Shown: positions 1 to 64,000 of the stretch, one piece after another | Numbering within the stretch: the first letter of the stretch is position 1 | How the letters are laid out: each line of letters starts with the position of its first letter | Source of the DNA: Bacteroidia bacterium | Lineage (GTDB): Bacteria > Bacteroidota > Bacteroidia > J057 | Reading direction: 5' to 3' | Assembly (NCBI GenBank): GCA_030430575.1 | Contig: JAUIKF010000041.1 | Coordinates: 1-64,000 of the forward strand | DNA length: 64,000 bases | Made by a program: the position numbers and the translations under genes | The notes under the pieces: generated by a model | Seen by the model: only the letters and a program-made list of their open reading frames with translations | Database searches by the model: none | What the model was told of the DNA's origin: nothing

Positions 1-74
1 TGAACAGAACCATCAACTTTCCCCGACAAAAGGGCAAGCTCTTTCTCTAACTCGGCAAATTCAACACTTGACAT
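1..74 (-). CDS. 5' end of an unidentified gene, cut by the window edge
   Basis: An ATG on the minus strand at 72-74 opens a frame of 24 codons without a stop up to the window edge. The visible N-terminus begins MSSVEFAELEKELALLSGKV, which looks like a charged helix. A purine-rich stretch lies upstream of the ATG. It is co-directional with aat and would follow it by about 70 bases, so it could belong to the same transcript. Too little is visible to name a family, and a chance frame cannot be excluded. Confidence 0.4.
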   Translation of the reverse strand, partial: MSSVEFAELEKELALLSGKVDGSV

Positions 75-130
75 ACTCGAAGCTAAGAATTTTTCCCTAT
101 TTTCAACAACCCCGCTGAATAGTTACTACA

Positions 131-168
131 ATTTTATCATTTATTCATCTACTCATATTATCATTTCC
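131..168. repeat. ATTTATCAT/ACTCAT word repeat
   Basis: Short words of the type TTATCATTTATTCATCTACTCA sit just past the stop codon of aat. The same words recur between aat and clpS (about 850-928) and in front of dnaX (about 26070-26157). Only word-level similarity is visible. Confidence 0.45.
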
Positions 169-846
169 CCACACTCCCCAGTTTCCCTTAATCGTCGGCG
201 CATCTAGCTGGCGCTCTAGCTCCCATAAAAAGTCGCTTCTGGTGACTTCTACGGCGCCGAGACTGGCGAGATGATCCGTATAAACCTGACAATCGATCAG
301 GCCAAATCCTTTCTCCTTGAGCGTTTGTACCAAAGTGATAAACCCCGTTTTGGAGGAATTACTCTCTAAGCTGAACATGGATTCTCCGAAAAAGCATTTC
401 CCCAACGAAATCCCATACAAGCCCCCTACCAAACGTTCTTCACGCCAAACTTCAACCGAATGGGCAAATCCCGCCTCATGTAAAGCGATATAGGCTGCTT
501 CCATTTCGTCCGTGATCCACGTTCCGTCTTGGTAAGGGCGGGGAATACGTTTGCAGGCCCTAATCACGGCAGGAAAGTCCTGATCATAGGTGACGGCGAA
601 TAAGCCCTTGCGGAGGACTTGACGCATGCTTTTGGATACTTTGAGGTCGTCTGGGTAAAGGACAAATCGGGGATTGGGAGACCACCAGACGATAGGCTCT
701 TCGGGTGAGTACCAGGGGAATATACCCATCTGATAAGCAAGCAATAGCCGCTCTATAGACAAGTCTCCCCCTACTGCGAGGATGCCAGAGGAATTGGCAA
801 GATGGGGAGGAGGAAAGACTAATTCGTCAGAAAGGGCGTAAATCAT
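145..846 (-). CDS. aat: Leucyl/phenylalanyl-tRNA--protein transferase
   Basis: Aat transfers Leu or Phe from aminoacyl-tRNA to proteins with N-terminal Lys or Arg, creating a degradation signal read by ClpS/ClpAP; it is cytosolic. The 233 residues match the usual family length (about 230-240). The diagnostic WWSPNPR block lies at residues 54-60, preceded by GIFPWYS, and the GESMFS block at 154-159. The start at 846 gives the normal short N-terminus with the hydrophobic lead-in LVFPPPHLA. It lies downstream of clpS on the same strand, with an 84-base repeat-filled gap, so the two N-degron genes are probably one transcription unit. Nothing looks truncated. Function is assigned from family motifs. 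Confidence 0.95.
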   Translation of the reverse strand: MIYALSDELVFPPPHLANSSGILAVGGDLSIERLLLAYQMGIFPWYSPEEPIVWWSPNPRFVLYPDDLKVSKSMRQVLRKGLFAVTYDQDFPAVIRACKRIPRPYQDGTWITDEMEAAYIALHEAGFAHSVEVWREERLVGGLYGISLGKCFFGESMFSLESNSSKTGFITLVQTLKEKGFGLIDCQVYTDHLASLGAVEVTRSDFLWELERQLDAPTIKGNWGVWGNDNMSR

Positions 847-849
847 GGG

Positions 850-928
850 GAGAAATGATAAAATGAATACATGAATAAATGAGTAAATGCATCAATTTTA
901 TCATTTACTCATCTACTCATTTAATCAT
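850..928. repeat. Imperfect inverted repeat of ATGATAAAATGAGTAAATG-type words
   Basis: The left side carries ATGATAAAATGAAT, ATGAATAAATGAGTAAATG; the right side carries the complements TTTTATCATTTACTCAT and CTACTCATTTAATCATT. The whole clpS-aat gap is therefore an imperfect hairpin. The same vocabulary recurs at 131-168 and 26070-26157. Confidence 0.55.
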
Positions 929-930
929 TC

Positions 931-1248
931 TTAATCTTCAACTGTCGCGCCGATACCACGATCAGTGAGGGCTTCGCGCATGGGATTGAGCTTGCGGAAG
1001 ACGCCTTCCTTGACGGCGTATTTGCCTTTGGTATGGATGATCCAGGCACATTGCTCGGCCTGCTCATGGGTATGATCACAGATCTCCACCAATGACTGGA
1101 TCACCCAGTCAAATGTGTTGATCTCGTCATTCCACACAATCAGTCTAAATGCTGACTGATTGCCTATGTCTTCTTTGACAATTTCCTGTTCTTTGATCAA
1201 AATATCCGGTCCCATCGTGTGCACCATAAAATTTCTCTGGTTTGGCAT
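931..1248 (-). CDS. clpS: ATP-dependent Clp protease adaptor ClpS
   Basis: ClpS binds bulky hydrophobic N-terminal residues (N-degrons) and hands the substrate to the ClpA (or ClpC) unfoldase. The core motif WNDEINTFDWVI, followed by a helix with AEQCAWIIHTKGKYAV, is the ClpS fold signature; the chain is about 105 residues, within the family range. I chose the ATG at 1246-1248; an in-frame TTG lies five codons upstream and other Met codons lie downstream (for example the one starting MVHTMGPDI), so the disordered N-terminal extension is not fixed. It is divergent from the phospholipase-like gene at 1300, sharing a gap of about 50 bases, and co-directional with aat, whose product makes ClpS ligands. 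Confidence 0.92.
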   Translation of the reverse strand: MPNQRNFMVHTMGPDILIKEQEIVKEDIGNQSAFRLIVWNDEINTFDWVIQSLVEICDHTHEQAEQCAWIIHTKGKYAVKEGVFRKLNPMREALTDRGIGATVED

Positions 1249-1299
1249 GTGATTTCGGTGCAAATATACGTAATTTCCGCAAGAGATACAGACGATTCC

Positions 1300-2736
1300 A
1301 TGAAGAAAATAACGCTCCTGGCCTGTTGCCTCCTTATAATCAGCTCAGCCTTCGGCTGGGGATTCTGGGCGCATAAGCGCATCAACCGCATGGCGGTATT
1401 CACGTTGCCACCTGAAATGCTGGTGTTCTACAAACACCACCTGGACTATATCACAGACCATGCTGTGGACCCTGATAAGCGCCGCTATTCCGTGCCTGGT
1501 GAAGCTTTTCACCATTACATCGACATCGATCATTGGGATACCTATCCTTTTGACAAAGTACCCAGACGCTTTACAGACGCCTTGGTACACTATACCGACC
1601 TCTACTTCGTCACGGAATCCCTAGATACCTTACACGTCATGGGCCATGAGATCATGCGCTTTTCCAATCATGAAATCTTCCTCAACGGCCCCAACAATTC
1701 TAGCATCTTTGGGAAGGATTCTATGCTGTGTATCAATGAAAAGACCTATAAGCAATTTGTTCGAAATCACTTACAATCTTTACATGATGAACACTTGCCC
1801 TTTTGGGAGGTAAATGTGGATACATTTCTCAAGGTATTAGGTGAACATCAGCCGATTGTGCGCCCTCAGGCGATCTTTGCTAAGGATAGATTTACTGAAT
1901 ATGGGATCATCCCTTTTCATCTGCCTCGGATGGTTCATCGTTTGACAAATGCCTTTCGGTCGGGAGATGTGAGCTATATTCTCAGGGTGTCATCTGACCT
2001 TGGTCACTATGTAGGGGATTCCCATGTTCCTTTACATACTACAGAAAATTACAACGGTCAGATGAGTGGCCAGCGTGGCATCCATGGTTTTTGGGAGTCG
2101 CGCTTGCCTGAGTTGTTTGGGGAAAGCTATAATTACTTTGTGGGGCGTGCTTATTTTGTGGAAAATGTACAAGATGAGGTGTGGAAAGCCGTTTTGGAAA
2201 GCCACATCGCCTTAGATTCTGTGTTGCGATTTGAACAATTGCTCAACGATAGCCTGCCTCCTGACAAAAAGTATGGGTATGAAACCCGCAACAACATTGT
2301 CGTCCGGGCCTATTCTCGCGAGTTTTCGGAAGCCTATCACGAGATGCTTGGGGGGCAGGTGGAGCGGCGCATGCGGATGAGTATTCGGCGATTGGGCGCA
2401 CTGTGGTACACTGCCTGGAAGAATGCTGGAGAACCAGACCTGAAGGCGTTGATAGGAAAGAAAATCAAAGAAAAACAGCAAAAGAAGAAGCCCAGGCTGA
2501 AAATCATCGACCGCGAAGCGGGAATGGGGATTTTGGATGATGCGCCCAAAAAATTATGGAAATATATTAAGGACCTAAAGGAGGGGGATAACATAAAAAC
2601 GACTCTTCTAGGCACTTTGCCCAGGAAACCTAATTCCCGCATGTATGCGTGGATGCGAAAAAATGAATGGCGACTCAGCAGGCGGTCCCATTCGATGATG
2701 CCCCCTAAATTTGCCGCCGTTTTGTCCGTTACCTGA
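1300..2736 (+). CDS. Secreted zinc-dependent phospholipase C / S1-P1 nuclease-like protein
   Basis: A 478-residue exported protein of the all-helical zinc-dependent phospholipase C / S1-P1 nuclease superfamily. The signal peptide (residues 1-19) would leave Trp20 at the mature N-terminus, where these enzymes use an N-terminal Trp to bind zinc. Candidate metal ligands follow: His25, the HHYIDIDHW stretch (71-79), and the cluster His236, Asp240, His242, His246, His262 and Glu266 in HYVGDSHVPLH and IHGFWE. From about residue 405 the tail is rich in Lys and Arg and unlike the core. I used the ATG at 1300 because it starts directly at the signal peptide; a longer frame from 1219 would overlap the clpS start. 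The substrate (phospholipid or nucleic acid) cannot be told from sequence. Confidence 0.8.
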   Translation: MKKITLLACCLLIISSAFGWGFWAHKRINRMAVFTLPPEMLVFYKHHLDYITDHAVDPDKRRYSVPGEAFHHYIDIDHWDTYPFDKVPRRFTDALVHYTDLYFVTESLDTLHVMGHEIMRFSNHEIFLNGPNNSSIFGKDSMLCINEKTYKQFVRNHLQSLHDEHLPFWEVNVDTFLKVLGEHQPIVRPQAIFAKDRFTEYGIIPFHLPRMVHRLTNAFRSGDVSYILRVSSDLGHYVGDSHVPLHTTENYNGQMSGQRGIHGFWESRLPELFGESYNYFVGRAYFVENVQDEVWKAVLESHIALDSVLRFEQLLNDSLPPDKKYGYETRNNIVVRAYSREFSEAYHEMLGGQVERRMRMSIRRLGALWYTAWKNAGEPDLKALIGKKIKEKQQKKKPRLKIIDREAGMGILDDAPKKLWKYIKDLKEGDNIKTTLLGTLPRKPNSRMYAWMRKNEWRLSRRSHSMMPPKFAAVLSVT

Positions 2737-2788
2737 TAATTCCCCAAAAATCTCCCCTGTATCTTGATGCTGTTTTCAACTTGTAGAG

Positions 2789-2840
2789 AGATTTCATCCC
2801 GTAGGGTCACGATATATCGTGACCCTACGGGATGAAATCT
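2789..2840. repeat. Perfect 52-bp palindrome between convergent genes
   Basis: The arms AGATTTCATCCCGTAGGGTC... and its exact complement meet at CACGATATATCGTG without a loop (26+26 bases). It lies between the ends of the phospholipase-like gene and the convergent CotH gene. It has no clear U-tract; it could act as a bidirectional terminator or be a palindromic intergenic repeat. Confidence 0.85.
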
Positions 2841-2853
2841 ATGGTGAGGACCG

Positions 2854-5160
2854 TCAGCGACGAATGATTTTAACCACCTTCACCTTCCCCTTTTGCTCAA
2901 TTTTCGCAAAGTATATGCCTGCACTTACAGGCCAGCCTTGGCCATTTTTTCCATCCCAGCGGAAGCCTGTGGCTGGCAGGCGCTTTTGAAAAATGACCGT
3001 GCCTCGGAGGTCAAATATGGTAAGAGAAACAGGCGATAGGGGGATGTTTTCCCAAGAAAAAGTAAGGTAATCACTAAAAGGGTTAGGGCCTATTTGTAAG
3101 GACAGAAACGGTTCCTCTATGCTTAGCCCAAATTCGTTGTTGCGATTAGGGCTGGCGAATGCCAAGGGGCCAAATGGTCCTATCCCATTGGGGAGGCGAC
3201 CGTAAGTGATATCGGTTTGCTGTGGACCATAGGTCAGGGTGTCTATGGGGGCAAAGCTCATGGTTTGAGCGCCAAAGATGCCGATCTGCTCTCCGCTTGC
3301 GGATAGCTTGAAATTGGCGTGGTCGTCGCCTTGAAAGCCGTCACCATCAGCCCAGATGAGTAGATAGGTGCCTGGCCGCATGGTTTTGGGTGGCAATTGC
3401 CACTTTTGGGGATCACCGAGGTCATCGGTAAGGTAAAGGTCGCCTAGGAAGACATCATTCGCATCTGCATTGTACAATTCGATCCAGTCGTCGTATTCCC
3501 CAAAATTATCCGCCAACACACTGTCATTGCTCGCGAGAAACTCATTGATGCGGAGTTTTGGTACGTCTGGGTTGATGGCGATTTGCAGCCAATCGCAATG
3601 CGGTTCGCGAGTGGTTTTCATGAGACTATCTGTGGCACTGACGTAGAAGTTCATGTTTCCTGTGGTAATGGAAGGGGTAAATTGAACTGACCAGATGCCA
3701 TCTCCTGCTATAGAATCGCCTTGTGTGCCGTCATCGCGTAGAGGAAGCATTTGATTGGCACCTCCATTCAGTTGGTAGATGAGTTCCACAGTCAGATTGC
3801 GTGTTTCGTCTTCCGGTTTGATTGTAAGGGTAAAGGGCTGTCCTGGGCCTGGGTGGTTGTGTCTGACAAAAGGAATAATGGGCGAAATGTCATTAACCAT
3901 AAGTTGACTAAGGGCGCTTGTTCGACGTGTCTTGATAAAGTCCTTCAGTCCGTATTTGACATGAGCGGTTAATGGTTGCTCAAAGGCATCGTCAAAGTCT
4001 TGAAGGGTGTACCCATAATCTAAAGATCGAAAAGTATCTGGAATAGCAGAAGGTCTGATCTTAATTCTCAGTGCATCCAGGATGGGATTCATTACGCTTG
4101 GGCGGAAATATTGGGTCAAATATTGGTCAAAATAGTAGGAAACCCGATCTCGATATTCGGGTACTTGCATCAACCGATTGTAGATGGGTCTTGGTTCGCC
4201 AGGGAAGGACCACCCGTAAATGTTTCTTCGACCCCAATCGACCACCGCCCAGTCAATTCCGAAGGTATTGTCCAGGTCAAAAGGGATGTATTCAAATTTG
4301 CCTGTAGCGGTATTGTGATAAAGATAAAAGTTGTTCTTATTGTAAATGGGGCCATCCCAATTGCCTGTGAGAATGTCAAACGCAATGACTTTGAGGTAGC
4401 TATTGACGTTGAACACCTTTTCCAATTCGCAAGGCAAGCTTGCGAGCGGTTCGTTGTTGAGGACATCAATAAAGGCGGCAAGGTCGCTGTAATCATCAGC
4501 TCCAGTATTGATCTTAAGCTCATAGGTCCTGCGCCCAAACTGAGAAACCTTATAGAGGTCAGGATCACTGCCTAGATATTCTAAGGTGGCGGGCCACAGG
4601 CATTTGTAGAGATTACCACCATTATTGCCAAAACGCGACCGCACAAAGTTCTCATCTATATGCTCAACATTGATGTATAAGCCCATGTATTGTCCATTTA
4701 CATATAGCTCAACATGATTGGACCGAGATCCACCAACCTCAATTTCTCTAAGAAAATCCCAACAAACTTTGGAACGTGCGATTGTAGGGTCATTATGTTC
4801 GCCATTCAGATTGAGTTTTTCCAATCCATGATAGTCTCGACCCGGTTGATAGGTGTTGAAAGATACCTTGAAGGACTTTTTGCCTGATTGGCGAGAGGTG
4901 TTCCCACGCAGGCGAAAGCCGATATTTTCCACCGTGTCACGCAGGTTTCCATTGTCAAAGACGAAGGTGGCGTGGTAGTGATAATCTGACCACATATTGG
5001 CGGGGTCCATGATAGCTGCAAAGGAGTCGGCAGGCAAGGTGATGTCGATGCGGGGCACTACATCATCGCGGAAGATTTCTCCTGAGGCGGGGAGCGTAAC
5101 TTGCGACTTCACTTCACTAAAGAAACACAGCAGTATAAGCAGAATGGTTGAAGCTTTCAT
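2854..5160 (-). CDS. CotH kinase family protein with lamin-tail domain and T9SS sorting signal
   Basis: A 768-residue secreted protein. A signal peptide (about residues 1-20) is followed by a CotH domain (about 45-430) with FRLRGNTSR, SFKVSFN, LNLNGEHNDPT and the acidic PFDLDNTFGIDW block. CotH proteins are atypical kinases, first known from spore coats; their role in Bacteroidota is unclear. Then comes an Ig-like stretch with DDGTQGDSIAGDGIWS, a lamin-tail domain (LRINEFLASND, DDWIELYN; about 535-650) and a C-terminal T9SS sorting domain (about 695-768, starting near IGPNPFSDYLTFSW and ending KVVKIIRR). The product is probably delivered to the cell surface by T9SS. I took the ATG at 5160 because it begins the signal peptide; an upstream in-frame start adds 13 residues without function. 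Confidence 0.87.
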   Translation of the reverse strand: MKASTILLILLCFFSEVKSQVTLPASGEIFRDDVVPRIDITLPADSFAAIMDPANMWSDYHYHATFVFDNGNLRDTVENIGFRLRGNTSRQSGKKSFKVSFNTYQPGRDYHGLEKLNLNGEHNDPTIARSKVCWDFLREIEVGGSRSNHVELYVNGQYMGLYINVEHIDENFVRSRFGNNGGNLYKCLWPATLEYLGSDPDLYKVSQFGRRTYELKINTGADDYSDLAAFIDVLNNEPLASLPCELEKVFNVNSYLKVIAFDILTGNWDGPIYNKNNFYLYHNTATGKFEYIPFDLDNTFGIDWAVVDWGRRNIYGWSFPGEPRPIYNRLMQVPEYRDRVSYYFDQYLTQYFRPSVMNPILDALRIKIRPSAIPDTFRSLDYGYTLQDFDDAFEQPLTAHVKYGLKDFIKTRRTSALSQLMVNDISPIIPFVRHNHPGPGQPFTLTIKPEDETRNLTVELIYQLNGGANQMLPLRDDGTQGDSIAGDGIWSVQFTPSITTGNMNFYVSATDSLMKTTREPHCDWLQIAINPDVPKLRINEFLASNDSVLADNFGEYDDWIELYNADANDVFLGDLYLTDDLGDPQKWQLPPKTMRPGTYLLIWADGDGFQGDDHANFKLSASGEQIGIFGAQTMSFAPIDTLTYGPQQTDITYGRLPNGIGPFGPLAFASPNRNNEFGLSIEEPFLSLQIGPNPFSDYLTFSWENIPLSPVSLTIFDLRGTVIFQKRLPATGFRWDGKNGQGWPVSAGIYFAKIEQKGKVKVVKIIRR

Positions 5161-5333
5161 AGGGTAAAGATAAGTAAATTGATAATGGTTAATTGTCAAT
5201 GGTTAATGAGAGGCATGCAGATGAGGCTGACTGGGTAGGTTAGGGGAATTTCCTTTCCATGAGCCAACAAATCTATTGTTTGTCGTGCGACAGAATTTAT
5301 TCTACATTTACTGAACAATGTGGTCCCTTTTTT

Positions 5334-5361
5334 CCCAAAACCCAAAACCCAAAACCCAAAA
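5334..5361 (+). repeat. Four CCCAAAA heptamers in front of sulfurtransferase start
   Basis: Four exact copies of the 7-base unit CCCAAAA end 7 bases before the ATG at 5369, where a ribosome binding site would be expected. Related words (CCCAAAACCCAA) sit in front of the genes at 6701 and 19643. Confidence 0.8.
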
Positions 5362-5368
5362 CCTATTT

Positions 5369-6199
5369 ATGCAAACCCCGCTCGTCACTGTCGATTGGTT
5401 ACATTCTCACCTTTCCGACCCAGACCTTGTCATATTAGACGCCACACAAGCTGGCAAAAAAGCTGATCATGAGGGCCTTCAACTCCCCGGTGCGCGCCAT
5501 TTTGATTTCAAAAGGACGTTTGCGGATCGGGAAAATGAGTTGCCCAATATGTTGCCCAGTCCCGAGGCATTCGCTACTGAAGCCCAAAAACTGGGCATTT
5601 CCAATACCAGTAAAATAGTGGTATATGACAGGCTGGGCGTGTATTCTAGCCCAAGGGTCTGGTGGATGTTTCGGACGATGGGGCATGACCAGGTGGTAGT
5701 CCTTGACGGCGGATTGCCAGAATGGGTAAGGTGTGGGTATGAGGTGGAACCTGTGCAAAGGTATGACTCCCTTCCTGGAAGCTTTGCGACTGTTTTTAAT
5801 CCTGATTTGGTGAAAGGAATCCAGGATGTTTACCAGAATCTATCGGGTAAAAAAGCGCTAGTCGTAGATGCGCGATCGGCGGGCAGATTTGAGGGCATAG
5901 CACCCGAGCCAAGGGCTGGTTTGTCAAGTGGGCATATACCTGATTCCAAGAATTTGCCCTTCCCAGATGTCTTGCGGGACGGAAAATTCAAGCCGAAGGC
6001 TGAATTGCTAGGCCTATTCCAGACGCTTGACTTAGGCGATCAGCCCTTGATCTTTAGCTGTGGATCAGGGATCACAGCGTGTATCCTTTATGTGGCTAGT
6101 GAACTGGTGTTAAGCAATGAAAAAGCGGTCTACGATGGTTCATGGACCGAATGGGCGCAGGACGAAAAAGCACCGATTGTCGGAGGAGCAAGCGAGTAA
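5369..6199 (+). CDS. 3-mercaptopyruvate/thiosulfate sulfurtransferase (double rhodanese)
   Basis: A 276-residue cytosolic enzyme that moves sulfur from a donor (3-mercaptopyruvate or thiosulfate) to an acceptor through a cysteine persulfide. It has two rhodanese domains: an inactive N-terminal one (about 8-125, with ILDAT and GARHFDF) and a catalytic C-terminal one (about 160-272). The active loop CGSGIT at 231-236 carries catalytic Cys231; this loop resembles 3-mercaptopyruvate sulfurtransferases (CG-S/G-V-T type) more than classical rhodanese (CRKGVT), which favours the SseA-type activity. I chose the ATG at 5369 since it begins MQTPLVTVDWL at the first rhodanese domain; the longer frame from 5318 would translate the CCCAAAA repeats. 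Confidence 0.9.
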   Translation: MQTPLVTVDWLHSHLSDPDLVILDATQAGKKADHEGLQLPGARHFDFKRTFADRENELPNMLPSPEAFATEAQKLGISNTSKIVVYDRLGVYSSPRVWWMFRTMGHDQVVVLDGGLPEWVRCGYEVEPVQRYDSLPGSFATVFNPDLVKGIQDVYQNLSGKKALVVDARSAGRFEGIAPEPRAGLSSGHIPDSKNLPFPDVLRDGKFKPKAELLGLFQTLDLGDQPLIFSCGSGITACILYVASELVLSNEKAVYDGSWTEWAQDEKAPIVGGASE

Positions 6200-6241
6200 G
6201 ATAATTTGGAACCCTTTCAGAAAATTTTCAGTAGAGTGAAC

Positions 6242-6661
6242 ATGACCATTACGACAGACCCAGCCGTTGAAGCAGTTTTTGACAAATACCCACCGGCAAT
6301 TCTTCCCAAACTTTCCAAGTTGCGTGACCTGGTCAGAGAGGTCGCCGCTGAAGCGAAAATGATCACAGCATTGGAGGAAACCCTCAAATGGGGAGAGCCG
6401 AGCTTTCTCACCAAGAAGGGCAGTACTGTGAGGATGGACTGGAAACCAAAGACCCCTGACCAGTACGCGATGTACTTTAAGTGTACGAGTAAATTAGTCC
6501 CAACCTTTAAGCAGCTATATGGCGACCTATTCACCTTTGAAGGCAATCGGGCGATCGTATTTCAGCTAGATGAAGAGGTCCCCGAGACGGCCTTAAAGCA
6601 ATGCATTTCTTTAGCACTGAATTATCATCGCGTCAAGCATTTGCCGTTGTTGGGTGCCTAA
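6242..6661 (+). CDS. DUF1801 domain protein
   Basis: A 139-residue cytosolic protein with the DUF1801 (YdhG-like) pattern: an N-terminal helix with YPPAILPKLSKLRDLV, the conserved EETLKWGEPSF block, and a C-terminal part with IVFQLDEEVPETALKQCISLALNYH. The biochemical function of the family is not known. I took the ATG at 6242; an upstream TTG at 6206 lacks family support. It starts about 40 bases after the sulfurtransferase stop and is co-directional with it, so they may be co-transcribed. Confidence 0.8.
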   Translation: MTITTDPAVEAVFDKYPPAILPKLSKLRDLVREVAAEAKMITALEETLKWGEPSFLTKKGSTVRMDWKPKTPDQYAMYFKCTSKLVPTFKQLYGDLFTFEGNRAIVFQLDEEVPETALKQCISLALNYHRVKHLPLLGA

Positions 6662-6700
6662 TACAGATTAGAAATGTAATTTACCCAAAACCCAACCTTT

Positions 6701-7177
6701 ATGTCAAATTTGCCTCAAGAAAACCAACCTCAAACTGGCCGCCGTCGGGGCCTTCTTCCCCTTTGGATTAAGGTATTTGTCTGGATATTTATGATATGTG
6801 GCCTTATAATTCCTATTATGATTATTTCAGAATTGATGGGAATGGTAACTGAACCTCGAATTTACGGACTAGAATCGGCTTCGCCTTTTTCCTTAATGGG
6901 AATAGGTATTATACTAATTTATCTCCTCAAAGTAGTGGTGGCTGGTGGTTTATGGGTGGGGAAGGATTGGGCAGTAAAACTGGCTAAAATTGATGCTATA
7001 TTAGGCATGTGCATCTGTTTCTTGATGATGGCTGTCCTTACTTTCCAAGGCAGCGAGGACGGGATTATGCTCAATTTTCGACTAGAACTGATTGCTTTGA
7101 TTCCCTATTTCCTACAGATGCGGAAACTGGAATATGATTGGGACCATTTTCATGATGCGAGACGAGAAAAAAATTAG
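6701..7177 (+). CDS. Small four-segment membrane protein, unknown function
   Basis: A 158-residue inner-membrane protein. After a polar N-terminus rich in Gln and Arg, hydrophobic segments lie at about 20-47, 63-87, 95-115 and 126-140; the end is basic and charged (EYDWDHFHDARREKN). I do not recognise a family, although small proteins of this kind with a polar N-terminus are common in Bacteroidota. The ATG follows a CCCAAAACCCAACC leader directly. It may be in one unit with the DUF1801 gene, 39 bases upstream. Confidence 0.7.
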   Translation: MSNLPQENQPQTGRRRGLLPLWIKVFVWIFMICGLIIPIMIISELMGMVTEPRIYGLESASPFSLMGIGIILIYLLKVVVAGGLWVGKDWAVKLAKIDAILGMCICFLMMAVLTFQGSEDGIMLNFRLELIALIPYFLQMRKLEYDWDHFHDARREKN

Positions 7178-7214
7178 CCTCAGATTACACGGATTATCAC
7201 AGATTTGCTTTTTT
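7178..7214 (+). repeat. GATTACACGGATTATCACAGATT-type intergenic word
   Basis: A short segment reading CAGATTACACGGATTATCAC and continuing with AGATTTG, in the gap before the AAA+ gene. Similar words (CACGGATTTCACAGATT, GTGAAAATCTGTGTAATCCG) recur at 27881-27940 and 56102-56171, so this is a single-copy piece of a dispersed family. Confidence 0.5.
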
Positions 7215-7231
7215 AATTCCCTAAAACCTAT

Positions 7232-8200
7232 ATGAACCTCTTCAATCAAGTCCTCCCCAATTTCAGTGTGAAAGACGATGCTGGGACCCATCACCCAGAG
7301 AACTATCTGATGAACCCCGACCTGATCGGTGCGGTCAACGTAGCGATTGCGAGTGGGCAGCCTTTGCTGCTCACTGGGGAGCCAGGGACGGGCAAGACCC
7401 AACTGGCCTATAAGCTCGCTTACGAGCTGAATCAGAAAGACGCTAGCTTTCTTCCAGAACCCCTGGTTTTTAATACCAAAACCACCTCTACCGCCCAAGA
7501 ACTCTTCTATTTCTATGATGCTTTGGGACACTTTCAACAGGCCAATATCAAACAGCAAAATGGTCAACAAGAAGTGTCTCCTTTTACCTATATCAACCTG
7601 CAAGCCTTGGGGAAGGCCATTGCGCTTACTCATGCAGAAAACAGCAAATATCAAGCGTTGACGGGGCAAAATGAGAACAGAAATTCAGTTGTCCTAATTG
7701 ACGAGATTGACAAAGCACCCAGGGACTTTCCGAATGATATTTTGAATGAAATTGACAAAAGTGAATTTTCAATTAAAGAAGCGGAGAACTTCCTTGTTGA
7801 GAAAGGGGAGGGGGGCAAAATCTTGGTTATCATGACCAGTAATTCGGAGAAAAACCTTCCGGAACCCTTTCTCCGACGTTGCATATATTTTCATATTGAC
7901 TTTCCAGATGAAACGCAATTGTTGAAGATTGTAAAGCTCAAATTGGGCAAGAATTCTGCCTATTCTGATAGCGAATTGATTCGGCACTTTCTAGACATCC
8001 GCTCAGCCCTTTCGCGCAAAAAGCCTGCAACAGCGGAGCTTGTCACTTGGCTGAAGGTGCTGGAATTAGCGCAATTCATGGATGGTTCGTTGAATTTGAA
8101 GCGCCTATCTCGTAAGCAAAAGGACATTTTGCGATTGAGCTATTCGGCTATTGCGAAGAATAAAGAAGACCTGGAGCTGATTCGTAAGAAGTTTTTGTAA
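7232..8200 (+). CDS. MoxR-type AAA+ ATPase
   Basis: A 322-residue cytosolic AAA+ ATPase. Walker A GEPGTGKT is at 49-56, Walker B VVLIDEIDK at 153-161, the sensor 1 Asn lies in MTSNSEK (about 203-208), and an arginine finger candidate sits in FLRRCIYF (about 213-220). The helix-2 style insert and the order of motifs are those of MoxR ATPases, which act as chaperones that remodel vWA-domain partner proteins. The next gene, 42 bases downstream, encodes a membrane protein with a vWA-like cytosolic region, so the pair is probably a MoxR-vWA system. No classical third partner gene is adjacent. The ATPase motifs are intact. The substrate is unknown. Confidence 0.88.
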   Translation: MNLFNQVLPNFSVKDDAGTHHPENYLMNPDLIGAVNVAIASGQPLLLTGEPGTGKTQLAYKLAYELNQKDASFLPEPLVFNTKTTSTAQELFYFYDALGHFQQANIKQQNGQQEVSPFTYINLQALGKAIALTHAENSKYQALTGQNENRNSVVLIDEIDKAPRDFPNDILNEIDKSEFSIKEAENFLVEKGEGGKILVIMTSNSEKNLPEPFLRRCIYFHIDFPDETQLLKIVKLKLGKNSAYSDSELIRHFLDIRSALSRKKPATAELVTWLKVLELAQFMDGSLNLKRLSRKQKDILRLSYSAIAKNKEDLELIRKKFL

Positions 8201-8242
8201 TCTTGGAAGAGATTCAACCATCTGTGAATATTAATAACCATC

Positions 8243-11083
8243 ATGCCCATACAAGACCCCCATTCCCAACAAATAGCCTTCCCATTAGACGCGCTGCTTT
8301 CCCTGTGGGAATCAGAAGTGCGGGCGATAGACCCTGCCACTCATTTGCTGATTCAGCAAACGGTCCAGCAGTTTGGGATGGCCCTATTTCGCAAAAACGA
8401 CTTTGCGGGCATTCGTCGCCTGATCGGGCCAATCTTGGCCCAGAATGAGGAAGAGCAAGCCCTTTTCCAGGAAATATTTGACCAGCATTATCTTCCTTAT
8501 CTCAAGGAAAGGCTTGAGGTAGAATCAGTTCCTGACGTTGTAACGGAGGAAGAAAAGCCTTTGAGCGAACAGTTGAAGGGCCTTTCCAAAAAATGGCGGC
8601 CTATTTTGTATGTAGGATTGGTGGTGCTGTTGTTTGGGATGAATTTCTTCCTATTTGGTGATAAACTTACGACAACCAGTGCGCCTTCTTCTCAGTCAAC
8701 AGAAGTAGAACAGCTGTTGTCCGATGCCCCTATTTCCTCTTCTCCTTTTCCCAAGACGCAATCGGAGATACCGCTACCTCTACCGCTTTGTAACTTTAAT
8801 GCTGACTTGGACACCACTGGAGCCTTTAAGGTATTTCTCCGTCAGAAAAGCGCATCGATAGCCATTGATCAACCCTTATCCTTTTTTGCGCTGATAAACC
8901 CTTACTTTCATGACCGATATGCTGAGCAATACTTATCGCGGACTTGGGATTTTGGAGATGGACATTTTGCTGATAGCTTATACCCCACCCATACCTATAC
9001 GCAACCAGGGATTTATCCAGTTAAACAGACCACTTATTATGCTGATCATGATACAGCGATTTCTGGGGAAAAATTAGTCTTTGTCCCTTCTGTAAATCCC
9101 AATACCCAGGATTATCACGGTGGTTTTTTTACGGATATCCTGACCGAAGTCCAGAATCAAATAAAATTGCGGATTTTCATTTTACTTTTCTTGATCGTCT
9201 TCATTGCAGAAGGAGGCCTCAAATTGATCAAAAGGAGGTTCTCCAATTTGGCATTTAAAATGGAATTCCAGCAAAAGGGAGACGGTTCTTATGAACTGCC
9301 TCTTCCCCAACCTTCAGGCTACCTGAAGGATGAAGAAGCGCTTCAAGACCTTGCCAAGCAACTGAAAAAGCGGCGTATGGCTGGTACCCATCAGTTGGAT
9401 ATTCAAGATACCATCCACCAGACGATTCGCTCAGGGGGCCTGCCTCAACTGGTATATGCACAGCAGTCCAAGGAAGCTGAATATGTCTTTTTGATTGATG
9501 AAAGCCATGTAAACGACCATCGCGCACAAGTATTTCAGGAGTTGGTCTCCTTCCTGGAAAAGGAAGGCGTGGCATTGGAACGCTTTACCTTTCGAGGAGA
9601 TCCGCATACCTGCTATAATGCCTTTCATCCCGATGGGATTGAATTCCGAAAAATAACGATTAACCATCCCCACAGCCGTTTGGTGATTTTTTCAGAAGGC
9701 ACTGCTTTTGTGGATTCCATCTCTTTGGAACTGAAGCCTTGGGTGGCTGAATTATTTGACTTGTGGGAAGAGAAAATGCTTTTTACTCCCCTTGAAAGAC
9801 GTGCCTGGACCCGTAGAGAAGCTTCACTGGCTAGCTATTTCCAACTCCTCCCAGCTGACATAAAGACGCAATTAACGCTATTTGAGGAATTTGAGCAACC
9901 TTCCTTATGGGAGGAAACAGAAGCGGCTGCATCAGCGGAAACGACTTTGGCGGATTATGACTTTGAAGATGCCTTGGATGTGGAGGCCTTTTTGGGAGAA
10001 GACCTGACTCAATGGTTGGCAGCCACGATGGTGCATCCCCATCCGCGTTGGGAGATCGTGTTGGCAGTAGGGAGGGCCATAGAAGCTGAAATGCAAGCGG
10101 GAAAAACCGATTTCGAATCCGAGGGGCATTTCACCGTTGCCGCTTCCAAAGGGCAATTGGTCAATTTGGCGAATCTCTCCAAGCTCGCGCAGATTCCATG
10201 GATGGATGAAAAAAACTATCCCAAAAATGTCCGCCGGACCCTTTTGGATACGATGGATGAGGAGCTTGAAGTGTTGGCAAGGCAAACAGTTATTTCGCTA
10301 TTGGATCAAACAGTTGTGGAAAAAGATTCGGCTGCTTATGGTGAAAAGCGTTTGCACACCACGGTACAGGAAGCAGCCCTCCATCCTGACGATCAGCTAT
10401 TGCAAAAGAAACTGCGTTACCTCTGGCTACATGATCGACTGGATAGCTATCAAACGGATAAATTTAACCAAGACCGTTCATTGCGCGATACCCTGGCAAA
10501 ATGGAGCCGACTGATGCCATTGAGGGCAGCTGTCGTGGCTTTATTGATGGTTGGGGCAGGGAGTTTTAGTATACAAAAGTGGAATGAAACCTTGCCTCAA
10601 GCGACTGTCAGCCGGCATATTGAACCCTTGCCTGTAGGGGTAGCCGATGAGAACTTAGGGCTTTTGAGAGAAAGTTTATCGGCTTATGCGCTGCAGGACT
10701 ATGAAAGAACCGTAAGGGAAGTGGAAAAATTGGCAGAAATTACCTCAGAGGAGAATGGGCATCAGATTTTGGGGAAAATATATCAAATAAATGGGTTGTT
10801 ACACCTGGGTGATTATGAGCAAGCAAAATCGATCATCGAAGAATGTCTGGAGGAAGAAAATGCCAAGTACCTGCATCAAGATTTAGCAGAATTGTTGCAA
10901 TGGTATAATGCGCTTGTATGGCTAGGGAAAGGACATCCTGAAATAGCAAAGGTATTTCTCGAAGACATTATGGCCTTAGAAGGCAATCATTACCTCCACC
11001 AACGGGCTTTTCTTTTGTTATGGGACTTGAGGCGTCCATGGTATAAGAATAGAATTGTGCCATCGGCCTATATGGAAGGATGA
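8243..11083 (+). CDS. Three-segment membrane protein with PKD domain, degenerate vWA-like region and helical C-terminal repeats
   Basis: A 946-residue protein. Order: cytosolic helical region (1-118), membrane segment (about 119-139), PKD-like domain (about 205-282, with the hallmark WDFGDG at 235-240), membrane segment (about 309-325), vWA-like region (about 412-545), linker and helical part (590-740), membrane segment (about 758-776), and a C-terminal TPR-like helical part (800-946). In the vWA-like region the MIDAS-type DxSxS motif is degenerate: residues 419-423 read DESHV in FLIDESHVNDH. The topology places the vWA-like region on the same side as the N-terminus and the upstream MoxR ATPase, with PKD and C-terminal parts in the periplasm. 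I recall Bacteroidota proteins with this middle region fused to other C-terminal domains (for example SUMF1-like), but cannot confirm it here. Role unknown; force or signal transmission across the membrane is inference. Confidence 0.75.
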   Translation: MPIQDPHSQQIAFPLDALLSLWESEVRAIDPATHLLIQQTVQQFGMALFRKNDFAGIRRLIGPILAQNEEEQALFQEIFDQHYLPYLKERLEVESVPDVVTEEEKPLSEQLKGLSKKWRPILYVGLVVLLFGMNFFLFGDKLTTTSAPSSQSTEVEQLLSDAPISSSPFPKTQSEIPLPLPLCNFNADLDTTGAFKVFLRQKSASIAIDQPLSFFALINPYFHDRYAEQYLSRTWDFGDGHFADSLYPTHTYTQPGIYPVKQTTYYADHDTAISGEKLVFVPSVNPNTQDYHGGFFTDILTEVQNQIKLRIFILLFLIVFIAEGGLKLIKRRFSNLAFKMEFQQKGDGSYELPLPQPSGYLKDEEALQDLAKQLKKRRMAGTHQLDIQDTIHQTIRSGGLPQLVYAQQSKEAEYVFLIDESHVNDHRAQVFQELVSFLEKEGVALERFTFRGDPHTCYNAFHPDGIEFRKITINHPHSRLVIFSEGTAFVDSISLELKPWVAELFDLWEEKMLFTPLERRAWTRREASLASYFQLLPADIKTQLTLFEEFEQPSLWEETEAAASAETTLADYDFEDALDVEAFLGEDLTQWLAATMVHPHPRWEIVLAVGRAIEAEMQAGKTDFESEGHFTVAASKGQLVNLANLSKLAQIPWMDEKNYPKNVRRTLLDTMDEELEVLARQTVISLLDQTVVEKDSAAYGEKRLHTTVQEAALHPDDQLLQKKLRYLWLHDRLDSYQTDKFNQDRSLRDTLAKWSRLMPLRAAVVALLMVGAGSFSIQKWNETLPQATVSRHIEPLPVGVADENLGLLRESLSAYALQDYERTVREVEKLAEITSEENGHQILGKIYQINGLLHLGDYEQAKSIIEECLEEENAKYLHQDLAELLQWYNALVWLGKGHPEIAKVFLEDIMALEGNHYLHQRAFLLLWDLRRPWYKNRIVPSAYMEG

Positions 11084-11085
11084 AA

Positions 11086-11176
11086 GGGTAAAAAAAATTA
11101 CCCTAAAACAACCTTTTAACCCTTCATGTTCGATATACCTATAAATGGGAACTTATTACACCAAAACAATAAGTTC
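11086..11176 (+). terminator. Possible terminator hairpins after the MoxR operon
   Basis: GGGTA and TACCC arms at 11086-11103 enclose an A-rich loop directly at the stop codon. A second hairpin, GAACTTATT with its complement AATAAGTTC, lies at 11149-11176 and is followed by a T-containing stretch. Either could end transcription of the two-gene unit. Confidence 0.45.
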
Positions 11177-11392
11177 TTATTTGATAGAATTTTCTAAAAA
11201 CATACAAAGCAGAGAGAAACTACTAGGTCAACGTATGATCTGGCACCCCATTCCTTTATCCTAATTCACTTGTCAGATGAAAATTTCTACCCACTTCCAC
11301 TTATCTCACTTCTCTACCCCTGATGGTTATTCACTTGCCATAGACGCCCTCTTTTTCATTCGATGGCGATGCCCTAGTTTGAGATAAAATTG

Positions 11393-11468
11393 AACCATAT
11401 AAGAAATTTAAGGGCATATGAGAGAAGAGGAAAGTCTCCTTAAATGAACTTATATGCCTTATATGGTT
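11393..11468. repeat. Palindromic intergenic element, copy 1 of 3
   Basis: Begins AACCATATAAG and ends with CTTATATGGTT; inside are TTAAGGGCATATGA and TGAACTTATATGCC words. Related copies are at 32216-32282 and 63284-63356. This copy has the most diverged left arm. Confidence 0.85.
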
Positions 11469-11548
11469 TAACATAGGCGTATGGAAAAACCATTCCAGCC
11501 GCATTTTTCGAAACAACATTTTACAGGCATTTAAGCATACCCTTCATC

Positions 11549-13012
11549 ATGAAGAAGCATTATCTCTATCTTGGGATAGGGTTGATGGTCATGTCTTATG
11601 TGGTGCTCCGCGCTCTGGGAGTAGACATCACATATGACGAGGCCTGGACCCTCAAAGTCTTTGTCCCCAAAAACGTCCTTCATATCATCAACTTCACCCC
11701 CTGTGACGCCAATAACCACATGGTCAACACCCTGCTGATCAAGCTATTTCACCCTGTTTTTGGCGATTCTCTTTTCGTGAGTAGACTTCCCAATGTACTG
11801 GCTTGCGTCGCATTCCTATATTTTCTGTCCCAAATATCTATGCGCTTTTTTAGCCATTGGATAGGGCTTTGCCTTTTTGTGGCTTTATGTGCCAACCCTT
11901 TTATGCTGGATTTCTTTGGGCTGGCGCGTGGCTACGGCCTTGCGATGACTTTCATGATGTGCTCACTATACCACCTTTTGTCATTTCTTGACACATATCA
12001 GACAAGGCATGGCCATCTGACGCTGATATTAGCTAGCTTAGCTGTCCTCAGCAATTTTCCCCTGATCAACTACTGGCTAGGCGTATTTTTTGTCATCCAT
12101 TTTGCCTATTTCTTCAACCAGGTAAATAAGCAGCGCTTTTACCGAATGTTGGAAACCAATATATGGATTACGTTGGCGCTATTTGCGGTAATGTATGAGC
12201 CTGTCCGCAAGTTGATTCGATACAAAAAGCTGTATTACGGAGGAAAAGAAGGGTTTTATGCGGATACTTTGCAGTCGCTTACAGCTCATACATTGTATAA
12301 TCCCCAAGATGTGGAAGGCGCAACCCTCGCTCTGAACCTATGCTTAATCAGCTTGCTGATACTACTAATTTGTAGTTTGCTAGCAAGGTTTCGAATCAGA
12401 AACATGCTGAGTGACAAACGGTTTTTGCTAATGCTATTATTGACTATTCCAATTCTCTCTAATGTATGTCAGTTTCATCTGCTCGGAACTCGCTTTTTGA
12501 TTGATCGAACGGCATTGTTCTACTATCCACTCATTTTGATGGTTGGTTTCTACTGGGTGCAAGGGATAGGGAAAAGCTTGTATGCGAAATTCTCAAAAGC
12601 AGTTGTGCTCTTCCTTACCTGTGCCCTAGTATGGAACCTGACGAGACATGCCAATCTACATAAAACGGTAATCTGGGACCACGATTCTCGCACTACAGCG
12701 ATTCTGTCCTACCTTGACCAGGTAGGCCGAAAGGCCCAACGTAAGATTAGGCTAGACTCAGTATGGCCATTTCAGAGTACGATCAGGCATTATATGAGAA
12801 AACAGGGCTACCCGCATGTCGATTATGTGAAAAAGAGGCGCAAAGAGATTAAAGAAGGCATAGACTTTTTCCTATATTATGACAAACCCCTTCGGCGGGT
12901 CCGCTACCATCCTAAATGGCATCGCGTCCATCAGTATGAAAAGGACACTGTGCTTCAGTATCCTTCAGAAGGGATTTACCTGTTTCGATTGATCCGTAAG
13001 ATAAAGGAGTGA
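11549..13012 (+). CDS. Multi-spanning membrane protein, probable GT-C-type glycosyltransferase
   Basis: A 487-residue integral membrane protein. The first loop after the initial hydrophobic segment carries the acidic motif DITYDEAW (about residues 26-33), typical of GT-C (PMT/ArnT-like) enzymes that use lipid-linked sugars, where this Asp-Glu region is catalytic. Around ten hydrophobic segments follow, and the C-terminal part from about 390 is soluble and rich in Arg, Lys and Tyr. The family call rests on the acidic loop and topology; the donor and acceptor are unknown. It stands alone, preceded by a repeat-containing gap and followed by a terminator hairpin. Confidence 0.65.
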   Translation: MKKHYLYLGIGLMVMSYVVLRALGVDITYDEAWTLKVFVPKNVLHIINFTPCDANNHMVNTLLIKLFHPVFGDSLFVSRLPNVLACVAFLYFLSQISMRFFSHWIGLCLFVALCANPFMLDFFGLARGYGLAMTFMMCSLYHLLSFLDTYQTRHGHLTLILASLAVLSNFPLINYWLGVFFVIHFAYFFNQVNKQRFYRMLETNIWITLALFAVMYEPVRKLIRYKKLYYGGKEGFYADTLQSLTAHTLYNPQDVEGATLALNLCLISLLILLICSLLARFRIRNMLSDKRFLLMLLLTIPILSNVCQFHLLGTRFLIDRTALFYYPLILMVGFYWVQGIGKSLYAKFSKAVVLFLTCALVWNLTRHANLHKTVIWDHDSRTTAILSYLDQVGRKAQRKIRLDSVWPFQSTIRHYMRKQGYPHVDYVKKRRKEIKEGIDFFLYYDKPLRRVRYHPKWHRVHQYEKDTVLQYPSEGIYLFRLIRKIKE

Positions 13013-13036
13013 AATTTGATTCGTTAATTTGCAGGT

Positions 13037-13075
13037 AACAAGACACAATGGCAGTTGTGTTGTGTGTCTTTTTTG
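13037..13075 (+). terminator. Rho-independent terminator after the GT-C-like gene
   Basis: AAGACACA pairs with TGTGTGTCTT around a short loop and is followed by T residues (CTTTTTTGG), 25 bases after the stop at 13012. Confidence 0.6.
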
Positions 13076-13190
13076 GTTGAATGGCATGTTGAATTAAAAT
13101 TATGCCATATTGACAGAAGGTAGCGATTGGCATAGGACTTGATTTTTCATGAGTGTTAACAAATTTTATTAACCCTTAAAATTTTGAGTT

Positions 13191-13373
13191 ATGTTACCAG
13201 TAAAAAGTAATTTGCTACCGACTTCCCTCTCAAGATTTTTTGATGATGATTGGGGAGGTTGGCTCGATTGGACAAATCGAAACGCGACGTACGAAAATGG
13301 CATCTTGAGCCTTACTTTACCCAAAAAGGAAGAGGCCAAGGAAAAGCCTGCACGCATGATTGCGATTTCATAA
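13191..13373 (+). CDS. Internally deleted small heat shock protein (mini-Hsp20)
   Basis: A 60-residue product that joins the two ends of a Bacteroidota Hsp20. Residues 1-26 (MLPVKSNLLPTSLSRFFDDD) resemble the N-terminal arm, and residues 31-60 (ATYENGILSLTLPKKEEAKE, ending PARMIAIS) resemble the last beta-strand of the alpha-crystallin domain plus its LTLPK and C-terminal tail. The roughly 80 residues that form the rest of the alpha-crystallin sandwich are missing, while the frame, the A-rich leader before ATG and a strong downstream hairpin are kept. It may be a decaying gene or a retained peptide. It lies 99 bases upstream of the HtrA protease gene, another envelope stress function. The family recall is from memory; the deletion is inference. 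Confidence 0.65.
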   Translation: MLPVKSNLLPTSLSRFFDDDWGGWLDWTNRNATYENGILSLTLPKKEEAKEKPARMIAIS

Positions 13374-13394
13374 CCTGACACATTTTTGGAGATA

Positions 13395-13430
13395 TGTGGC
13401 AAAGGGGCAGTGCTATGCCCCTTTGCCCAC
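13395..13430 (+). terminator. Strong hairpin terminator after mini-Hsp20
   Basis: GTGGCAAAGGGGCA and TGCCCCTTTGCCAC pair almost perfectly around a small loop (one extra C on the right arm); TAAAAATTTGTCTTTT follows. Confidence 0.7.
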
Positions 13431-13472
13431 TAAAAATTTGTCTTTTGTTAATTGATAAAAAAAATAAGCGAT

Positions 13473-14999
13473 ATGAAACGTTTGTTATTGTTGGCAGGGC
13501 TTGTCGCCTTCGCCATCAGTTTTTCAAGTATGGGCGCCTTTTACTTGCTGATGAAAGATAGTCCTACGGTCAAGATTGAGCATATCAGCAGCACCCCCAG
13601 TCAAAGTGCCTTATATACGATCGATGGTGATGGAACTGCCGTCCCTGTAGATTTTACCCAAACAGCTGAAAAAGTGATTGACGGAGTAGTTCATATTAAA
13701 TCTACCCATCTTTACCCTAGCCAAGGCAATCAGTCTTATCAGTTTCGGGAAATCCCATCGCCTTTTAAGGACTTTTTTGGAGATAATTTTGAACAATTTT
13801 TTGGACCAAGGATTGGTCCCAATTCCCCCAACAACCGAGCGCCCAATTCGCCTTCACGTGTAGGTACAGGTTCGGGCGTCATCATCAATGACGAGGGCTA
13901 TATTGTGACCAATAATCATGTCATCGCAGATGCGGATGACATTGAAGTCACTTTGCACGACAATCGGACTTATAAAGCTACTGTAGTCGGCACGGATCCC
14001 ACGACCGACCTTGCATTGCTCCAAATCAAAGAAAAAAACCTCCCGATGGTTCCTTTTGTCAATTCGGATGAAGTCAAAGTAGGGCAATGGGTCCTCGCGG
14101 TGGGTAATCCTTTCAGCCTAAACTCTACGGTCACAGCAGGGATCGTCAGTGCCAAAGGGCGCAATATCAATATTCTGAAAGAGCAATATGCCGTCGAGAA
14201 TTTTATTCAGACAGACGCAGCCATCAATCCTGGCAATAGTGGTGGCGCTTTGGTCAATCTGGATGGCGGATTGGTAGGCATTAACACCGCTATCGCAAGC
14301 CCTACGGGAGCTTATAGCGGTTATGGATTTGCGATTCCCACCAATATCGTCAGAAAAGTAGTAGAAGACTTGATCGCCTATGGTGTCGTACAGCGCGGCG
14401 TATTGGGCATTATGATTCGGACAGTTGATGGCAATTTGGCTAAAGAAAAAGACTTGGCGATCACTCAAGGAGTGTATGTCGATAGTTTGCTCGCCAATAG
14501 CGCGGCAGGGGCGGCAGGATTGCAGGTTGGCGATGTCATCACTGCCGTAAATAACCTTACGGTCAACTCCTCTGCCGAATTGCAGGGCATTATCGCGCGT
14601 CATCGCCCAGGTGAAGCAGTTGCTTTGCAGATCAGTCGATCAGGTAAAGAAAAAACGCTTGATGTCATCTTAAATAATCGAGCGGGGAATACCTCCATTA
14701 CCCATAAGGACACCCACGAGATGTGGAATATTTTGGGGGCCGAGGTAGAAGAGCTGGATCGTTCTCAGGCGGAAAAGCTTGAAGTAAATGGGGGCGTAAA
14801 AGTGAAAAAACTACGTGCAGGCAAATTGCGGAAGTTCACGCAAATGAGAGAGGGGTTCATTATCACGCATGTAGATGGAAAAATTGTCAAAACAGTAGAG
14901 GCCTTATTGGAGTTATTAAAAGAGAAAAAAGGCGGAGTAATGCTTGAAGGCATTTATGAGGACCTCCCTGGAAAATATTATTACGCTTTTGGCCTATAA
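13473..14999 (+). CDS. HtrA/DegP-family periplasmic serine protease
   Basis: A 508-residue exported protease-chaperone for misfolded envelope proteins. An N-terminal signal or anchor (residues 3-26) is followed by a trypsin-like domain with catalytic His149 (TNNHV), Asp179 (DPTTDL) and Ser256 (NPGNSGGAL). A first PDZ domain covers about 315-405 (GVLGIMI, LQVGDVITAVN); a second, shorter and more diverged PDZ-like region fills about 425-508. A low-complexity Phe/Pro/Asn loop (about 95-130) precedes the protease core, as in DegP. I used the ATG at 13473, since the upstream TTG adds only seven residues before the signal. The triad is intact, so it should be active. Confidence 0.93.
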   Translation: MKRLLLLAGLVAFAISFSSMGAFYLLMKDSPTVKIEHISSTPSQSALYTIDGDGTAVPVDFTQTAEKVIDGVVHIKSTHLYPSQGNQSYQFREIPSPFKDFFGDNFEQFFGPRIGPNSPNNRAPNSPSRVGTGSGVIINDEGYIVTNNHVIADADDIEVTLHDNRTYKATVVGTDPTTDLALLQIKEKNLPMVPFVNSDEVKVGQWVLAVGNPFSLNSTVTAGIVSAKGRNINILKEQYAVENFIQTDAAINPGNSGGALVNLDGGLVGINTAIASPTGAYSGYGFAIPTNIVRKVVEDLIAYGVVQRGVLGIMIRTVDGNLAKEKDLAITQGVYVDSLLANSAAGAAGLQVGDVITAVNNLTVNSSAELQGIIARHRPGEAVALQISRSGKEKTLDVILNNRAGNTSITHKDTHEMWNILGAEVEELDRSQAEKLEVNGGVKVKKLRAGKLRKFTQMREGFIITHVDGKIVKTVEALLELLKEKKGGVMLEGIYEDLPGKYYYAFGL

Positions 15000-15183
15000 T
15001 CCAACATCATGTTGACATTATCCCCAGAAATGACTACTATTGTTATCGATGTTTACAAACAGACATATCTCTTCATTTGTGTGTACCCTATGGTCAAATA
15101 CGGTGTGTAGGACGTATCCTATTCATGCGTAGATTTGATGGAGTTTCCCACGTTTGATTTTTAGATACTAATGATTTTGTGAC

Positions 15184-15217
15184 AACTCCATCCGACAAAG
15201 ATGGAGTTTTTTTATTT
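15184..15217 (+). terminator. Rho-independent terminator downstream of htrA
   Basis: AACTCCATC pairs with GATGGAGTT around CGACAAA and is followed by TTTTTTATTTTT. It lies about 185 bases after the htrA stop and just before the next start. Confidence 0.75.
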
Positions 15218-15245
15218 TTAACCTATCCAAACTACCTAGTTGCCT

Positions 15246-15611
15246 ATGAAGTCTCAAGTAAAGCCTTTGCGTTCACCCCGCGGACAGAAATTGGTTGAAC
15301 TATGTAAAAAAATCATGGTCGCAGCCGCGCGTGATTTGGCCGAATTTACACAGTATGGTCTTAATGCCAGTTTTATTGTCTCCCTGGCGATGACATGTGA
15401 AGCGTTTGAAAATGCCGCAAAGCCTGGACCTCCTGCTGAAAATGCAGATTTACCCAGCCTTGAAAACGAGATTAAAAAAGGCGTCTTGGCGCTATCAGAA
15501 GCGGGACAGTCGATCTGGAATCCTCATTCTCCCAAGTACCAGGATTATCTCCTGCCTGCCCCTATCCACGAAGGACTTACTTCTGGAACGACCTCCGCTA
15601 ATGTAGCCTAA
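15246..15611 (+). CDS. Small soluble protein of unknown function
   Basis: A 121-residue protein without signal peptide or membrane segment. The N-terminus is basic (MKSQVKPLRSPRGQK), then come two amphipathic helices (LVELCKKIMVAAARDLAEF, and NASFIVSLAMTCEAFENAAK) and a Pro/Ser-rich end. I do not recognise the family. It lies between two good terminators (15184 and 15651), so it is likely an independently transcribed unit. The ATG at 15246 is used; a TTG two codons upstream also exists. Confidence 0.6.
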   Translation: MKSQVKPLRSPRGQKLVELCKKIMVAAARDLAEFTQYGLNASFIVSLAMTCEAFENAAKPGPPAENADLPSLENEIKKGVLALSEAGQSIWNPHSPKYQDYLLPAPIHEGLTSGTTSANVA

Positions 15612-15650
15612 CACAAAACAAGCTTATCACGTGATGCTTGTAAAAGCAAC

Positions 15651-15683
15651 AAAAGCTGTCCAGATCCGCTGGGCAGCTTTTTT
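15651..15683 (+). terminator. Rho-independent terminator
   Basis: AAAGCTGTCC pairs with GGGCAGCTTT around AGATCCGCT (one wobble) and is followed by TTTTATTTTTT, 40 bases after the stop at 15611. Confidence 0.8.
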
Positions 15684-15770
15684 ATTTTTTATTTTGTTTG
15701 CAAAGCCTCACAAAATAAAAAAGGGGGGGAAGAAGGTTTTATGTTCTGGGTTTTGAGTTGCCCATTGGAC

Positions 15771-15878
15771 TTACTCGAAATCGTAGCGGAGCAAAACACC
15801 CTTGTTTTCCTTTTTATCAAAAGACATCCCATCAAAAGAGAAGGGAGAATTGCGGATAAAATAGCCTAGCTTCATGAT
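15771..15878 (-). pseudogene. Remnant of a third T9SS paralogue
   Basis: Reading the minus strand from 15878 to the stop at 15771 gives MKLGYFIRNSPFSFDGMSFD, then a Lys-rich turn and LLRYDFE before a stop. The neighbouring paralogue (15920-17665) has the near-identical stretch FDGMSF...LLRYDFEES just before its sorting domain. The fragment lacks both the upstream propeller and the sorting domain. The 40 bases next to it (15881-15920) also match the spacer at 17706-17745, so this is the eroded downstream unit of a tandem array. Confidence 0.75.
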
Positions 15879-15880
15879 AA

Positions 15881-15920
15881 GGCTTTCAATCGGACTCTCA
15901 GACGTTCAGACACTCAGACT
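15881..15920. repeat. Duplicated spacer of the T9SS tandem array (copy 1)
   Basis: GGCTTTCAATCGGACTCTCA and following TCAGAC words; nearly the same sequence occurs at 17706-17745 in the equivalent position after the sister gene. It contains the TCAGACGTTCAGAC words also found in the FolC linker. Confidence 0.8.
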
Positions 15921-17665
15921 TATTTCTTCACCACCAGCTTCTTCGAAGCAGTCTCCCACCCATCTGACAGATGCAGGACATACGCCCCTTCGGCAAATCG
16001 CCCCAGGTCGATTTCAGTTTGGAGGAGGTCCTCTTCCTTGTGCAGGGTGCGCTGGAGGATGGTGCGCCCTGAGGCATCAGCGACGCTGAGCTTGACTTCA
16101 CCGCTGAAGGCGGCGCCTAGGGAGAGCTGAAAGCGGTCGGGGGAGGTGTTGGGGAAGACTTTCAATAGTGGAGTGGGGGAGGAGGCTAGTTTCGAGGTTG
16201 ATTCCTCGAAATCGTAGCGAAGGAGGAGGGATTGCTCCTTTTCGCCCGCAAAAGACATTCCATCAAACTCCATTGTTCCTTTAAATAAGTGCCATAATTC
16301 TATCATGAACCCATGATGGCCAATTGGAATCATCTGCCGACAATACCAGTTTTTCCCTCTTACAAATTTTCGGCTTGTTGTTTCACCGTCTGTATCTATG
16401 CTCCAAAGGACACCTATTTGGTGGTAGTTTCTGATATTGGAAGGGGCAGAAATGACTTCACATTGATCAAAGAAAGTAAGAAGCTCATTTCTCATGGCTC
16501 TAAGGCTGAGTCCTGTCAATAAGTGAATGTGTCCATTTGGAGACACCATCATTCCTTTTATCTCATCAAAATTCCCTGACCCAAAGGTCTTTTGCCACAG
16601 TAACTCTCCCTGAGGAGAGAATTTTGCCAAAAACATTTGCAGTCCCTTCCCATGATAATCAATCAGCTCCCTTTTGCCTATATCCAATACCTGCGCATAA
16701 AAACCTGAGAGATACATATTCCCTTTGGCATCTACCTCAATGTGTTTCAAATACTGGGGAAAATTGTCCCATACTTTTGAAAACATGGGTTTCCCACTGG
16801 GATCGATCTTGATGAGGAAACTGTTGGTCGGATAAATTTCTTGCTGCCAATCTCCCACCTTGATATATTGATGTTTGTCAGAATTGGGGGCTACTGTTGA
16901 CAGGTGACCATAGATATAGGAGTTGCCATGAGGGTCTATTTTAAAAGAAATATGAGGATAACTATCCCCATAGCGATCAGGTCTCGGATCAAAATTTATG
17001 AGAAAGGGGATTTCAACAGCCTGAAAACCAATGGATTGCCCATCCTTGTTCAACTTATGGACCCATATAGCATAGGTATTTGAATCTTGTATAGCTGGAA
17101 GCTTTACAGGATATTCAATTTCGTTTTGGGGGGTTAACGGCGGAACAAAATCCATTTGCCCTATGACCCAAACCTCTCCATTGGTCAATATTTTTATTCT
17201 ATCTATTCCTTTGGTTGGGTATTTCTTTTGCCAAATAGGCCGCCCCATAGGGGTCTTTTTCTCTACATACGCACATTTAGAATCACATGAGAGGGAATAG
17301 CCATTTCCCGATTGATCATAGATAAGAGACTGAAAAGCCTTTAGTTTCTCATCCCAATGCCCTTCATCAGAAATGCGTCCGTCGGCAATGACGGTATGAT
17401 CTGCCAAATTTCCATTCTTATCGAAATGGGATAGATGATCGGTAAAATGATAAAATTCTTCCTTCCCAGATCCTGGATCCTGGGTTGCTATTTCCTCATT
17501 AATTGTATATAAAATGGTAGTTGCCTGATCATTCTTATCCGATATGGACTTGACAAAGGTTTTAAGGCCATAATCTATTGCGTAGCGAAAGTGCTGTGCG
17601 TTTGCCGAGGAGGCAAGTAGATGGAGGCAGATGGTCAGGATAAAAGGCTTGTAGAAGATGGACAT
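15920..17665 (-). CDS. Secreted repeat protein with T9SS sorting domain (paralogue 1)
   Basis: A 581-residue exported protein. A signal peptide (about 1-23, ending SANAQ) is followed by repeated motifs with a bladed beta-propeller look: short strands around Asp-rich turns such as KIDPSGKPMF, KIDPHGNSY, DAKGNMYLSGF and FSPQGELLWQKTFG. The last 75 residues form a T9SS sorting domain (PDRFQLSLG, SGEVKLSVAD, ending KKLVVKK). The function of the propeller is unknown; the product is expected on the cell surface or in the medium. It differs from the upstream sister (17745) throughout the propeller, yet the sorting domains differ at only about three positions over 74 residues, so that part has been kept similar by recent duplication or gene conversion. 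Confidence 0.8.
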   Translation of the reverse strand: MSIFYKPFILTICLHLLASSANAQHFRYAIDYGLKTFVKSISDKNDQATTILYTINEEIATQDPGSGKEEFYHFTDHLSHFDKNGNLADHTVIADGRISDEGHWDEKLKAFQSLIYDQSGNGYSLSCDSKCAYVEKKTPMGRPIWQKKYPTKGIDRIKILTNGEVWVIGQMDFVPPLTPQNEIEYPVKLPAIQDSNTYAIWVHKLNKDGQSIGFQAVEIPFLINFDPRPDRYGDSYPHISFKIDPHGNSYIYGHLSTVAPNSDKHQYIKVGDWQQEIYPTNSFLIKIDPSGKPMFSKVWDNFPQYLKHIEVDAKGNMYLSGFYAQVLDIGKRELIDYHGKGLQMFLAKFSPQGELLWQKTFGSGNFDEIKGMMVSPNGHIHLLTGLSLRAMRNELLTFFDQCEVISAPSNIRNYHQIGVLWSIDTDGETTSRKFVRGKNWYCRQMIPIGHHGFMIELWHLFKGTMEFDGMSFAGEKEQSLLLRYDFEESTSKLASSPTPLLKVFPNTSPDRFQLSLGAAFSGEVKLSVADASGRTILQRTLHKEEDLLQTEIDLGRFAEGAYVLHLSDGWETASKKLVVKK

Positions 17666-17705
17666 AAGAATTTAGAGTAAGGGGTAACTAACTGATTTGT
17701 AATTA

Positions 17706-17745
17706 GGCTTTCAATCGGACTCCCAGAAGTTCAGACACTCAGACT
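17706..17745. repeat. Duplicated spacer of the T9SS tandem array (copy 2)
   Basis: Matches 15881-15920 with few changes (GGCTTTCAATCGGACTCCCA, then AAGTTCAGACACTCAGACTT). The period between the copies is about 1.8 kb, equal to one gene plus spacer. Confidence 0.8.
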
Positions 17746-19457
17746 TACTTCTTCACCACCAGCTTCTTCGAAGCGGTCTCCCACCCATCTGACAGATGTA
17801 GGACATACGCCCCTTCGGCAAATCGCCCCAGGTCGATTTCGGTTTGGAGGATGTCTTCCTCCTTGTGCAGCGTGCGCTGCAGGAGCGTCCGGCCAGCGGC
17901 GTCAGCGACGCTGAGCTTGACTTCACCGCTGAAGGCGGCGCCGAGGGAGAGCTGAAAGCGGTCGGGGGAGGCGTTGGGGAAGACTTGGAGGGGATCTTCT
18001 AAAAGGGTTGTATTAGGAGTAATAAAAGTCCCTGGGAGATTAAAATGAACCAAATAACCATTTGAAGATTTGGAGTCACTTAACATAAAACCTCCCAAAT
18101 GACAAGTATCATAAGGCTCCACAATGGCCCATAGATTATTTGGGATATGGGGGATAGACATTCTGCTATAATCCGAAAGAGCTTCTCTATAAAACAGTTC
18201 TCCATTACCATGATAAGCAGCAAAATAGGTTTTCCTAGCCGTAGTATTTTCTAAGAATTGACCCTCCCAATAAACATTTGCAGAATCTCTATAATTGCTG
18301 ACTCCACAAACTCTCCTCTCCAAGTCAAATAGAACAGAGAAATAGATTTCGTTTTTAGGTCCTACTTCCAGCCCTGTAAAATAGCCACTTCTACGGCAGC
18401 CGAATGTTTTGTGCCAGATTAATCCACCATCTGGGGAAAGCTTTGCAAGGCAATAAGGTTCCTGTAGGACTGTAGGATTTGGGGGGCTTTTTTGGGAAAA
18501 ACCGTTTAAAGATCCACTGATGGTACCGCCTATTATGAGATTATCTTCATTGTCAATAGCCAATTCATCTATATGCAATGGAAATTGATTTGGGTTGATA
18601 ATATGGGTGGTAAGTATTTCTCCTTTTAAAGACATATTTAGGATAAATACATCTTTGGAGTCTTTAAAATAAATGGCCTGACCTCCAATATACATAGGGC
18701 TTGAAGGTAGATTGTGAACCATTTTATCATATTTGGGTGATCGAATATCTCCCCATAGATAAATGCCATCATTCGGTCCAACTGCTAGACGGAGTTTCCC
18801 TCTTGCTGCGTCAGGTAGTGTCACAATTTTTCCCCATTTGATCCTGCCATCACTTTTTAGCATTACCAAGCAGTTGTTTCCAATATCCTGGGGCCTAATA
18901 GAAACCTTTTCCTTTCCAAATTGAATACTGAACTCAGTGTTTGGTAAATCTTCCTTTTTGTAGGCATACATGTGTGCAAGGCATCCCATGAGGAGAATGT
19001 CTCCATTCTTTAGTACATGAATTTCCATCCCCATATCCAAGAGTGGGGTATCCCAGACATGTTGCCAGAGTGGTCTACCTTGAATTGTCTGCTTTTCAAC
19101 AAACATCTGCCTATTGTCTGTTGATGAAGATATCATACCCGTTAAAATAAGGTTTCCCTGATCGTCCAAGGCGATGGCATTTATGAATTTATGTAAGGGA
19201 ATAGGTCGCTCTAAAATCAATTTCCCCTCAGGATTAAAAACAGTTAAATAACTTGTGTTAGGGGTCTCTGTACGCCTTGATTCTTTAATAATAATGGCAT
19301 AGGCCCTGCCTTGCTTATCAGAGGTAAATCCTCGAAGAAATCGAGGTGGATATTTCACCTCGATCCAATGACTAATCTCCTGGCTTTTTCCAAACTGAGG
19401 AGCCATTAAGAGACAAAAGACAATGCTCAAAAAAAAAGCGTAGCTTACTGATTTCAT
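17745..19457 (-). CDS. Secreted repeat protein with T9SS sorting domain (paralogue 2)
   Basis: A 570-residue exported protein, sister of the gene at 15920. Signal peptide about 1-25 (MKSVSYAFFLSIVFCLLMAP), then propeller-like repeats with DDQGNLILTG, DNEDNLIIGGT, LSPDGGLIWHKTFG and related turns, then the same C-terminal sorting domain ending KKLVVKK. The start at 19457 begins the signal peptide; an in-frame upstream Met adds 12 residues. Both paralogues describe text-like navigation of value strings only in their turns; no enzyme motif is visible. The two genes are co-directional and 80 bases apart. Confidence 0.78.
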   Translation of the reverse strand: MKSVSYAFFLSIVFCLLMAPQFGKSQEISHWIEVKYPPRFLRGFTSDKQGRAYAIIIKESRRTETPNTSYLTVFNPEGKLILERPIPLHKFINAIALDDQGNLILTGMISSSTDNRQMFVEKQTIQGRPLWQHVWDTPLLDMGMEIHVLKNGDILLMGCLAHMYAYKKEDLPNTEFSIQFGKEKVSIRPQDIGNNCLVMLKSDGRIKWGKIVTLPDAARGKLRLAVGPNDGIYLWGDIRSPKYDKMVHNLPSSPMYIGGQAIYFKDSKDVFILNMSLKGEILTTHIINPNQFPLHIDELAIDNEDNLIIGGTISGSLNGFSQKSPPNPTVLQEPYCLAKLSPDGGLIWHKTFGCRRSGYFTGLEVGPKNEIYFSVLFDLERRVCGVSNYRDSANVYWEGQFLENTTARKTYFAAYHGNGELFYREALSDYSRMSIPHIPNNLWAIVEPYDTCHLGGFMLSDSKSSNGYLVHFNLPGTFITPNTTLLEDPLQVFPNASPDRFQLSLGAAFSGEVKLSVADAAGRTLLQRTLHKEEDILQTEIDLGRFAEGAYVLHLSDGWETASKKLVVKK

Positions 19458-19555
19458 AGGATTTCGTAGGTTAGGTAAACGATGTTTGATCATTCAGAAA
19501 ACAAACTGCCGCTATATTCAAGATACAAAAAATCGCAGATTCCACAGAACTAAAA

Positions 19556-19636
19556 CTGGTTCTAGGTTCTAAGTTTTAGGTTCTAGGGTTATCTTTGCGC
19601 TAGAACTTAGAACCCCGAACCCAAAACCCAAAACTT
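19556..19636. repeat. GTTCTAGGTTCTAAG inverted words before truA
   Basis: Left: GGTTCTAGGTTCTAAGTTTT and AGGTTCTAGG; right: the complements CTAGAACTTAGAACC, then CCCAAAACCCAAAAC up to 7 bases before the truA ATG. The same vocabulary is found at 54310-54392, 56945-56978 and 57893-57962. Confidence 0.7.
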
Positions 19637-19642
19637 TCTTCG

Positions 19643-20404
19643 ATGCGCTACGCACTTGACATCAGCTATGACGGGACTGCCTACGGCGGCTGGCAAGTCC
19701 AGCCCAATGCCAATACCGTGCAGGCAGAGGTGGAGAAGGCCCTTTCGACGTTTTTTCGGATGCCGATGAGCTGTATGGGGGCGGGGCGGACGGATGCGGG
19801 GGTGCATGCGCGGCAGTTGGCGGTGCATTTTGATGGGCCGGAAGAGCTGGAGGGGCGCTTCTATAACAGCATGAATGGCTTATTGCCAGAGGATATTGCG
19901 GTGAAGGCGGTGTATAGGGCGGTAAATCCTGATTTCCATGCACGCTTTGACGCGGTTTCAAGGGCCTACGAATACCATGTCGTGACACAGAAATGGCCTA
20001 CCACACGTGGTTATGCGATGTGGGTTCGGAAAGCATTGGACTTTGAGGCGATGAATCGCGCTGCGGCGTTAATGCCTCAATATGAGGATTTTGCAAGCTT
20101 CTGTAAGGCGCATGCTGACAATAAAACGACGCTTTGCGAAGTGCAGCATGCTTATTGGGAACAACAAACTCCAGGATGGGTATTTCACATAAAGGCCAAC
20201 CGCTTTTTGCGTGGAATGGTGCGTGCGGTTGTGGGAACATTGCTGCTGGTAGGGGAGGGGAAAATAAGTGTGGAGGAATTTGCCCAAATTATCGAAAAGA
20301 AGGATCGCGCCTATGCAGGCCCTAACGTAAAGGCCAAAGGCCTTTTTCTGACGGAAGTGAATTATCCCCCTGGATCGTTTGAATGGCTTCAAGGAGTTGA
20401 ATAA
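19643..20404 (+). CDS. truA: tRNA pseudouridine(38-40) synthase
   Basis: TruA converts uridines 38-40 of the anticodon arm of many tRNAs to pseudouridine; cytosolic. The 253-residue length is standard. The N-terminal block YALDISYDGTAYGGWQVQPN and the catalytic motif GRTDAGVHA with Asp51 are clear; later RAYEYHV and the FLRGMVRAVVGTLLLVGEG block complete the family pattern. The start at 19643 is the first ATG and fits the family N-terminus. It is divergent from the T9SS paralogue at 19457, across a gap filled by inverted words. Confidence 0.95.
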   Translation: MRYALDISYDGTAYGGWQVQPNANTVQAEVEKALSTFFRMPMSCMGAGRTDAGVHARQLAVHFDGPEELEGRFYNSMNGLLPEDIAVKAVYRAVNPDFHARFDAVSRAYEYHVVTQKWPTTRGYAMWVRKALDFEAMNRAAALMPQYEDFASFCKAHADNKTTLCEVQHAYWEQQTPGWVFHIKANRFLRGMVRAVVGTLLLVGEGKISVEEFAQIIEKKDRAYAGPNVKAKGLFLTEVNYPPGSFEWLQGVE

Positions 20405-20457
20405 ATGAAGAAAAGTTCAAACTCAATCGTATTTTCTTGAACTTTGAGTTTCTTCCT

Positions 20458-20543
20458 CATTGCGACGGACTAAAGTCACGTCGCAATAGTTCTTTATCTG
20501 TCATTTTTTACTATTGCGACTGGGTTTCAACCTGTCGAAATAG
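20458..20543. repeat. Two ATTGCGAC palindromes
   Basis: CATTGCGACGGACTAAAGTC... with CGTCGCAATAG (20458-20489) and CTATTGCGACTGGGTTTCAA... with CTGTCGAAATAG (20511-20543). They are imperfect copies of the perfect palindrome at 40962-41007. They lie between the convergent truA and histidine kinase genes. Confidence 0.75.
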
Positions 20544-20599
20544 GGCAAATTCCTTAAAAGAAATTTTCGGAGCAATCTGAACCCTGAACCCTGCCCCTC

Positions 20600-22966
20600 C
20601 TAGCTAATCTGCGCCAATTGCTGACGCAATTCCGTAAAGCCCAGCTCTACATATTTCCGCATATCTTTTACCAAACCAGGGAGTTGATCCAGTTTCTCCT
20701 CTTCTCTGGCGAGGTGCTCGATCGTCGCTGCAATCTCCTTGACACTATCCATCCCCATGGTGGCTACGGAGCTTTTCAATTTATGGGCCACTCGGCTAAG
20801 CTCTAGATGGGTTTGGGTACCCACCAATTGGTCCAATTGCGAGAGCATTTCAGGTGTGTTTTCCAAGAATTTCCCTATTGCCAACTTGATGATTCTGGTA
20901 TCTCCACCGCTTACTTTTTGCAAATATTTTAAATCAGTAATCGGAAGCGTAACCACCGGAGCAGTATGAACATGAGAGTTGCCGTTTGTAGAGACAAGAG
21001 AAGGAGTGTGTGTGCTAGGGGTATGCATATAGTGAGGAGATTTATCTTGTTGGTTTAGATTATGGACAATTTTTTGAAATAGAACGTCTACTTCAAAGGG
21101 TTTTGATATATAGTCATCCATGCCCACTTTGAGGACTTCATCGTCCATTCCAGAGAAGGCATTGGCTGTAAGTGCAATGATAGGGATTTCTCGTTTAGGT
21201 GCTTGAAACTGTTCGCGGATATACCGTGTAGCGGTATAGCCGTCCATAACAGGCATTTGTAAATCCATCAAGATTATATCATAGGTCGACTGTTTCAGCA
21301 TATCGAGGCACTCTTGGCCATCATTTGCGATATCGACTATGACCCCCCAATCCTGGAGGAGCTTGTCAGTCACTAATTGGTTGAGCGGATTGTCCTCCAC
21401 TACAAGGATGCGAATACCATTCAACCCTTCCCCAGTTAGGTGGCTGGCTTGATCTTTTGCCTTGGTCACATCTTCTTGTCTACTGACTTGCAGGGGAAGG
21501 GTAAAGGTAAAATTGGAACCTTGTCCTTCCTGGCTTGTCACAGAAATATTACCTCCTTGGAGTTTGACCAATTGCTCCACGATTGTAAGGCCCAATCCTG
21601 TCCCGATAGACCTGCGGTTGAGGTCGGTATCTAATCGTTGGAAGCTTTCAAAAATCACATTTAATTTATCCTCGGGAATTCCGATGCCTGAATCTTGGAT
21701 AGAAAATTCTAAGATAACCCGATCTTGCTCCTCCGTCTTTTTCCTAACGGAAAGCTTCACAAATCCCCTTTCAGTGAATTTAATGGCATTACTGACCAGG
21801 TTAATCAAGACCTGGTTGAGTCGGACAGGGTCACCAACCAGGAATTCAGGAATCTCAGGATCAATAGTCGTAGATAATTGCAAGCGGTCTTCTTTTGCCC
21901 GCAACTCTAGCATATCTACCATGGAGGAGATGAGCTGCTGTAGGTTAAAGGTTGTATGGGCAAAATCAATTTTGTTCGCTTCTATTTTCGAGAGATCAAG
22001 TACATCGTTGACTACAGCCAACAAGGTGCCCCCTGCATGACTGATCAGTTTGAGGTATTCTTCTTGTTCTGGGCGTGGATCTTCTTTTAGGAGGATGGTC
22101 GTAAGCTGAAGTATCCCGTGTAGCGGGGTGCGAATTTCATGACTGGTATTCGCCAGAAATTCTTGGCGTAAGCGTGCGCCTCGCACAGCCAGTTCTTTTT
22201 CCCTGATGAGTTCTTCTACCTCTTTGCGGTCTGTGATGTCTTGCAGCGTCCCTACCAACCGCTGGAGGCGATTGAGGCTATCCGTTTCAGCCTGCCCTTG
22301 CAGCGTGATCGACTTGAAAGTGCCGTCTGGTAAAGAGACCCGGTGATCAACTTTGAAGGATGAAGCTTGGTCAAGGGCATGTTGGAATGCAGATTTTACC
22401 AATTGGCGGTCTTCTTCATAGACGATGTCTATATAGTCTTCGAAGGAATTGAAGATCGTGCCTTGGGGTTGACCAAGAATGGCATAGACATATTGTCCGC
22501 AATACAGCTCATTCGTCTCTAGGTCTAGTTCCCAATTACTCATTTGGGAGAGGTGCTGGGCTTGCTCAAGTCGGCGCAGCATCTGATGCCTTTCCTTGCC
22601 ATATCGGATAGCCCGGCTGAGGAGCAAGTGGTTCAGTTCATTTTTACTCAGAAAATCTTGAGCGCCTTTTTTCACCGCACGAATACCCACGGCCTCATCT
22701 GCCAATCCCGTCAGCACAATAAATGGATAAGAAGCATATTCCCTAAACAGGGTATCAAAGGTCTCTTCTCCCAAGCTATCGGGTAGATAAAGATCCAATA
22801 AGACAATGTCAATGGGTTGAGACGCCAATAATTCCTTGCCCCCAGCTAATGTACTGCTGTGAAAAAGCTTATACCGCCTGACGTCAGAGTCCTTCAAGTA
22901 CTCTTCTATCAAGCGCACGTCGCCGGGGTTGTCCTCTATGAGGAGAATATTAGTAAATGCCTCCAT
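20600..22966 (-). CDS. Hybrid sensor histidine kinase/response regulator with Hpt domain
   Basis: A 788-residue cytosolic phosphorelay protein with no membrane segment. Order: receiver (about 5-120, phosphoacceptor Asp58), PAS (about 135-250), HisKA with NTSHEIRTPLHG and His276, HATPase (NLVSNAIKF near 389-397, DSGIGIP 425-431, GTGLGLTI 455-462), second receiver (about 518-635, Asp568 in LMDLQMPVMDGY), and an Hpt domain with His728 in VAHKLKSS. All phosphotransfer residues are present, so the full His-Asp-His relay can be completed within one chain. An N-terminal receiver suggests input from another kinase or from the adjacent single-domain regulator. The start at 22966 begins the receiver; an in-frame upstream ATG adds 20 residues. 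No DNA-binding output is attached. Confidence 0.92.
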   Translation of the reverse strand: MEAFTNILLIEDNPGDVRLIEEYLKDSDVRRYKLFHSSTLAGGKELLASQPIDIVLLDLYLPDSLGEETFDTLFREYASYPFIVLTGLADEAVGIRAVKKGAQDFLSKNELNHLLLSRAIRYGKERHQMLRRLEQAQHLSQMSNWELDLETNELYCGQYVYAILGQPQGTIFNSFEDYIDIVYEEDRQLVKSAFQHALDQASSFKVDHRVSLPDGTFKSITLQGQAETDSLNRLQRLVGTLQDITDRKEVEELIREKELAVRGARLRQEFLANTSHEIRTPLHGILQLTTILLKEDPRPEQEEYLKLISHAGGTLLAVVNDVLDLSKIEANKIDFAHTTFNLQQLISSMVDMLELRAKEDRLQLSTTIDPEIPEFLVGDPVRLNQVLINLVSNAIKFTERGFVKLSVRKKTEEQDRVILEFSIQDSGIGIPEDKLNVIFESFQRLDTDLNRRSIGTGLGLTIVEQLVKLQGGNISVTSQEGQGSNFTFTLPLQVSRQEDVTKAKDQASHLTGEGLNGIRILVVEDNPLNQLVTDKLLQDWGVIVDIANDGQECLDMLKQSTYDIILMDLQMPVMDGYTATRYIREQFQAPKREIPIIALTANAFSGMDDEVLKVGMDDYISKPFEVDVLFQKIVHNLNQQDKSPHYMHTPSTHTPSLVSTNGNSHVHTAPVVTLPITDLKYLQKVSGGDTRIIKLAIGKFLENTPEMLSQLDQLVGTQTHLELSRVAHKLKSSVATMGMDSVKEIAATIEHLAREEEKLDQLPGLVKDMRKYVELGFTELRQQLAQIS

Positions 22967-23039
22967 ATTTAGGCTAAAGAAATTATTAATTGATAATAAA
23001 TAATTCCATCTACATTTCTCAATCAATAATTAATAATGA

Positions 23040-23462
23040 CTAATTCTTTCGATTAGGCAATTTGACAATACTGAACCAGAATTTCTCAATGCTAGTTATC
23101 AGTTCAATAAAGTGGTTAATGTCTACTGGCTTAGTGATATAGCAGTTGGCATGTAGCTCATAACTTTTTTGAATATCCTGATCAGCCTCTGAGGTAGTCA
23201 ATATGACAACGGGAATGATTTTCAAAAAGGGGTGCTTTTTGATCTCTGCAAGTACTTCGCGTCCGTCTTTTTTGGGAAGGTTAAGGTCTAGGAAAATAAT
23301 ATCGGGCATGGGCTTGGCAAGCGCCTCTGCATCAGCCAGGTACCTCAGTGCTTCTTCTCCATCTGATGCCACTATGAGGTGGTGTGCGAGTCCTCCTTCT
23401 CTAAGTGCTTCTTTGGTCAACCGGACATCACCCGGGTTGTCTTCAACCAATAAAATGTTCAT
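23040..23462 (-). CDS. Single-domain response regulator (Rcp1-like)
   Basis: A 140-residue receiver domain with phosphoacceptor Asp59 in FLDLNLPKKDG, acidic pocket residues in VEDNPGD, and Lys in TKPVD. The long alpha4-beta5 region and the TKEALREGG start resemble Rcp1-type regulators, which pair with soluble kinases such as phytochromes. It lies immediately upstream of the hybrid kinase on the same strand (73 bases to the chosen kinase start), so the two are likely co-transcribed and the kinase's N-terminal receiver and this protein could exchange phosphate with a common partner. Confidence 0.88.
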   Translation of the reverse strand: MNILLVEDNPGDVRLTKEALREGGLAHHLIVASDGEEALRYLADAEALAKPMPDIIFLDLNLPKKDGREVLAEIKKHPFLKIIPVVILTTSEADQDIQKSYELHANCYITKPVDINHFIELITSIEKFWFSIVKLPNRKN

Positions 23463-23601
23463 ACTAAGTAGTCAATATTATGCTGCTTGAAAGCATTTTT
23501 AGGCAATAAATAACCAAAAGTTGAAGATAATAATTTATCCCTAATTGGCCCAATGAAAGACCTGCAAATAACGGGCCGAAATAAAAATATTATGATAAAA
23601 G

Positions 23602-23636
23602 AAAAAATCAGTACTCACCCTGGGTAAGTACTGATT
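23602..23636 (-). terminator. Rho-independent terminator of the MarR gene
   Basis: On the minus strand AATCAGTACT pairs with AGTACTGATT around TACCCAGGGTG and is followed by TTTTTCTTTT. It lies 28 bases after the stop of the MarR-type gene. Confidence 0.8.
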
Positions 23637-23663
23637 GTGTGCTTGAGAAAAGTGCTTTGTGAA

Positions 23664-24116
23664 TTAAGATTCAGGGAAATTTACCTGGGAGATTTTCTCC
23701 AACCCTTCTACCAGTAAGCCAAACTGATCGTTCTTCATGGCTTCCATCATGCGGGTGGATAATTCTCTGAGAAACAAGGCATAGTTGCCCAATAATTGTT
23801 TCCCTTTGGCAGTGAGGTGGACATAGATGGAGCGACGATCAGTTTTGGAATTGATGCGCTTGACGTGCTTCTGAGATTCCAATCTGTCGATGATATTGGT
23901 GAGGTTGCTCAGTTTTACGCTAACCTCATCACCAATTTCCTTCATCTTTTTGTCCCCTTCTGCATCCAATAACCTTAAAATGTCAACTTCAACCGCAGAG
24001 ACATTAAAACGTTTTTGGACGATTTCCTGATGTTTTTGAATGACATCACTAAGTTGAAATAAACTTTTCTCAAGTCTGGCCAATTGGTCCGTATTGGACC
24101 CTTGATGATCACTCAT
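23664..24116 (-). CDS. MarR-family transcriptional regulator
   Basis: A 150-residue dimeric winged-helix regulator. The N-terminal helices (QLARLEKSLFQLSDVIQ) are followed by the wHTH: FNVSAVEVDILRLLDAEG, recognition region VKLSNLTNIIDRLESQ, wing KTDRRSIYVHLTAKG, and C-terminal dimerisation helices. Family members repress efflux, stress or catabolic genes and usually their own promoter; the ligand cannot be predicted. A perfect TTGAAT-N5-ATTCAA inverted repeat (24161-24177), 45 bases upstream of the start, is a good candidate for its own operator. It has its own terminator. Confidence 0.88.
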   Translation of the reverse strand: MSDHQGSNTDQLARLEKSLFQLSDVIQKHQEIVQKRFNVSAVEVDILRLLDAEGDKKMKEIGDEVSVKLSNLTNIIDRLESQKHVKRINSKTDRRSIYVHLTAKGKQLLGNYALFLRELSTRMMEAMKNDQFGLLVEGLEKISQVNFPES

Positions 24117-24160
24117 AAGTAAAAAGAATTAAGGGATTCCTACCAATTAACTAAACAGTA

Positions 24161-24177
24161 TTGAATAATATATTCAA
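24161..24177. promoter_or_regulatory. Inverted repeat, probable MarR operator
   Basis: TTGAATAATATATTCAA is a perfect inverted repeat with a five-base spacer, 45-61 bases upstream of the MarR gene. Size and AT-rich composition fit MarR operators. Confidence 0.5.
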
Positions 24178-24238
24178 ACAAATAAATCACTTTCTGTTCA
24201 AAAAGTCAAGCCGTGAAAGTTATCTTCGAAAAAATCTT

Positions 24239-24904
24239 CTAGCGGTAGATTATACGGGTTTTAAAATCTTTTTGCAAATCTTTGAGGACAGGATTTCTTT
24301 TTGTCATCGCTTCGAGTTTCTCTTCATCCGTATAGGGCATGTTATCCTTAGGGTTTATGTAGACCGCATTGACCTCCATTTCTAGGTAGAGGTTTGGGAC
24401 TTGTAGGCGATTGCGCAAAAAGGGCAAAAGGTCTTGGTCCTTTTCCAACAAGCTCTTTTGCAAGTCATCAGAGAGCTTAACTTTCCATTGATTGTGGGTC
24501 AAAATGGAAGGAACAGCTTCTAATAACAAGGGCAGATTGGATTTTTTTTCTGCTTTTTGTTGATCGATAAAGGCTTGAAGGGCTTCTTCAAATTGATGCT
24601 GAGCGATCATGACAGAAGGATCTAGATCGAAGGTTTTGGGGGCTTCTTTGGCATCTTCTGCCTGGGAGGTTTGTTGGCTGTTTTCTGCCTTTACCGCCTG
24701 TTGGAGGGTATTGAGGTTTGATAGCTTTCCTAGCTTTCCAGTACGCCTGGTTTTTGAGGGAGGGGGAGAAGTAGCTTCTGGGGGGTTGGATGTAGGAGAA
24801 ATGGGTTGTTGCTTGGCAGGCGAAGTAGCAGGGGGGCTTTTGGCCTCTTGGACAGCAGGTGGTTTATCGATGGGCGCTTCCTTGGGAGGCACTTCAGTCA
24901 GGGC
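24239..24904 (-). CDS. dnaX: Tau-specific C-terminal region of DNA polymerase III (dnaX, -1 frame)
   Basis: This frame continues the dnaX protein after a -1 shift at the A10 tract (24905-24914). It has no in-frame ATG near the front; a GTG exists but the sequence is better explained as an extension. The 221 residues hold a Pro/Ser/Thr/Lys-rich linker (about the first 90), then a folded C-terminal domain with ALQAFIDQQKAE, LPLLLEAVPSILTHNQWKV and a tail NPVLKDLQKDF that is usual for Bacteroidota tau subunits. In E. coli this part binds DnaB helicase and polymerase alpha. Its conserved tail argues that the frame is translated, so it is unlikely to be decaying DNA. Confidence 0.8.
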   Translation of the reverse strand, partial: ALTEVPPKEAPIDKPPAVQEAKSPPATSPAKQQPISPTSNPPEATSPPPSKTRRTGKLGKLSNLNTLQQAVKAENSQQTSQAEDAKEAPKTFDLDPSVMIAQHQFEEALQAFIDQQKAEKKSNLPLLLEAVPSILTHNQWKVKLSDDLQKSLLEKDQDLLPFLRNRLQVPNLYLEMEVNAVYINPKDNMPYTDEEKLEAMTKRNPVLKDLQKDFKTRIIYR

Positions 24905-26055
24905 TTTTTTTTTTGAGGCGCTGCTTCGTCAGCGGTAATGGATATGGCTTGGGTGAGGTAGGCAAGCTTTACCAGTGCCAGTTCCACGACCAAGCGTGGA
25001 TTGGAGGCAAACCGCAATTGCCCTTCTGCTTCAGAACATAGATTAAAAGCATTTAACAGAAAACTCCCTTGCATTTTTGTTGCTTGGTCGAGATAACGTT
25101 TTTTGACTGCTTCAGAGGTCTCAAGCAATTTTACAGTTTCTGGTGTCTGGCATACGAGGAGGTTTCGAAAGTGCTCTGTAAGCCCCACCATGAAGTCTTT
25201 GGCTTCGAATCCCAGTTCAATCAATTCATTGAGGGACAATAATAAGTGCTTATGATCTTGGGCCTCCATTGCTTCAATTGCCTTGAAATAATAATCATAA
25301 TCCAGGATGTTGAGGTTTTGGAGGACAGATTTGAAGGTAAGCTTACCTGCCCCATAACTCACGAGTTGATCGTATAGACTGAGCGCGTCGCGCAAGGCGC
25401 CATCGGCTTTCAGCGCAATTTGCTGCAAGGCCGCGAACTCATACTCAATCGATTCAGATTGAGAGATATATTCCAAGTGCTTGGCGATATCATCCACCTT
25501 GATCCGCCTGAAATCGTGTTTCTGGCACCGTGATAGGATGGTGGGAAGTATTTTATGCTTTTCAGTAGTGGCGAGGATAAACAATACATGTGGCGGTGGC
25601 TCTTCCAGGGTTTTGAGGAAAGCGTTAAAAGCCGCTTGAGAAAGCATGTGTACCTCATCTATGATATAAACGCTGTGGCGTGATTGACCATCCTTAGTAG
25701 AAGGAGGTACATACCGTGTCTGCTCGATCAGATTACGGATGTCTTCCACGCTATTATTGGAAGCTGCATCCAATTCATGGATGGTGATGCTTTTGCCTTC
25801 ATTGAAGGTATTGCAGGAGTCGCACGCATTACAAGGTTCGCCAGACTCCTCCAGCGCTTCACAATTGATGGCCTTGGCCAAGATCCGTGCACAGGTGGTC
25901 TTCCCCACGCCTCTAGGCCCAGAGAACAAAAAGGCATGCGCCAATTGGTTCATCAGGATGGCACGCTTCAGGGTATCGGTGACATGAGACTGCCCCACGA
26001 CTGAGGAGAAGACGCCAGGCCGGTATTTGCGTGCTGATACGATGTAGTTGTCCAT
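24898..26055 (-). CDS. dnaX: DNA polymerase III gamma form (dnaX zero frame)
   Basis: The clamp-loader ATPase: residues 1-384 give the AAA+ and collar domains. Walker A GPRGVGKTT (near 45-53), a zinc-binding set CNACDSC with Cys78, Walker B YIIDEVHML (near 125-133), SRC arginine-finger motif LSRCQK and the helical collar to about 365. In the zero frame the protein ends QKKKP then TGA immediately after an A10 run, giving a 385-residue gamma-like form. A -1 slip on A AAA AAG (24904-24910) would give tau of about 605 residues. The start at 26055 is the first ATG, with the expected N-terminus MDNYIVSARKYRP. Alternatively the tract is a sequencing or mutational indel. Confidence 0.93.
   Translation of the reverse strand: MDNYIVSARKYRPGVFSSVVGQSHVTDTLKRAILMNQLAHAFLFSGPRGVGKTTCARILAKAINCEALEESGEPCNACDSCNTFNEGKSITIHELDAASNNSVEDIRNLIEQTRYVPPSTKDGQSRHSVYIIDEVHMLSQAAFNAFLKTLEEPPPHVLFILATTEKHKILPTILSRCQKHDFRRIKVDDIAKHLEYISQSESIEYEFAALQQIALKADGALRDALSLYDQLVSYGAGKLTFKSVLQNLNILDYDYYFKAIEAMEAQDHKHLLLSLNELIELGFEAKDFMVGLTEHFRNLLVCQTPETVKLLETSEAVKKRYLDQATKMQGSFLLNAFNLCSEAEGQLRFASNPRLVVELALVKLAYLTQAISITADEAAPQKKKP
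24904..24914 (-). promoter_or_regulatory. dnaX slippery sequence (A10-G)
   Basis: On the minus strand C-A10-G-CCC-TGA: the zero-frame codons are CAA AAA AAA AAG CCC TGA. The last seven bases form A AAA AAG in phase, the same heptamer used for -1 frameshifting in E. coli dnaX. The homopolymer could also support transcriptional slippage, as known for Thermus dnaX. Confidence 0.75.
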
Positions 26056-26408
26056 AGATCAAAGCCTAAATGAGAAAATGAGAAGATGAATAAATGATAA
26101 AATATTAAGAAATAGGTGATTTTCTCATGTTATCATTTACTCATTTTATCATTCTCTTCCAGCGCATGAAATTAGGGATTCAATCCCTTATATACCAACC
26201 TTCGCACAATTATTGTGGGAATTCTTAGAAGACGAAATTTGCGAGGAACTTACAGCGTGATTCGCGAAGTCGGCAACTCGCTTGAATTTGTGTGTGCATA
26301 AATTTGTTATATTTAGTTAAATTTGCACTTCAGATAGATTTTCTTGTTTCATCGATAATTCCAAATTAGCTTTTTTATCTCATCCTCACTTTGCTCATAA
26401 TTCCCAAC
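26056..26408. other. Divergent intergenic region between dnaX and a lipoprotein gene
   Basis: It contains an imperfect inverted repeat of ATGATAAAATGAG-type words (26070-26157), a small palindrome AGGGATTCAATCCCT (near 26173) and AT-rich DNA with two TAAATTTG words (26299-26306, 26318-26325) that resemble the Bacteroidota -7 element TAnnTTTG. I could not find a properly spaced -33 element for either, so the promoter call is weak. Confidence 0.4.
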
Positions 26409-27800
26409 ATGAAGGACATTCTCAGATCATTCTTCATCTTTCTTATTCTTGGTTCCCTAGCGGCATGCGATGAAAGCGAGTCTGCTAGCGAAGCTTTTGT
26501 TCCCCCAACAGATGTCTTGCAAACAGCATCTGAGGAAGCATTTGCTGCCATAACGCCCTTGAAGGGGGTGGAAGTCCCTATGCACCGCTTTGAATGGACT
26601 GCCCAGGAAGGGGGTCGATTTGAGTTGAAAAATGGAACGCTTGTGGAAGTGCCTCCTCAAGCTATTGTGGATGTGGATAACAATCCGATCAGTGGACGAG
26701 TCGAAATGACCTACAGGGAATTTCACGACGCAGCGGATATACTGATGAGTGGGGTTTCAATGCGGTATGATTCGGCTGGGAAGCCTCATGTATTGAGTTC
26801 GGCTGGTATGTTAGAAATACGAGTTAGCAAAAATGGAGAACCCCTATTTCTTAAGGATGGAAAAAGTATTGAGGTGACGATGGCATCCTTTGCGCAAGGA
26901 AGTTATAACTTATATTACTTGAATGAAGAGACAAAAGCGTGGGAATACACCCTTACCCACGCACCGAAACCCAATCCCAATCGGAAGAGCCGATTAAGTG
27001 GGGTGAAGCCTCCTCCATTACCCTTAAAACCTGAAAAACTAGACCGAAATAAGGACCTTGTCTTTAATTACGATATCAATTATGGGAGTTTTCCTGAATT
27101 GGCCATTTACAATGGAATACAATGGAAATATGCTGATATAGTAGACAATAAGTCAAAGGACCCTACCCAGGATTCTTGGATTACCCAAGAGCGTTGGCAG
27201 GCAGTTACCCTTTCGAAAAAAAATGGACGTAAGGGCTTGTACTACCTCAATCTTAAGAATTCGGTACGGACCGCCACTGTGATAGTCTCCCCTGTATTGG
27301 AAGACCTGGATTATGAAGAAGCCATGATTTATTACCTCCATACCAAGAAGGAGCGGGATAATTTGATGGCTAAATTAGCTGAAGAACAAGATAGAATTGC
27401 TCAGCAGGCCGCAGTATTGCGTCCTTGCCCAGTATCCAAATTGGGATTCTTCAATTGGGACAAAGCCTTAAATACCAACAATTTTTCCAAAATGGCGGTC
27501 AATTTTCGCTTGGAAAATGAGACGGATGGGGTTCCCAGCAAGATTCAACAAGTCTTCTTGATTTTGCCCGAAAAAAACGCTGTCCTTTCCTACCATAGAG
27601 ATGAGTGGGCTGACTTTCGCTATTTGCCGGGAACACCTATCCAGATCGTTACTTTCCTAAAAGAAGAAGGCTTTGCCATGGTTGACGCAAAAGTTTTTGC
27701 CGAAGCGGTGGGTAACCCTACGGGTTCATTTGTCATGAAGCCTGTCTCTCAACAACCCCAATCGACCTCTGCCTTGAGGTCCTTGCTAAATGGAGGCTAG
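26409..27800 (+). CDS. Lipoprotein of unknown function
   Basis: A 463-residue lipoprotein: signal peptide with lipobox LAAC and lipidated Cys20. The mature part has a beta-rich N-terminal domain (about 45-190) with FELKNGTLVEVPPQAIVDVD and VEMTYREFHDAADILMSG, a pattern I have seen in Bacteroidota hypothetical proteins but cannot assign to a named family; then a Pro/Lys-rich linker and a second beta-rich region ending near residue 445. It is divergent from dnaX. I chose the ATG at 26409 because it starts the signal peptide; the frame opens six codons upstream. No enzymatic motif is visible. Confidence 0.75.
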   Translation: MKDILRSFFIFLILGSLAACDESESASEAFVPPTDVLQTASEEAFAAITPLKGVEVPMHRFEWTAQEGGRFELKNGTLVEVPPQAIVDVDNNPISGRVEMTYREFHDAADILMSGVSMRYDSAGKPHVLSSAGMLEIRVSKNGEPLFLKDGKSIEVTMASFAQGSYNLYYLNEETKAWEYTLTHAPKPNPNRKSRLSGVKPPPLPLKPEKLDRNKDLVFNYDINYGSFPELAIYNGIQWKYADIVDNKSKDPTQDSWITQERWQAVTLSKKNGRKGLYYLNLKNSVRTATVIVSPVLEDLDYEEAMIYYLHTKKERDNLMAKLAEEQDRIAQQAAVLRPCPVSKLGFFNWDKALNTNNFSKMAVNFRLENETDGVPSKIQQVFLILPEKNAVLSYHRDEWADFRYLPGTPIQIVTFLKEEGFAMVDAKVFAEAVGNPTGSFVMKPVSQQPQSTSALRSLLNGG

Positions 27801-27880
27801 GGGAAGGCGAAGCCGTTCAAGCGTTCAAGAAAAGGTTCAAATCATTGGATCAGTGAGGATTTTGGGATGAAAAAAGGAGA

Positions 27881-27940
27881 AGCCACGGATTTCACAGATT
27901 CTCGCGGATTTTCTTTTTGAATCTGGGTAAATCTGTATCC
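27881..27940 (+). repeat. CCACGGATTTCACAGATT-type intergenic word
   Basis: AGCCACGGATTTCACAGATT followed by CTCGCGGATTTTC and AATCTG; related to 7178-7214 and to the inverted pair at 56102-56171. Confidence 0.5.
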
Positions 27941-27970
27941 AATTTTCAGGGTCAACAAAAAGCTTCTCTT

Positions 27971-28071
27971 TACTTCAACAATCATTAATCCTTGTTCGAT
28001 ATTCTGCAATCCCCTTCCTCCTACTTCAACAATCATCAATCCTTGTTCGATATTCTGCAATCCCCTTCCCC
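27971..28071 (+). repeat. Two tandem 51-base units ending at a start codon
   Basis: Units beginning TACTTCAACAATCATTAATC (27971) and TACTTCAACAATCATCAATC (28022) each continue with CTTGTTCGATATTCTGCAAT and a C-rich end. The second unit runs directly into the ATG at 28072. The core TCCTTGTTCGATATTCTGCA recurs at 38190-38210 and, inverted, at 60242-60273. Confidence 0.85.
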
Positions 28072-29259
28072 ATGTTCCAAGACTTTCTCATCATCGAGCT
28101 GGCTAGTGTGCTAGCAGGTCCTTCTGTGGGGATGTTTTTTGCTGAGCTGGGCGCTACTGTGATCAAGGTGGAGAACCTCCATCGCAAGGGAGATGTCACG
28201 CGGAGCTGGTATCTGGCTGAGGAAAACACCGATACTGATCTCTCTGCCTATTTCTGCTCGGTTAATTGGGGAAAAGAATCCATTGCCTTGGATTTGAAGT
28301 CGCCTAAAGGCTATAAGGTGTTATGTGATCTCGTTGGGCAAGCTGATATGGTGCTGTCCAGCTACCTTCCTAGCGTGGCTCAAAAGCTTCAGGTCAGCTA
28401 TGAAAATCTTAAGGCTATCAAGCCTGACCTGATCTATGGGAGTGTCGATGGCTATGGGCCCAAGGAAGAGCGAGCGGCTTTTGATGCAGTCATACAAGCT
28501 GAAGCTGGGTATATGTATCTGAATGGTGAAGCAGGTAAAGGGATGACAAAGATGCCTGTCGCCCTGATGGACGTGCTGGCAGCCCACCAGCTCAAGGAAG
28601 CCTTGCTGCTGGCCTATATCCATCGACTTCGATCAGGTGAGGGAAGTCATGTGTCCATTTCACTTCTGGATGCCGCCATTTCTTCCCTGGTCAACCAAGG
28701 GGCCAACTACCTTGTCGCAGGCAAAGTTCCCCAGCCTATAGGCTCGGCTCACCCCAATATTGCCCCGTATGGGACTGCGTTTACTACCAAGGACGAGTCC
28801 CATATTTTATTAGCCGTAGGGAATGATCAGCAGTTTGCAACACTCTGTGAGGTGTTGGACATAGAGATGGATCCCCTATTTTCATCCAATCAGGGAAGAG
28901 TAAGCCACCGACAGGCATTGACAGACAGGTTACAAGGAGCTATTTCTAGCTGGCAGCGTGAGGCCCTCTTAGCAGTTCTTCATGCGCGAGGCGTGCCCGC
29001 AGGAGCGATCCATAAACTTCCAGAAGTCATGGAGATGAAACAGGCATCCCGGCTCTTGATACAGCAAGACACTGTCAGAGGGCTTCGATCTATGACAGCC
29101 TACATGCCGTTTCTATCTACATCTGATGCCCCAAAAAGGGAAAATACCCTTAGCAGACCTCCCCATTTGGGAGAACATACGGACCAAATCCTGACGGTAC
29201 GCCTTGACTATTCACAAGAAATGACTGATATGTTTCGCCAAGAAAAAGTGATCCTGTAA
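28072..29259 (+). CDS. Family III CoA-transferase (CaiB/BaiF type)
   Basis: A 395-residue cytosolic enzyme that exchanges CoA between a thioester and a carboxylic acid. The N-terminus carries the family pattern LASVLAGPSVGMFFAELGATVIKVE, then LSSYLPSVAQKL; the catalytic Asp is expected in RAAFDAVIQAEAGYM (about residue 144). The end has HTDQILTVRLDYS. The physiological substrate (carnitine, formyl/oxalate, succinyl/benzylsuccinate and others) cannot be read from the sequence. The ATG at 28072 is fixed by the family N-terminus; the leader is entirely made of the 51-base repeat. Confidence 0.88.
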   Translation: MFQDFLIIELASVLAGPSVGMFFAELGATVIKVENLHRKGDVTRSWYLAEENTDTDLSAYFCSVNWGKESIALDLKSPKGYKVLCDLVGQADMVLSSYLPSVAQKLQVSYENLKAIKPDLIYGSVDGYGPKEERAAFDAVIQAEAGYMYLNGEAGKGMTKMPVALMDVLAAHQLKEALLLAYIHRLRSGEGSHVSISLLDAAISSLVNQGANYLVAGKVPQPIGSAHPNIAPYGTAFTTKDESHILLAVGNDQQFATLCEVLDIEMDPLFSSNQGRVSHRQALTDRLQGAISSWQREALLAVLHARGVPAGAIHKLPEVMEMKQASRLLIQQDTVRGLRSMTAYMPFLSTSDAPKRENTLSRPPHLGEHTDQILTVRLDYSQEMTDMFRQEKVIL

Positions 29260-29837
29260 TAATATATATTCCAAAATGGTTAGGTTTCATAGTGGAATTC
29301 TATTTTTTGTATGGAAATCTAACATTAACTCTCCATTTTTAAATTGACTTTTCCTTGACTTGCATATTTGAAGTTGTAAGAATCTAAATCAATATAGGTA
29401 AATATACGAACGTAATACACGTATTTTTACGTACATAAATCACACCGTCCATTCATTAGTATGCTAGAAAGTTGTATTGTCCAATGCTGGAACATTGGGA
29501 ACATTATTCATACTTCTTCTGATGCATAATTAGCTGATAACCACCTATTTGGTCTTACCTTTCGACGCCTATTCTTTGGAGATTAGAAAACTTCAGAGAG
29601 GAATTTTTATTGGCGTATAGAAATAAACGCAAGGCTAAATAGAATTTATCAACTGAAACATAATTTTATGCAAAAATTAATGTCATTGTAAATAAAATTA
29701 TGTGGATTAAAATTGTGTATAAAATGCTGATAGTGAATGATTTACAACATCTTTTAATTCATTACATTATATAGCTTATTTCTATCATCTTTTGTTGATT
29801 TACTTACAGGAAACAAAAACTTAAAATTTTATTGATC
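29260..29837. other. 578-base AT-rich gene-free region
   Basis: Nothing gene-like on either strand. It contains a short hairpin CCAATGCTGGAACATTGG (29480 region) and many TTTTAATT and AATTTTAT tracts upstream of the thioredoxin-like gene. It may be a long leader or a multi-promoter region, but I see no recognised riboswitch. Confidence 0.6.
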
Positions 29838-30890
29838 ATGAAACACGCTTGCTTTTGTCTTGTCAGAATTGTCATGCCATTGTTGATCGGGATCCATCCC
29901 TTAATAGGAGCAGAAGGAGGGCTCCAATTTTTTACTGGAGATATTGAAGCTTTACGGACGGCAGCGTCTGAGGAGCGAATGCCTTATTTCATTTATTTCT
30001 ACGCCGAGCGGAATGCCGCTTGTAATAAAATGAATGAAAGGACCTTCGTCTCTCATACCTTAATCAATTTTGCTGACCAACGTTACCTTCCGTATGCTGT
30101 AGATGCTGCGCAAGTTCCAGGCGGCCTTACCCTTGCAGAGCATTATAATGTCATGGGGTTTCCAGCTATCCTAATATTTGGGCCTGATAGTGAACCTTGG
30201 GACCAGGTATATGGGTACGTAACGGCAGATGATTTGCTGACTCGCCTTCAATCCTTGAGAGAAGCCCATAAGCAGGAGTTGCCTATTGTCATAGATTTGT
30301 CTGTAGCAGAAAAACTAGCTGTAGAGCAGGCGACAATCGTTCCAGACCTGCCTATCCACCTGGAGCCTTCTGGTACTGCGAATATACATGTGGATAATGC
30401 CCCAGTAGATGCCCTCATTTTTGAGCCGCTCCCAACTGAAAAGGAAGATACTTTGTTGGAAATCTCAATTGTGGTAGATGAAGTCGCCCAGCGAGCTACA
30501 GCCATATCGGAGGAAGAGGCGCTTCCCGTCTCTACTTCTTCACCTGGACAGGTTTTGGCTTTGGATCCTCCTGTATTTTCCACTCCACCGCAGCATTCAC
30601 CTATGGGTCGTCACGACATAGCCATGCACCTTGATAGCCTCAATTATGGCATAGAGATAGGGACCTTTTGGGACCCCTTAGCACTCGAAGAAAGGGTCGT
30701 GTGGTATGAGCGTGTATGGCATGGGGATATATGGACCTATAAGGAAAATGTAGAAGGCAAAGAAGTGTTCACCCTGATTCTGGGGTCTTACAAGACTGAG
30801 CAAGAAGCAGATGCCTATGCTGCTCCTATAGAAGCAATCGCTTCGCTATCAACAGAAGTCGTAGACTTCAGAACGCTGAGCTACCATTGA
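29838..30890 (+). CDS. Secreted degenerate thioredoxin-like protein with C-terminal SPOR-like domain
   Basis: A 350-residue exported protein. A signal peptide (about 1-24) is followed by a thioredoxin-7-like domain (about 30-150): AYF-type strand MPYFIYFYAERNAACNKMNERT, then the cis-Pro region MGFPAILIF. The usual CxxC is replaced by NAAC, so the N-terminal Cys is lost and a single Cys remains; classical disulfide exchange is unlikely. A Glu/Ser-rich linker (about 170-265) leads to a C-terminal domain (about 275-345) with YGIEIGTF and LILGSYKTEQEADAY that resembles SPOR domains, which bind denuded septal peptidoglycan. It precedes the MbnP gene on the same strand. I used the ATG at 29838; an in-frame TTG two codons upstream exists. 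Confidence 0.7.
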   Translation: MKHACFCLVRIVMPLLIGIHPLIGAEGGLQFFTGDIEALRTAASEERMPYFIYFYAERNAACNKMNERTFVSHTLINFADQRYLPYAVDAAQVPGGLTLAEHYNVMGFPAILIFGPDSEPWDQVYGYVTADDLLTRLQSLREAHKQELPIVIDLSVAEKLAVEQATIVPDLPIHLEPSGTANIHVDNAPVDALIFEPLPTEKEDTLLEISIVVDEVAQRATAISEEEALPVSTSSPGQVLALDPPVFSTPPQHSPMGRHDIAMHLDSLNYGIEIGTFWDPLALEERVVWYERVWHGDIWTYKENVEGKEVFTLILGSYKTEQEADAYAAPIEAIASLSTEVVDFRTLSYH

Positions 30891-31211
30891 GGTAAGGATT
30901 CATGTCGGAGGAGGGATTCAACGCTCCTCCGACATGAAAAGGAGATTCCCCATCTCACCTATTCCTTTCCATTTCTCTTCCTATCTATAAATCGTCCCCC
31001 TCGGTTTGGGGCCTACCCGTCCGTTACAGATTTTTCCTTGTTGAGGTGCTTTTCAGTTGTGTGATGCTTGGCAAGCATATTCCGAGTTTCTTATCTAAAG
31101 AAGCATCGGTATTTTTGTTTTCCCGTTTCCCAATCTGAAAAGCATTCAAAAATTGATACCTTAGTCCAAGCTATTTCTCAAATCAATAAATCAACACTTA
31201 ATCAAATTGTA
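30891..31211. other. 321-base intergenic region with one strong hairpin
   Basis: It holds the hairpin at 30900-30937 and otherwise AT-rich DNA up to the MbnP start. A reading frame runs in from 31068 in frame with MbnP but carries no signal sequence and I treat it as untranslated. Confidence 0.55.
30900..30937. terminator. Strong hairpin after the thioredoxin-like gene
   Basis: TCATGTCGGAGGAG and its exact complement CTCCTCCGACATGA pair around a ten-base loop, 10 bases after the stop. It is followed by AAAAGG, not a T run, so intrinsic termination is uncertain. Confidence 0.55.
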
Positions 31212-32183
31212 ATGAAAAAGATCTACCTTTCTTTGACATTTATCTGGGCGATAATCATGTCTCAAACACTTGTAGCGCAGACGCCTGTCAAGTTTGAAAT
31301 CAAACACTTTTTGAGCCAAGCGCCCTTTGCATTGAATACAGTCGCCCAAAATAATTTTCAGCAAGACTTCACGGTCACGCGATTGCAGTATTACATCTCT
31401 GAGATTGCTATCACCCATGACATGGGACAAGTAACCCCAATCAACGACTACTGGATATTGGTAAATGCAGATACCCAAACCGTAGTTGACTTGGGGAGTC
31501 ATGATATCCAGCAGGTGGAGGCGATTTCCTTCCATGTAGGCGTGGATACCGCCAATAATCATAAAGATCCTGCCCTGTATCCAGTTTCTCATCCCTTAGG
31601 GCCTAAGGCGCCTTCCATGCATTGGGGGTGGGCCGCTGGCTATCGCTTCCTCGCCATGGAAGGTAACGCTGGCGCCAATGTGAGTCTTTATCAATTGCAC
31701 GCCCTGGGCGATAAAAATTATTTTCAGGTGGAAGTACAGAACCCATGGATTTTGGCTACTGCCAATGAGCTAAAAATCAGCCTGAATGCAGATTATACAC
31801 GTGCCTTGGAAAACATAGATGTGAGCAGTGGCGTGATCGTCCATGGGGATTATGGGGCAGCGCAGCAGGCATTAAGCAATTTTCAAGCATTGGTCTTTTC
31901 TCCCGCTACCTCCAATACATCTATCTCAGACCAATTAGAAGCGCCTGTGTTTTCCCTATATCCTAATCCTGCCACGGAAGGACAAGTTACGATTGAAATT
32001 GCTGAAGCACTTGCTGCCTATGGAGTGGTTGTGAATGACCTGGTTGGGCGGCAAGTATATCAGACCCAAATGGAGGCAGGCCAATCAGAACTGAGCTTTA
32101 GGGTAGAAAATGCTGGGATGTATTTGGTTACTTTGATCAAAGATGGCAAGGCGGTATCAACTAAGAAATTGGTGGTGAAGTAA
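31212..32183 (+). CDS. MbnP-family copper-binding protein with T9SS sorting domain
   Basis: A 323-residue exported protein. Signal peptide about 1-22 (ending LVAQ), then the MbnP domain (about 25-230) with KFEIKHFL, the strand pair RLQYYISEI, and the Trp-rich core PSMHWGWAAGYRFLAMEG (residues 134-151, Trp138 and Trp140). In characterised MbnP proteins one Trp of this region is oxidised to kynurenine by the diheme MbnH to create a copper site, so Trp138 or Trp140 is the predicted target. The last 75 residues (PVFSLYPNPATEGQVTIEIA to KKLVVK) form a T9SS sorting domain, an unusual addition that would send it to the cell surface. The MbnH-like gene follows, 119 bases downstream. The start at 31212 begins the signal peptide. 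Confidence 0.8.
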   Translation: MKKIYLSLTFIWAIIMSQTLVAQTPVKFEIKHFLSQAPFALNTVAQNNFQQDFTVTRLQYYISEIAITHDMGQVTPINDYWILVNADTQTVVDLGSHDIQQVEAISFHVGVDTANNHKDPALYPVSHPLGPKAPSMHWGWAAGYRFLAMEGNAGANVSLYQLHALGDKNYFQVEVQNPWILATANELKISLNADYTRALENIDVSSGVIVHGDYGAAQQALSNFQALVFSPATSNTSISDQLEAPVFSLYPNPATEGQVTIEIAEALAAYGVVVNDLVGRQVYQTQMEAGQSELSFRVENAGMYLVTLIKDGKAVSTKKLVVK

Positions 32184-32215
32184 GGCGTTGTACTGGTTTG
32201 ATCGCAATAGAGATA

Positions 32216-32282
32216 AACCATATAAGGCATATAAGTTCATAGAAGGAAGCCACTTATATGTTCTTATATGCCTTATATGGTT
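32216..32282. repeat. Palindromic intergenic element, copy 2 of 3
   Basis: AACCATATAAGGCATATAAG at the left end and the complement CTTATATGCCTTATATGGTT at the right end, with TTCATAGAAGGAAGCCACTT between. It sits between the MbnP and diheme genes, 20 bases before the latter's ATG. Copy 3 (63284) matches it in the reverse-complement orientation. Confidence 0.9.
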
Positions 32283-32302
32283 CAAAACAAAATCTCAATC
32301 GT

Positions 32303-33325
32303 ATGAGACTTTTCACCCTATCCATTTTCGTACCCATCATTTGCCAGCTATTCTGGGCCTGTGGGGAGCCATCAACGATGATCCCTCCAGCGCTCATGGA
32401 AATCCCTAAAGGATTCCCGGAAATGGAATTCCCCGAGGGAAATGAATTTACCATGGCACGATGGGAACTAGGCAAAAAGCTTTTTTATGACCCTGTCCTC
32501 TCTCTGGACAGTAGCTTGAGCTGCGCAAGCTGCCATAAACAAGCGCTTGCCTTTGCGGATGATGTGGCCTTCAGCGATGGCGTGATGGGACGGGCTGGGA
32601 CTAGAAATTCGCCTACCTTGGCCAATATTGGCTACCATCCTTTTTTCACACGAGAAGGAGGCGTGCCCTCCTTGGAGATGCAAATATTGGTGCCCATCCA
32701 AGAGCACAATGAATTTGCCTTCAATATTGTCTACATCGCTGAACGCCTCAATCGTGATTCAGACTATGTGAAGATGAGCCAAGAAGCCTACGGACGACTG
32801 CCTGACCCCTTTGTGATTACGCGGTCGATTGCCTGTTTTGAGCGGAGCCTGATCAGTGGAAATAGTCCTTATGATCGCTATGAATTTCAGGGAGACGATA
32901 AGGCTTTGGACAAAGATGAAAAGGCAGGAATGGAATTGTTCTTTAGCGAAAAAACTGCTTGTGGAAGCTGTCACGGTGGATTTAACTTTACCCATTATGC
33001 ATTTGAAAATAATGGTTTATACAAAAATTACCCTGACCCAGGCAGATTTCGCTTGACAGGGGATCCCGCCGATTCAGCGCGCTTCAAAGTGCCCAGCTTG
33101 CGCAATATTGCCCTGACGGCCCCTTATATGCATGACGGTTCATTAGCAGACCTCGAAGCGGTCCTCGACCACTACCAATCAGGTGGTCAAGGCCACACCA
33201 ATCAGAGCGAAAAGGTGCGCCCATTTACCCTAACAGAAAAGGAAAAGCGGCAACTCTTGGCCTTCCTGAATAGCCTGACGGATCAGGATTTCTTGACAAA
33301 TGAAGCTTATAAAAGTCCGTTTTGA
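32303..33325 (+). CDS. Diheme cytochrome c peroxidase/MauG family protein (MbnH-like)
   Basis: A 340-residue lipoprotein (lipobox FWAC, Cys20). Two c-type heme attachment motifs, CASCH at 74-78 and CGSCH at 220-224, with KQALAFADDVAFSDG after the first and a candidate axial Met in APYMHDGSL (near 288). The layout (two similar heme domains, no extra cytochrome) is that of bacterial cytochrome c peroxidases and MauG-type oxidases. Next to an MbnP gene, the MbnH role (using an oxidant to convert MbnP Trp to kynurenine) is the best guess; peroxidase activity is the alternative. The ATG at 32303 is used because the signal peptide begins there; the longer frame would translate the palindromic element. 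Confidence 0.85.
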   Translation: MRLFTLSIFVPIICQLFWACGEPSTMIPPALMEIPKGFPEMEFPEGNEFTMARWELGKKLFYDPVLSLDSSLSCASCHKQALAFADDVAFSDGVMGRAGTRNSPTLANIGYHPFFTREGGVPSLEMQILVPIQEHNEFAFNIVYIAERLNRDSDYVKMSQEAYGRLPDPFVITRSIACFERSLISGNSPYDRYEFQGDDKALDKDEKAGMELFFSEKTACGSCHGGFNFTHYAFENNGLYKNYPDPGRFRLTGDPADSARFKVPSLRNIALTAPYMHDGSLADLEAVLDHYQSGGQGHTNQSEKVRPFTLTEKEKRQLLAFLNSLTDQDFLTNEAYKSPF

Positions 33326-33344
33326 GGAAATAATGGCCTGTTAA

Positions 33345-33378
33345 AACAAAAAAACGCCCTGAATAGGGCGGTTTTTTT
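33345..33378. terminator. Bidirectional terminator between convergent genes
   Basis: An A run and a T run flank CGCCCT-GAAT-AGGGCG, so either strand gives a GC-rich hairpin followed by U residues. Confidence 0.75.
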
Positions 33379-33399
33379 AGGTTATATGAAGAGGAAGGA

Positions 33400-33822
33400 T
33401 CAATCTTCCCAAGTAGTTGACAGTTCGTCAACTTTTTCTTTTGCGTCATCTGATGGCGCTTCAGCAGGTGCAGATGAGGCTGCAGGAGTAGACTCATTGG
33501 ATGAGCCTTCATAGAAGCTTTCAGGCCTGCGGTCAAATTCGTTATAGTCGTAGTCAGGCATCAAGTTCGTCTTGACGTGATCAATCGTTTGGTCAAGGGC
33601 AGCCATGAATTTGTTGAAATCTTCCTTATAGAGGAAAATCTTGTGCTTATCGTACCCATGTCCATTGAATCTCCGCTTGCTCTCAGTTATGGTAATGTAA
33701 TAATCATTTGACCGAGTAGCTCTTACATCAAAGAAATAAGTGCGCTTTCCAGCTCTGATTTTCTCAGAATACACTTCATCTCTTCCTCTAGAGTCATCTC
33801 TTCCTTTGAAATCGTCGTCCAT
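33400..33822 (-). CDS. PUR-alpha-like nucleic-acid-binding protein (DUF3276)
   Basis: A 140-residue protein of the Bacteroidota DUF3276/PUR family, related to PUR-alpha single-stranded DNA/RNA binding proteins. The single PUR-like repeat spans about 18-90: VYSEKIRAGKRTYFFDVRAT, then YYITITESKRRF and KIFLYKEDFNKFMAALDQTI. The N-terminal Asp/Arg stretch and the C-terminal Ala/Ser/Glu tail ending TWED look disordered. The cellular role is not settled. I took the ATG at 33822; an upstream in-frame start would add a hydrophobic segment that does not fit the family. The terminator at 33345 follows it. Confidence 0.85.
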   Translation of the reverse strand: MDDDFKGRDDSRGRDEVYSEKIRAGKRTYFFDVRATRSNDYYITITESKRRFNGHGYDKHKIFLYKEDFNKFMAALDQTIDHVKTNLMPDYDYNEFDRRPESFYEGSSNESTPAASSAPAEAPSDDAKEKVDELSTTWED

Positions 33823-33910
33823 AATGATGAAAATTGTTAGAAATATTTGAGGCAAAAAAAGAAATAATCCGCTTATCCGCAAGGAAATTTTGGGTGAGGT
33901 CTTGTTTCTC

Positions 33911-35092
33911 CTAAGGCTTTTTGCGCTTTTTTCCCAAATCTATCCCTGCTTCTTTCAGCTTTTGGCGTTCTCGTCTACTGTATTCCTTTTGTGATTTTTG
34001 ATCAATTTTGGCCTGGATTTTTTCATTGTGATACACGCTATAAATCCACTTTTGCTCTTGGCTCAACTTCTTATTGTACTTCTCTGCGAGTTCCACATTG
34101 CTATACCATTTGAAGTATCCTCCATTGTTTTTGGTGAAAAGCACCGCATCGTACGAACCATCAGGCCCGACCTCCCAATTGGTCTGAAGGCTATTGGCAG
34201 TAGACTCTGCCAGGTGGTCGAAGACGAGCATCTCTTTACGGCCAAACATCCCCGCCTTCACATAAGCCATATTGAGGGAGAAAGGAGCATTCTCAGAGTA
34301 TTTGAACAGCAGGCGATGTTTTCCTATAAACATCTTCTTTTTCTCTCCTATGAGTTTTTGATAGAAAAATACCTGGGCACCGAATAGCACCTTCTTAGGG
34401 TCTTCAGGGTCAAAATACATGACATCGGCGACCTTATAATTGGTAGACTCGTCTGCGCCATTCCAGCCCATAAGTAGGTAGAAATTGACTTTGCTTTCAA
34501 CCAGAGAGTTAGAAGGACGCCCTGCAAGGACATAGGCATTTTCCGTATTTGGGGGCTTTAGCTTAAAAGTATATTGTGGAATGGTCTTGTGATAACGAGG
34601 CAAATAATACTGGGCGCCTAGCCAATTGTCATTGTCGAGAACCATGTGTTCTAGTTCAGGCGCTATCCGTGGGATCTCCAATAGCGGAATGACCAGGTAT
34701 TCCGTTTTCCCATTTGGATTTTCGTATTTGCGCTGGACCAGCCCAAAATAGTAGTGAAATTGCCTACCCCCATAAGCCGAGCGGTTTCGGTCTACGATAT
34801 GCCAGGTAAATAAGCGAAAAGCGTTGTCAGACGCCCGTAAAATTGACACCGTTTTCAACGAATCAAAGGGGTAATTATAGCTTTCAGGACGCTTTAGCAT
34901 ATCGATGAGCTTTCGGGCAAATACCTTATTTTGCTTGATCTTATAGCTCAGTGAGTCATGCAATAAAACATCCTCTGCCAGGCCTACCAATTCGGACTCA
35001 ATTTGTGCCAAATCAGCCTTCTGTCCCCAAACCGGCTGAAAACTCATCACGAGCATAAAGCTCGCCATCCCCAATACTGTGATAAATTTCAT
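33911..35092 (-). CDS. Secreted protein of unknown function
   Basis: A 393-residue exported protein with a signal peptide (about 1-22, ending VWGQ). The mature part is rich in Tyr, Phe and Trp, with motifs such as FRLFTWHIVDRNRSAYGGRQ, YYLPRYH and LLFKYSENAPFSLNM; the end is basic and rich in Lys, Arg and Gln (residues about 350-393, EYSRRERQKLKEAG). I recognise the general pattern of Bacteroidota-conserved hypothetical proteins but not a family. It is transcribed with the PUR gene, 88 bases upstream of it. Confidence 0.75.
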   Translation of the reverse strand: MKFITVLGMASFMLVMSFQPVWGQKADLAQIESELVGLAEDVLLHDSLSYKIKQNKVFARKLIDMLKRPESYNYPFDSLKTVSILRASDNAFRLFTWHIVDRNRSAYGGRQFHYYFGLVQRKYENPNGKTEYLVIPLLEIPRIAPELEHMVLDNDNWLGAQYYLPRYHKTIPQYTFKLKPPNTENAYVLAGRPSNSLVESKVNFYLLMGWNGADESTNYKVADVMYFDPEDPKKVLFGAQVFFYQKLIGEKKKMFIGKHRLLFKYSENAPFSLNMAYVKAGMFGRKEMLVFDHLAESTANSLQTNWEVGPDGSYDAVLFTKNNGGYFKWYSNVELAEKYNKKLSQEQKWIYSVYHNEKIQAKIDQKSQKEYSRRERQKLKEAGIDLGKKRKKP

Positions 35093-35313
35093 ATGCAAAA
35101 GTAAAAAATATGTGGTTACAATTCGCTAAGTAAACGGCACAAGAAGAAGGGTTAGTGTTTGGGGGGAGAAGTTTAGAGTAGGGGGTTCAGGGTTCGGGGT
35201 TCAGGGTTTTGGGCCTGGGATTTCGCTATGCCTATCTTTCACTATGTAATTGCGCCCAAAATCTGATTTGGTCCCTGAATGGTAACAGGCTAATTTTGGA
35301 GGCAAAAGAAGAA

Positions 35314-35444
35314 GTTCAAATCGTTCAAATGGTTCAAGTCGTTCAAGTAAAACGTAACTGTTGAACCCCATTGAACCCCATTGAACCCCATTGAACCTCG
35401 TTGAACCCTGAACCCTGAACCCTGAACCCTGAACCCTGAACCCT
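35314..35444 (+). repeat. Composite tandem repeats ending at tilS start
   Basis: Four 9-base units of the type GTTCAAATC (35314-35349), four 10-base units TTGAACCCCA/TTGAACCTCG (35361-35400) and six 7-base units GAACCCT (35403-35444). The GTTCAA words of the left block are complementary to the TTGAAC words of the middle block. The last heptamer overlaps the TTG start. Confidence 0.9.
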
Positions 35445-36802
35445 TGCACCTCCTAGACCACATAAAACCCGATGTCAATCGTATGTTGGCGCCTTCAGCC
35501 AAAGTCTTGGTGGCGATCAGCGGAGGCCCTGATTCCGTCTTTTTGGCGTGGGCACTGCATAAGTTGGGGTATAGCATCGCCTTGGCACATGTCAATTATG
35601 GGTTGAGAGGGGAGGAGTCAGAGACTGAGGCACGGCTAGTCGCTCGGTATAGCGTGCAATGGGGCGTGCCCCTTCACTTACTGGAAATCGACCCTACGGT
35701 CTTCCAAAGCGCAGACAAGGATTCGCTTCAGATGAAGGCACGGTCCATTAGATATGATTTTTTTGACCGACTGATGGCTGCACAAGGCTATACCCACTGT
35801 GCGACGGCCCATCATGCTGATGACCAGGCAGAAAGCATCCTGATGAGCCTCATCCGTGGCAATGACGTGCGGGTGATATACGGCGTGCCATCCGTGAGGG
35901 GGGCTTATGTGAGGCCTTTATTGGGGCTGAGAAAAAGCGAAATCATAGCTTTTCTGGAAGAGAAAAAGTTACCCTTTTCCATCGACAGCTCCAATCTCAA
36001 AACGGACTATTTACGCAATAAAATTCGCCACCAAGTTCTCCCAGCACTTCAAGAACTGAATCCAGCTATCTCATCACAGCTGAATGATAGACTTGCCTGG
36101 TATGAACAGCAGCAGGCTCTGTTAGGGAAGGTGCTTGATGAAGCGGCTATGGAAGCTGTTTTCTCAGAAAATGATTCCCTAAAGCTTCATTGGAGGGATT
36201 TTGAGGAAAGGTATGGGGGGGAAATGGTCAACTTGTTGATCGTACATGTCTTAAAAAAAGGCGGATTTCATGGTAAGGACTTGTGGGAAATTGTCAAACT
36301 CAAAAACAGCCAGGTAGGGCGCGAATATTTGACAGCCACACACCGTATAGTGCGCACACGAGAGGGGCTGATGCGATTGCCATTAGCAGAACCCCAAGCG
36401 TTTTTGTCCCAGACCATTACCCTGGAATCTCTTAAGCACGGAATGGAAATAGACTGGGGGGCAAACAAAATAGTGCTCAAATTGGAAGAAGGAATAACCC
36501 CCGATTTTGGGAGAAAGGCGCTGCATTACCTGGATGTTTCTTCCCTTAGTTTTCCCCTGACCCTTCGATCTTGGCAGAAAGGGGATCAAATGCGCCCCTT
36601 GGGCATGGCCCATTTCAAGAAACTCAGTGATATATTTGTCGACGAAAAATACGACCCCCAACAGAAGGCCCAGGCTTGGGTGTTGGAAGATCAGGAGGAG
36701 ATTGTTTTTCTTTCTGGTTTTCGAGTTGCTGAGAAAGCTAAATGGAGAGAGGACTCCAAGTGTGTGTTGAAAATAAGAATTATTAATCATAGTACGGTGT
36801 AA
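35444..36802 (+). CDS. tilS: tRNA(Ile)-lysidine synthase
   Basis: TilS attaches lysine to C34 of the tRNA(Ile) CAU anticodon, an essential modification that switches its decoding from AUG to AUA. The 452-residue form has the PP-loop SGGPDSV (about 25-31), the AHVNYGLRG region, HHADDQAESIL, and SNLKTDYLRNKIRHQVLP, then a TilS C-terminal domain with LRSWQKGDQMRPLGM. The start is uncertain: the TTG at 35444 gives the normal short N-terminus, while the first ATG lies 13 codons in, close to the PP-loop. The leader upstream is only heptamer repeats. Function is well supported by the motif set. Confidence 0.9.
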   Translation: MHLLDHIKPDVNRMLAPSAKVLVAISGGPDSVFLAWALHKLGYSIALAHVNYGLRGEESETEARLVARYSVQWGVPLHLLEIDPTVFQSADKDSLQMKARSIRYDFFDRLMAAQGYTHCATAHHADDQAESILMSLIRGNDVRVIYGVPSVRGAYVRPLLGLRKSEIIAFLEEKKLPFSIDSSNLKTDYLRNKIRHQVLPALQELNPAISSQLNDRLAWYEQQQALLGKVLDEAAMEAVFSENDSLKLHWRDFEERYGGEMVNLLIVHVLKKGGFHGKDLWEIVKLKNSQVGREYLTATHRIVRTREGLMRLPLAEPQAFLSQTITLESLKHGMEIDWGANKIVLKLEEGITPDFGRKALHYLDVSSLSFPLTLRSWQKGDQMRPLGMAHFKKLSDIFVDEKYDPQQKAQAWVLEDQEEIVFLSGFRVAEKAKWREDSKCVLKIRIINHSTV

Positions 36803-36830
36803 ACAAAGTTTTTTGCCAAAACAGCATTGC

Positions 36831-36973
36831 TGTCATTTCGACGACCGTAGGCTTTGCGAAGGGAGGAGAAATCCAACATTCCCTTTTGTTTTAGCTACAT
36901 ATACTGATTGCCTTAGGTTTCGACCAAAATACTAGACCACACCGTTGGATTTCTCCCTTCGGTCGAAATGACA
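36831..36973. repeat. TGTCATTTCGAC inverted intergenic repeat
   Basis: The left end TGTCATTTCGACGACCGTAG... and right end CGGTCGAAATGACA are complementary, with GGAGGAGAAATCCAAC and GTTGGATTTCTCCC pairing inside. This is an IR of about 140 bases; I recall this word from other Bacteroidota intergenic regions, but cannot verify that. Confidence 0.8.
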
Positions 36974-37024
36974 ACTTTGTTGTGAGGGCTCGAAACTTAA
37001 TTTACACTGTAATACATACATTTC

Positions 37025-38113
37025 ATGAAACAAACTGTATATTTTTTTATAGCCTCGCTGAGTCTCCTCGCTGCCTGTCAGTCGTCAGATTCGACCACGG
37101 AACCTGCTGATAATCAGGTAGCTACGGACACCACCTATACCGTTGATGACCTGATCGCTTCGCTGACCAGGCAGCTTGAACGCAGCCCTGACAACTGGGC
37201 CCTATATGAAGAGCGCTCACGCGCCTTTTATGCTAAAGGCGACGTCACTTTGGCGATCAATGACATTCGCGGAGCGATCAATCTATTTGATTCAAGTCCA
37301 GACCTGCACTACTTGCGCGGATTCTACGCCTTTGCAGAAGGAGATACCTCCTTGGCCCTGGCTGAATACCGATTGGCAGCAGAATATGGCAGCAGTGATC
37401 CTGATAATTTTTACCAGATTGGCCAGATCTTTTTCTTTCGAAAACAATACCCACAAGCCCTCGCCAGCTACCAAGAAGCTATCCAGCTAGATAGCTTGTC
37501 AGCTATTTATCCTTTTGCTAAGGGATACTTGGAACATGCACGCGGGAATTTGAAAAAGGCCCAAACCCATTATGAAGAGGCCCTCGCGTTGGATCCTACT
37601 TTTGAAAAAGCCTTGCTCCAGCTTCACGACCTCCACCTCGATGGGTTCAAGGACGAAACCACCGCTATGACCTTTAACCAGCGAGTTCTTGACCGCAATC
37701 CTTTACACCCTCTCGCTCAGTATAACCTTGGCAATTTTCACTACCGGAGAGGCGTTGTGGCTCAGCGAAAAGGGGATGTCCCCACTTTTCAAGGAGCTTT
37801 CAATGAAGCCGTTCAAGCCTATACCTTCGCTATCAATAAAGGCGAAAATGCGAGTTTTGCCGAGCCCTTTTTCTTTCGGGGGTATTGCTACGTGATGGGG
37901 GAGCGATACGACCTCGCCCTCACGGACCTCCAAAAGGCTGTGAAAATTGACTCTACCCATGCGCAAGCGCATTTTTATTTGGGCAGTATCAACGAAAACT
38001 ATGGAGATTTGGAGACGGCCTTGGGGCATTTTGAACGAGCCGTAGCTGCTTCTCCAGACTGGGCAGATGCGCGGGTTGCGGCGGCAGAAGTGCGGAAGCA
38101 GTTGGGGAGGTAG
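37025..38113 (+). CDS. TPR-repeat lipoprotein
   Basis: A 362-residue lipoprotein (lipobox LLAAC, Cys18) made of tandem tetratricopeptide repeats. Repeat-like units are clear, for example WALYEERSRAFYAKGDVTLA, NFYQIGQIFFFRKQYPQALA, AHFYLGSINENYGDLETALG. TPR proteins hold protein complexes together; the partner is unknown. The start at 37025 is fixed by the signal peptide. It is flanked by the TGTCATTTCGAC repeat and by the inverted element at 38118. Confidence 0.85.
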   Translation: MKQTVYFFIASLSLLAACQSSDSTTEPADNQVATDTTYTVDDLIASLTRQLERSPDNWALYEERSRAFYAKGDVTLAINDIRGAINLFDSSPDLHYLRGFYAFAEGDTSLALAEYRLAAEYGSSDPDNFYQIGQIFFFRKQYPQALASYQEAIQLDSLSAIYPFAKGYLEHARGNLKKAQTHYEEALALDPTFEKALLQLHDLHLDGFKDETTAMTFNQRVLDRNPLHPLAQYNLGNFHYRRGVVAQRKGDVPTFQGAFNEAVQAYTFAINKGENASFAEPFFFRGYCYVMGERYDLALTDLQKAVKIDSTHAQAHFYLGSINENYGDLETALGHFERAVAASPDWADARVAAAEVRKQLGR

Positions 38114-38117
38114 GAAG

Positions 38118-38213
38118 AATTGATTTATGAATACTGATTGCAGAACAAGGATTGAAGATGGGAAAAGCACTATATTTCATAAATCATCAATCCTTGTTCG
38201 ATATTCTGCAATC
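38118..38213. repeat. Inverted TTGTTCGATATTCTGCAATC element
   Basis: GATTGCAGAACAAGGATTGA (left arm, 38136-38159) faces ATCATCAATCCTTGTTCGAT plus ATTCTGCAATC (38182-38213). The outer words ATTTATGA and TCATAAAT also pair. The right end overlaps the TGA stop of the minus-strand FolC fusion. Confidence 0.85.
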
Positions 38214-40941
38214 AAAAAAACGCCGCCTCCCGCGGATCATCTCCGCGCAAGCAATACACCGCCTCCACCGCCAAAAACAGCCCTCCAGCTACCAGAATTG
38301 TCATTCTATGTGCCTTGGCATACACCAGGCCTTTTGCCACAGCATCTTCTATTGTGGGGCAATTCATGACATCGATTTCTGGTTTTGCGGCTTCACGAGC
38401 TATCTCATACACCTGACTCGAAGGTGCGCCTTTATGATAAGCACTTGTGCAAATAATGACATCTGCCATTTTCGCTAATGGCTGGACGATTTTTCCAACT
38501 TCTTTATCTTTTGAAACCCCTGTAATCAGCAAAATAGGCCCTTCGATAACCGTTTTTGCCAAGGCAATAATATGTTGAATGGCTGCTGGCGTATGTCCCA
38601 CATCCACATATACGGGCGGCTGTTCATACACTTGTTCAAACCTTCCCGGCCAATACAACTTGCCAAGTGCAGTGGTGACAGCTTGCTGAAAGGTAATGGG
38701 GCTAATTGCGGGGGAATGTTTTTCTATCCATTTTTTTGCCAACAAACTCGCAATCAGTAGATTATCAACCTGATGTTGTCCTGTGATTGCACATTTTACC
38801 TGATCCCATCTCATTCCTTCTACCTCAAAACTGACCGTCATATCTGAGGCTTCAAATGCCACTTGCCTCACGCCGCAATATTGATCAATCGGTAAAAGGG
38901 TAATACTTTTGGAGAGGGCGTAGCGAGAGAGTTTTTGTAACAAATCAACAGGCAATCGCCCTACAACCACCATCGCACCCGAAGGCGCTATGTCGATTTT
39001 ATCAAAGGCAATTTCTTCCAAGGTATTGCCGAGCAGTTGAGTGTGTTCCAATTCGACAGTGGTGAGTGCATTGAAGGAGCCAGGGAAAATACGTGTAGGA
39101 TCGTATCGCCCGCCTATGCCTGCCTCAAGGACAATTGCGTCCGCTTTTTGGGTGAAAAAATGCTGTAACGCGACAGCAGTAAACGCCTCAAATGCGCCGA
39201 TGGTATCTTTGGGATTTTGGTCTTCGTAAGCAGCTTTTTTTGCTAAAAAACTAGCTGAATGGTCGTAAAGGGCTTCTTTGGAGATCATTTCCCCATTCAC
39301 CACCATTCGCTCTCGAAAGTCAAATAGGTGCGGCGACGTGTACAGCCCACACGACAAGCCTAATTCCCGTAAAATACCCGAAACCATTACAGAGACACTG
39401 CCCTTTCCGTTTGTTCCCACCACATGAATTGGGTCTACCTGTGCAGCCCAATCCGAAGAAAGCACTTCTTCACATAGCACCACCATGCGGTGAAGGCCAG
39501 TCCCTGCCCCAAATTTGGGGAGGGAGGAGAGGTCTGAACGTCTGAACGTCTGAACGTCTGAGTGTAAAGGAAGAAAGTCTGATTGTCTGATCGTCTGAGT
39601 GTTTGAGGGTAAAAGATATATTTGATCGTTCAGACCCTCAGACGATCGGACGCTCAGACCTCCCTTTACCTCCCCCAGGAGGTAAAGGGACCCCGTCACC
39701 ACAACCAGCTTATCTTTTGCCTCCTCCTGCAATTGCTGGAGCGTTGACGAAAGCGCTTGCGCGTGGTGGATGGTAAGCTGATGATGATCAAGGTATTTGG
39801 CGAGTTGGGGGGTAGGAATGGCTTTGTGGAAGTCATCAACCAAATAGATCGTGGAAGCAATTTGAGGAGCGAGTTCCAGCAAGGCGGGAAAATCTTTCTG
39901 TTCGGAGATGCCCAGGACGAGGAGGCGCGTATCGTACGTGCTTACTTCATCTAAGGCGCTGATCAGCGCCTTCAGGGCAGGCACATTGTGGGCGGCGTCT
40001 AGGAGGTAAGCGGGATTACCTGCAAGATACTCAAACCGCCCTTCCCAGCGTGTATGCTGAATGCCTGTAAGACATTGAATATCAGTGAGATATCCTGCTT
40101 TTCTGAGTTGAAGGAGGGCTGCGCATATCAGGTTGATATTTTGCTGCTGAAAGCGGCCAGAGAGGGGACATTGAATCGGAATTTGTTGTCCATCCACCTC
40201 GCATACTGCTGTCGAACCCGTGAGGTCAAATTGGTAGGCTTGAAGGAAATTTTGGCCGATAATCAAAGCTCCATTGTTCTCCTGAACTTGTTTGGCAATA
40301 ACCGTTTGTAGGGTAGGGGAAATGTGCTCATTTATCAATAATTCTCCCTTCTCTGAAATGATTCCTGCTTTATCTTTGGCAATCGCTTCAAGGGATTCTC
40401 CTAATTGCTCCTGATGATCCATCCCTACAGTCGTAAGCACAGCGAGCACTTCTGGCAAAAGACTCGTTGCATCATTGGCTCCGCCTACCCCCGCCTCAAA
40501 AATAGCGATGTCTACCTTCGCTTGCTGAAAAACTTGAAGGGCAATCAATATCATGATTTCGAAGAAAGAGGGAAGCATTTCCTGACCATTTTGTGCCACA
40601 AAATCATGTAATTCAGGCTCCAGTTTGTCAGCAGCCGTTTCAAGCTTTGCTTCGCTAATATCCTCATTATCAACGCGAAAGCGCTCGGTAATCGCCACAA
40701 GATGCGGGGAAGTGAACATCCCCGCTTTCTGCCCATCTGCCTTCAGGCAGGCCGCTAACATGGCCGCTACAGAGCCTTTGCCATTGGTACCCACGATCTT
40801 GATGATGGGGAAAGCGATGCTGGGGTGGAAATGCGCCAGCAGCTTGCTGAAACGGTGACGCATGGCGTCGCGACCTGGGAGGCGCTGAGCGCTCCAGGTG
40901 AGGAGGCGGGAGATGGGGGAGGGTGGTAGAGGAGTTGGCAA
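38212..40941 (-). CDS. folC: Tandem FolC-FolC fusion protein
   Basis: A 909-residue fusion of two FolC-like Mur-ligase domains, which add glutamate to folates (and, in bifunctional forms, make dihydrofolate). Domain 1 (about 1-427) has the P-loop VGTNGKGSVAAM, FTSPHL, KAGI, LDAAHN and TGSLYLLGEV, so it looks complete. Domain 2 (about 471-909) has VGTNGKGSVSVM, YTSPHL and EAGIGGRYD, but KIDI replaces KAGI and DVGHTP replaces the LDAAHN motif, so catalysis there is doubtful. The linker (about 428-470) is rich in SDxQT and is translated from the GTCTGAAC repeat element at 39531-39660. Normal FolC is one domain of 400-450 residues. The stop codon lies inside the repeat at 38118-38213. Confidence 0.88.
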   Translation of the reverse strand: MPTPLPPSPISRLLTWSAQRLPGRDAMRHRFSKLLAHFHPSIAFPIIKIVGTNGKGSVAAMLAACLKADGQKAGMFTSPHLVAITERFRVDNEDISEAKLETAADKLEPELHDFVAQNGQEMLPSFFEIMILIALQVFQQAKVDIAIFEAGVGGANDATSLLPEVLAVLTTVGMDHQEQLGESLEAIAKDKAGIISEKGELLINEHISPTLQTVIAKQVQENNGALIIGQNFLQAYQFDLTGSTAVCEVDGQQIPIQCPLSGRFQQQNINLICAALLQLRKAGYLTDIQCLTGIQHTRWEGRFEYLAGNPAYLLDAAHNVPALKALISALDEVSTYDTRLLVLGISEQKDFPALLELAPQIASTIYLVDDFHKAIPTPQLAKYLDHHQLTIHHAQALSSTLQQLQEEAKDKLVVVTGSLYLLGEVKGGLSVRSSEGLNDQIYLLPSNTQTIRQSDFLPLHSDVQTFRRSDLSSLPKFGAGTGLHRMVVLCEEVLSSDWAAQVDPIHVVGTNGKGSVSVMVSGILRELGLSCGLYTSPHLFDFRERMVVNGEMISKEALYDHSASFLAKKAAYEDQNPKDTIGAFEAFTAVALQHFFTQKADAIVLEAGIGGRYDPTRIFPGSFNALTTVELEHTQLLGNTLEEIAFDKIDIAPSGAMVVVGRLPVDLLQKLSRYALSKSITLLPIDQYCGVRQVAFEASDMTVSFEVEGMRWDQVKCAITGQHQVDNLLIASLLAKKWIEKHSPAISPITFQQAVTTALGKLYWPGRFEQVYEQPPVYVDVGHTPAAIQHIIALAKTVIEGPILLITGVSKDKEVGKIVQPLAKMADVIICTSAYHKGAPSSQVYEIAREAAKPEIDVMNCPTIEDAVAKGLVYAKAHRMTILVAGGLFLAVEAVYCLRGDDPREAAFF
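39531..39660. repeat. GTCTGAAC-type inverted repeat inside the FolC fusion
   Basis: GGTCTGAACGTCTGAACGTC at one end and GACGCTCAGACC-type words at the other; both arms consist of 7-10-base words built on TCTGA/TCAGA. The 130 bases are not a multiple of three, so insertion would also join frames. Flanked on the right by a GGAGGTAAAGG hairpin. Confidence 0.85.
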
Positions 40942-40961
40942 AGTGGATTCTGAAAGTAGGT

Positions 40962-41007
40962 TTTTCCACTATTGCGACGGGTTTAAACCCGTCGCAATAG
41001 TGGAAAA
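40962..41007. repeat. Perfect 46-bp ATTGCGACGGGTTT palindrome
   Basis: TTTTCCACTATTGCGACGGG and its exact complement meet at TTTAAA with no loop (23+23). It lies in the divergent gap between the FolC fusion and the lipoprotein at 41038. The flanking T and A runs give it terminator-like form on both strands. Confidence 0.9.
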
Positions 41008-41037
41008 AAATAAAAAAGTCTAGTAGTATGCATCATT

Positions 41038-43455
41038 ATGAAAAACTTCGTCATTTTCCTCTTCCTCATTTTCCTCTCTTCCTGTGCGCCTAAAGGCCCA
41101 TTTGTCCAATACGCCTCTAACGACTTACAATTGGACTTAAACGAGAAAGGCTATATCACTGCGCTCAAAGATCGTAAATCAGGGGCAGATTACCTCGCAA
41201 AAGATACCTTAGCACCGTTGCTGGTGCTGCGAAAGGCTGGGGAGTTGATGATGCCCTTGGGACTCAGCCATGAGGGCAACATGCTTTCTCTACAATTTGA
41301 AAAGGGGATCGTAGCGACGCTGGAATTGGAAGAAAAAGCCACGCACTTCACTCTGGAAGTGAAGACTGTCACGCCTATGGAAGGCGTAGAGATGGTTATT
41401 TGGGGACCTTATCCTACGACGATCGATAGCTTGATCGGCGAGACAGTTGGAGTGGTCCGCGGAGAGGCTTACGCCCTTGGTATTCAGTCACTTAACCCAA
41501 AAACACTAGGCGGTTATCCCTGGCAAGACAATGACTGTATGCCCCAGTTGGACATCTTTGAGACTGGGAATTATAGCGATTTGAGTGAAAAAGGGAAACG
41601 GTATGTTTTATACCGCGTGGAAGCCGCCAAACCGACGGATTATGGCAGTAGTTTACAGGCGTATTGTCGGAATCGGACGGAGGAAAGGATAACGAAGAAT
41701 TGGGGGCATGAATATTATACCATTCCCGTGTATGACGATGGGGGCGTGGTTGGCTCCAAGATCGCTTTGTTTGGATGTAAAGTGGAAAAAACGCTGGAAC
41801 GACTAGGTGAAATAGAAGTGGCGGAAGGCTTGCCACACCCTACAGTAGATGGACAGTGGGGCAAGCAAGCACGTTCTGCGGCGGCGGCGTATATGATTAT
41901 GGGATTTGGAGAAAAGGATGTGGAAAAAGCGATCGCCTATACGCAGCAGGCAGGGCTGAAATACCTGTACCATCCTGGCCCATTTGACAATTGGGGCCAT
42001 TTTGAGCTGAATGCGCAGTTTCCTAGTGGCTGGGATGGTTTGAAGGCTTGTAGCCAACAAGCCAAGGAAAAAGGCATTTACACAGGGGTTCACACCTTGT
42101 CCAATTTCATCACGCCTAATGACCCTTATGTCACGCCTATCCCAGACCCTCGTCTGGCTGTGGTGGGGAGCGCTACGCTGGCTTCCCTTATCGATGCCGT
42201 GAGGCATGAAATAGCGATTGATTCGCCTACTTTCTTCAATCAGTATGACAATAACCACATGAAGACCGTGCGTATCGGCGAGGAGCTGATACGCTATGGA
42301 AGCGTTTCGCAGAGCGAACCGTGGAAGCTATTGGACTGCGAGAGAGGCGCATTTGGCACCAAAGCCACTTCCCATGAAGCGGGCGAGCAGGTCCACAAGC
42401 TCGCCGACCATGCTTATAAGGTCTTCCTCACCAATCCCGAACTCACGACCGAGATGGCCACCCAACTCTCTAAGTTGTTCAATCACTGCGACCTGCGCCA
42501 AATCTCCTTTGATGGACTGGAAGGCAATCGCTCTACAGGCATGGGCAATTATGGCGAAGTGCTTTTCACAGATACCTGGTATCAGCACCTTGACGAATCG
42601 GTGAAAGGCCATTTTATTGCTGATGCGAGCCGCACGTCCCACTATTTTTGGCACCTATATACCCGCATGAACTGGGGCGAACCGTGGTACGCAGGCTTTC
42701 GCGAAAGCCAGACGGAGTACCGCATGAAGAACCAGGCTTACTTCGAACGCAACCTCATGCCCAATATGCTGGGCTGGTTTTCTATGCACAAAAACACCCC
42801 TGTCGAGGACATCGAGTGGATGCTGGCGCGCTCCGCGGCGTTTGATGCGGGTTATGGCTTCGTGACCAATTATGAGGTGTTGGCGGAAAATGGCGCGGCC
42901 GATGAGATTTTGGGACTGATCGGCATGTGGGAAGCTGCGCGTATGGCGGATGCTTTCTCTGTGGATCAGCGCGAGCGCATGAAAGACATTCAACGGGAAT
43001 TTCGTTTGGAGCAAGTAGGGGAGGAGCAATGGAAGCTTCAGGAGGTACACTCTTTCAAATTTGCCCATGAGAAAAAGGTGCGTCAGCCTGGGGAGCTGTT
43101 GTATTCTACTTTTGACTTTGAGAACCCTGTTTCAGAACGAGCTATGCACGTCATTTTGACAGCTGTAGATGCTGATATTCAGTCCATTAGCTTGGAATTG
43201 GATAATCACAGGAAGCTTGGCCTTCCCGTGACTTTGAAAGCTGGGGAAAGCCTGAAGTATTTGGGAGGTGCTGCCATTCACTATGATGCGACTTGGCATG
43301 TGCTGGGCGAGGTGCCGGTTGAGGAGGGGGATTGGGATGTAGGGACTGGGAAGCATTCGCTGGAGGTGGATTGTGCGTTTGCGCAGGCACAGGAGGGAGC
43401 GAAGCTGAAGGTGGAGGTGCGGGTGCTAGGCGATGAGGAGGTGGTTGGGAAGTAG
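41038..43455 (+). CDS. Large lipoprotein, glycoside-hydrolase-like
   Basis: An 805-residue lipoprotein (lipobox LSSC, Cys16). The N-terminal part (about 25-270) looks like a beta-sandwich (YASNDLQLDLNEKGYITALK), the middle (about 285-560) like a TIM-barrel-type domain with GLKYLYHPGPFDNWGHFEL, KGIYTGVHTL and LRQISFDGLEGNR (a candidate acidic catalytic residue here), and the end (about 690-805) like a beta domain. The pattern is that of polysaccharide-degrading surface enzymes of Bacteroidota, but I cannot name the glycoside hydrolase family. Divergent from the FolC fusion. Confidence 0.6.
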   Translation: MKNFVIFLFLIFLSSCAPKGPFVQYASNDLQLDLNEKGYITALKDRKSGADYLAKDTLAPLLVLRKAGELMMPLGLSHEGNMLSLQFEKGIVATLELEEKATHFTLEVKTVTPMEGVEMVIWGPYPTTIDSLIGETVGVVRGEAYALGIQSLNPKTLGGYPWQDNDCMPQLDIFETGNYSDLSEKGKRYVLYRVEAAKPTDYGSSLQAYCRNRTEERITKNWGHEYYTIPVYDDGGVVGSKIALFGCKVEKTLERLGEIEVAEGLPHPTVDGQWGKQARSAAAAYMIMGFGEKDVEKAIAYTQQAGLKYLYHPGPFDNWGHFELNAQFPSGWDGLKACSQQAKEKGIYTGVHTLSNFITPNDPYVTPIPDPRLAVVGSATLASLIDAVRHEIAIDSPTFFNQYDNNHMKTVRIGEELIRYGSVSQSEPWKLLDCERGAFGTKATSHEAGEQVHKLADHAYKVFLTNPELTTEMATQLSKLFNHCDLRQISFDGLEGNRSTGMGNYGEVLFTDTWYQHLDESVKGHFIADASRTSHYFWHLYTRMNWGEPWYAGFRESQTEYRMKNQAYFERNLMPNMLGWFSMHKNTPVEDIEWMLARSAAFDAGYGFVTNYEVLAENGAADEILGLIGMWEAARMADAFSVDQRERMKDIQREFRLEQVGEEQWKLQEVHSFKFAHEKKVRQPGELLYSTFDFENPVSERAMHVILTAVDADIQSISLELDNHRKLGLPVTLKAGESLKYLGGAAIHYDATWHVLGEVPVEEGDWDVGTGKHSLEVDCAFAQAQEGAKLKVEVRVLGDEEVVGK

Positions 43456-43489
43456 GGAAAACGGTTATTTTTCAGCAAAATAATTATAC

Positions 43490-43819
43490 ATGAAAAAATA
43501 TAAACTAAATTCTACTGAAATCAAGCGACTTATTCCTCCTTCAGGTGGCTGCCTGGCAACAGATAAAATTACAGTAGAAGGAATGCAAATTGGTTATATG
43601 TATAAAGAACATTATGAACGTGAATTAGACAGTGGGTGGCGCTTTTTTTCAGGCACAGAATCCCAATCCTATATAGATGACTTATCCAATTCCAATGTTT
43701 ATGACCTTAATACCATAGCAAATTACGACAGGGCGATTATTCCTTACCTTGATCTACCATATGGAGTAGAACTCGAACGAATTGAAGGAACTGATGAGTT
43801 TAGCTTGATAGCACCTTGA
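43490..43819 (+). CDS. DUF2185 / Imm33-like protein
   Basis: A 109-residue cytosolic protein with the DUF2185 signature: GGCLATDKITVEGMQIGYMY, DSGWRFFSGTE, YDLNTIANYD and IIPYLDLPYG. Family members are often immunity proteins next to polymorphic toxins (Imm33-like), or stand-alone. No toxin gene is adjacent here, so it may be a free-standing immunity gene or have another use. It is 35 bases after the stop of the lipoprotein gene and co-directional. Confidence 0.75.
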   Translation: MKKYKLNSTEIKRLIPPSGGCLATDKITVEGMQIGYMYKEHYERELDSGWRFFSGTESQSYIDDLSNSNVYDLNTIANYDRAIIPYLDLPYGVELERIEGTDEFSLIAP

Positions 43820-44025
43820 CTACAAAAAATGTGGATCTTTAACAGATTCTGTGGAACACCCTCCATCACACAAGCCGGTTCCCTCAAGGGAACCTTCGCA
43901 CAAGGCCAAAATCTACGCGAAAACCCCATTGAGGGGGTTGAGGCCTGTGCGATCGGGGCTGTTTCAAAGGCAAGCGAAAAGCTTACCACGGAAATTGTCA
44001 TAGAACCATTAATTTTTCAAAAAAT

Positions 44026-44598
44026 ATGAAAAAGCAGCCCATATTCTCTGTGATCAGTGCTTTCCTTATATCAGGTGTAGCGCTAACATTAATTTATTTC
44101 GGCTATTTTTTCATGACTTTTGACTTGGCAGGAGGGGAAACGTTAGCCCGAATAGAAAGTCAAAAAATTGTCCTTTTTATCCTGACAATATGCGTCCTTG
44201 GAGTCACTTTTTCATTGCTCAAGTATTATCTGTCAATAGGTAAAAAACATACTGCAATTGGCCTTATTATCCTGCCAATCCTCCTTTTCGGAGCTGTTTC
44301 TTATTCTTGCCTAGATACGTTTCTTTACCAAGAACCCTTTGACAAAACAGTTTGGCTTCAAGAAAAATGGAAACCACTAAACATGGCTAAAACGTTGGTT
44401 AAGAAGGATGAGTTGATAGGGCTTTCAGCGGATCAAGTGCAAAAAATGCTAGGTGAACCAAATGAAGCATATTCCAATGAAGAAAACGAACTAGTTTATT
44501 TTAGCTATTTGGTCGAAGAAGATTGGACGATGCTGCTTCGTTTTGATGATAAAATTGTTGTTTCGACAAATCTTCGGCTGCCCTTCTTGGGAATTTGA
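44026..44598 (+). CDS. Membrane protein with BamE/SmpA-like C-terminal domain
   Basis: A 190-residue protein with three hydrophobic segments (about 8-30, 49-68, 75-95) followed by a soluble C-terminal domain (about 125-190). This domain has the pattern LIGLSADQVQKMLGEPNEAY, then YFSYLV, which is typical of the SmpA/OmlA (BamE) fold; in BamE this binds BamD and helps outer-membrane assembly, but here it is attached to an inner-membrane part, so the role is different or unknown. The start at 44026 begins at the first segment. It is 25 bases upstream of the next gene and probably co-transcribed with it. Confidence 0.65.
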   Translation: MKKQPIFSVISAFLISGVALTLIYFGYFFMTFDLAGGETLARIESQKIVLFILTICVLGVTFSLLKYYLSIGKKHTAIGLIILPILLFGAVSYSCLDTFLYQEPFDKTVWLQEKWKPLNMAKTLVKKDELIGLSADQVQKMLGEPNEAYSNEENELVYFSYLVEEDWTMLLRFDDKIVVSTNLRLPFLGI

Positions 44599-44623
44599 CA
44601 TAAACGTATTTAGCCCTATTATC

Positions 44624-45421
44624 ATGAAAAAATCCATTGTCTTACTTATCCTCCTCCTCATTATCAGTCAAATCTCTTCTGCCCAGCTAATGCCAGGGCA
44701 ATTGTGGATAATCGCCCAAAATGGGGATACCTCACTTGTTGGGAATCATAATAAATCCCAGGTATTGATGAGCATGACTGAAGATTCTTCCATCCATAGT
44801 GTCTATTTTAGACAAAGAAAGATGTATGGGACTGGAGAGAGTATTAACTTGACTTATAGAGATACCCTCTTTCTTTCTGAAGAAATAGATTCGAAAAAGG
44901 GTCTTTTGTATCAAAAAAATGGCCATTATAAGATTCCAGAAAGTTCACATTCTGTGTATGAAATCCTTGATTCTTCTGACTCTACTTTTCAGATAAGGAG
45001 GACAATGGTTTTTGGAAAAAAGAGCCTTGGGGACCTGAGCGAATATCAACTATTGGAAGAGATACCCTATAAATACACCTCTGATGACTTTTTTACGGCG
45101 ATTGTAGGAAATGATTATGAAGAATATAAAAGCCAAGACAGTGTTCCCAATCAGAAGAAAATCTTCTTTCGTAATAAAAAACGCATACGCCTTTGGGAAA
45201 AAGAGGAGGAAAAGAAAAAACTAACGAGCTTTATTGGTACCAATTGGCAACCCTTGGATGAACAGTATATTGTCTTAGACTTTAATGGGTTTCTTATATA
45301 TAAAGGGGTAAATGGAAACCCCAAGATCGTGACAAAGATTTCTGAAGAAGAAGTGGAAATGGTTGAATATGTGCCTGAAACGCTTGAAAGAAAGGTAACT
45401 TTATGGCGAAAGATCAATTGA
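44624..45421 (+). CDS. Secreted protein of unknown function
   Basis: A 265-residue exported protein: signal peptide about 1-22 (ending SSAQL). The mature sequence is rich in Asp, Lys and Glu, with a middle region that reads like beta-strands (SVYFRQRKMYGTGES, FQIRRTMVFGKKSLG) and a charged end (EEEKKKLTSFIGTNW). No family recognised. Its start overlaps the end of the membrane gene frame but the ATG at 44624 comes after its stop. Co-directional with it and with the DUF2185 gene. Confidence 0.65.
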   Translation: MKKSIVLLILLLIISQISSAQLMPGQLWIIAQNGDTSLVGNHNKSQVLMSMTEDSSIHSVYFRQRKMYGTGESINLTYRDTLFLSEEIDSKKGLLYQKNGHYKIPESSHSVYEILDSSDSTFQIRRTMVFGKKSLGDLSEYQLLEEIPYKYTSDDFFTAIVGNDYEEYKSQDSVPNQKKIFFRNKKRIRLWEKEEEKKKLTSFIGTNWQPLDEQYIVLDFNGFLIYKGVNGNPKIVTKISEEEVEMVEYVPETLERKVTLWRKIN

Positions 45422-45438
45422 CTTCAGAATTCTTTAAC

Positions 45439-46296
45439 TTACCACTCATTGACGACCTTAATACTCAGTCTCACATTGACAGACACTCCATCTTTATAGG
45501 CAGGTCTTAGGCGACCGTATCGGAAAATTTCCCTGATAATACTCGGCAAATGGCACGTTTCTTCCGCTCCATCAAAAGGCGTGTCGTACCACCTCACTTG
45601 CTTGATTTGCCCATCTGCCCCAACGATAAAATTTATGCCATGAGAAGGCGTCATTGGTTCACAAAAACAATAATCCAGCCTTCCCTCATCTATTTCTGGA
45701 ATGGTATCTCCATTAGCCATCAAAGGAAGTTCGTCCACCTCTGTTTCATCGTAAATCGGCCCTTCAATTGTTCGTTTTGGGAAAAAATAGGAAGGCAAAG
45801 CGTTCGACCCAAGAGCGCTTATATTACCATAATCTGTAATCCATAAAGTATCTCGAAAATCTTTGGAAGTAGTCACAAAAGGGTCTGTTCGCTCCAGAGG
45901 CATTATTTTTTTTACCAACCCAGATTCTACCCCACCTCTTACCTCTCTATACAGCCAAAAAGTGCCAGTCCACAGCTTTTTGTAGGTCCAGTATTCCATC
46001 CCTTCTGGATAGGTAGAGTCTCCTATCACCAAGGTGCTTTCTCCTAGCAATTGATAGGTCTCGCCATAGCTGTATCGCTTGCCACGATGATAATGGCAGT
46101 ATTCTACCCGCATATGGCGGTCGTTGAAGACAATCTCTTCCCGCGCATATTTGGAACTAATGAAAATGCCTTTCCCACGGATGGGTTCTTTGGAGTCTTT
46201 GATGATAACAGGCGGACCGATACGGATGGTATCTTGGGAAAATAGGAGCAGAGAAGTGCCTAGCAGGGCAAATAGGAGGAGGATGGTCCGTTTCAT
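45439..46296 (-). CDS. Secreted protein with TonB C-terminal-like domain
   Basis: A 285-residue exported protein: signal peptide about 1-20 (MKRTILLLFALLGTSLLLFS). The N-terminal part is beta-rich (RVEYCHYHRGKRYSYGE, EYWTYKKLWTG). The last 80 residues have INFIVGADGQIKQVRW, GRLRPAYKDG and VNVRLSIKVV, the pattern of TonB C-terminal domains (energy transduction to outer-membrane receptors); no membrane anchor or proline-rich rod is present, so a standard TonB role is unlikely. It ends 17 bases from the stop of the convergent gene at 45421. Confidence 0.6.
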   Translation of the reverse strand: MKRTILLLFALLGTSLLLFSQDTIRIGPPVIIKDSKEPIRGKGIFISSKYAREEIVFNDRHMRVEYCHYHRGKRYSYGETYQLLGESTLVIGDSTYPEGMEYWTYKKLWTGTFWLYREVRGGVESGLVKKIMPLERTDPFVTTSKDFRDTLWITDYGNISALGSNALPSYFFPKRTIEGPIYDETEVDELPLMANGDTIPEIDEGRLDYCFCEPMTPSHGINFIVGADGQIKQVRWYDTPFDGAEETCHLPSIIREIFRYGRLRPAYKDGVSVNVRLSIKVVNEW

Positions 46297-46322
46297 AGAG
46301 ATAAAACGGATGAGAGGAGGGA

Positions 46323-47738
46323 CTATTTTCTAAATAGCTCCTCCATACTTACCGTATTCTGTGCCAAATAAGCATGCTTATTAGCAGCCACGCCATACGT
46401 TGTGATTAAGGTCAAAAAGATCGCTTTCCTCGTTTTGGTGGTAGCCTTAAACGTTCCGATTTTGTTTCTTAGGTTGTCGGCATATTGTTTGGAAATGGTA
46501 AAGGAATCAATGGAAAACTTCATTTCGCATAGGTTGACGACTTGGTCTTTTCTGTCAATCACCAAATCAATCTGCGCATGCTCATTATACCATGATGAAA
46601 CCGATGTTTGAATGCCGCTAATTCCTAAGGCCATCTTGATTTGGGGAATATGATGTAGACAGACCATTTCAAATGCATATCCACTCCACGCTTTGTACAT
46701 GGAGGTATCATGGGCATTTACCCAAAAGTATTCATCGTCAGGGCTAGATTTTTGGATAAAGTTCAGGTAAAAAAGAGAGTATGGATCGATCAATTGGTAT
46801 AGGGTGTGTTTTCCTTTTTTTCCAAATGAACGGTAATGACGGATAAAGCTGCTTTCTTCCAATTCCTGCAAAATGCGCGTCAATCCCCCTCCGTTTGACA
46901 AATGGGTCATTTTGCTAATTTCTCCTTTGGTTAATCCTTTTTTCTTTTGAGATAGTGCTTCTACAATAGCCGTATGACGTTCTGACCGATTGAATAGGGA
47001 GATATATAAGTTTTCGTACTCGTTTCTCAAAAGCGCATTTCGTTCAAAACACAAGGCATTGATATTTTGGGACGCGCTCAACCCCGGTTCAATATGATCT
47101 AGGTAATAGGGAATTCCCCCAAATACCATATAAAATAAGGTAATTTGATACCTGTCAAAAACGGTTTGTTTATAGGACAAAAAGGCTTCTGTTTCGGCTA
47201 AGGTAAAGGGTTCTAGCTTGATTCTGCCCGTGGTTCGGTTGTGGAGGCCTCCACGATTATTTAGCAAATTTTTGATCATCCATGAAGCGGCAGAGCCACA
47301 TACAATGAGCAAAATGTCTCGACGCGCACTTGCCCAACTATTCCAAAAATGCTCCAAGCCAATCAGAAATTTTGATTTTGGGGTATCCAGCCAAGGAAGT
47401 TCATCTAGGAAAATGACCTTTTTACCCTTCGTGTCTATTTTTTCTAATAGTTCAATCAATTGCTGAAACGCGGTCATCCAATTCTTTGCGGGCCTTGCTT
47501 CAAAATCCTGGTCGCTATATCGCATCAATGCGGCATGAAATTGCCCCAATTGATCCCCCATATTGACATTCGCCAGTCCTGTCAATTGGAAGGCAAATTG
47601 ATCTTCAAATACTTCTCGAATCAAGTAGGTCTTTCCCACCCTTCTTCTGCCGTATACCGCTATAAATTCTGATTTTCGAGAATCTTTATATTGATTCAGC
47701 TTCTTTATTTCTTTCTCCCTACCAATAAGGTGCTCCAT
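46323..47738 (-). CDS. AAA ATPase with wHTH and PD-(D/E)XK nuclease-like C-terminus
   Basis: A 471-residue protein of the archaeal-type ATPase group (DUF234-like C-terminus). Walker A GRRRVGKT is at 30-37, Walker B KKVIFLDELPWLD near 105-118, and a winged helix follows (about 270-330, with KGEISKMTHLSNGGGLTRIL). The C-terminal part carries QIDLVIDRKDQVVNLCEMKF, with Asp391, Glu405 and Lys407 arranged as in PD-(D/E)XK nucleases. Family members are abundant in Bacteroidota and archaea, without settled function. Directly upstream are two 49-base operator-like repeats that start 9 bases before the start codon, suggesting self-regulation through its winged helix. It has no co-transcribed partner. 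Confidence 0.8.
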   Translation of the reverse strand: MEHLIGREKEIKKLNQYKDSRKSEFIAVYGRRRVGKTYLIREVFEDQFAFQLTGLANVNMGDQLGQFHAALMRYSDQDFEARPAKNWMTAFQQLIELLEKIDTKGKKVIFLDELPWLDTPKSKFLIGLEHFWNSWASARRDILLIVCGSAASWMIKNLLNNRGGLHNRTTGRIKLEPFTLAETEAFLSYKQTVFDRYQITLFYMVFGGIPYYLDHIEPGLSASQNINALCFERNALLRNEYENLYISLFNRSERHTAIVEALSQKKKGLTKGEISKMTHLSNGGGLTRILQELEESSFIRHYRSFGKKGKHTLYQLIDPYSLFYLNFIQKSSPDDEYFWVNAHDTSMYKAWSGYAFEMVCLHHIPQIKMALGISGIQTSVSSWYNEHAQIDLVIDRKDQVVNLCEMKFSIDSFTISKQYADNLRNKIGTFKATTKTRKAIFLTLITTYGVAANKHAYLAQNTVSMEELFRK

Positions 47739-47746
47739 GATTTAAG

Positions 47747-47795
47747 TTATAATTGGCTATATCTAATAAAAATAAGCACTTTTAGCCAATTATAA
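47747..47795. promoter_or_regulatory. Operator-like inverted repeat, unit 1
   Basis: Ends TTATAATTGGC and GCCAATTATAA are exact complements (11 bases each); the inside carries TATATCTA and GCACTTTTA. Unit 2 follows after two bases, period 51. They lie just in front of the ATPase start codon on the minus strand. Confidence 0.75.
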
Positions 47796-47797
47796 AA

Positions 47798-47846
47798 TTA
47801 TAATTGGCTATATCTAGGCAAAAAATGCACTTATGGCCAATTATAA
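47798..47846. promoter_or_regulatory. Operator-like inverted repeat, unit 2
   Basis: Same 11-base ends and same layout as unit 1, with small changes inside (TATATCTAGGC, GCACTTATG). The pair gives four half sites. Confidence 0.75.
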
Positions 47847-47958
47847 GGGAAAGCAACCCATCTTCTAGAAAATCACGTTTTCTCAAACTGAATCATCATC
47901 CCTAATTTCCTATAAATCCATTCAAGATTTTTATGAATATTATATCGATGGAATTTTG

Positions 47959-48051
47959 ATGGTAGGGAAAAAAGGCCTCAAATTTGTATTTGAGGAAAAC
48001 CAATACAGGGAAGCCTTGCACCATTATGTGGAAGAATTCCTGAAAGAGTAG
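47959..48051 (+). CDS. Possible small protein or gene remnant
   Basis: A 30-residue frame beginning MVGKKGLKFVFEENQYREAL and ending HHYVEEFLKE; the frame is open further upstream to at least 47900 (IQDFYEYYIDGIL before the Met), so it may be the tail of a decayed gene. No family recognised and no clear leader. Coding call is weak. Confidence 0.25.
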   Translation: MVGKKGLKFVFEENQYREALHHYVEEFLKE

Positions 48052-48170
48052 CCTTATTTACTGTTCATGACACTGGGTCGGATTACGCAAAGAGCCAGCC
48101 CCTTATCCAGAAATCCGCCCCAGCGTGGGTTGAACTTGAACTTGAGTTTGCGCTTGAACTGGAACTTCCC

Positions 48171-50126
48171 TCACCCCTCCAACTCTTCGAGTTCCATCAA
48201 GATTTCCTCCCAAGCAGCGGTCCGCTGCTGAATGGTCTCTTGAATGGCATCAAATTGTCCTTGCAATTCCGTCAGCTTGTCGAAACTGGCTGCGACCTCA
48301 GGGGAGGCCATTTCCAGAAGCTTGGCTTCCTTTTGGCCTTCTAAATCGGTTATCTCTGTTTCGATCTTCTCCACATCTCGATGTAGCTTCTTGATGCGGT
48401 TATTGAGCTGTTTTTGCTCTTTGTAGGAGAGCCTAGGGGCAGACTCATCAGAAACGGTTTTAGTTTCTATAGCTTCCTCAACTTTCTTTCCTCCCTCTCG
48501 CTCTCCCGCTCCAACTCGCTCTTCTTCTTCTCGCCCTTCTCGCCAACGCTCATACTCCTCATAAGTCCCGGGATATTCCTTGATCTTATGGTCCTCGATG
48601 TACCAAATTTTATTGGCGACTTTTTGCAGGAAATAGCGGTCGTGGGATACAACCACAAATGTGCCTTCATAGGCATTGAGCGCCTGGACCAGCACTTGGA
48701 TACTGGGAATATCAAGGTGGTTGGTAGGCTCATCCAGCAGGAGGAAGTTAGCTTCTGAGAGCAAGGTCTTGGCCAACGCGACGCGCGATTTCTCCCCCCC
48801 AGAAAGCACTTCGATCTTTTTCTCTATCTCATCCCCCGAAAACATAAAGCTCCCCAGCAAACTCCGCAATTCAGCCTCTGTACGGCCACGGGAGTGAAAG
48901 TCAATCTCCTCGTAGATATTGCGCTTTAAATCCAGTACTTCCAACTGATGCTGCGCAAAGAAAGTAGGGATCACATTGTGGCCCATTTCTGATAAGCCCT
49001 GATGTGGTTCAGTGCCAGCCACGACGCGCAAAAGGGTGGACTTGCCCAGGCCATTGGCACCGATCAGGGCGATCTTGTCCCCGCGCAAGACAGTGGCTTC
49101 GCCACCTTCGATGATGACCTTGTCGCCGTAGGCTTTGTGGATGTCTTTCAGACGGGCCACCTCCTTGCCGGAAGGCTTGGAGAAAGAGAAGCGGATATTC
49201 AACCCAAACCCTTCTTGCTCTGGCGCTTCCAGCTTCACCAGTCGTTCGAGGGCCTTGATCCGACTCTGGGCCTGGCGAGCTTTAGACGCTTTGTATTTGA
49301 AGCGATTGATAAACCGCTCTTGCTCTTCGATGAATTTCTGCTGGTTGTCGTAGGCAGCTTGTGCCTGTTCGTGGCGGAGGGCCTTTTCCTGAAGGTAAAA
49401 GGAATAATTGCCTGCGTAGACGTTAAGCTGCTTGAGGCTGATCTCAACGATCTTATTGGCCATGCGGTCGATGAAGTAGCGGTCGTGAGATACGATGACC
49501 GTACTGCCTTTGAAGCTCTTGAGGTAATTCTCTAGCCATTGGATGGAGGGCAAGTCAAGGTGGTTGGTAGGCTCATCCAGGAGGAGTACGTCCGGCTCTT
49601 CCAGCAGCATTTTAGCCAAAAGGACCCGCATCCGCCAACCCCCCGAAAACGTGCTGTACGGCTGAAATTGCTCCGTTTCGCTGAATCCCAAGCCACTCAG
49701 CATACCATGCACCGACGCGTCTATGGTACTGCCTCCTTTGGTATCAAATTCGTCTTGCTTGGCCGCCAAATCGTTGAGGACTTTTTCGCTCACATCCCCC
49801 TGCTCCATACGCGTCAGCAAGTCTTCAATTTCCAATTGCAGGTTAAGCAATGGGCGGTAGGCTTCCCGTACCACTTCATGGATGGGATCATCGGTCTCAA
49901 AGGAAAGCAGGTCCTGGTTAAAAAAAGCAATTTTAAAAGAACCCGAACGCTCTACTTTTCCTTCGGTGGGCTTAAATTGCCCATCTAGCATGCGCAGCAA
50001 GGTAGACTTGCCCGTCCCATTGCGCCCTATCAGGCCAATGCGCTCACCAGGCAAAAACTGGTAACTGGCCCCTCTAATCAGCCAATTGCCATTAAATTCT
50101 ATCCCGAGGTTTTCTATCTTTAGCAA
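48171..50126 (-). CDS. ABC-F family ATPase (ribosome-associated type)
   Basis: A 651-residue soluble protein with two ABC domains and no membrane segment. First Walker A GRNGTGKST (34-42), signature FSGGWRMRV, Walker B LLLDEPTNHLD; second Walker A GANGLGKST, signature LSGGEKSRVAL, Walker B LLLDEPTNHLD. The linker between the domains (about 240-320) is basic and helical as in ABC-F translation factors, and the C-terminal end (about 545-651) is a coiled coil rich in Glu and Lys. ABC-F proteins act on the ribosome (for example EttA, Uup) or protect it from antibiotics; the subgroup cannot be chosen here. The start at 50126 is fixed by the family N-terminus. Confidence 0.93.
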   Translation of the reverse strand: MLKIENLGIEFNGNWLIRGASYQFLPGERIGLIGRNGTGKSTLLRMLDGQFKPTEGKVERSGSFKIAFFNQDLLSFETDDPIHEVVREAYRPLLNLQLEIEDLLTRMEQGDVSEKVLNDLAAKQDEFDTKGGSTIDASVHGMLSGLGFSETEQFQPYSTFSGGWRMRVLLAKMLLEEPDVLLLDEPTNHLDLPSIQWLENYLKSFKGSTVIVSHDRYFIDRMANKIVEISLKQLNVYAGNYSFYLQEKALRHEQAQAAYDNQQKFIEEQERFINRFKYKASKARQAQSRIKALERLVKLEAPEQEGFGLNIRFSFSKPSGKEVARLKDIHKAYGDKVIIEGGEATVLRGDKIALIGANGLGKSTLLRVVAGTEPHQGLSEMGHNVIPTFFAQHQLEVLDLKRNIYEEIDFHSRGRTEAELRSLLGSFMFSGDEIEKKIEVLSGGEKSRVALAKTLLSEANFLLLDEPTNHLDIPSIQVLVQALNAYEGTFVVVSHDRYFLQKVANKIWYIEDHKIKEYPGTYEEYERWREGREEEERVGAGEREGGKKVEEAIETKTVSDESAPRLSYKEQKQLNNRIKKLHRDVEKIETEITDLEGQKEAKLLEMASPEVAASFDKLTELQGQFDAIQETIQQRTAAWEEILMELEELEG

Positions 50127-50225
50127 TGTCTTTCAGTTTTGGGCAAAGATAAATGAAGAATGGAGAATTGAAAAGGGACTGCTCGGCTCGAAGATTCGCC
50201 TTCGCTGTCTGATCGTTCGCTGGCG

Positions 50226-50340
50226 CTCACTGTCAGACGAGAGACCGCTCGAAGACTCGCTGTCAGACAAAGGCATCTTTTCCTAGTCTCTTGTCTGACA
50301 GCGAGCCCGCAGGGCGAGCGATCTGACCTCTGACAGTGAG
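50226..50340. repeat. Nested TCTGACAG inverted repeats
   Basis: CTCGCTGTCAGACAA (50256-50270) is exactly complementary to TTGTCTGACAGCGAG (50291-50305). Outside it CTCACTGTCAGA (50226-50237) pairs exactly with TCTGACAGTGAG (50329-50340). The words match the TCTGA/TCAGA vocabulary seen at 15881, 17706 and 39531. Confidence 0.9.
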
Positions 50341-50351
50341 GAGCGCAGCGA

Positions 50352-50440
50352 CGAACCGTTCCGAACCGTTCCGAACCGTTCCGAACCGTTCCGAACCGTT
50401 CCGAACCGTTCCGAACCGTTCCGAACCGTTCCGAACCGTT
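50352..50440 (+). repeat. Nine tandem 10-base CGAACCGTTC units
   Basis: The unit CGAACCGTTC is repeated nine times without change (first unit slightly offset). The 10-base period is about one DNA helical turn, and AACCGTT is nearly self-complementary. Confidence 0.95.
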
Positions 50441-50542
50441 CAGCACGGTAATGCGCATAACCTGCTGATGACCAGCCTGCTATCAGAAGCCATTTTGGAT
50501 ATTTTTTAACATTCACTCTCTATTTCAACCAAAATCCCATTT

Positions 50543-50986
50543 ATGAAAGCCCACAAAATAAAAGTAAAAGCATCTGTATCAGAAATGCGGTATTTCACTT
50601 TTTCTTTCGGCAAAATAGGTAGAGAAAAGCGAAAAACACACACTATTGAAACCAGTTATGCGGAGCGGTATATTTACGCGCATGAGAAATTAGCCTATTT
50701 TTTTAATTGCTTTGATTGGCGTTGTGGGCATAGCGTCGCGTCCTTTCGAGAGTTGCTTGAAACAAAAAAATTGGATCAGGACAAATGCTTGGATTTTATG
50801 TTTAAGTATAATGGAAGTGAGCTGAGAACCTTCCCCACATTCCCCAAAACTGCTTTACTGGGAATACAATGCAAAACAAATTTGACTGAAGAAATACAGA
50901 TTCTTTACCTCAATATCGATCCCTTTTGGGATAAAGATGATTTGACCCTTGTAAAGGAGTTGAAGCAATTTCGCATTAAAGGGTGA
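50543..50986 (+). CDS. Cytosolic protein of unknown function
   Basis: A 147-residue protein without signal peptide. Start MKAHKIKVKASVSEMRYFTF; then Lys/Arg-rich, with two Cys-containing stretches (FNCFDWRCGHSV and DKCLDFMFKYNGSE) and an acidic end (NIDPFWDKDDLTLVKEL). I recognise no family. It is alone between the repeat gap and the palindrome at 51027. Confidence 0.6.
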   Translation: MKAHKIKVKASVSEMRYFTFSFGKIGREKRKTHTIETSYAERYIYAHEKLAYFFNCFDWRCGHSVASFRELLETKKLDQDKCLDFMFKYNGSELRTFPTFPKTALLGIQCKTNLTEEIQILYLNIDPFWDKDDLTLVKELKQFRIKG

Positions 50987-51026
50987 AGCGAACAATCTCG
51001 TAGTGAAGATAGGCTCTTTTCCCATC

Positions 51027-51068
51027 GTTTTCCGTAGCGGCGCGATTTATCGCGCCGCTACGGAAAAC
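51027..51068. repeat. Perfect GC-rich palindrome
   Basis: GTTTTCCGTAGCGGCGCGAT and its exact complement flank a TT centre (20+2+20 bases). It lies between the gene at 50543 and the TPR gene at 51257. The TTTT/AAAA ends resemble those of the palindrome at 40962. Confidence 0.9.
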
Positions 51069-51256
51069 GGCAATAAACTTTTACCACCATTCGTATTGTC
51101 TCATACCACACAGCATTCAAGCCGAAGTCGTACACGATCTTTACACCTGGATCATCTCAGGGAATAATCTGGCAAAAAACCATGTATTACACTGGTAATT
51201 GCTGAAAACCCCTTAGATTTGCTATCCTAATGACTTCTGGACACAACCCCAACAAA

Positions 51257-54200
51257 ATGTATATGAGCAGATTTCTGTTAGCAATTATTGCTATCTCCAT
51301 CCTGGGCTTATCCCAGGCTGTGGCACAATTGCCCGCCTATTATGAGCCAAACCGCATCTATAAAGATGCCCTTGAATTGTATGAAAAAGAAAAATATGGT
51401 GCTGCGCAGGAGAAGTTTGAAAGATTTCTCCATGCCAAAGGCTATGCGCACAACGATCACGCCAATGAGCTGAACGCCAACGCCCGATTCTACCAATCGG
51501 TGTGTGCCTATCGACTTGATCGATACGATACAGAGCCTTTACTGAAAGCCTTTATTTCGGGATTTCCCGAAAACAGCAAGTGGTTGGATGCGCATTATTA
51601 TTTGGGCAAATACTACTTCGAGCGCAAGAAATACAGCGATGCCGCAGAGCCGCTTCGCTTGTATGGCGCTGCCACGGGCAGCAATCCTACCTATGCGCAG
51701 GAGGCCAACTTCCTCCTGGCCTATAGCCATTTCATGAACAATGACTACGGGACTGCGCGGGAGCTCTTCAAGCAGGTAAAGGAGACGGATTCTCCTTTTG
51801 CGGAAGATGCGCGGTATTATGACGCGATTATGCTGTACCAAAGCAAGGATTATGGCCTTGCCTATGACGCCTTCAAAGAGTTGGAGTTTTCGCCAAAATA
51901 TAAGTCAGAAATCCGGACGTACCTCGCCAATTGTATGTTGAAGCTCAAGCGCTATGGTGAGCTATTCCTGTTGGCCGATGACTTGGCGAGTGATCGCCAA
52001 GCGGCAAAAAAAGACGCAGAGATTTACTTCATCGTGGCAAATGCCAGCTACGAGAAAAACGATTACCCCAAAGCTTCTAGCTTCTTTAAGCAATATGTCG
52101 ACAATGCGGGTAAACTCAACCGTGGGGGCTATTTTCGTTATGCCCAATCTCACTATAAGCAAAATCAATATAAGGACGCCATTCCCCTTTATGGAAAGGT
52201 CTTGACTCAGGAGCGGGACTCTTTGACACAGATTGCCTCTTACTATTTAGGCTTCTGTTTTTTGGAGGAAAAAAGCCTGGACAATGCGCGCGTAGCCTTT
52301 GAGAAAGCAGCCAAGGCAAAAGAGCCCAATAACGCGGTCATCAAACAAGATGCCTTATACCAATATGCGAAGCTGAGTTACACGACCAAGCATTATGAAG
52401 AGGCTTATAAAGCTCTCCAACTATTGGAAAAATATTATCCTAATGCTGAGTATATCCCCGAAGTTCGGTCTTTGACTGGTGAGTTGTTGTTTTATTCCAA
52501 AAACTACAAGCAAGCGGTAACTTACCTGGAGTCAGTACCGCTGAATACGGACCGCCAACGGAAAGCCTACCAGACGGCCTGCTTTTACTATGGGACACGT
52601 CTCTACGAACGCGGCCGATATGAAGAGGCCTCTACCCATTTCACCAAAGCAGTAGTGAATGCTTTTGATAAAAATATGGCGCTGGATGCGCAGTATTGGT
52701 ATGGAGAATCGCGCTTTCGGGAGGAAAAATACGACGTGGCCGCCAAAGCCTATCAGACTTTCTTGACCATGCCCAATGCGCGCAAAAGCGAATTGTACAC
52801 CATGGCGACTTATGGGTTAGGGTGGTGCAATTTTAAAGCAAAAAAGTACGATGCTGCCTTGAAAAATTTTGAAGATTTCATCTCAGCAGCTGGAAGGCAG
52901 GCGGAAGTCAAATACATGGTAGATGCCTATCTCCGTGCTGGTGACTGCCTGTTTCTCAAACGCAATTACCCTAAGGCAAATACCTATTACAGCCGGGTAG
53001 CTGATTTCAACTATACGCGCAAGGACTATGCGATGTATCAAATTGCTGAAGGCAGCTATCGTCAAGGCAAATACCAGGAAGCTGTCGCGTCTTTTGGGAA
53101 ATTGGTGAATACCTATTCCAAGTCAGAATTACGGGATGATGCCCTGGACCGTGTATCTGAGATTTATCTTACCTGGATCAAGGATTACACCCAGACGAAG
53201 AAATACGCCAAAATGCTTGTCACATCGTATCCGCGTAGCCCTTTGGCTCCAGGTGCTTATAACCGCTTAGCGCTAGCCTCTTATCTCACCAATGACGCCA
53301 AAGGCGCCATCGACAACTTCAAAAAGGTTGTCCTTGACTATGGTTTTGATCAAGAACAGGCGCAGATCGCCTTGGAGAACCTGGCTTCTTTGCTTGATCC
53401 CAAGGAGTACGATAAATTATTCAAACAGTACAAATCCCAGAATCCTGATGTCAACGAGAATCTCGCAGACTTGTATTTCAATACAGGCCTAGACCGCTAT
53501 TACGCAGGGAATTTTAACTCAGCTATTGGGCAGTTTACCTCCTACATCAATGACTTTCCCAATGGCCCTAACTACCACGAATCTCTGTTATTCCGTGCAC
53601 GCAGTAATAAGGAGTTAGGGAAATTTGACAACGCACTGAGTGACTATAGCAAAGTCTATGACACCAAGCCCAAGAATACTTTTACTAATATAGCATTGCT
53701 CGAAGCTGCCGAAATCAAATATGACCAGCAGAATTATCAGACAGCATTGAATCTATACAAATTGCTGGAACAGACAGCAGAGAAAGTAGAGAACAAAACG
53801 CAAGCCCGTTTTGGAATCGCGGCCTGCCACCAAGCATTGGGAAATCATACAGAGGCAGAACGGGTCCTCAAACCCATTGCGGACAATCCGCAACTCAATG
53901 CCATCACGCGTGAACGCGCCCAGATGGAGATCGCCATTTCGCTTTATAACCAAAACAAACTCGCCGATGCATTGGCTGGATTTAAGCAAGTGGAGCAGGA
54001 AAACAAAACGGAATACGGTGCCCGGAGCCAGTACATGATCACCTTGATCTTTTATGATCAGGGGCGGTACAATGACGCGAAAGATGCGGGACTGTATTTG
54101 CAAAATACTTTCCCCACCTACAATTACTGGAAGGCCAAGGCCTTCCTCGTTGTAGCGCGTGCCGAATACGCCCAAGGCGAAAACTTCCAGGCCAAAGGTG

Positions 54201-54301
54201 TACTGGAAAGCATCATCAACAACGCTGAATTCCCCGAAATCACCAAAGAAGCGCAAACACTGCTCGATAAGATCGTGGCAGAGGAGAATGCGGGAGGATA
54301 A
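51257..54301 (+). CDS. Secreted TPR-repeat protein
   Basis: A 1014-residue exported protein: signal peptide about 1-23 (LLAIIAISILGLSQAVA). The rest is about 25 tetratricopeptide-like units, such as AQEKFERFLHAKGYA, DAAEPLRLYGAATGSN, NARVAFEKAAKAKEPN, KAYQTFLTMPNARKSE and DNALSDYSKVYDTKPKN, in a continuous solenoid. TPR proteins of this kind in Bacteroidota support outer-membrane or cell-envelope complexes. The next gene encodes an outer-membrane beta-barrel, so the two may act together in the envelope. I used the ATG at 51257; one at 51263 is two codons in. No lipobox is visible. Confidence 0.85.
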   Translation: MYMSRFLLAIIAISILGLSQAVAQLPAYYEPNRIYKDALELYEKEKYGAAQEKFERFLHAKGYAHNDHANELNANARFYQSVCAYRLDRYDTEPLLKAFISGFPENSKWLDAHYYLGKYYFERKKYSDAAEPLRLYGAATGSNPTYAQEANFLLAYSHFMNNDYGTARELFKQVKETDSPFAEDARYYDAIMLYQSKDYGLAYDAFKELEFSPKYKSEIRTYLANCMLKLKRYGELFLLADDLASDRQAAKKDAEIYFIVANASYEKNDYPKASSFFKQYVDNAGKLNRGGYFRYAQSHYKQNQYKDAIPLYGKVLTQERDSLTQIASYYLGFCFLEEKSLDNARVAFEKAAKAKEPNNAVIKQDALYQYAKLSYTTKHYEEAYKALQLLEKYYPNAEYIPEVRSLTGELLFYSKNYKQAVTYLESVPLNTDRQRKAYQTACFYYGTRLYERGRYEEASTHFTKAVVNAFDKNMALDAQYWYGESRFREEKYDVAAKAYQTFLTMPNARKSELYTMATYGLGWCNFKAKKYDAALKNFEDFISAAGRQAEVKYMVDAYLRAGDCLFLKRNYPKANTYYSRVADFNYTRKDYAMYQIAEGSYRQGKYQEAVASFGKLVNTYSKSELRDDALDRVSEIYLTWIKDYTQTKKYAKMLVTSYPRSPLAPGAYNRLALASYLTNDAKGAIDNFKKVVLDYGFDQEQAQIALENLASLLDPKEYDKLFKQYKSQNPDVNENLADLYFNTGLDRYYAGNFNSAIGQFTSYINDFPNGPNYHESLLFRARSNKELGKFDNALSDYSKVYDTKPKNTFTNIALLEAAEIKYDQQNYQTALNLYKLLEQTAEKVENKTQARFGIAACHQALGNHTEAERVLKPIADNPQLNAITRERAQMEIAISLYNQNKLADALAGFKQVEQENKTEYGARSQYMITLIFYDQGRYNDAKDAGLYLQNTFPTYNYWKAKAFLVVARAEYAQGENFQAKGVLESIINNAEFPEITKEAQTLLDKIVAEENAGG

Positions 54302-54309
54302 GGAAGAAC

Positions 54310-54392
54310 GTTCTATGTTCTAGGTTTTAAGTTCTAAGTGGCTTTTAACCTAGAACAAAAAACCTAAAACTTAGAACCTAAAACTTAGAACT
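54310..54392. repeat. GTTCTAGGTTTTAAGTTCT inverted words
   Basis: GTTCTATGTTCTAGGTTTTA on the left; AACCTAGAAC, AACCTAAAACTTAGAACC and AACTTAGAAC on the right, ending 6 bases before the ATG at 54399. Same vocabulary as 19556-19636. Confidence 0.8.
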
Positions 54393-54398
54393 TTTACT

Positions 54399-56048
54399 AT
54401 GTCAATCAACATAAAACATATATTCTTTCTTGGCTTGATGATAGGGTTCAGCGCCCTCCAAGCACAGAACAATCCCCTTGACGGGAAGGACAAGCTCCTA
54501 TTGGAGAATGACCGAATCGAGGATATCATCGATAGCGATAAGCCTTTCCAGAAGATTCCCAAAGATGCTGCGCCTCAAGGGGAGATCTCTCAAATCAAAT
54601 TTGAGTCCAAGGACCTCTACGTGGAGACAGACTTTGAGCCTGCTCCTCCGACGCCGAAGATCCTGCAACTGCCCCCTCCTAAGGAACTGAAAAACCAGTT
54701 TATCAAGGCGGGCTTTGGGCGGTATTCTACCCCATTAGTGCAGCTATATCTGCATGATGGTCGTGACCGAGCGTACGATTATGGACTGGACTTCAGCCAC
54801 TTATCAGCGCACAAAGATGCTGTGCAGTATCGGAATTTCCGCGAAAATGAAGGGCGCTTTAACTTAGGCTACCTGACAGATCAGAACAAGTTTACAGGTG
54901 AATTAAAGGTCTATAATACCTCTTACTTCAACTACGCCGATACGGCGGCTCGCTCCAGCATTCAGGCTTTGGAAGACACGATAGGCATGGGCTTCACTCA
55001 GATAGATTTTGGTGCCAGTGTTCTGCGCAACTTTGACTCAGACATTCCTATTGACTATGATCTTGGGGCTAGGGTCCAAATTTATACAGGCCGTCGCAAC
55101 AACCGCGAACTTCACCTGGTACTCACGCCAGAAGGCGATTATGAGATTGGCGATGGGATAGAAGTAGGCTTGACATCCAATTTTACCTTTACCTCTGGTA
55201 AAATAGATTCTGCTAACCAGGCGCGTTTATTTGTGGACTTTTCACCTCACCTCAACTATAGCTCTGGCGACTTTGCGTTGAGCGCAGGACTGAAGATGAA
55301 CTATTACAACAACAATGCAGATTCCGCCAATGTGACATCTACGACGCCACAAGTAGAACTGCGTTACCGCTTGCTCCCTAGAGAGCTGACCGTGTTTGCA
55401 GGGCTGACAGGAGGGATGACCTATAACCGGTATTATGATCTTATCCGCGTGAATCGCTTCTTGAGTTCAGCAGTGGAAATCAAGCCATCTGTGGAAACGC
55501 TCAACGTCTATGGTGGAATCAGTGGTCAACTGGGTAATCAGGCCGACTACAACGCTCAAGTGAGTTATAAGACAGTAAAGGATGCCTTGGTTTATATGGT
55601 GCCCGCAGACGGGGCTTATTTCACGCTGGGATATGATTCCTTGATGAAAGTATTGGGCATCGATGTGGAAGTGAATTATGACTTGCAAGAAAATCTGCGA
55701 GCAGGTGCCAAAGTGGTTTATAACAATTACACCACCTCGACTTTGCTCCGCAACTTCCACGCTACGCCGTTGAAGCTTGAAGTGTACGGATCGTACATTC
55801 ATGAAGAGAAACTGACAGTTACAGGAGAGCTGAACGTCTTTGGGACAACGCCCATGAGCAATGAAGGCGAAACCATCCTTCGCCGTAGTTCGCTCTTTGA
55901 CCTCAACCTCGGCGCAGACTATCGCCTGAATGAACAGATCTCCCTTTGGCTCGAATTCAACAACCTCCTCAACGCCAACTACCAGCGCTGGTACAACTAT
56001 GCTGAGCGCCCGATCGACATCAAAGGCGGGATTACCGTGTCGTTTTAA
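54399..56048 (+). CDS. Outer-membrane beta-barrel protein (TonB-dependent receptor-like)
   Basis: A 549-residue outer-membrane protein: signal peptide about 1-24 (ending SALQAQ), then a short soluble part with an Asp/Glu-rich start, then a beta-barrel of many amphipathic strands such as FIKAGFGRYSTPLVQLYLHD, YDYGLDFSHLS and NYQRWYNYAERPIDIKGGIT. The C-terminal strand ends with Phe (GGITVSF), as in barrels inserted by BamA. No plug domain is clear, so it is not a classical TonB-dependent receptor but probably of the same barrel family. Co-directional with the TPR gene. Confidence 0.75.
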   Translation: MSINIKHIFFLGLMIGFSALQAQNNPLDGKDKLLLENDRIEDIIDSDKPFQKIPKDAAPQGEISQIKFESKDLYVETDFEPAPPTPKILQLPPPKELKNQFIKAGFGRYSTPLVQLYLHDGRDRAYDYGLDFSHLSAHKDAVQYRNFRENEGRFNLGYLTDQNKFTGELKVYNTSYFNYADTAARSSIQALEDTIGMGFTQIDFGASVLRNFDSDIPIDYDLGARVQIYTGRRNNRELHLVLTPEGDYEIGDGIEVGLTSNFTFTSGKIDSANQARLFVDFSPHLNYSSGDFALSAGLKMNYYNNNADSANVTSTTPQVELRYRLLPRELTVFAGLTGGMTYNRYYDLIRVNRFLSSAVEIKPSVETLNVYGGISGQLGNQADYNAQVSYKTVKDALVYMVPADGAYFTLGYDSLMKVLGIDVEVNYDLQENLRAGAKVVYNNYTTSTLLRNFHATPLKLEVYGSYIHEEKLTVTGELNVFGTTPMSNEGETILRRSSLFDLNLGADYRLNEQISLWLEFNNLLNANYQRWYNYAERPIDIKGGITVSF

Positions 56049-56101
56049 AGATTATTAATTGAGTGATTATTGATTAATGATTGGCGATAGCTGATAAAGA
56101 A

Positions 56102-56171
56102 AGCCACGGATCGAACACATTACCACGGAAATGGTATCTTCCATCCGTGAAAATCTGTGTAATCCGTGGCT
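56102..56171. repeat. Inverted AGCCACGGA element
   Basis: AGCCACGGA at the left end and its complement TCCGTGGCT at the right end enclose words such as ATCCGTGAAAATCTGTGTAA. It is an inverted pair of the words found at 7178 and 27881. Confidence 0.8.
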
Positions 56172-56191
56172 AATTTCTTATACTTGCTAAA

Positions 56192-56197
56192 AGGAGG
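56192..56197 (+). promoter_or_regulatory. Shine-Dalgarno sequence of the SPOR gene
   Basis: AGGAGG, part of AAAAGGAGGAA, lies 5 bases before the ATG at 56203. Such a strong anti-SD match is rare in Bacteroidota and is not seen at the other starts here. Confidence 0.8.
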
Positions 56198-56202
56198 AAT
56201 TT

Positions 56203-56901
56203 ATGCCATTAACCAGTAGAAATATAGCGGGGCTAATCTGTATTGCATTACTATTTGTTATTGGCGTATATGCTATGCTAAAGGCTTCCGAAGTTAGCAA
56301 TTCAGCAGGTGCTTTAGCCCAACTTACACCCCTAACCTCAGAACCCCAAACTCCTCAAATGGATGCCGTAGCGTATCGCGATGTGGTGCAAACTGATGCG
56401 CAGCCAACTCCTGTAGTTGCTAAACCCCTTCCAGGTGCTATCATACATGTCGACAGCCCCATTTCCCCCATCGAAAAAGCAAAGATCGTCTCCACTTCTC
56501 GTCCTCAAAGGACGCCAGCTACTGGCGACGGCTCCGCCTTTTTGGTGCCGAGAAAGACACCCACGCCACCCGCTACGCGGGGGCAGATAGCGGAACGCCG
56601 CAGCAGCGGGCGGATCGACTCTACCTTCGACGGGCGGGCCGTCGCCGAAGAGATGCTGCCTAGCGTCAAGCGCTACCACCTCATCGGTGGCAGCTTCTCC
56701 ACCGCCGAAGCCGCCAACGATTTTGCACGGAAAATGGAAGCCGAAGGCCACGCGACTTTCATTCTCTACCCCCCTGCAGGCTCCGCCCTGCAGCACCGCG
56801 TCTCCCTCTTCCGTGGAGCCACCCGCGAAGCCGTAGAGGCCCGAAAGCAATTCTTGCTCAAACAAGGAAAAAAAGCAGGCTGGATTTATGAAGAAAGATA
56901 A
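56203..56901 (+). CDS. SPOR-domain membrane protein
   Basis: A 232-residue inner-membrane protein: membrane segment about 7-26 (IAGLICIALLFVIGVYAML), then a periplasmic Pro/Thr/Gln-rich linker (about 40-150) and a SPOR domain (about 155-230; YHLIGGSFSTAEAANDFARK, HRVSLFRGATREAVEARKQF). SPOR domains bind septal peptidoglycan lacking stem peptides, so a division role is plausible. The last two-thirds is more GC-rich than its neighbours. It has a strong Shine-Dalgarno site, unlike nearby genes. Confidence 0.85.
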   Translation: MPLTSRNIAGLICIALLFVIGVYAMLKASEVSNSAGALAQLTPLTSEPQTPQMDAVAYRDVVQTDAQPTPVVAKPLPGAIIHVDSPISPIEKAKIVSTSRPQRTPATGDGSAFLVPRKTPTPPATRGQIAERRSSGRIDSTFDGRAVAEEMLPSVKRYHLIGGSFSTAEAANDFARKMEAEGHATFILYPPAGSALQHRVSLFRGATREAVEARKQFLLKQGKKAGWIYEER

Positions 56902-56944
56902 AAAGCGGATTTCCAGAAGCGAAAAGTGTACAAGCTAGCCCGCA

Positions 56945-56978
56945 AACTTAGAACTTAGATCCTAGAACTTAGAACTTC
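56945..56978 (+). repeat. AACTTAGAACTTAGATCCTA word array before GT2 gene
   Basis: AACTTAGAACTTAGATCCTA followed by GAACTTAGAACTT, 10 bases before the ATG at 56989. Member of the GTTCTAGG family. Confidence 0.75.
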
Positions 56979-56988
56979 TTCTTCCCCC

Positions 56989-57912
56989 ATGCTTTCCCTC
57001 ATCACCCCATGCTTCAATGAAGGCCCATCCATTCAGGCTTTCTTATCCCAACTGGAAGCGGTGCTAAAGGAATTGAAGTTCCCTTGTTACGTCGTTGTGG
57101 TTGATGATGGGTCTTCGGATGACACCTTGGAACAGCTCAAAGCCTTCCACTTTCAATCAGATCATATCGAACTCAAGGTGCTGAAGCTCCCCTATAATAT
57201 GGGCCACCAAGCAGCCATCCAGCAAGGCATGTTGTATGCTCAAAAGCTGCCTGCGGATCGTTTTGTCATCATGGATTGTGATGGGGAGGACGATCCCAAG
57301 ATGATTTCAGAAATGCTGACTCAAGGAGATGAGGACATCGTCCACATCACCCGCGCCAAGCGAAGTGAGGGCATCTCCTTTCAGCTTTCCTACTGGATCT
57401 ATCGGTTGATTTTTTGGCTAGTGACAAAGCGGAATATGAATTTTGGGCATTATTGCCTGATCAATAGAAGGATGTTGGAAGCCTTGCTACATCGCTCTTT
57501 CATTCACTTTCCCGCAGCCTTGCTGAAACTGGATGCGCGACGCGCTTTTCTGAAAGCTGATCGTCCACCGAGGCTAGACGGCAAATCCAAAATGGGCTAT
57601 TCCGGCCTTGTAGCCCATGCTTTCCGCTCCCTCGTCGAATTCGCCGACGAACTACTGAAGCTCTTTTTGCGCTTATTTATTCTGATCATGTTGTTCTTTT
57701 TTACCTATATCGGCTACATCCTCTATCACAAATTTTTCAGCGGACAAGCCATCCTCGGCTGGGCCAGCACCCTCTCCATCGGCCTCCTCAATATGGCACT
57801 GATTTCCCTCGGCTTTTTTGTCATGGGATTATTATTGCTAAATATGCAGGCGAAAAGAGGGCAATCGCTTCAAAGCGAATGCTTTGAAGAAGTTTTAAGT
57901 TCTAAGATTTAG
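56989..57912 (+). CDS. Family 2 glycosyltransferase (polyprenyl-phosphate sugar type)
   Basis: A 307-residue enzyme. The N-terminal GT-A domain (about 1-225) has MLSLITPCFNEG, VVVDDGSSDDT and the DxD-type MDCDGEDDP; two membrane segments lie at the end (about 228-255 and 262-290). This layout matches dolichol/undecaprenyl-phosphate mannose or glucose synthases, which load a sugar onto a lipid carrier for later transfer. The GT-C-like gene two genes downstream could be the user of that lipid sugar. Start MLSLITPCFNEGPSIQ is the normal family N-terminus. Confidence 0.88.
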   Translation: MLSLITPCFNEGPSIQAFLSQLEAVLKELKFPCYVVVVDDGSSDDTLEQLKAFHFQSDHIELKVLKLPYNMGHQAAIQQGMLYAQKLPADRFVIMDCDGEDDPKMISEMLTQGDEDIVHITRAKRSEGISFQLSYWIYRLIFWLVTKRNMNFGHYCLINRRMLEALLHRSFIHFPAALLKLDARRAFLKADRPPRLDGKSKMGYSGLVAHAFRSLVEFADELLKLFLRLFILIMLFFFTYIGYILYHKFFSGQAILGWASTLSIGLLNMALISLGFFVMGLLLLNMQAKRGQSLQSECFEEVLSSKI

Positions 57913-57962
57913 GTTCTAAGTTGCAAACAAACCTAGAACTCAGAACTTAAAACCTAAAACCT
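57893..57962. repeat. GTTTTAAGTTCTAAG inverted words before methyltransferase
   Basis: GTTTTAAGTTCTAAG, AGGTTCTAAG on the left; AACCTAGAACTCAGAAC, AACCTAAAACC on the right, ending 4 bases before the ATG at 57967. It overlaps the last codons of the GT2 gene. Confidence 0.8.
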
Positions 57963-57966
57963 TCCG

Positions 57967-58656
57967 ATGTATTCGGGTGACGACGTACTTGAAATCATGG
58001 CGAAGAACGCGCCACGCCGCCACGATTATATCGAGGGGCTGATTCGAAATGCGTTTGGGTTGAGAGAACTGTCGGAGCCTGTGACTATGTTGGAATTTGG
58101 TGCGGGGAGAGGGATATTTATCGATCGCTTTCTGCAAGAAAAGATGGTGAAGACGGCGGTGGTTGAAAGAGAAACCATATACCTGAAGGAATTGTCACAG
58201 CGGCATCAAGGATATGCCTCCTTGGAAGAAGTGTCAGATGGAAGCCTGGATTTTATTTACTTGATAGATGTCTTGGAGCACCTGGAAGACGACCGCTATT
58301 TCCTCGAATTATTTCACCAAAAACTCAAGCCTCAGGGCAAGGTCCTTATTTACGTCCCAGCACGTCAGGAACTGTTTTCAGAATTTGATACGCGTATTGG
58401 GCATTTTCGAAGGTATCACAAAAGGGAATTGGCAGAAAAAGTGCAAGCGGCTGGTTTTCAGATAGATACCCTGAGGTATCACGAACTCTTAGGCTACTTC
58501 GCAGCCTTCTACAACCGTCTCTTCGCCAAGGATGGCGAGCTCAACGCCAAGGCTGTCGCCTTCTATGATCGCTTCTTTGTCCCTCCCACCAATTGGTTGG
58601 AGAAGCTCCTTGCGCCGCCCATTGGAAAGAGCCTGTATGTGGTGGCGAGGAAGTAA
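57967..58656 (+). CDS. Class I SAM-dependent methyltransferase
   Basis: A 229-residue cytosolic protein with the SAM-binding set: MLEFGAGRGIF (motif I), IYLIDVLEHLEDD (motif IV/post-I acidic), KLKPQGKVLIYVPA (beta5). The DVLEHL and the GHFRRYHKREL pattern place it in the Methyltransf-11/23-like group. It lies between the GT2 and the GT-C-like gene on the same strand, so it may methylate a sugar or lipid intermediate. Target not predictable. Starts 4 bases after the repeat. Confidence 0.85.
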   Translation: MYSGDDVLEIMAKNAPRRHDYIEGLIRNAFGLRELSEPVTMLEFGAGRGIFIDRFLQEKMVKTAVVERETIYLKELSQRHQGYASLEEVSDGSLDFIYLIDVLEHLEDDRYFLELFHQKLKPQGKVLIYVPARQELFSEFDTRIGHFRRYHKRELAEKVQAAGFQIDTLRYHELLGYFAAFYNRLFAKDGELNAKAVAFYDRFFVPPTNWLEKLLAPPIGKSLYVVARK

Positions 58657-58803
58657 AGAAGAAAAGTAAAAAGTCAAAATAAGAAACAAGAAAGGGAAAA
58701 AGGAAGAATCAGAAAAGATTCGCGCCCCTTCACCCACTCAAAATTCACCATTCAATCATTCAACATTCAAAACTCACCCCTAAAAATAGCCTTTAGCCTC
58801 CTA

Positions 58804-60237
58804 TTGCTGGCTGCCATAGTAGTGTTCGGCGTAAGAGGCTACTTCCTCTTTGTCCACACGCCGAATCTCGGCGCGATGGAGAGCAACGTCGTCTACGGCA
58901 TCCAGCGGTTACTGGCAGGTTGGTCGCTCTATTCGGACCCCGCTCAGCCGCCTTATGCGATTTTGCAATACACGCCCCTTTACTACCATGCCTGTGCTGT
59001 TGTCGGCAAGCTTATGGGCATTTCTCCTGATGACCTGATGCATGTCCTTGTCCTCAACCGTAGCCTTTCCCTGCTGTTCAATTTGTTGACTTGTTTTATC
59101 GCTTATAGACTGATGACCAGAGAGTTATCTGTGCCAAGGCTTTGGACGCTGGGAGCAAGTCTATTGATGTTTATGTACATAGAGCCTGCTCAATATGGCC
59201 GCCCGGACAGCTTGGAAAGCTGCTGTTTTATGTTGGCAGTATATGGCGCGTTGAAGTATATTGAAAAAGGAAAATGGGCGTACCTGTTGTGGACTGGTGG
59301 GGCAGCTGTACTTGCGACCCTTGCCAAACAGAATGGCGTTATGTTGATCGCCGTTTTGGGCCTTTTCCTGATGGTATTTGCAAAAAACTGGAAGCACCTA
59401 GGCCTCACATGTTTGGCAGTAGGATTAAGTGGGATAGGACTGACTTGGCTGATGATTGGGGGGGAATGGAAGGTCTTTGGGCAAAATGTCATTCAAGGCG
59501 TCAATAACGGTGTTGATGTCATGTATTGGCTGGATGTGGTGGTGGGAGATGGGTTGGGTAAATTCTTTTTACCCTTTTTGGTGGGGGGCTGGGCGGCTTG
59601 GGCTTGGCTTCGCCAAGGCCCTTCAGCGAAACATCGCCTGTTGGCATGGCTGATAATAGGCAGCTTCGCCTTTGCGCTGCTTACGGGCCTCAAATGGGGT
59701 TCCATTCCCAGTTACTTCACGGACTGTGTGAATCTCTGTCTGATAGCCGCAGCAGCCCAGGCGCATTTCGTCATCTCTCGCGTGAGCGATGATGCATGGA
59801 GACATAAGGTGATGCGATTGACCGCATTGGCGCTTGTGCTAACGCTTCCGTTGCACTTCACGGGAAAAGGGTGGGGGAGGGTCATCTCCGAAGACCAGTC
59901 CGACTGGTGGGCAGACGCTACTGCCGTCCAGACATTTTTGTCCCAAAACCAGCAATTACAACCTGATGACCTGATTTTTGCCCACGATTATTTGCTCAAC
60001 CTCCTCTTATTCCGCCACGCTACCTTTCCCCAAAACGACATTGTCTATTGCTGCTCATGGCCGAGAGAAAGTTATGATTATGCTCATTTTACTTCACGCG
60101 CCAATGAAGGACTGATCCGCTTTGTCATCGACTATAAGGATCGGCCGCTCAGGCCGATGGTGGACTTTGAGTTTGAGGGATTTCAGGATGTGGGGCATGT
60201 GGGGAGGTATGCGGTTTGGATGCGGAAAGGGCTGTAA
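58804..60237 (+). CDS. GT-C-type membrane glycosyltransferase-like protein (PMT/ArnT-like)
   Basis: A multi-span membrane protein, 477 residues from the TTG at 58804. After the first segment the acidic/Tyr-rich loop NLGAMESNVVYGIQRLLAGW and SDPAQPPYAILQYTPLYY are typical of ArnT/PMT-like GT-C enzymes; ten or more hydrophobic segments follow. The start is uncertain: no ATG fits, the frame stays open upstream (into the repeat-like ATTCAATCATTCAACATTC words, 58749-58770), and the N-terminal segment begins before the TTG. Probably uses a polyprenyl-linked sugar made by the upstream GT2 enzyme. Ends 4 bases before the inverted element at 60242. Confidence 0.7.
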   Translation: MLAAIVVFGVRGYFLFVHTPNLGAMESNVVYGIQRLLAGWSLYSDPAQPPYAILQYTPLYYHACAVVGKLMGISPDDLMHVLVLNRSLSLLFNLLTCFIAYRLMTRELSVPRLWTLGASLLMFMYIEPAQYGRPDSLESCCFMLAVYGALKYIEKGKWAYLLWTGGAAVLATLAKQNGVMLIAVLGLFLMVFAKNWKHLGLTCLAVGLSGIGLTWLMIGGEWKVFGQNVIQGVNNGVDVMYWLDVVVGDGLGKFFLPFLVGGWAAWAWLRQGPSAKHRLLAWLIIGSFAFALLTGLKWGSIPSYFTDCVNLCLIAAAAQAHFVISRVSDDAWRHKVMRLTALALVLTLPLHFTGKGWGRVISEDQSDWWADATAVQTFLSQNQQLQPDDLIFAHDYLLNLLLFRHATFPQNDIVYCCSWPRESYDYAHFTSRANEGLIRFVIDYKDRPLRPMVDFEFEGFQDVGHVGRYAVWMRKGL

Positions 60238-60241
60238 ATGA

Positions 60242-60355
60242 GATTGCAGAATATCGAACAAGGATTGATGATTGATGAAGTGAAAGCGCCTTTATCTTTC
60301 TCCAATCCCGTAGATGATGCTCAGGACATGCCTTGTTCTGCATTCATCATTCTGA
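60242..60355. repeat. GATTGCAGAATATCGAACAAGG element, inverted copy
   Basis: GATTGCAGAATATCGAACAA (60242) is complementary to the CaiB leader unit and to 38182-38213. A weaker opposing word CCTTGTTCTGCATTCATC sits at 60331-60355, so the pair spans about 110 bases after the stop at 60237. Confidence 0.75.
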
Positions 60356-60369
60356 AATCATGATCTTTC

Positions 60370-60951
60370 CTAAAGCCTCCCCACTTCCCCTTCTCTCGGC
60401 GCATCAGCCTCCCATTCAGGATATTGCCGAAATATCTTCCCCACAATTTTGGGGATCAGCTTTTCCATGTTGGGGGATTGGGTGCTTAATGCGCCTTTGG
60501 CGATTCCTTGCCAGATCACGCGCTCGTCTTGGAGGTCAGTCACATAGATGATCAGGGTCCCTTCTGTATAATCATAGGTCTCGAACCAACAATTGGCCCA
60601 GTACGGGAACCGCCGCCTGTTGGTGCATTGGCGAATGGTCACTTCTCGATTATTGAAGACGATTTGAAATCCTACCTGAAGGCGTGCCGTCAGTTCATCT
60701 TCCACATACCCTCTTTCTCTCATCTCCAATTGGATGGCTTCTTTGATTCTGCTACGGTTGATGGGATTGTCATAGAGGGGTTGTGTGGTGCCGTCAGCAT
60801 TGAGGGCATCCGTGCAGATTGTGAAAGCCTTGTAGGAGGAAAAAGGCGATTCTTTATCATAATCCGTTACCACGCGATAACTCGAGCATCCTGAGAGCGC
60901 CATCACGAAAATGGTGATAACCAGCAGGTTACATATCCTTGATAATTTCAT
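60370..60951 (-). CDS. DUF4136 lipoprotein
   Basis: A 193-residue lipoprotein (lipobox LSGC, Cys22). The DUF4136 pattern is present: YRVVTDYDKESPFSSYKAFT, INRSRIKEAIQLEMRERGY, ARLQVGFQIVFNN and TLIIYVTDLQDERVIWQGIA. The family is periplasmic with unknown function. Convergent with the GT-C-like gene, with the inverted element between. Confidence 0.85.
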   Translation of the reverse strand: MKLSRICNLLVITIFVMALSGCSSYRVVTDYDKESPFSSYKAFTICTDALNADGTTQPLYDNPINRSRIKEAIQLEMRERGYVEDELTARLQVGFQIVFNNREVTIRQCTNRRRFPYWANCWFETYDYTEGTLIIYVTDLQDERVIWQGIAKGALSTQSPNMEKLIPKIVGKIFRQYPEWEADAPREGEVGRL

Positions 60952-61178
60952 AATGTTTGGGGTTAGGTGAAGATTCCTACAATACTAGAGATTCTAGAAA
61001 GGGAATTAACTAATGGATCGCATCTCCCTAGATGACCTTTCTCATGTAGGCGGATTGGGCGTCAAATTTGTTGGGCAATATGACTAAAGTCAGTTTGGCT
61101 TCATGAACAGGTCATTTTTTCAATTGATTGAGTTTTACATTTTGTGTCTCATCCGTCTATTCCTTAAAAAAACATCTT

Positions 61179-61580
61179 ATGAAAATTCAGACAGGAATCT
61201 GGCTTGACCATGCCAATGCACATATTGTCAGGTTAGAGAATGGAGAATCCCACACGCTTACTGTAGAATCAGCCGTGGAAGACCATCGTGTCCATGGGGG
61301 CTATGGCGGTTCAGATGCACATCTTTCTCAAGATTCTCGTTCCGACCGCAGGTTGCTGGAACGCAAAAATCAGCAATTGAAAAAATACTTCCAGGAAGTG
61401 ATTGACCGAGTTCCTGCCTCCAGTGAATTGCTTATTATGGGGCCTGGGGAGGTGAAAACGGGGTTTCAACAAGAAATTCTCAGGCTGAATAGCCCTGTTG
61501 AAATCAAGGAAGTGATGACTGCCGACAAAATGACTCAGAATCAGCTTGTGGCCAAGGTGAAAGCCTTTTTTGAGGGTTAG
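61179..61580 (+). CDS. eRF1 domain 3-like protein
   Basis: A 133-residue cytosolic protein. The start MKIQTGIWLDHANAHIVRLE, the central SDRRLLERKNQQLKKYFQE and ELLIMGPGEVKTGFQQEILR, and the end TADKMTQNQLVAKVKAFF match a conserved bacterial family related to domain 3 of archaeo-eukaryotic release factor eRF1. The function is not established; relatives are sometimes called translational machinery proteins. I used the ATG at 61179; an upstream in-frame start adds 17 residues without family match. Confidence 0.6.
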   Translation: MKIQTGIWLDHANAHIVRLENGESHTLTVESAVEDHRVHGGYGGSDAHLSQDSRSDRRLLERKNQQLKKYFQEVIDRVPASSELLIMGPGEVKTGFQQEILRLNSPVEIKEVMTADKMTQNQLVAKVKAFFEG

Positions 61581-61619
61581 GAGTGTTCTGGTTTTGGCAG
61601 GAATTTCATTAATTCCTGA

Positions 61620-63143
61620 CTATTTTTTTACAAACTTCCCCGACGCCTCAATTCTCCCTTTTTCCATAAAATAATAGACATAAATCCCCTGCGGAAAAGC
61701 ATGGAGGTCTAGGGTAAATTCGTCAGTATGGGCGGGTAGGGGAGAGGCAAAGACTTTCTTTCCCCAGATGTCGTAGACATGTAAACTTTGGACTTTTGGC
61801 TGGCTTTCCCAAGCGAAGGTGATTTGGGATTTGGCGGGGTTGGGGGATAACGCGATTGAGAATTTTTCGAATTCTTTCTCTATGCCTACGGTACAGGAGA
61901 GGCTGTCAAAGTCTATTTTCCGTCCCCATTCCTTATTGCCTTTTTTATAATAAAACGGCTCGTTATAGTTGGCAATGGAAATATTGAGAATTTCAAAAAA
62001 ATGATTGCCCAACCCTTCCATGCCATAATAAAGTGCATTTGGGTGAAAAAAACTTTGGCAATTTGAACCAGGAGGATTTCCCGTAGTGAAATATTGACGG
62101 AACAATACTTTTAAGTCGTAGGGCATCCAACGGGAATTACTATTCGAAAATAAATCTGCGTTTTGCCAATTTCCCCGATATGGGATGTCAGGCAATGGCG
62201 CAGGGGTTTTGAGGTTTACGATTATCGCAGTAGAATCTTCCCAGCATTTGAAATCTTCCTCTCCTCTCAGTACCCTATGTCTCCAAAATTGTTGACCAAC
62301 GGTATAAGTCACGGTATCTCCAATTTGCACTTTGCTACGGATCGTACGTTTTTCGAGGATATTGGTATAAGTAATTAGGGAAATTTGATCCCAGGCTGTG
62401 CTGATGATGATATCTCCGACTTCATAGTCGTGAATATGCCTAATAGCCAAAGGGTAAGTCCCCACATCAGGATGAGTAGCCCCAACTTGATAAAGGACCA
62501 TGGAGGTATCTGGCAGTTGGAATAATTGCGCAAATGTTGTATCCAAAATGCCTCTGGGAAAGCATTCAAAACGGATGGTTTGGATTAATCCATTTTCCTT
62601 TCCAAGCAAAAGCTTTTCACCATTCCATCTATTGGAAATGGGATTCCCAATGGTGTCAAATGCTTGAAATTGGAAGTATTTGACAGAATCCAGCCGGCCT
62701 AGTACTGAGTCGAGTTTTGTGGCAAAATGGATGGCATGTATCTCTATCCCATGCGGATAAGTATAGAAAACCCAATTTTCCCCTGGTTGACTCTTGGTTT
62801 TAAGGAAAATGGGCTCGTAAAATTCGTTGTAAAAGGTATATGTAGCATTAGAATCTTTTGAAAATGCCTTTTGCAACCAGGGGTACGTCGTGCCATGTTT
62901 AGGATTCCACCTTACGGGATTCATGAATCCATGACAAAACATAGGCATGGAATCTGGTAAGAAATGTTGTTCTTGATTGGAAAACCAGGTGCTATCAACT
63001 CGGAATCCCAAATGAAATCCTTTCCAGGGATCATCAGGATAACTTTCAAATAGATAACTTCGACCCTCCACCAGTGGCGCATAGTTTTGCCCAAAAACAA
63101 TCTCACCAGCCAGTAAAAAAATCAGTGTAAAAAAGTATTTCAT
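61620..63143 (-). CDS. Secreted protein with T9SS sorting domain
   Basis: A 507-residue exported protein. Signal peptide about 1-18 (MKYFFTLIFLLAGEIVFG), an extracellular part rich in Trp, Tyr and Pro with repeated beta-like strands, then a T9SS sorting domain (about 428-507: FSIALSPNPAKSQITFAWES, LHVYDIWGKKVF, GIYVYYFMEKG, ending FVKK). I recognise no domain in the middle. The sorting domain predicts cell-surface attachment or release. Confidence 0.8.
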   Translation of the reverse strand: MKYFFTLIFLLAGEIVFGQNYAPLVEGRSYLFESYPDDPWKGFHLGFRVDSTWFSNQEQHFLPDSMPMFCHGFMNPVRWNPKHGTTYPWLQKAFSKDSNATYTFYNEFYEPIFLKTKSQPGENWVFYTYPHGIEIHAIHFATKLDSVLGRLDSVKYFQFQAFDTIGNPISNRWNGEKLLLGKENGLIQTIRFECFPRGILDTTFAQLFQLPDTSMVLYQVGATHPDVGTYPLAIRHIHDYEVGDIIISTAWDQISLITYTNILEKRTIRSKVQIGDTVTYTVGQQFWRHRVLRGEEDFKCWEDSTAIIVNLKTPAPLPDIPYRGNWQNADLFSNSNSRWMPYDLKVLFRQYFTTGNPPGSNCQSFFHPNALYYGMEGLGNHFFEILNISIANYNEPFYYKKGNKEWGRKIDFDSLSCTVGIEKEFEKFSIALSPNPAKSQITFAWESQPKVQSLHVYDIWGKKVFASPLPAHTDEFTLDLHAFPQGIYVYYFMEKGRIEASGKFVKK

Positions 63144-63283
63144 ATCGATAATGGCTTAGGTAAAACAAAGATTTACTTCAAAAAACGAAAAATAACCATC
63201 ATCTGTACGCTTTCCCTAAACATTCCTCTATCACTTCATCAAAAAGAATGATAACTTTGAGCCGCATTTATGAGTTGTGTTGG

Positions 63284-63356
63284 AACCATATAAGGCATAT
63301 AAGAACATATAAGTGGCTTTATCTTCCTTCTATGCCCTTAAATGCCTTATATGGTT
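63284..63356. repeat. Palindromic intergenic element, copy 3 of 3
   Basis: AACCATATAAGGCATATAAG at the left and ATGCCTTATATGGTT at the right. The inside (AACATATAAGTGGCTT... CCTTCTATG) is copy 2 read in the other direction, with an insertion and an added TTAAAT change. It lies upstream of the Mrp-type gene. Confidence 0.9.
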
Positions 63357-63416
63357 CAAAAAATGATGTTCAACTAAGAATCAATAATTAATCAATCAAT
63401 AATCAGAAATTCCCCC

Positions 63417-64000
63417 ATGGGACTATTCAACAATACATCAGACGGTATCACAAAAGAAAATGTGCTGAAAGCGCTGGGCCACGTAGACGACCCAGACCTC
63501 AAAAAAGACCTCGTGACCTTGGGCATGATCAAGGACGTCGAGATCGACGGAAAAACCGTGAGCTTCACCGTCGTCCTCACGACCCCTGCTTGTCCCATGA
63601 AGGACCACATCCATAATGCGTGTGTGAATGCCATCAAATTGATGGTTGACAAAGAGGCAGAAGTCAAAGTCAATATGACCGCCCAGGTGACCACCCTCCG
63701 TTCGGAAAAGAACCTTCCGACGGTAAAAAATGTCATCGCCATTTCCTCTGGGAAAGGTGGCGTAGGCAAGTCTACCATCGCCGCCAACCTCGCCGTAGCC
63801 ATGGCGAATACAGGTGCTTCTGTTGGACTGGTAGATGCAGACATCTATGGGCCGAGTTTGCCCATCTTGTTTGGGCTGGGAGATGAGCGCCCAAAACTCC
63901 GGAAGGTGGAAGGGCGAGACAAGCTCATCCCTATGGAAGCCCATGGCGTGAAGCTGATGTCCATTGGCAATTTGGTGAGTCCTGATCAGGCGGTGGTATG
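63417..64000 (+). CDS. Mrp/NBP35-type iron-sulfur carrier ATPase, 3' end cut
   Basis: An N-terminal MIP18/DUF59 domain (about 15-90: VLKALGHVDDPDLKKDLVTL, then TTPACPMKDHI) is followed by the ATPase with SSGKGGVGKST (deviant Walker A, about 110-120) and DADIYGPSLP. Mrp-family proteins bind and deliver iron-sulfur clusters in the cytosol; the C-terminal CxxC is beyond the window. The start at 63417 gives MGLFNNTSDGITKENVLKAL. At least 194 residues are visible; the coding sequence continues past 64000. Confidence 0.92.
   Translation, partial: MGLFNNTSDGITKENVLKALGHVDDPDLKKDLVTLGMIKDVEIDGKTVSFTVVLTTPACPMKDHIHNACVNAIKLMVDKEAEVKVNMTAQVTTLRSEKNLPTVKNVIAISSGKGGVGKSTIAANLAVAMANTGASVGLVDADIYGPSLPILFGLGDERPKLRKVEGRDKLIPMEAHGVKLMSIGNLVSPDQAVV

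What the first reader, a model, noticed from the sequence alone, without database searches (positions are those of the whole stretch)
7232..11083. MoxR ATPase with a transmembrane, PKD- and vWA-like partner
MoxR ATPases remodel vWA partners. Here the vWA-like region is degenerate at the metal site (DESHV) and embedded in a protein that crosses the membrane three times, with a PKD domain and helical repeats outside. This suggests an ATP-driven cytosolic remodeler acting on an envelope-spanning sensor or transmitter. I know of Bacteroidota proteins with a similar middle part and variable C-termini, so the end may be the exchangeable effector or receptor part.
Basis: partly seen in the sequence, partly recalled or inferred. 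Interest (0 to 1): 0.76.

Follow-up and report, generated by a model that had tools for sequence, protein, structure and literature searches.

The report
Stripped-down envelope-spanning MoxR–vWA pair
Two neighbouring genes encode an ATP-driven motor and its membrane-spanning partner; they descend from a known family of predicted bacterial defence systems, but this lineage has lost the family's third gene and its exchangeable outer domain, and a second, separate lineage has the same pared-down layout.

Summary
7232-8200 encodes an intact MoxR-type AAA+ ATPase. 8243-11083 encodes a 946-aa protein: CoxE-type helical domain, TM1, PKD, TM2, degenerate vWA, helical linker, TM3, short helical C-terminus.
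[quoted passage not shown] 2020). Relatives lie beside the same MoxR. Most also have a third gene, a CHAT, caspase or trypsin domain fused to Pfam iSTAND, and their partner continues after TM3 into 520-1130 aa of variable domains.
The window pair lacks both. It has no iSTAND neighbour, and the partner ends 171 aa after TM3 in a helical module shared only with three orthologues. The window-type vWA cores form a supported clade (100/97) nested among iSTAND systems. In all five genomes that carry a window-type MoxR–vWA pair, iSTAND genes number exactly one fewer than vWA genes. A second lineage shows the same reduced layout in a genome with no detectable iSTAND; an AU test rejects grouping the two (p = 0.00014).
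The degenerate metal site is family-wide, not special here. Structure predictions were uninformative, and function is untested.

The parts
7232..8200 (+). MoxR-type AAA+ ATPase, 322 aa
   Evidence: Pfam AAA 44.6 bits and AAA_5 37.1 bits, both over cut-off; 40-58% identical to 18 MoxR genes of related loci
7376..7399 (+). Walker A, GEPGTGKT (MoxR residues 49-56)
   Evidence: nearly all positions invariant in 19 aligned MoxR proteins
7688..7720 (+). Walker B, VVLIDEIDKAP (MoxR residues 153-163)
   Evidence: L155, D157, E158, D160-P163 invariant
7871..7882 (+). paired arginines, arginine-finger region, LRRC (MoxR residues 214-217)
   Evidence: R215 and R216 invariant; the role is inferred from the MoxR family
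8243..11083 (+). envelope-spanning vWA partner, 946 aa
   Evidence: homologous core in 12 of 22 genomes of the order, all in one family
8261..8542 (+). CoxE-type helical N-terminal domain (residues 7-100), predicted cytosolic
   Evidence: profile of residues 1-100 of 19 relatives matches the N-terminus of CoxE-like protein L140 at E 7e-6 and L141 at 1.3e-3 among 616 ORFs
8603..8659 (+). TM1 (residues 121-139), inside to outside
   Evidence: hydropathy 2.27; over 16 relatives 58 K/R before and 20 after
8858..9028 (+). PKD domain (residues 206-262), predicted periplasmic
   Evidence: PKD and PKD_4 over the Pfam cut-off; PKD in 13 of 28 relatives
9173..9229 (+). TM2 (residues 311-329), outside to inside
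   Evidence: hydropathy 2.51; over 16 relatives 38 K/R before and 83 after
9395..9922 (+). degenerate vWA domain (about residues 385-560), cytosolic; strand-1 D419 at 9497-9499, strand-4 E485 at 9695-9697
   Evidence: profile match to CoxE-type vWA proteins; motif columns; domain limits approximate
9923..10462 (+). helical linker after the vWA (about residues 561-740), probably the 'vWA-L' of the published systems
   Evidence: conserved columns in A2; the name vWA-L is by analogy with PMC8195603, not tested
10511..10567 (+). TM3 (residues 757-775), inside to outside
   Evidence: hydropathy 1.78; charge bias weak, 45 K/R before and 33 after over 16 relatives
10568..11080 (+). short helical C-terminal module (residues 776-946), predicted periplasmic; takes the place of the variable domains of relatives
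   Evidence: homologous to the C-termini of L068, L069, L070 and of no other ORF examined; no Pfam family

Best explanation
This is a derived two-gene form of the iSTAND-type MoxR-vWA conflict systems. It kept the constant parts (MoxR motor, CoxE-type/vWA adaptor, envelope-spanning scaffold) and lost both the iSTAND gene with its CHAT/protease and the variable outer domain. Most likely mechanism: the cytosolic CoxE-type and vWA parts dock a MoxR ring. The PKD domain and the helical C-terminus, both outside, bind or monitor something in the periplasm. ATP-driven remodelling of the vWA part is then coupled through the three membrane helices to that outer part, or the reverse. With no effector or protease of its own, the pair probably acts by changing the conformation or assembly of an envelope protein, not by killing through a dedicated effector. 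Shown by computation: gene content, domain order, likely topology, ancestry, the missing parts, and the same reduced layout in a second lineage. Inferred: MoxR-partner binding, ring formation, direction of signalling and the biological role.
For: Relatives' third components pass or reach the Pfam iSTAND (PF19995) cut-off. The vWA core of the window, L068, L069 and L070 forms a clade with support 100/97, beside the iSTAND-type systems L071, L073 and L074. iSTAND genes equal vWA genes minus one in the five genomes with a window-type MoxR-vWA pair: G000 2/3, G014 2/3, G011 1/2, G013 3/4, G010 3/4. C-terminus after TM3 is 118-171 aa against 524-1129 aa in the MoxR-linked TM relatives, whose domains include LamG with CBM96, WD40 with WG repeats, FGE and an amidase fold. 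Second lineage L161: MoxR plus an 862-aa partner, flanked by genes on the other strand, no iSTAND detected in a 99% complete genome; grouping with the window type rejected, AU p 0.00014. MoxR motifs intact.
Against: Components can be unlinked: in G007 MoxR, vWA and CHAT-iSTAND lie on three contigs, and in G006 an iSTAND stands alone. So an iSTAND from another operon could serve the window pair in trans. The MoxR tree does not recover the window type as a clean clade, since L075 falls inside, although the clade is not rejected (AU p 0.20). With L161 added, the vWA-core support is 94/97. TM3 has only a weak charge bias. iSTAND profiles are weak, so a divergent third gene could be missed. No ligand, substrate or phenotype is known.
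Confidence: 0.55

Rival explanations
1. Trans-acting member: the pair is still part of a ternary conflict system and borrows the CHAT-iSTAND proteins encoded beside its paralogues, acting as a shared motor or helper with a fixed receptor.
For: All five genomes with a window-type MoxR-vWA pair also encode an iSTAND elsewhere. In G011 the window-type MoxR is the only MoxR of this subfamily, and the other locus, L088, has CHAT-iSTAND and vWA but no MoxR. Components are unlinked in G007.
Against: Every such iSTAND already lies beside another vWA gene. The reduced layout also exists in G558, where no iSTAND is detected. Presence in 5 of 10 iSTAND-bearing against 0 of 3 iSTAND-less genomes of the family is too few to test.
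Confidence: 0.25
2. Housekeeping chaperone: after losing its conflict parts, the pair matures or repairs an envelope complex, as NorQ/NorD or RavA/ViaA do for respiratory enzymes.
For: Fixed instead of variable C-terminus; CoxE-type N-terminal domain and vWA; intact ATPase motifs.
Against: No conserved client gene beside the pair in its orthologues; found in only 5 of 13 genomes of the family; the same genome has separate CoxE-type vWA and MoxR genes closer to known chaperone pairs (L140, L152).
Confidence: 0.15
3. Decaying remnant or dominant-negative regulator of a full ternary system.
For: Loss of two functional parts; a metal site missing its second Asp in the window protein.
Against: The degenerate metal site is family-wide. 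Reading frames and ATPase motifs are intact in copies from other genomes whose MoxR proteins are only 55-58% identical to the window's, and the C-terminal module is conserved among them. A remnant should decay.
Confidence: 0.05

Closest known systems
iSTAND MoxR-vWA ternary systems (Kaur et al. 2020, PMC7159879)
   Same: MoxR without long extensions, CoxE-type helical N-domain on the vWA protein, TM segments in part of the systems, presence in Bacteroidetes, PF19995 iSTAND next to paralogous loci
   Different: no iSTAND or peptidase gene; no variable C-terminal domain; PKD insert (the word PKD does not occur in that paper); metal site degenerate family-wide, whereas the paper names degenerate sites only for the FtsH and beta-propeller subsystems
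VMAP, iSTAND2 and TERNS3 ternary systems (PMC7159879, PMC8195603)
   Same: MoxR-vWA core
   Different: different third components; none found beside the window pair by Pfam scan of its neighbours
DGR-linked MoxR conflict systems (Dore et al. 2024, PMC10907252)
   Same: proposal that the end of the vWA protein is a sensor, in some cases periplasmic
   Different: no C-type lectin/FGE domain in the window protein; a retroelement was not searched for
NorQ/NorD, RavA/ViaA, CoxD/CoxE chaperone pairs
   Same: MoxR plus CoxE/vWA co-chaperone logic
   Different: their partners are not multi-pass proteins with a PKD ectodomain (from general knowledge); this pair is nested among the conflict systems
MoxR-vWA-beta-propeller systems (Pfam bpMoxR PF20030)
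   Same: MoxR clade
   Different: 15.7 bits against a cut-off of 27; no propeller in the window protein

Membership tests
iSTAND MoxR-vWA ternary system | MoxR-clade AAA+ ATPase of the subfamily | tested here: met
   groups with MoxR genes of iSTAND-bearing loci, apart from CoxE-linked MoxR
iSTAND MoxR-vWA ternary system | vWA protein with CoxE-type helical N-terminal domain | tested here: met
iSTAND MoxR-vWA ternary system | third component with iSTAND domain (PF19995) | tested here: not met
   none in the window operon; the genome's two iSTAND genes over cut-off belong to two other operons
iSTAND MoxR-vWA ternary system | variable C-terminal effector domain on the vWA protein | tested here: not met
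   170-aa helical module shared by the orthologues; no Pfam family
iSTAND MoxR-vWA ternary system | TM segments (about 28% of published systems) | tested here: met
   three segments
iSTAND MoxR-vWA ternary system | role in biological conflict | not testable with these tools
   predicted only, for the published systems too
vWA domain | homology to known vWA domains | tested here: met
   A2 against CoxE-like A4, hhalign E 2.4e-7; A4 members L139 and L140 pass VWA_CoxE
vWA domain | intact DxSxS...D metal site | tested here: not met
   D419-E-S-H-V, second Asp is E485; degenerate in the whole family
vWA domain | Rossmann-like fold | tested here: inconclusive
   single-sequence model, mean pLDDT 37
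bpMoxR beta-propeller ternary system | bpMoxR profile and beta-propeller on the vWA protein | tested here: not met
   15.7 bits against 27; no propeller

The most novel reading that the evidence does not exclude
The MoxR-vWA core of a predicted immune system can work alone: at least two bacterial lineages have separately reduced it to a two-gene, ATP-driven device that spans the inner membrane and moves or reads an outer domain, with neither a dedicated sensor NTPase nor a killing effector.
Probability: 0.35. Interest if true: 0.65.

Novelty: new variant of a known kind. Interest (0 to 1): 0.48.

Why it matters
No mechanism of an iSTAND-type MoxR–vWA system was found to be established in the papers searched; the published roles are predictions. 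A two-gene version without effector or third component would be the smallest unit on which to test what MoxR does to its vWA partner, and whether the motor pushes across a membrane. The second reduced lineage argues that the core is useful alone. It also bears on the disagreement over whether the end of the vWA protein is an effector (Kaur 2020) or a sensor (Dore 2024).

Tried and rejected
Genome-wide peptide search with the whole partner returned only unrelated PKD proteins. AlphaFold of the vWA part and of the C-terminus from single sequences was uninformative; the relatives found here do not come from the tools whose loci structure prediction accepts, so no alignment was submitted. PDB profile search gave no significant fold for the partner (best E 0.026, to a different molecule; a VWA2 chain at E 0.99). 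The viral-collection search with MoxR gave no relative of use. Considered and dropped: neighbouring genes as a third component. The 158-aa TM protein at 6701-7177 has no Pfam family and no counterpart beside the orthologous pairs. The trypsin/PDZ protease at 13452-14999 is separated from the pair by another gene and looks like a DegP/HtrA protease. Considered and dropped: the degenerate metal site as a special trait of this protein. First idea that the variable end lies in this protein: rejected. Supplementary lists of Kaur et al. could not be opened, so I cannot exclude that such two-gene loci are listed there.

Full report
1. What is there. Two + strand genes 42 bp apart: MoxR ATPase 7232-8200 (322 aa) and a 946-aa partner 8243-11083. 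The ATPase passes Pfam AAA and AAA_5, and 19 aligned relatives keep the ATPase motifs. The partner has a CoxE-type helical N-domain, TM1 at 121-139, PKD at 206-262, TM2 at 311-329, a vWA-like domain at about 385-560, a helical stretch, TM3 at 757-775 and a short helical C-terminus. Across 16 relatives with this layout the basic residues flanking TM1 (58 before, 20 after) and TM2 (38 before, 83 after) put the N-domain and vWA inside and PKD outside. TM3 is less clear (45 before, 33 after). An outer C-terminus is supported by relatives that carry domains usually found outside the cytoplasm after TM3: LamG with CBM96, an amidase fold, CarboxypepD_reg.

2. Is it vWA? The window protein alone gives only E 0.02 to VWA_CoxE. 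A profile of 25 relatives (A2) found, besides family members, 400-440 aa CoxE-like proteins in 395 genomes of the phylum. Two of these lie beside a MoxR gene, and two (L139, L140) pass the VWA_CoxE cut-off. hhalign of A2 against them gives probability 93.5, E 2.4e-7. So the domain is vWA by descent. Its metal site is degenerate: D419-E-S-H-V and S-E485-G. No member of the family has DxSxS, the strand-1 acid is D or E throughout, and the strand-4 Asp is kept in only about half. The degenerate site is thus a family trait.

3. What family. Plasmid relatives sit in operons with CHAT, caspase or trypsin genes and MoxR. In the window's taxonomic family, most relatives lie in an order of about 500-aa CHAT protein, MoxR, vWA protein. 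Pfam identifies the second half of the CHAT, caspase and trypsin proteins as iSTAND, PF19995. These are the predicted iSTAND MoxR–vWA ternary conflict systems (PMC7159879). In 22 genomes of the order the core occurs in 12, all in one family. In two further samples of 395 genomes it was rare, with a separate cluster in another class of the phylum, some loci with a TIR gene beside them.

4. What is different here. The window pair and the loci L068 (G011), L069 (G014), L070 (G013) and L149 (G010, contig ends inside the vWA gene) have MoxR and vWA but no iSTAND gene. In the five genomes (G000, G011, G014, G013, G010), vWA genes and iSTAND genes number 3/2, 2/1, 3/2, 4/3 and 4/3; one iSTAND in G013 is borderline (24.2 bits against 24). 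The partner of the four complete copies ends 118-171 aa after TM3, against 524-1129 aa in relatives with linked MoxR and three TM segments. These short ends are homologous to each other (E 1e-5 to 1e-19 for most pairs) and a profile of them hits nothing else collected. So both variable parts of the published systems are absent and a fixed end has taken their place.

5. Ancestry. The vWA cores of the four complete copies are one clade (support 100/97; 94/97 in a tree with L161) beside L071, L073 and L074, inside the iSTAND family. In the MoxR tree L075, a full system, falls among them, but a window-type clade is not rejected (AU p 0.20). Losses followed by exchange, or more than one loss, are both possible.

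6. A second case. In G558, another taxonomic family of the same class, L161 holds MoxR and an 862-aa partner flanked by genes on the other strand. The genome (99% complete) shows no iSTAND by two searches and this MoxR only. Joining it with the window type is rejected (AU p 0.00014). So the reduced form looks to have arisen at least twice, unless a very divergent third gene escapes the profiles.

7. Modularity. In G007 MoxR, vWA and CHAT-iSTAND lie on different contigs. L081, L085, L087 and L088 have CHAT-iSTAND and vWA without adjacent MoxR. These show that linkage is not obligatory and leave the trans rival open.

8. Mechanism. Established MoxR–vWA pairs use ATP to remodel clients through the vWA co-chaperone (reviewed in PMC7159879). 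By analogy the cytosolic part of the window protein docks the MoxR ring, and remodelling is coupled through the membrane to PKD and the helical end. Whether information flows outward (a motor moving an envelope protein) or inward (a sensor) cannot be decided here. Because no effector or protease belongs to the pair, I favour envelope remodelling or sensing over a self-contained killing system. Steps shown: anatomy, family, losses. Steps inferred: binding, direction, role.

9. Verdict. Observation confirmed; interpretation partly right. New variant of a known kind, of moderate interest. The main new points are the joint loss of the third gene and the variable end, its conservation in five genomes (the short end seen in four, because one copy is cut by its contig), and its second occurrence.

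Noticed in passing
L073:2526-7064 (G006:C443): vWA paralogue ending in an Amidase_3 domain whose usual zinc-ligand motifs are not apparent, so probably an inactive peptidoglycan amidase fold on the outer side of the membrane.
   Followed up: partly
L081, L085, L087, L088: A supported clade (98/99) of vWA proteins, with L089, that have CHAT-iSTAND but no adjacent MoxR: the reverse reduction of the window's.
   Followed up: partly
L147, L148, L077 (G007): MoxR, CHAT-iSTAND and vWA genes unlinked in one genome, while a genome of the same genus (G008) has them in one operon.
   Followed up: partly
G010:C410 (L053, L076): vWA gene interrupted by one TGA and one TAA: a probably broken full system.
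   Followed up: no
15920-17665 and 17745-19493, - strand: Two adjacent secreted proteins of different sequence end in an almost identical stretch of several dozen residues, as if the sorting tail had been copied recently.
   Followed up: no
2854-5199, - strand: CotH kinase with lamin-tail domain and Por-type secretion tail.
   Followed up: no
L071:5940-11207 (own genome, C90): Full iSTAND-type system whose vWA protein ends in LamG and CBM96 carbohydrate-binding domains, suggesting a glycan-binding outer part.
   Followed up: no
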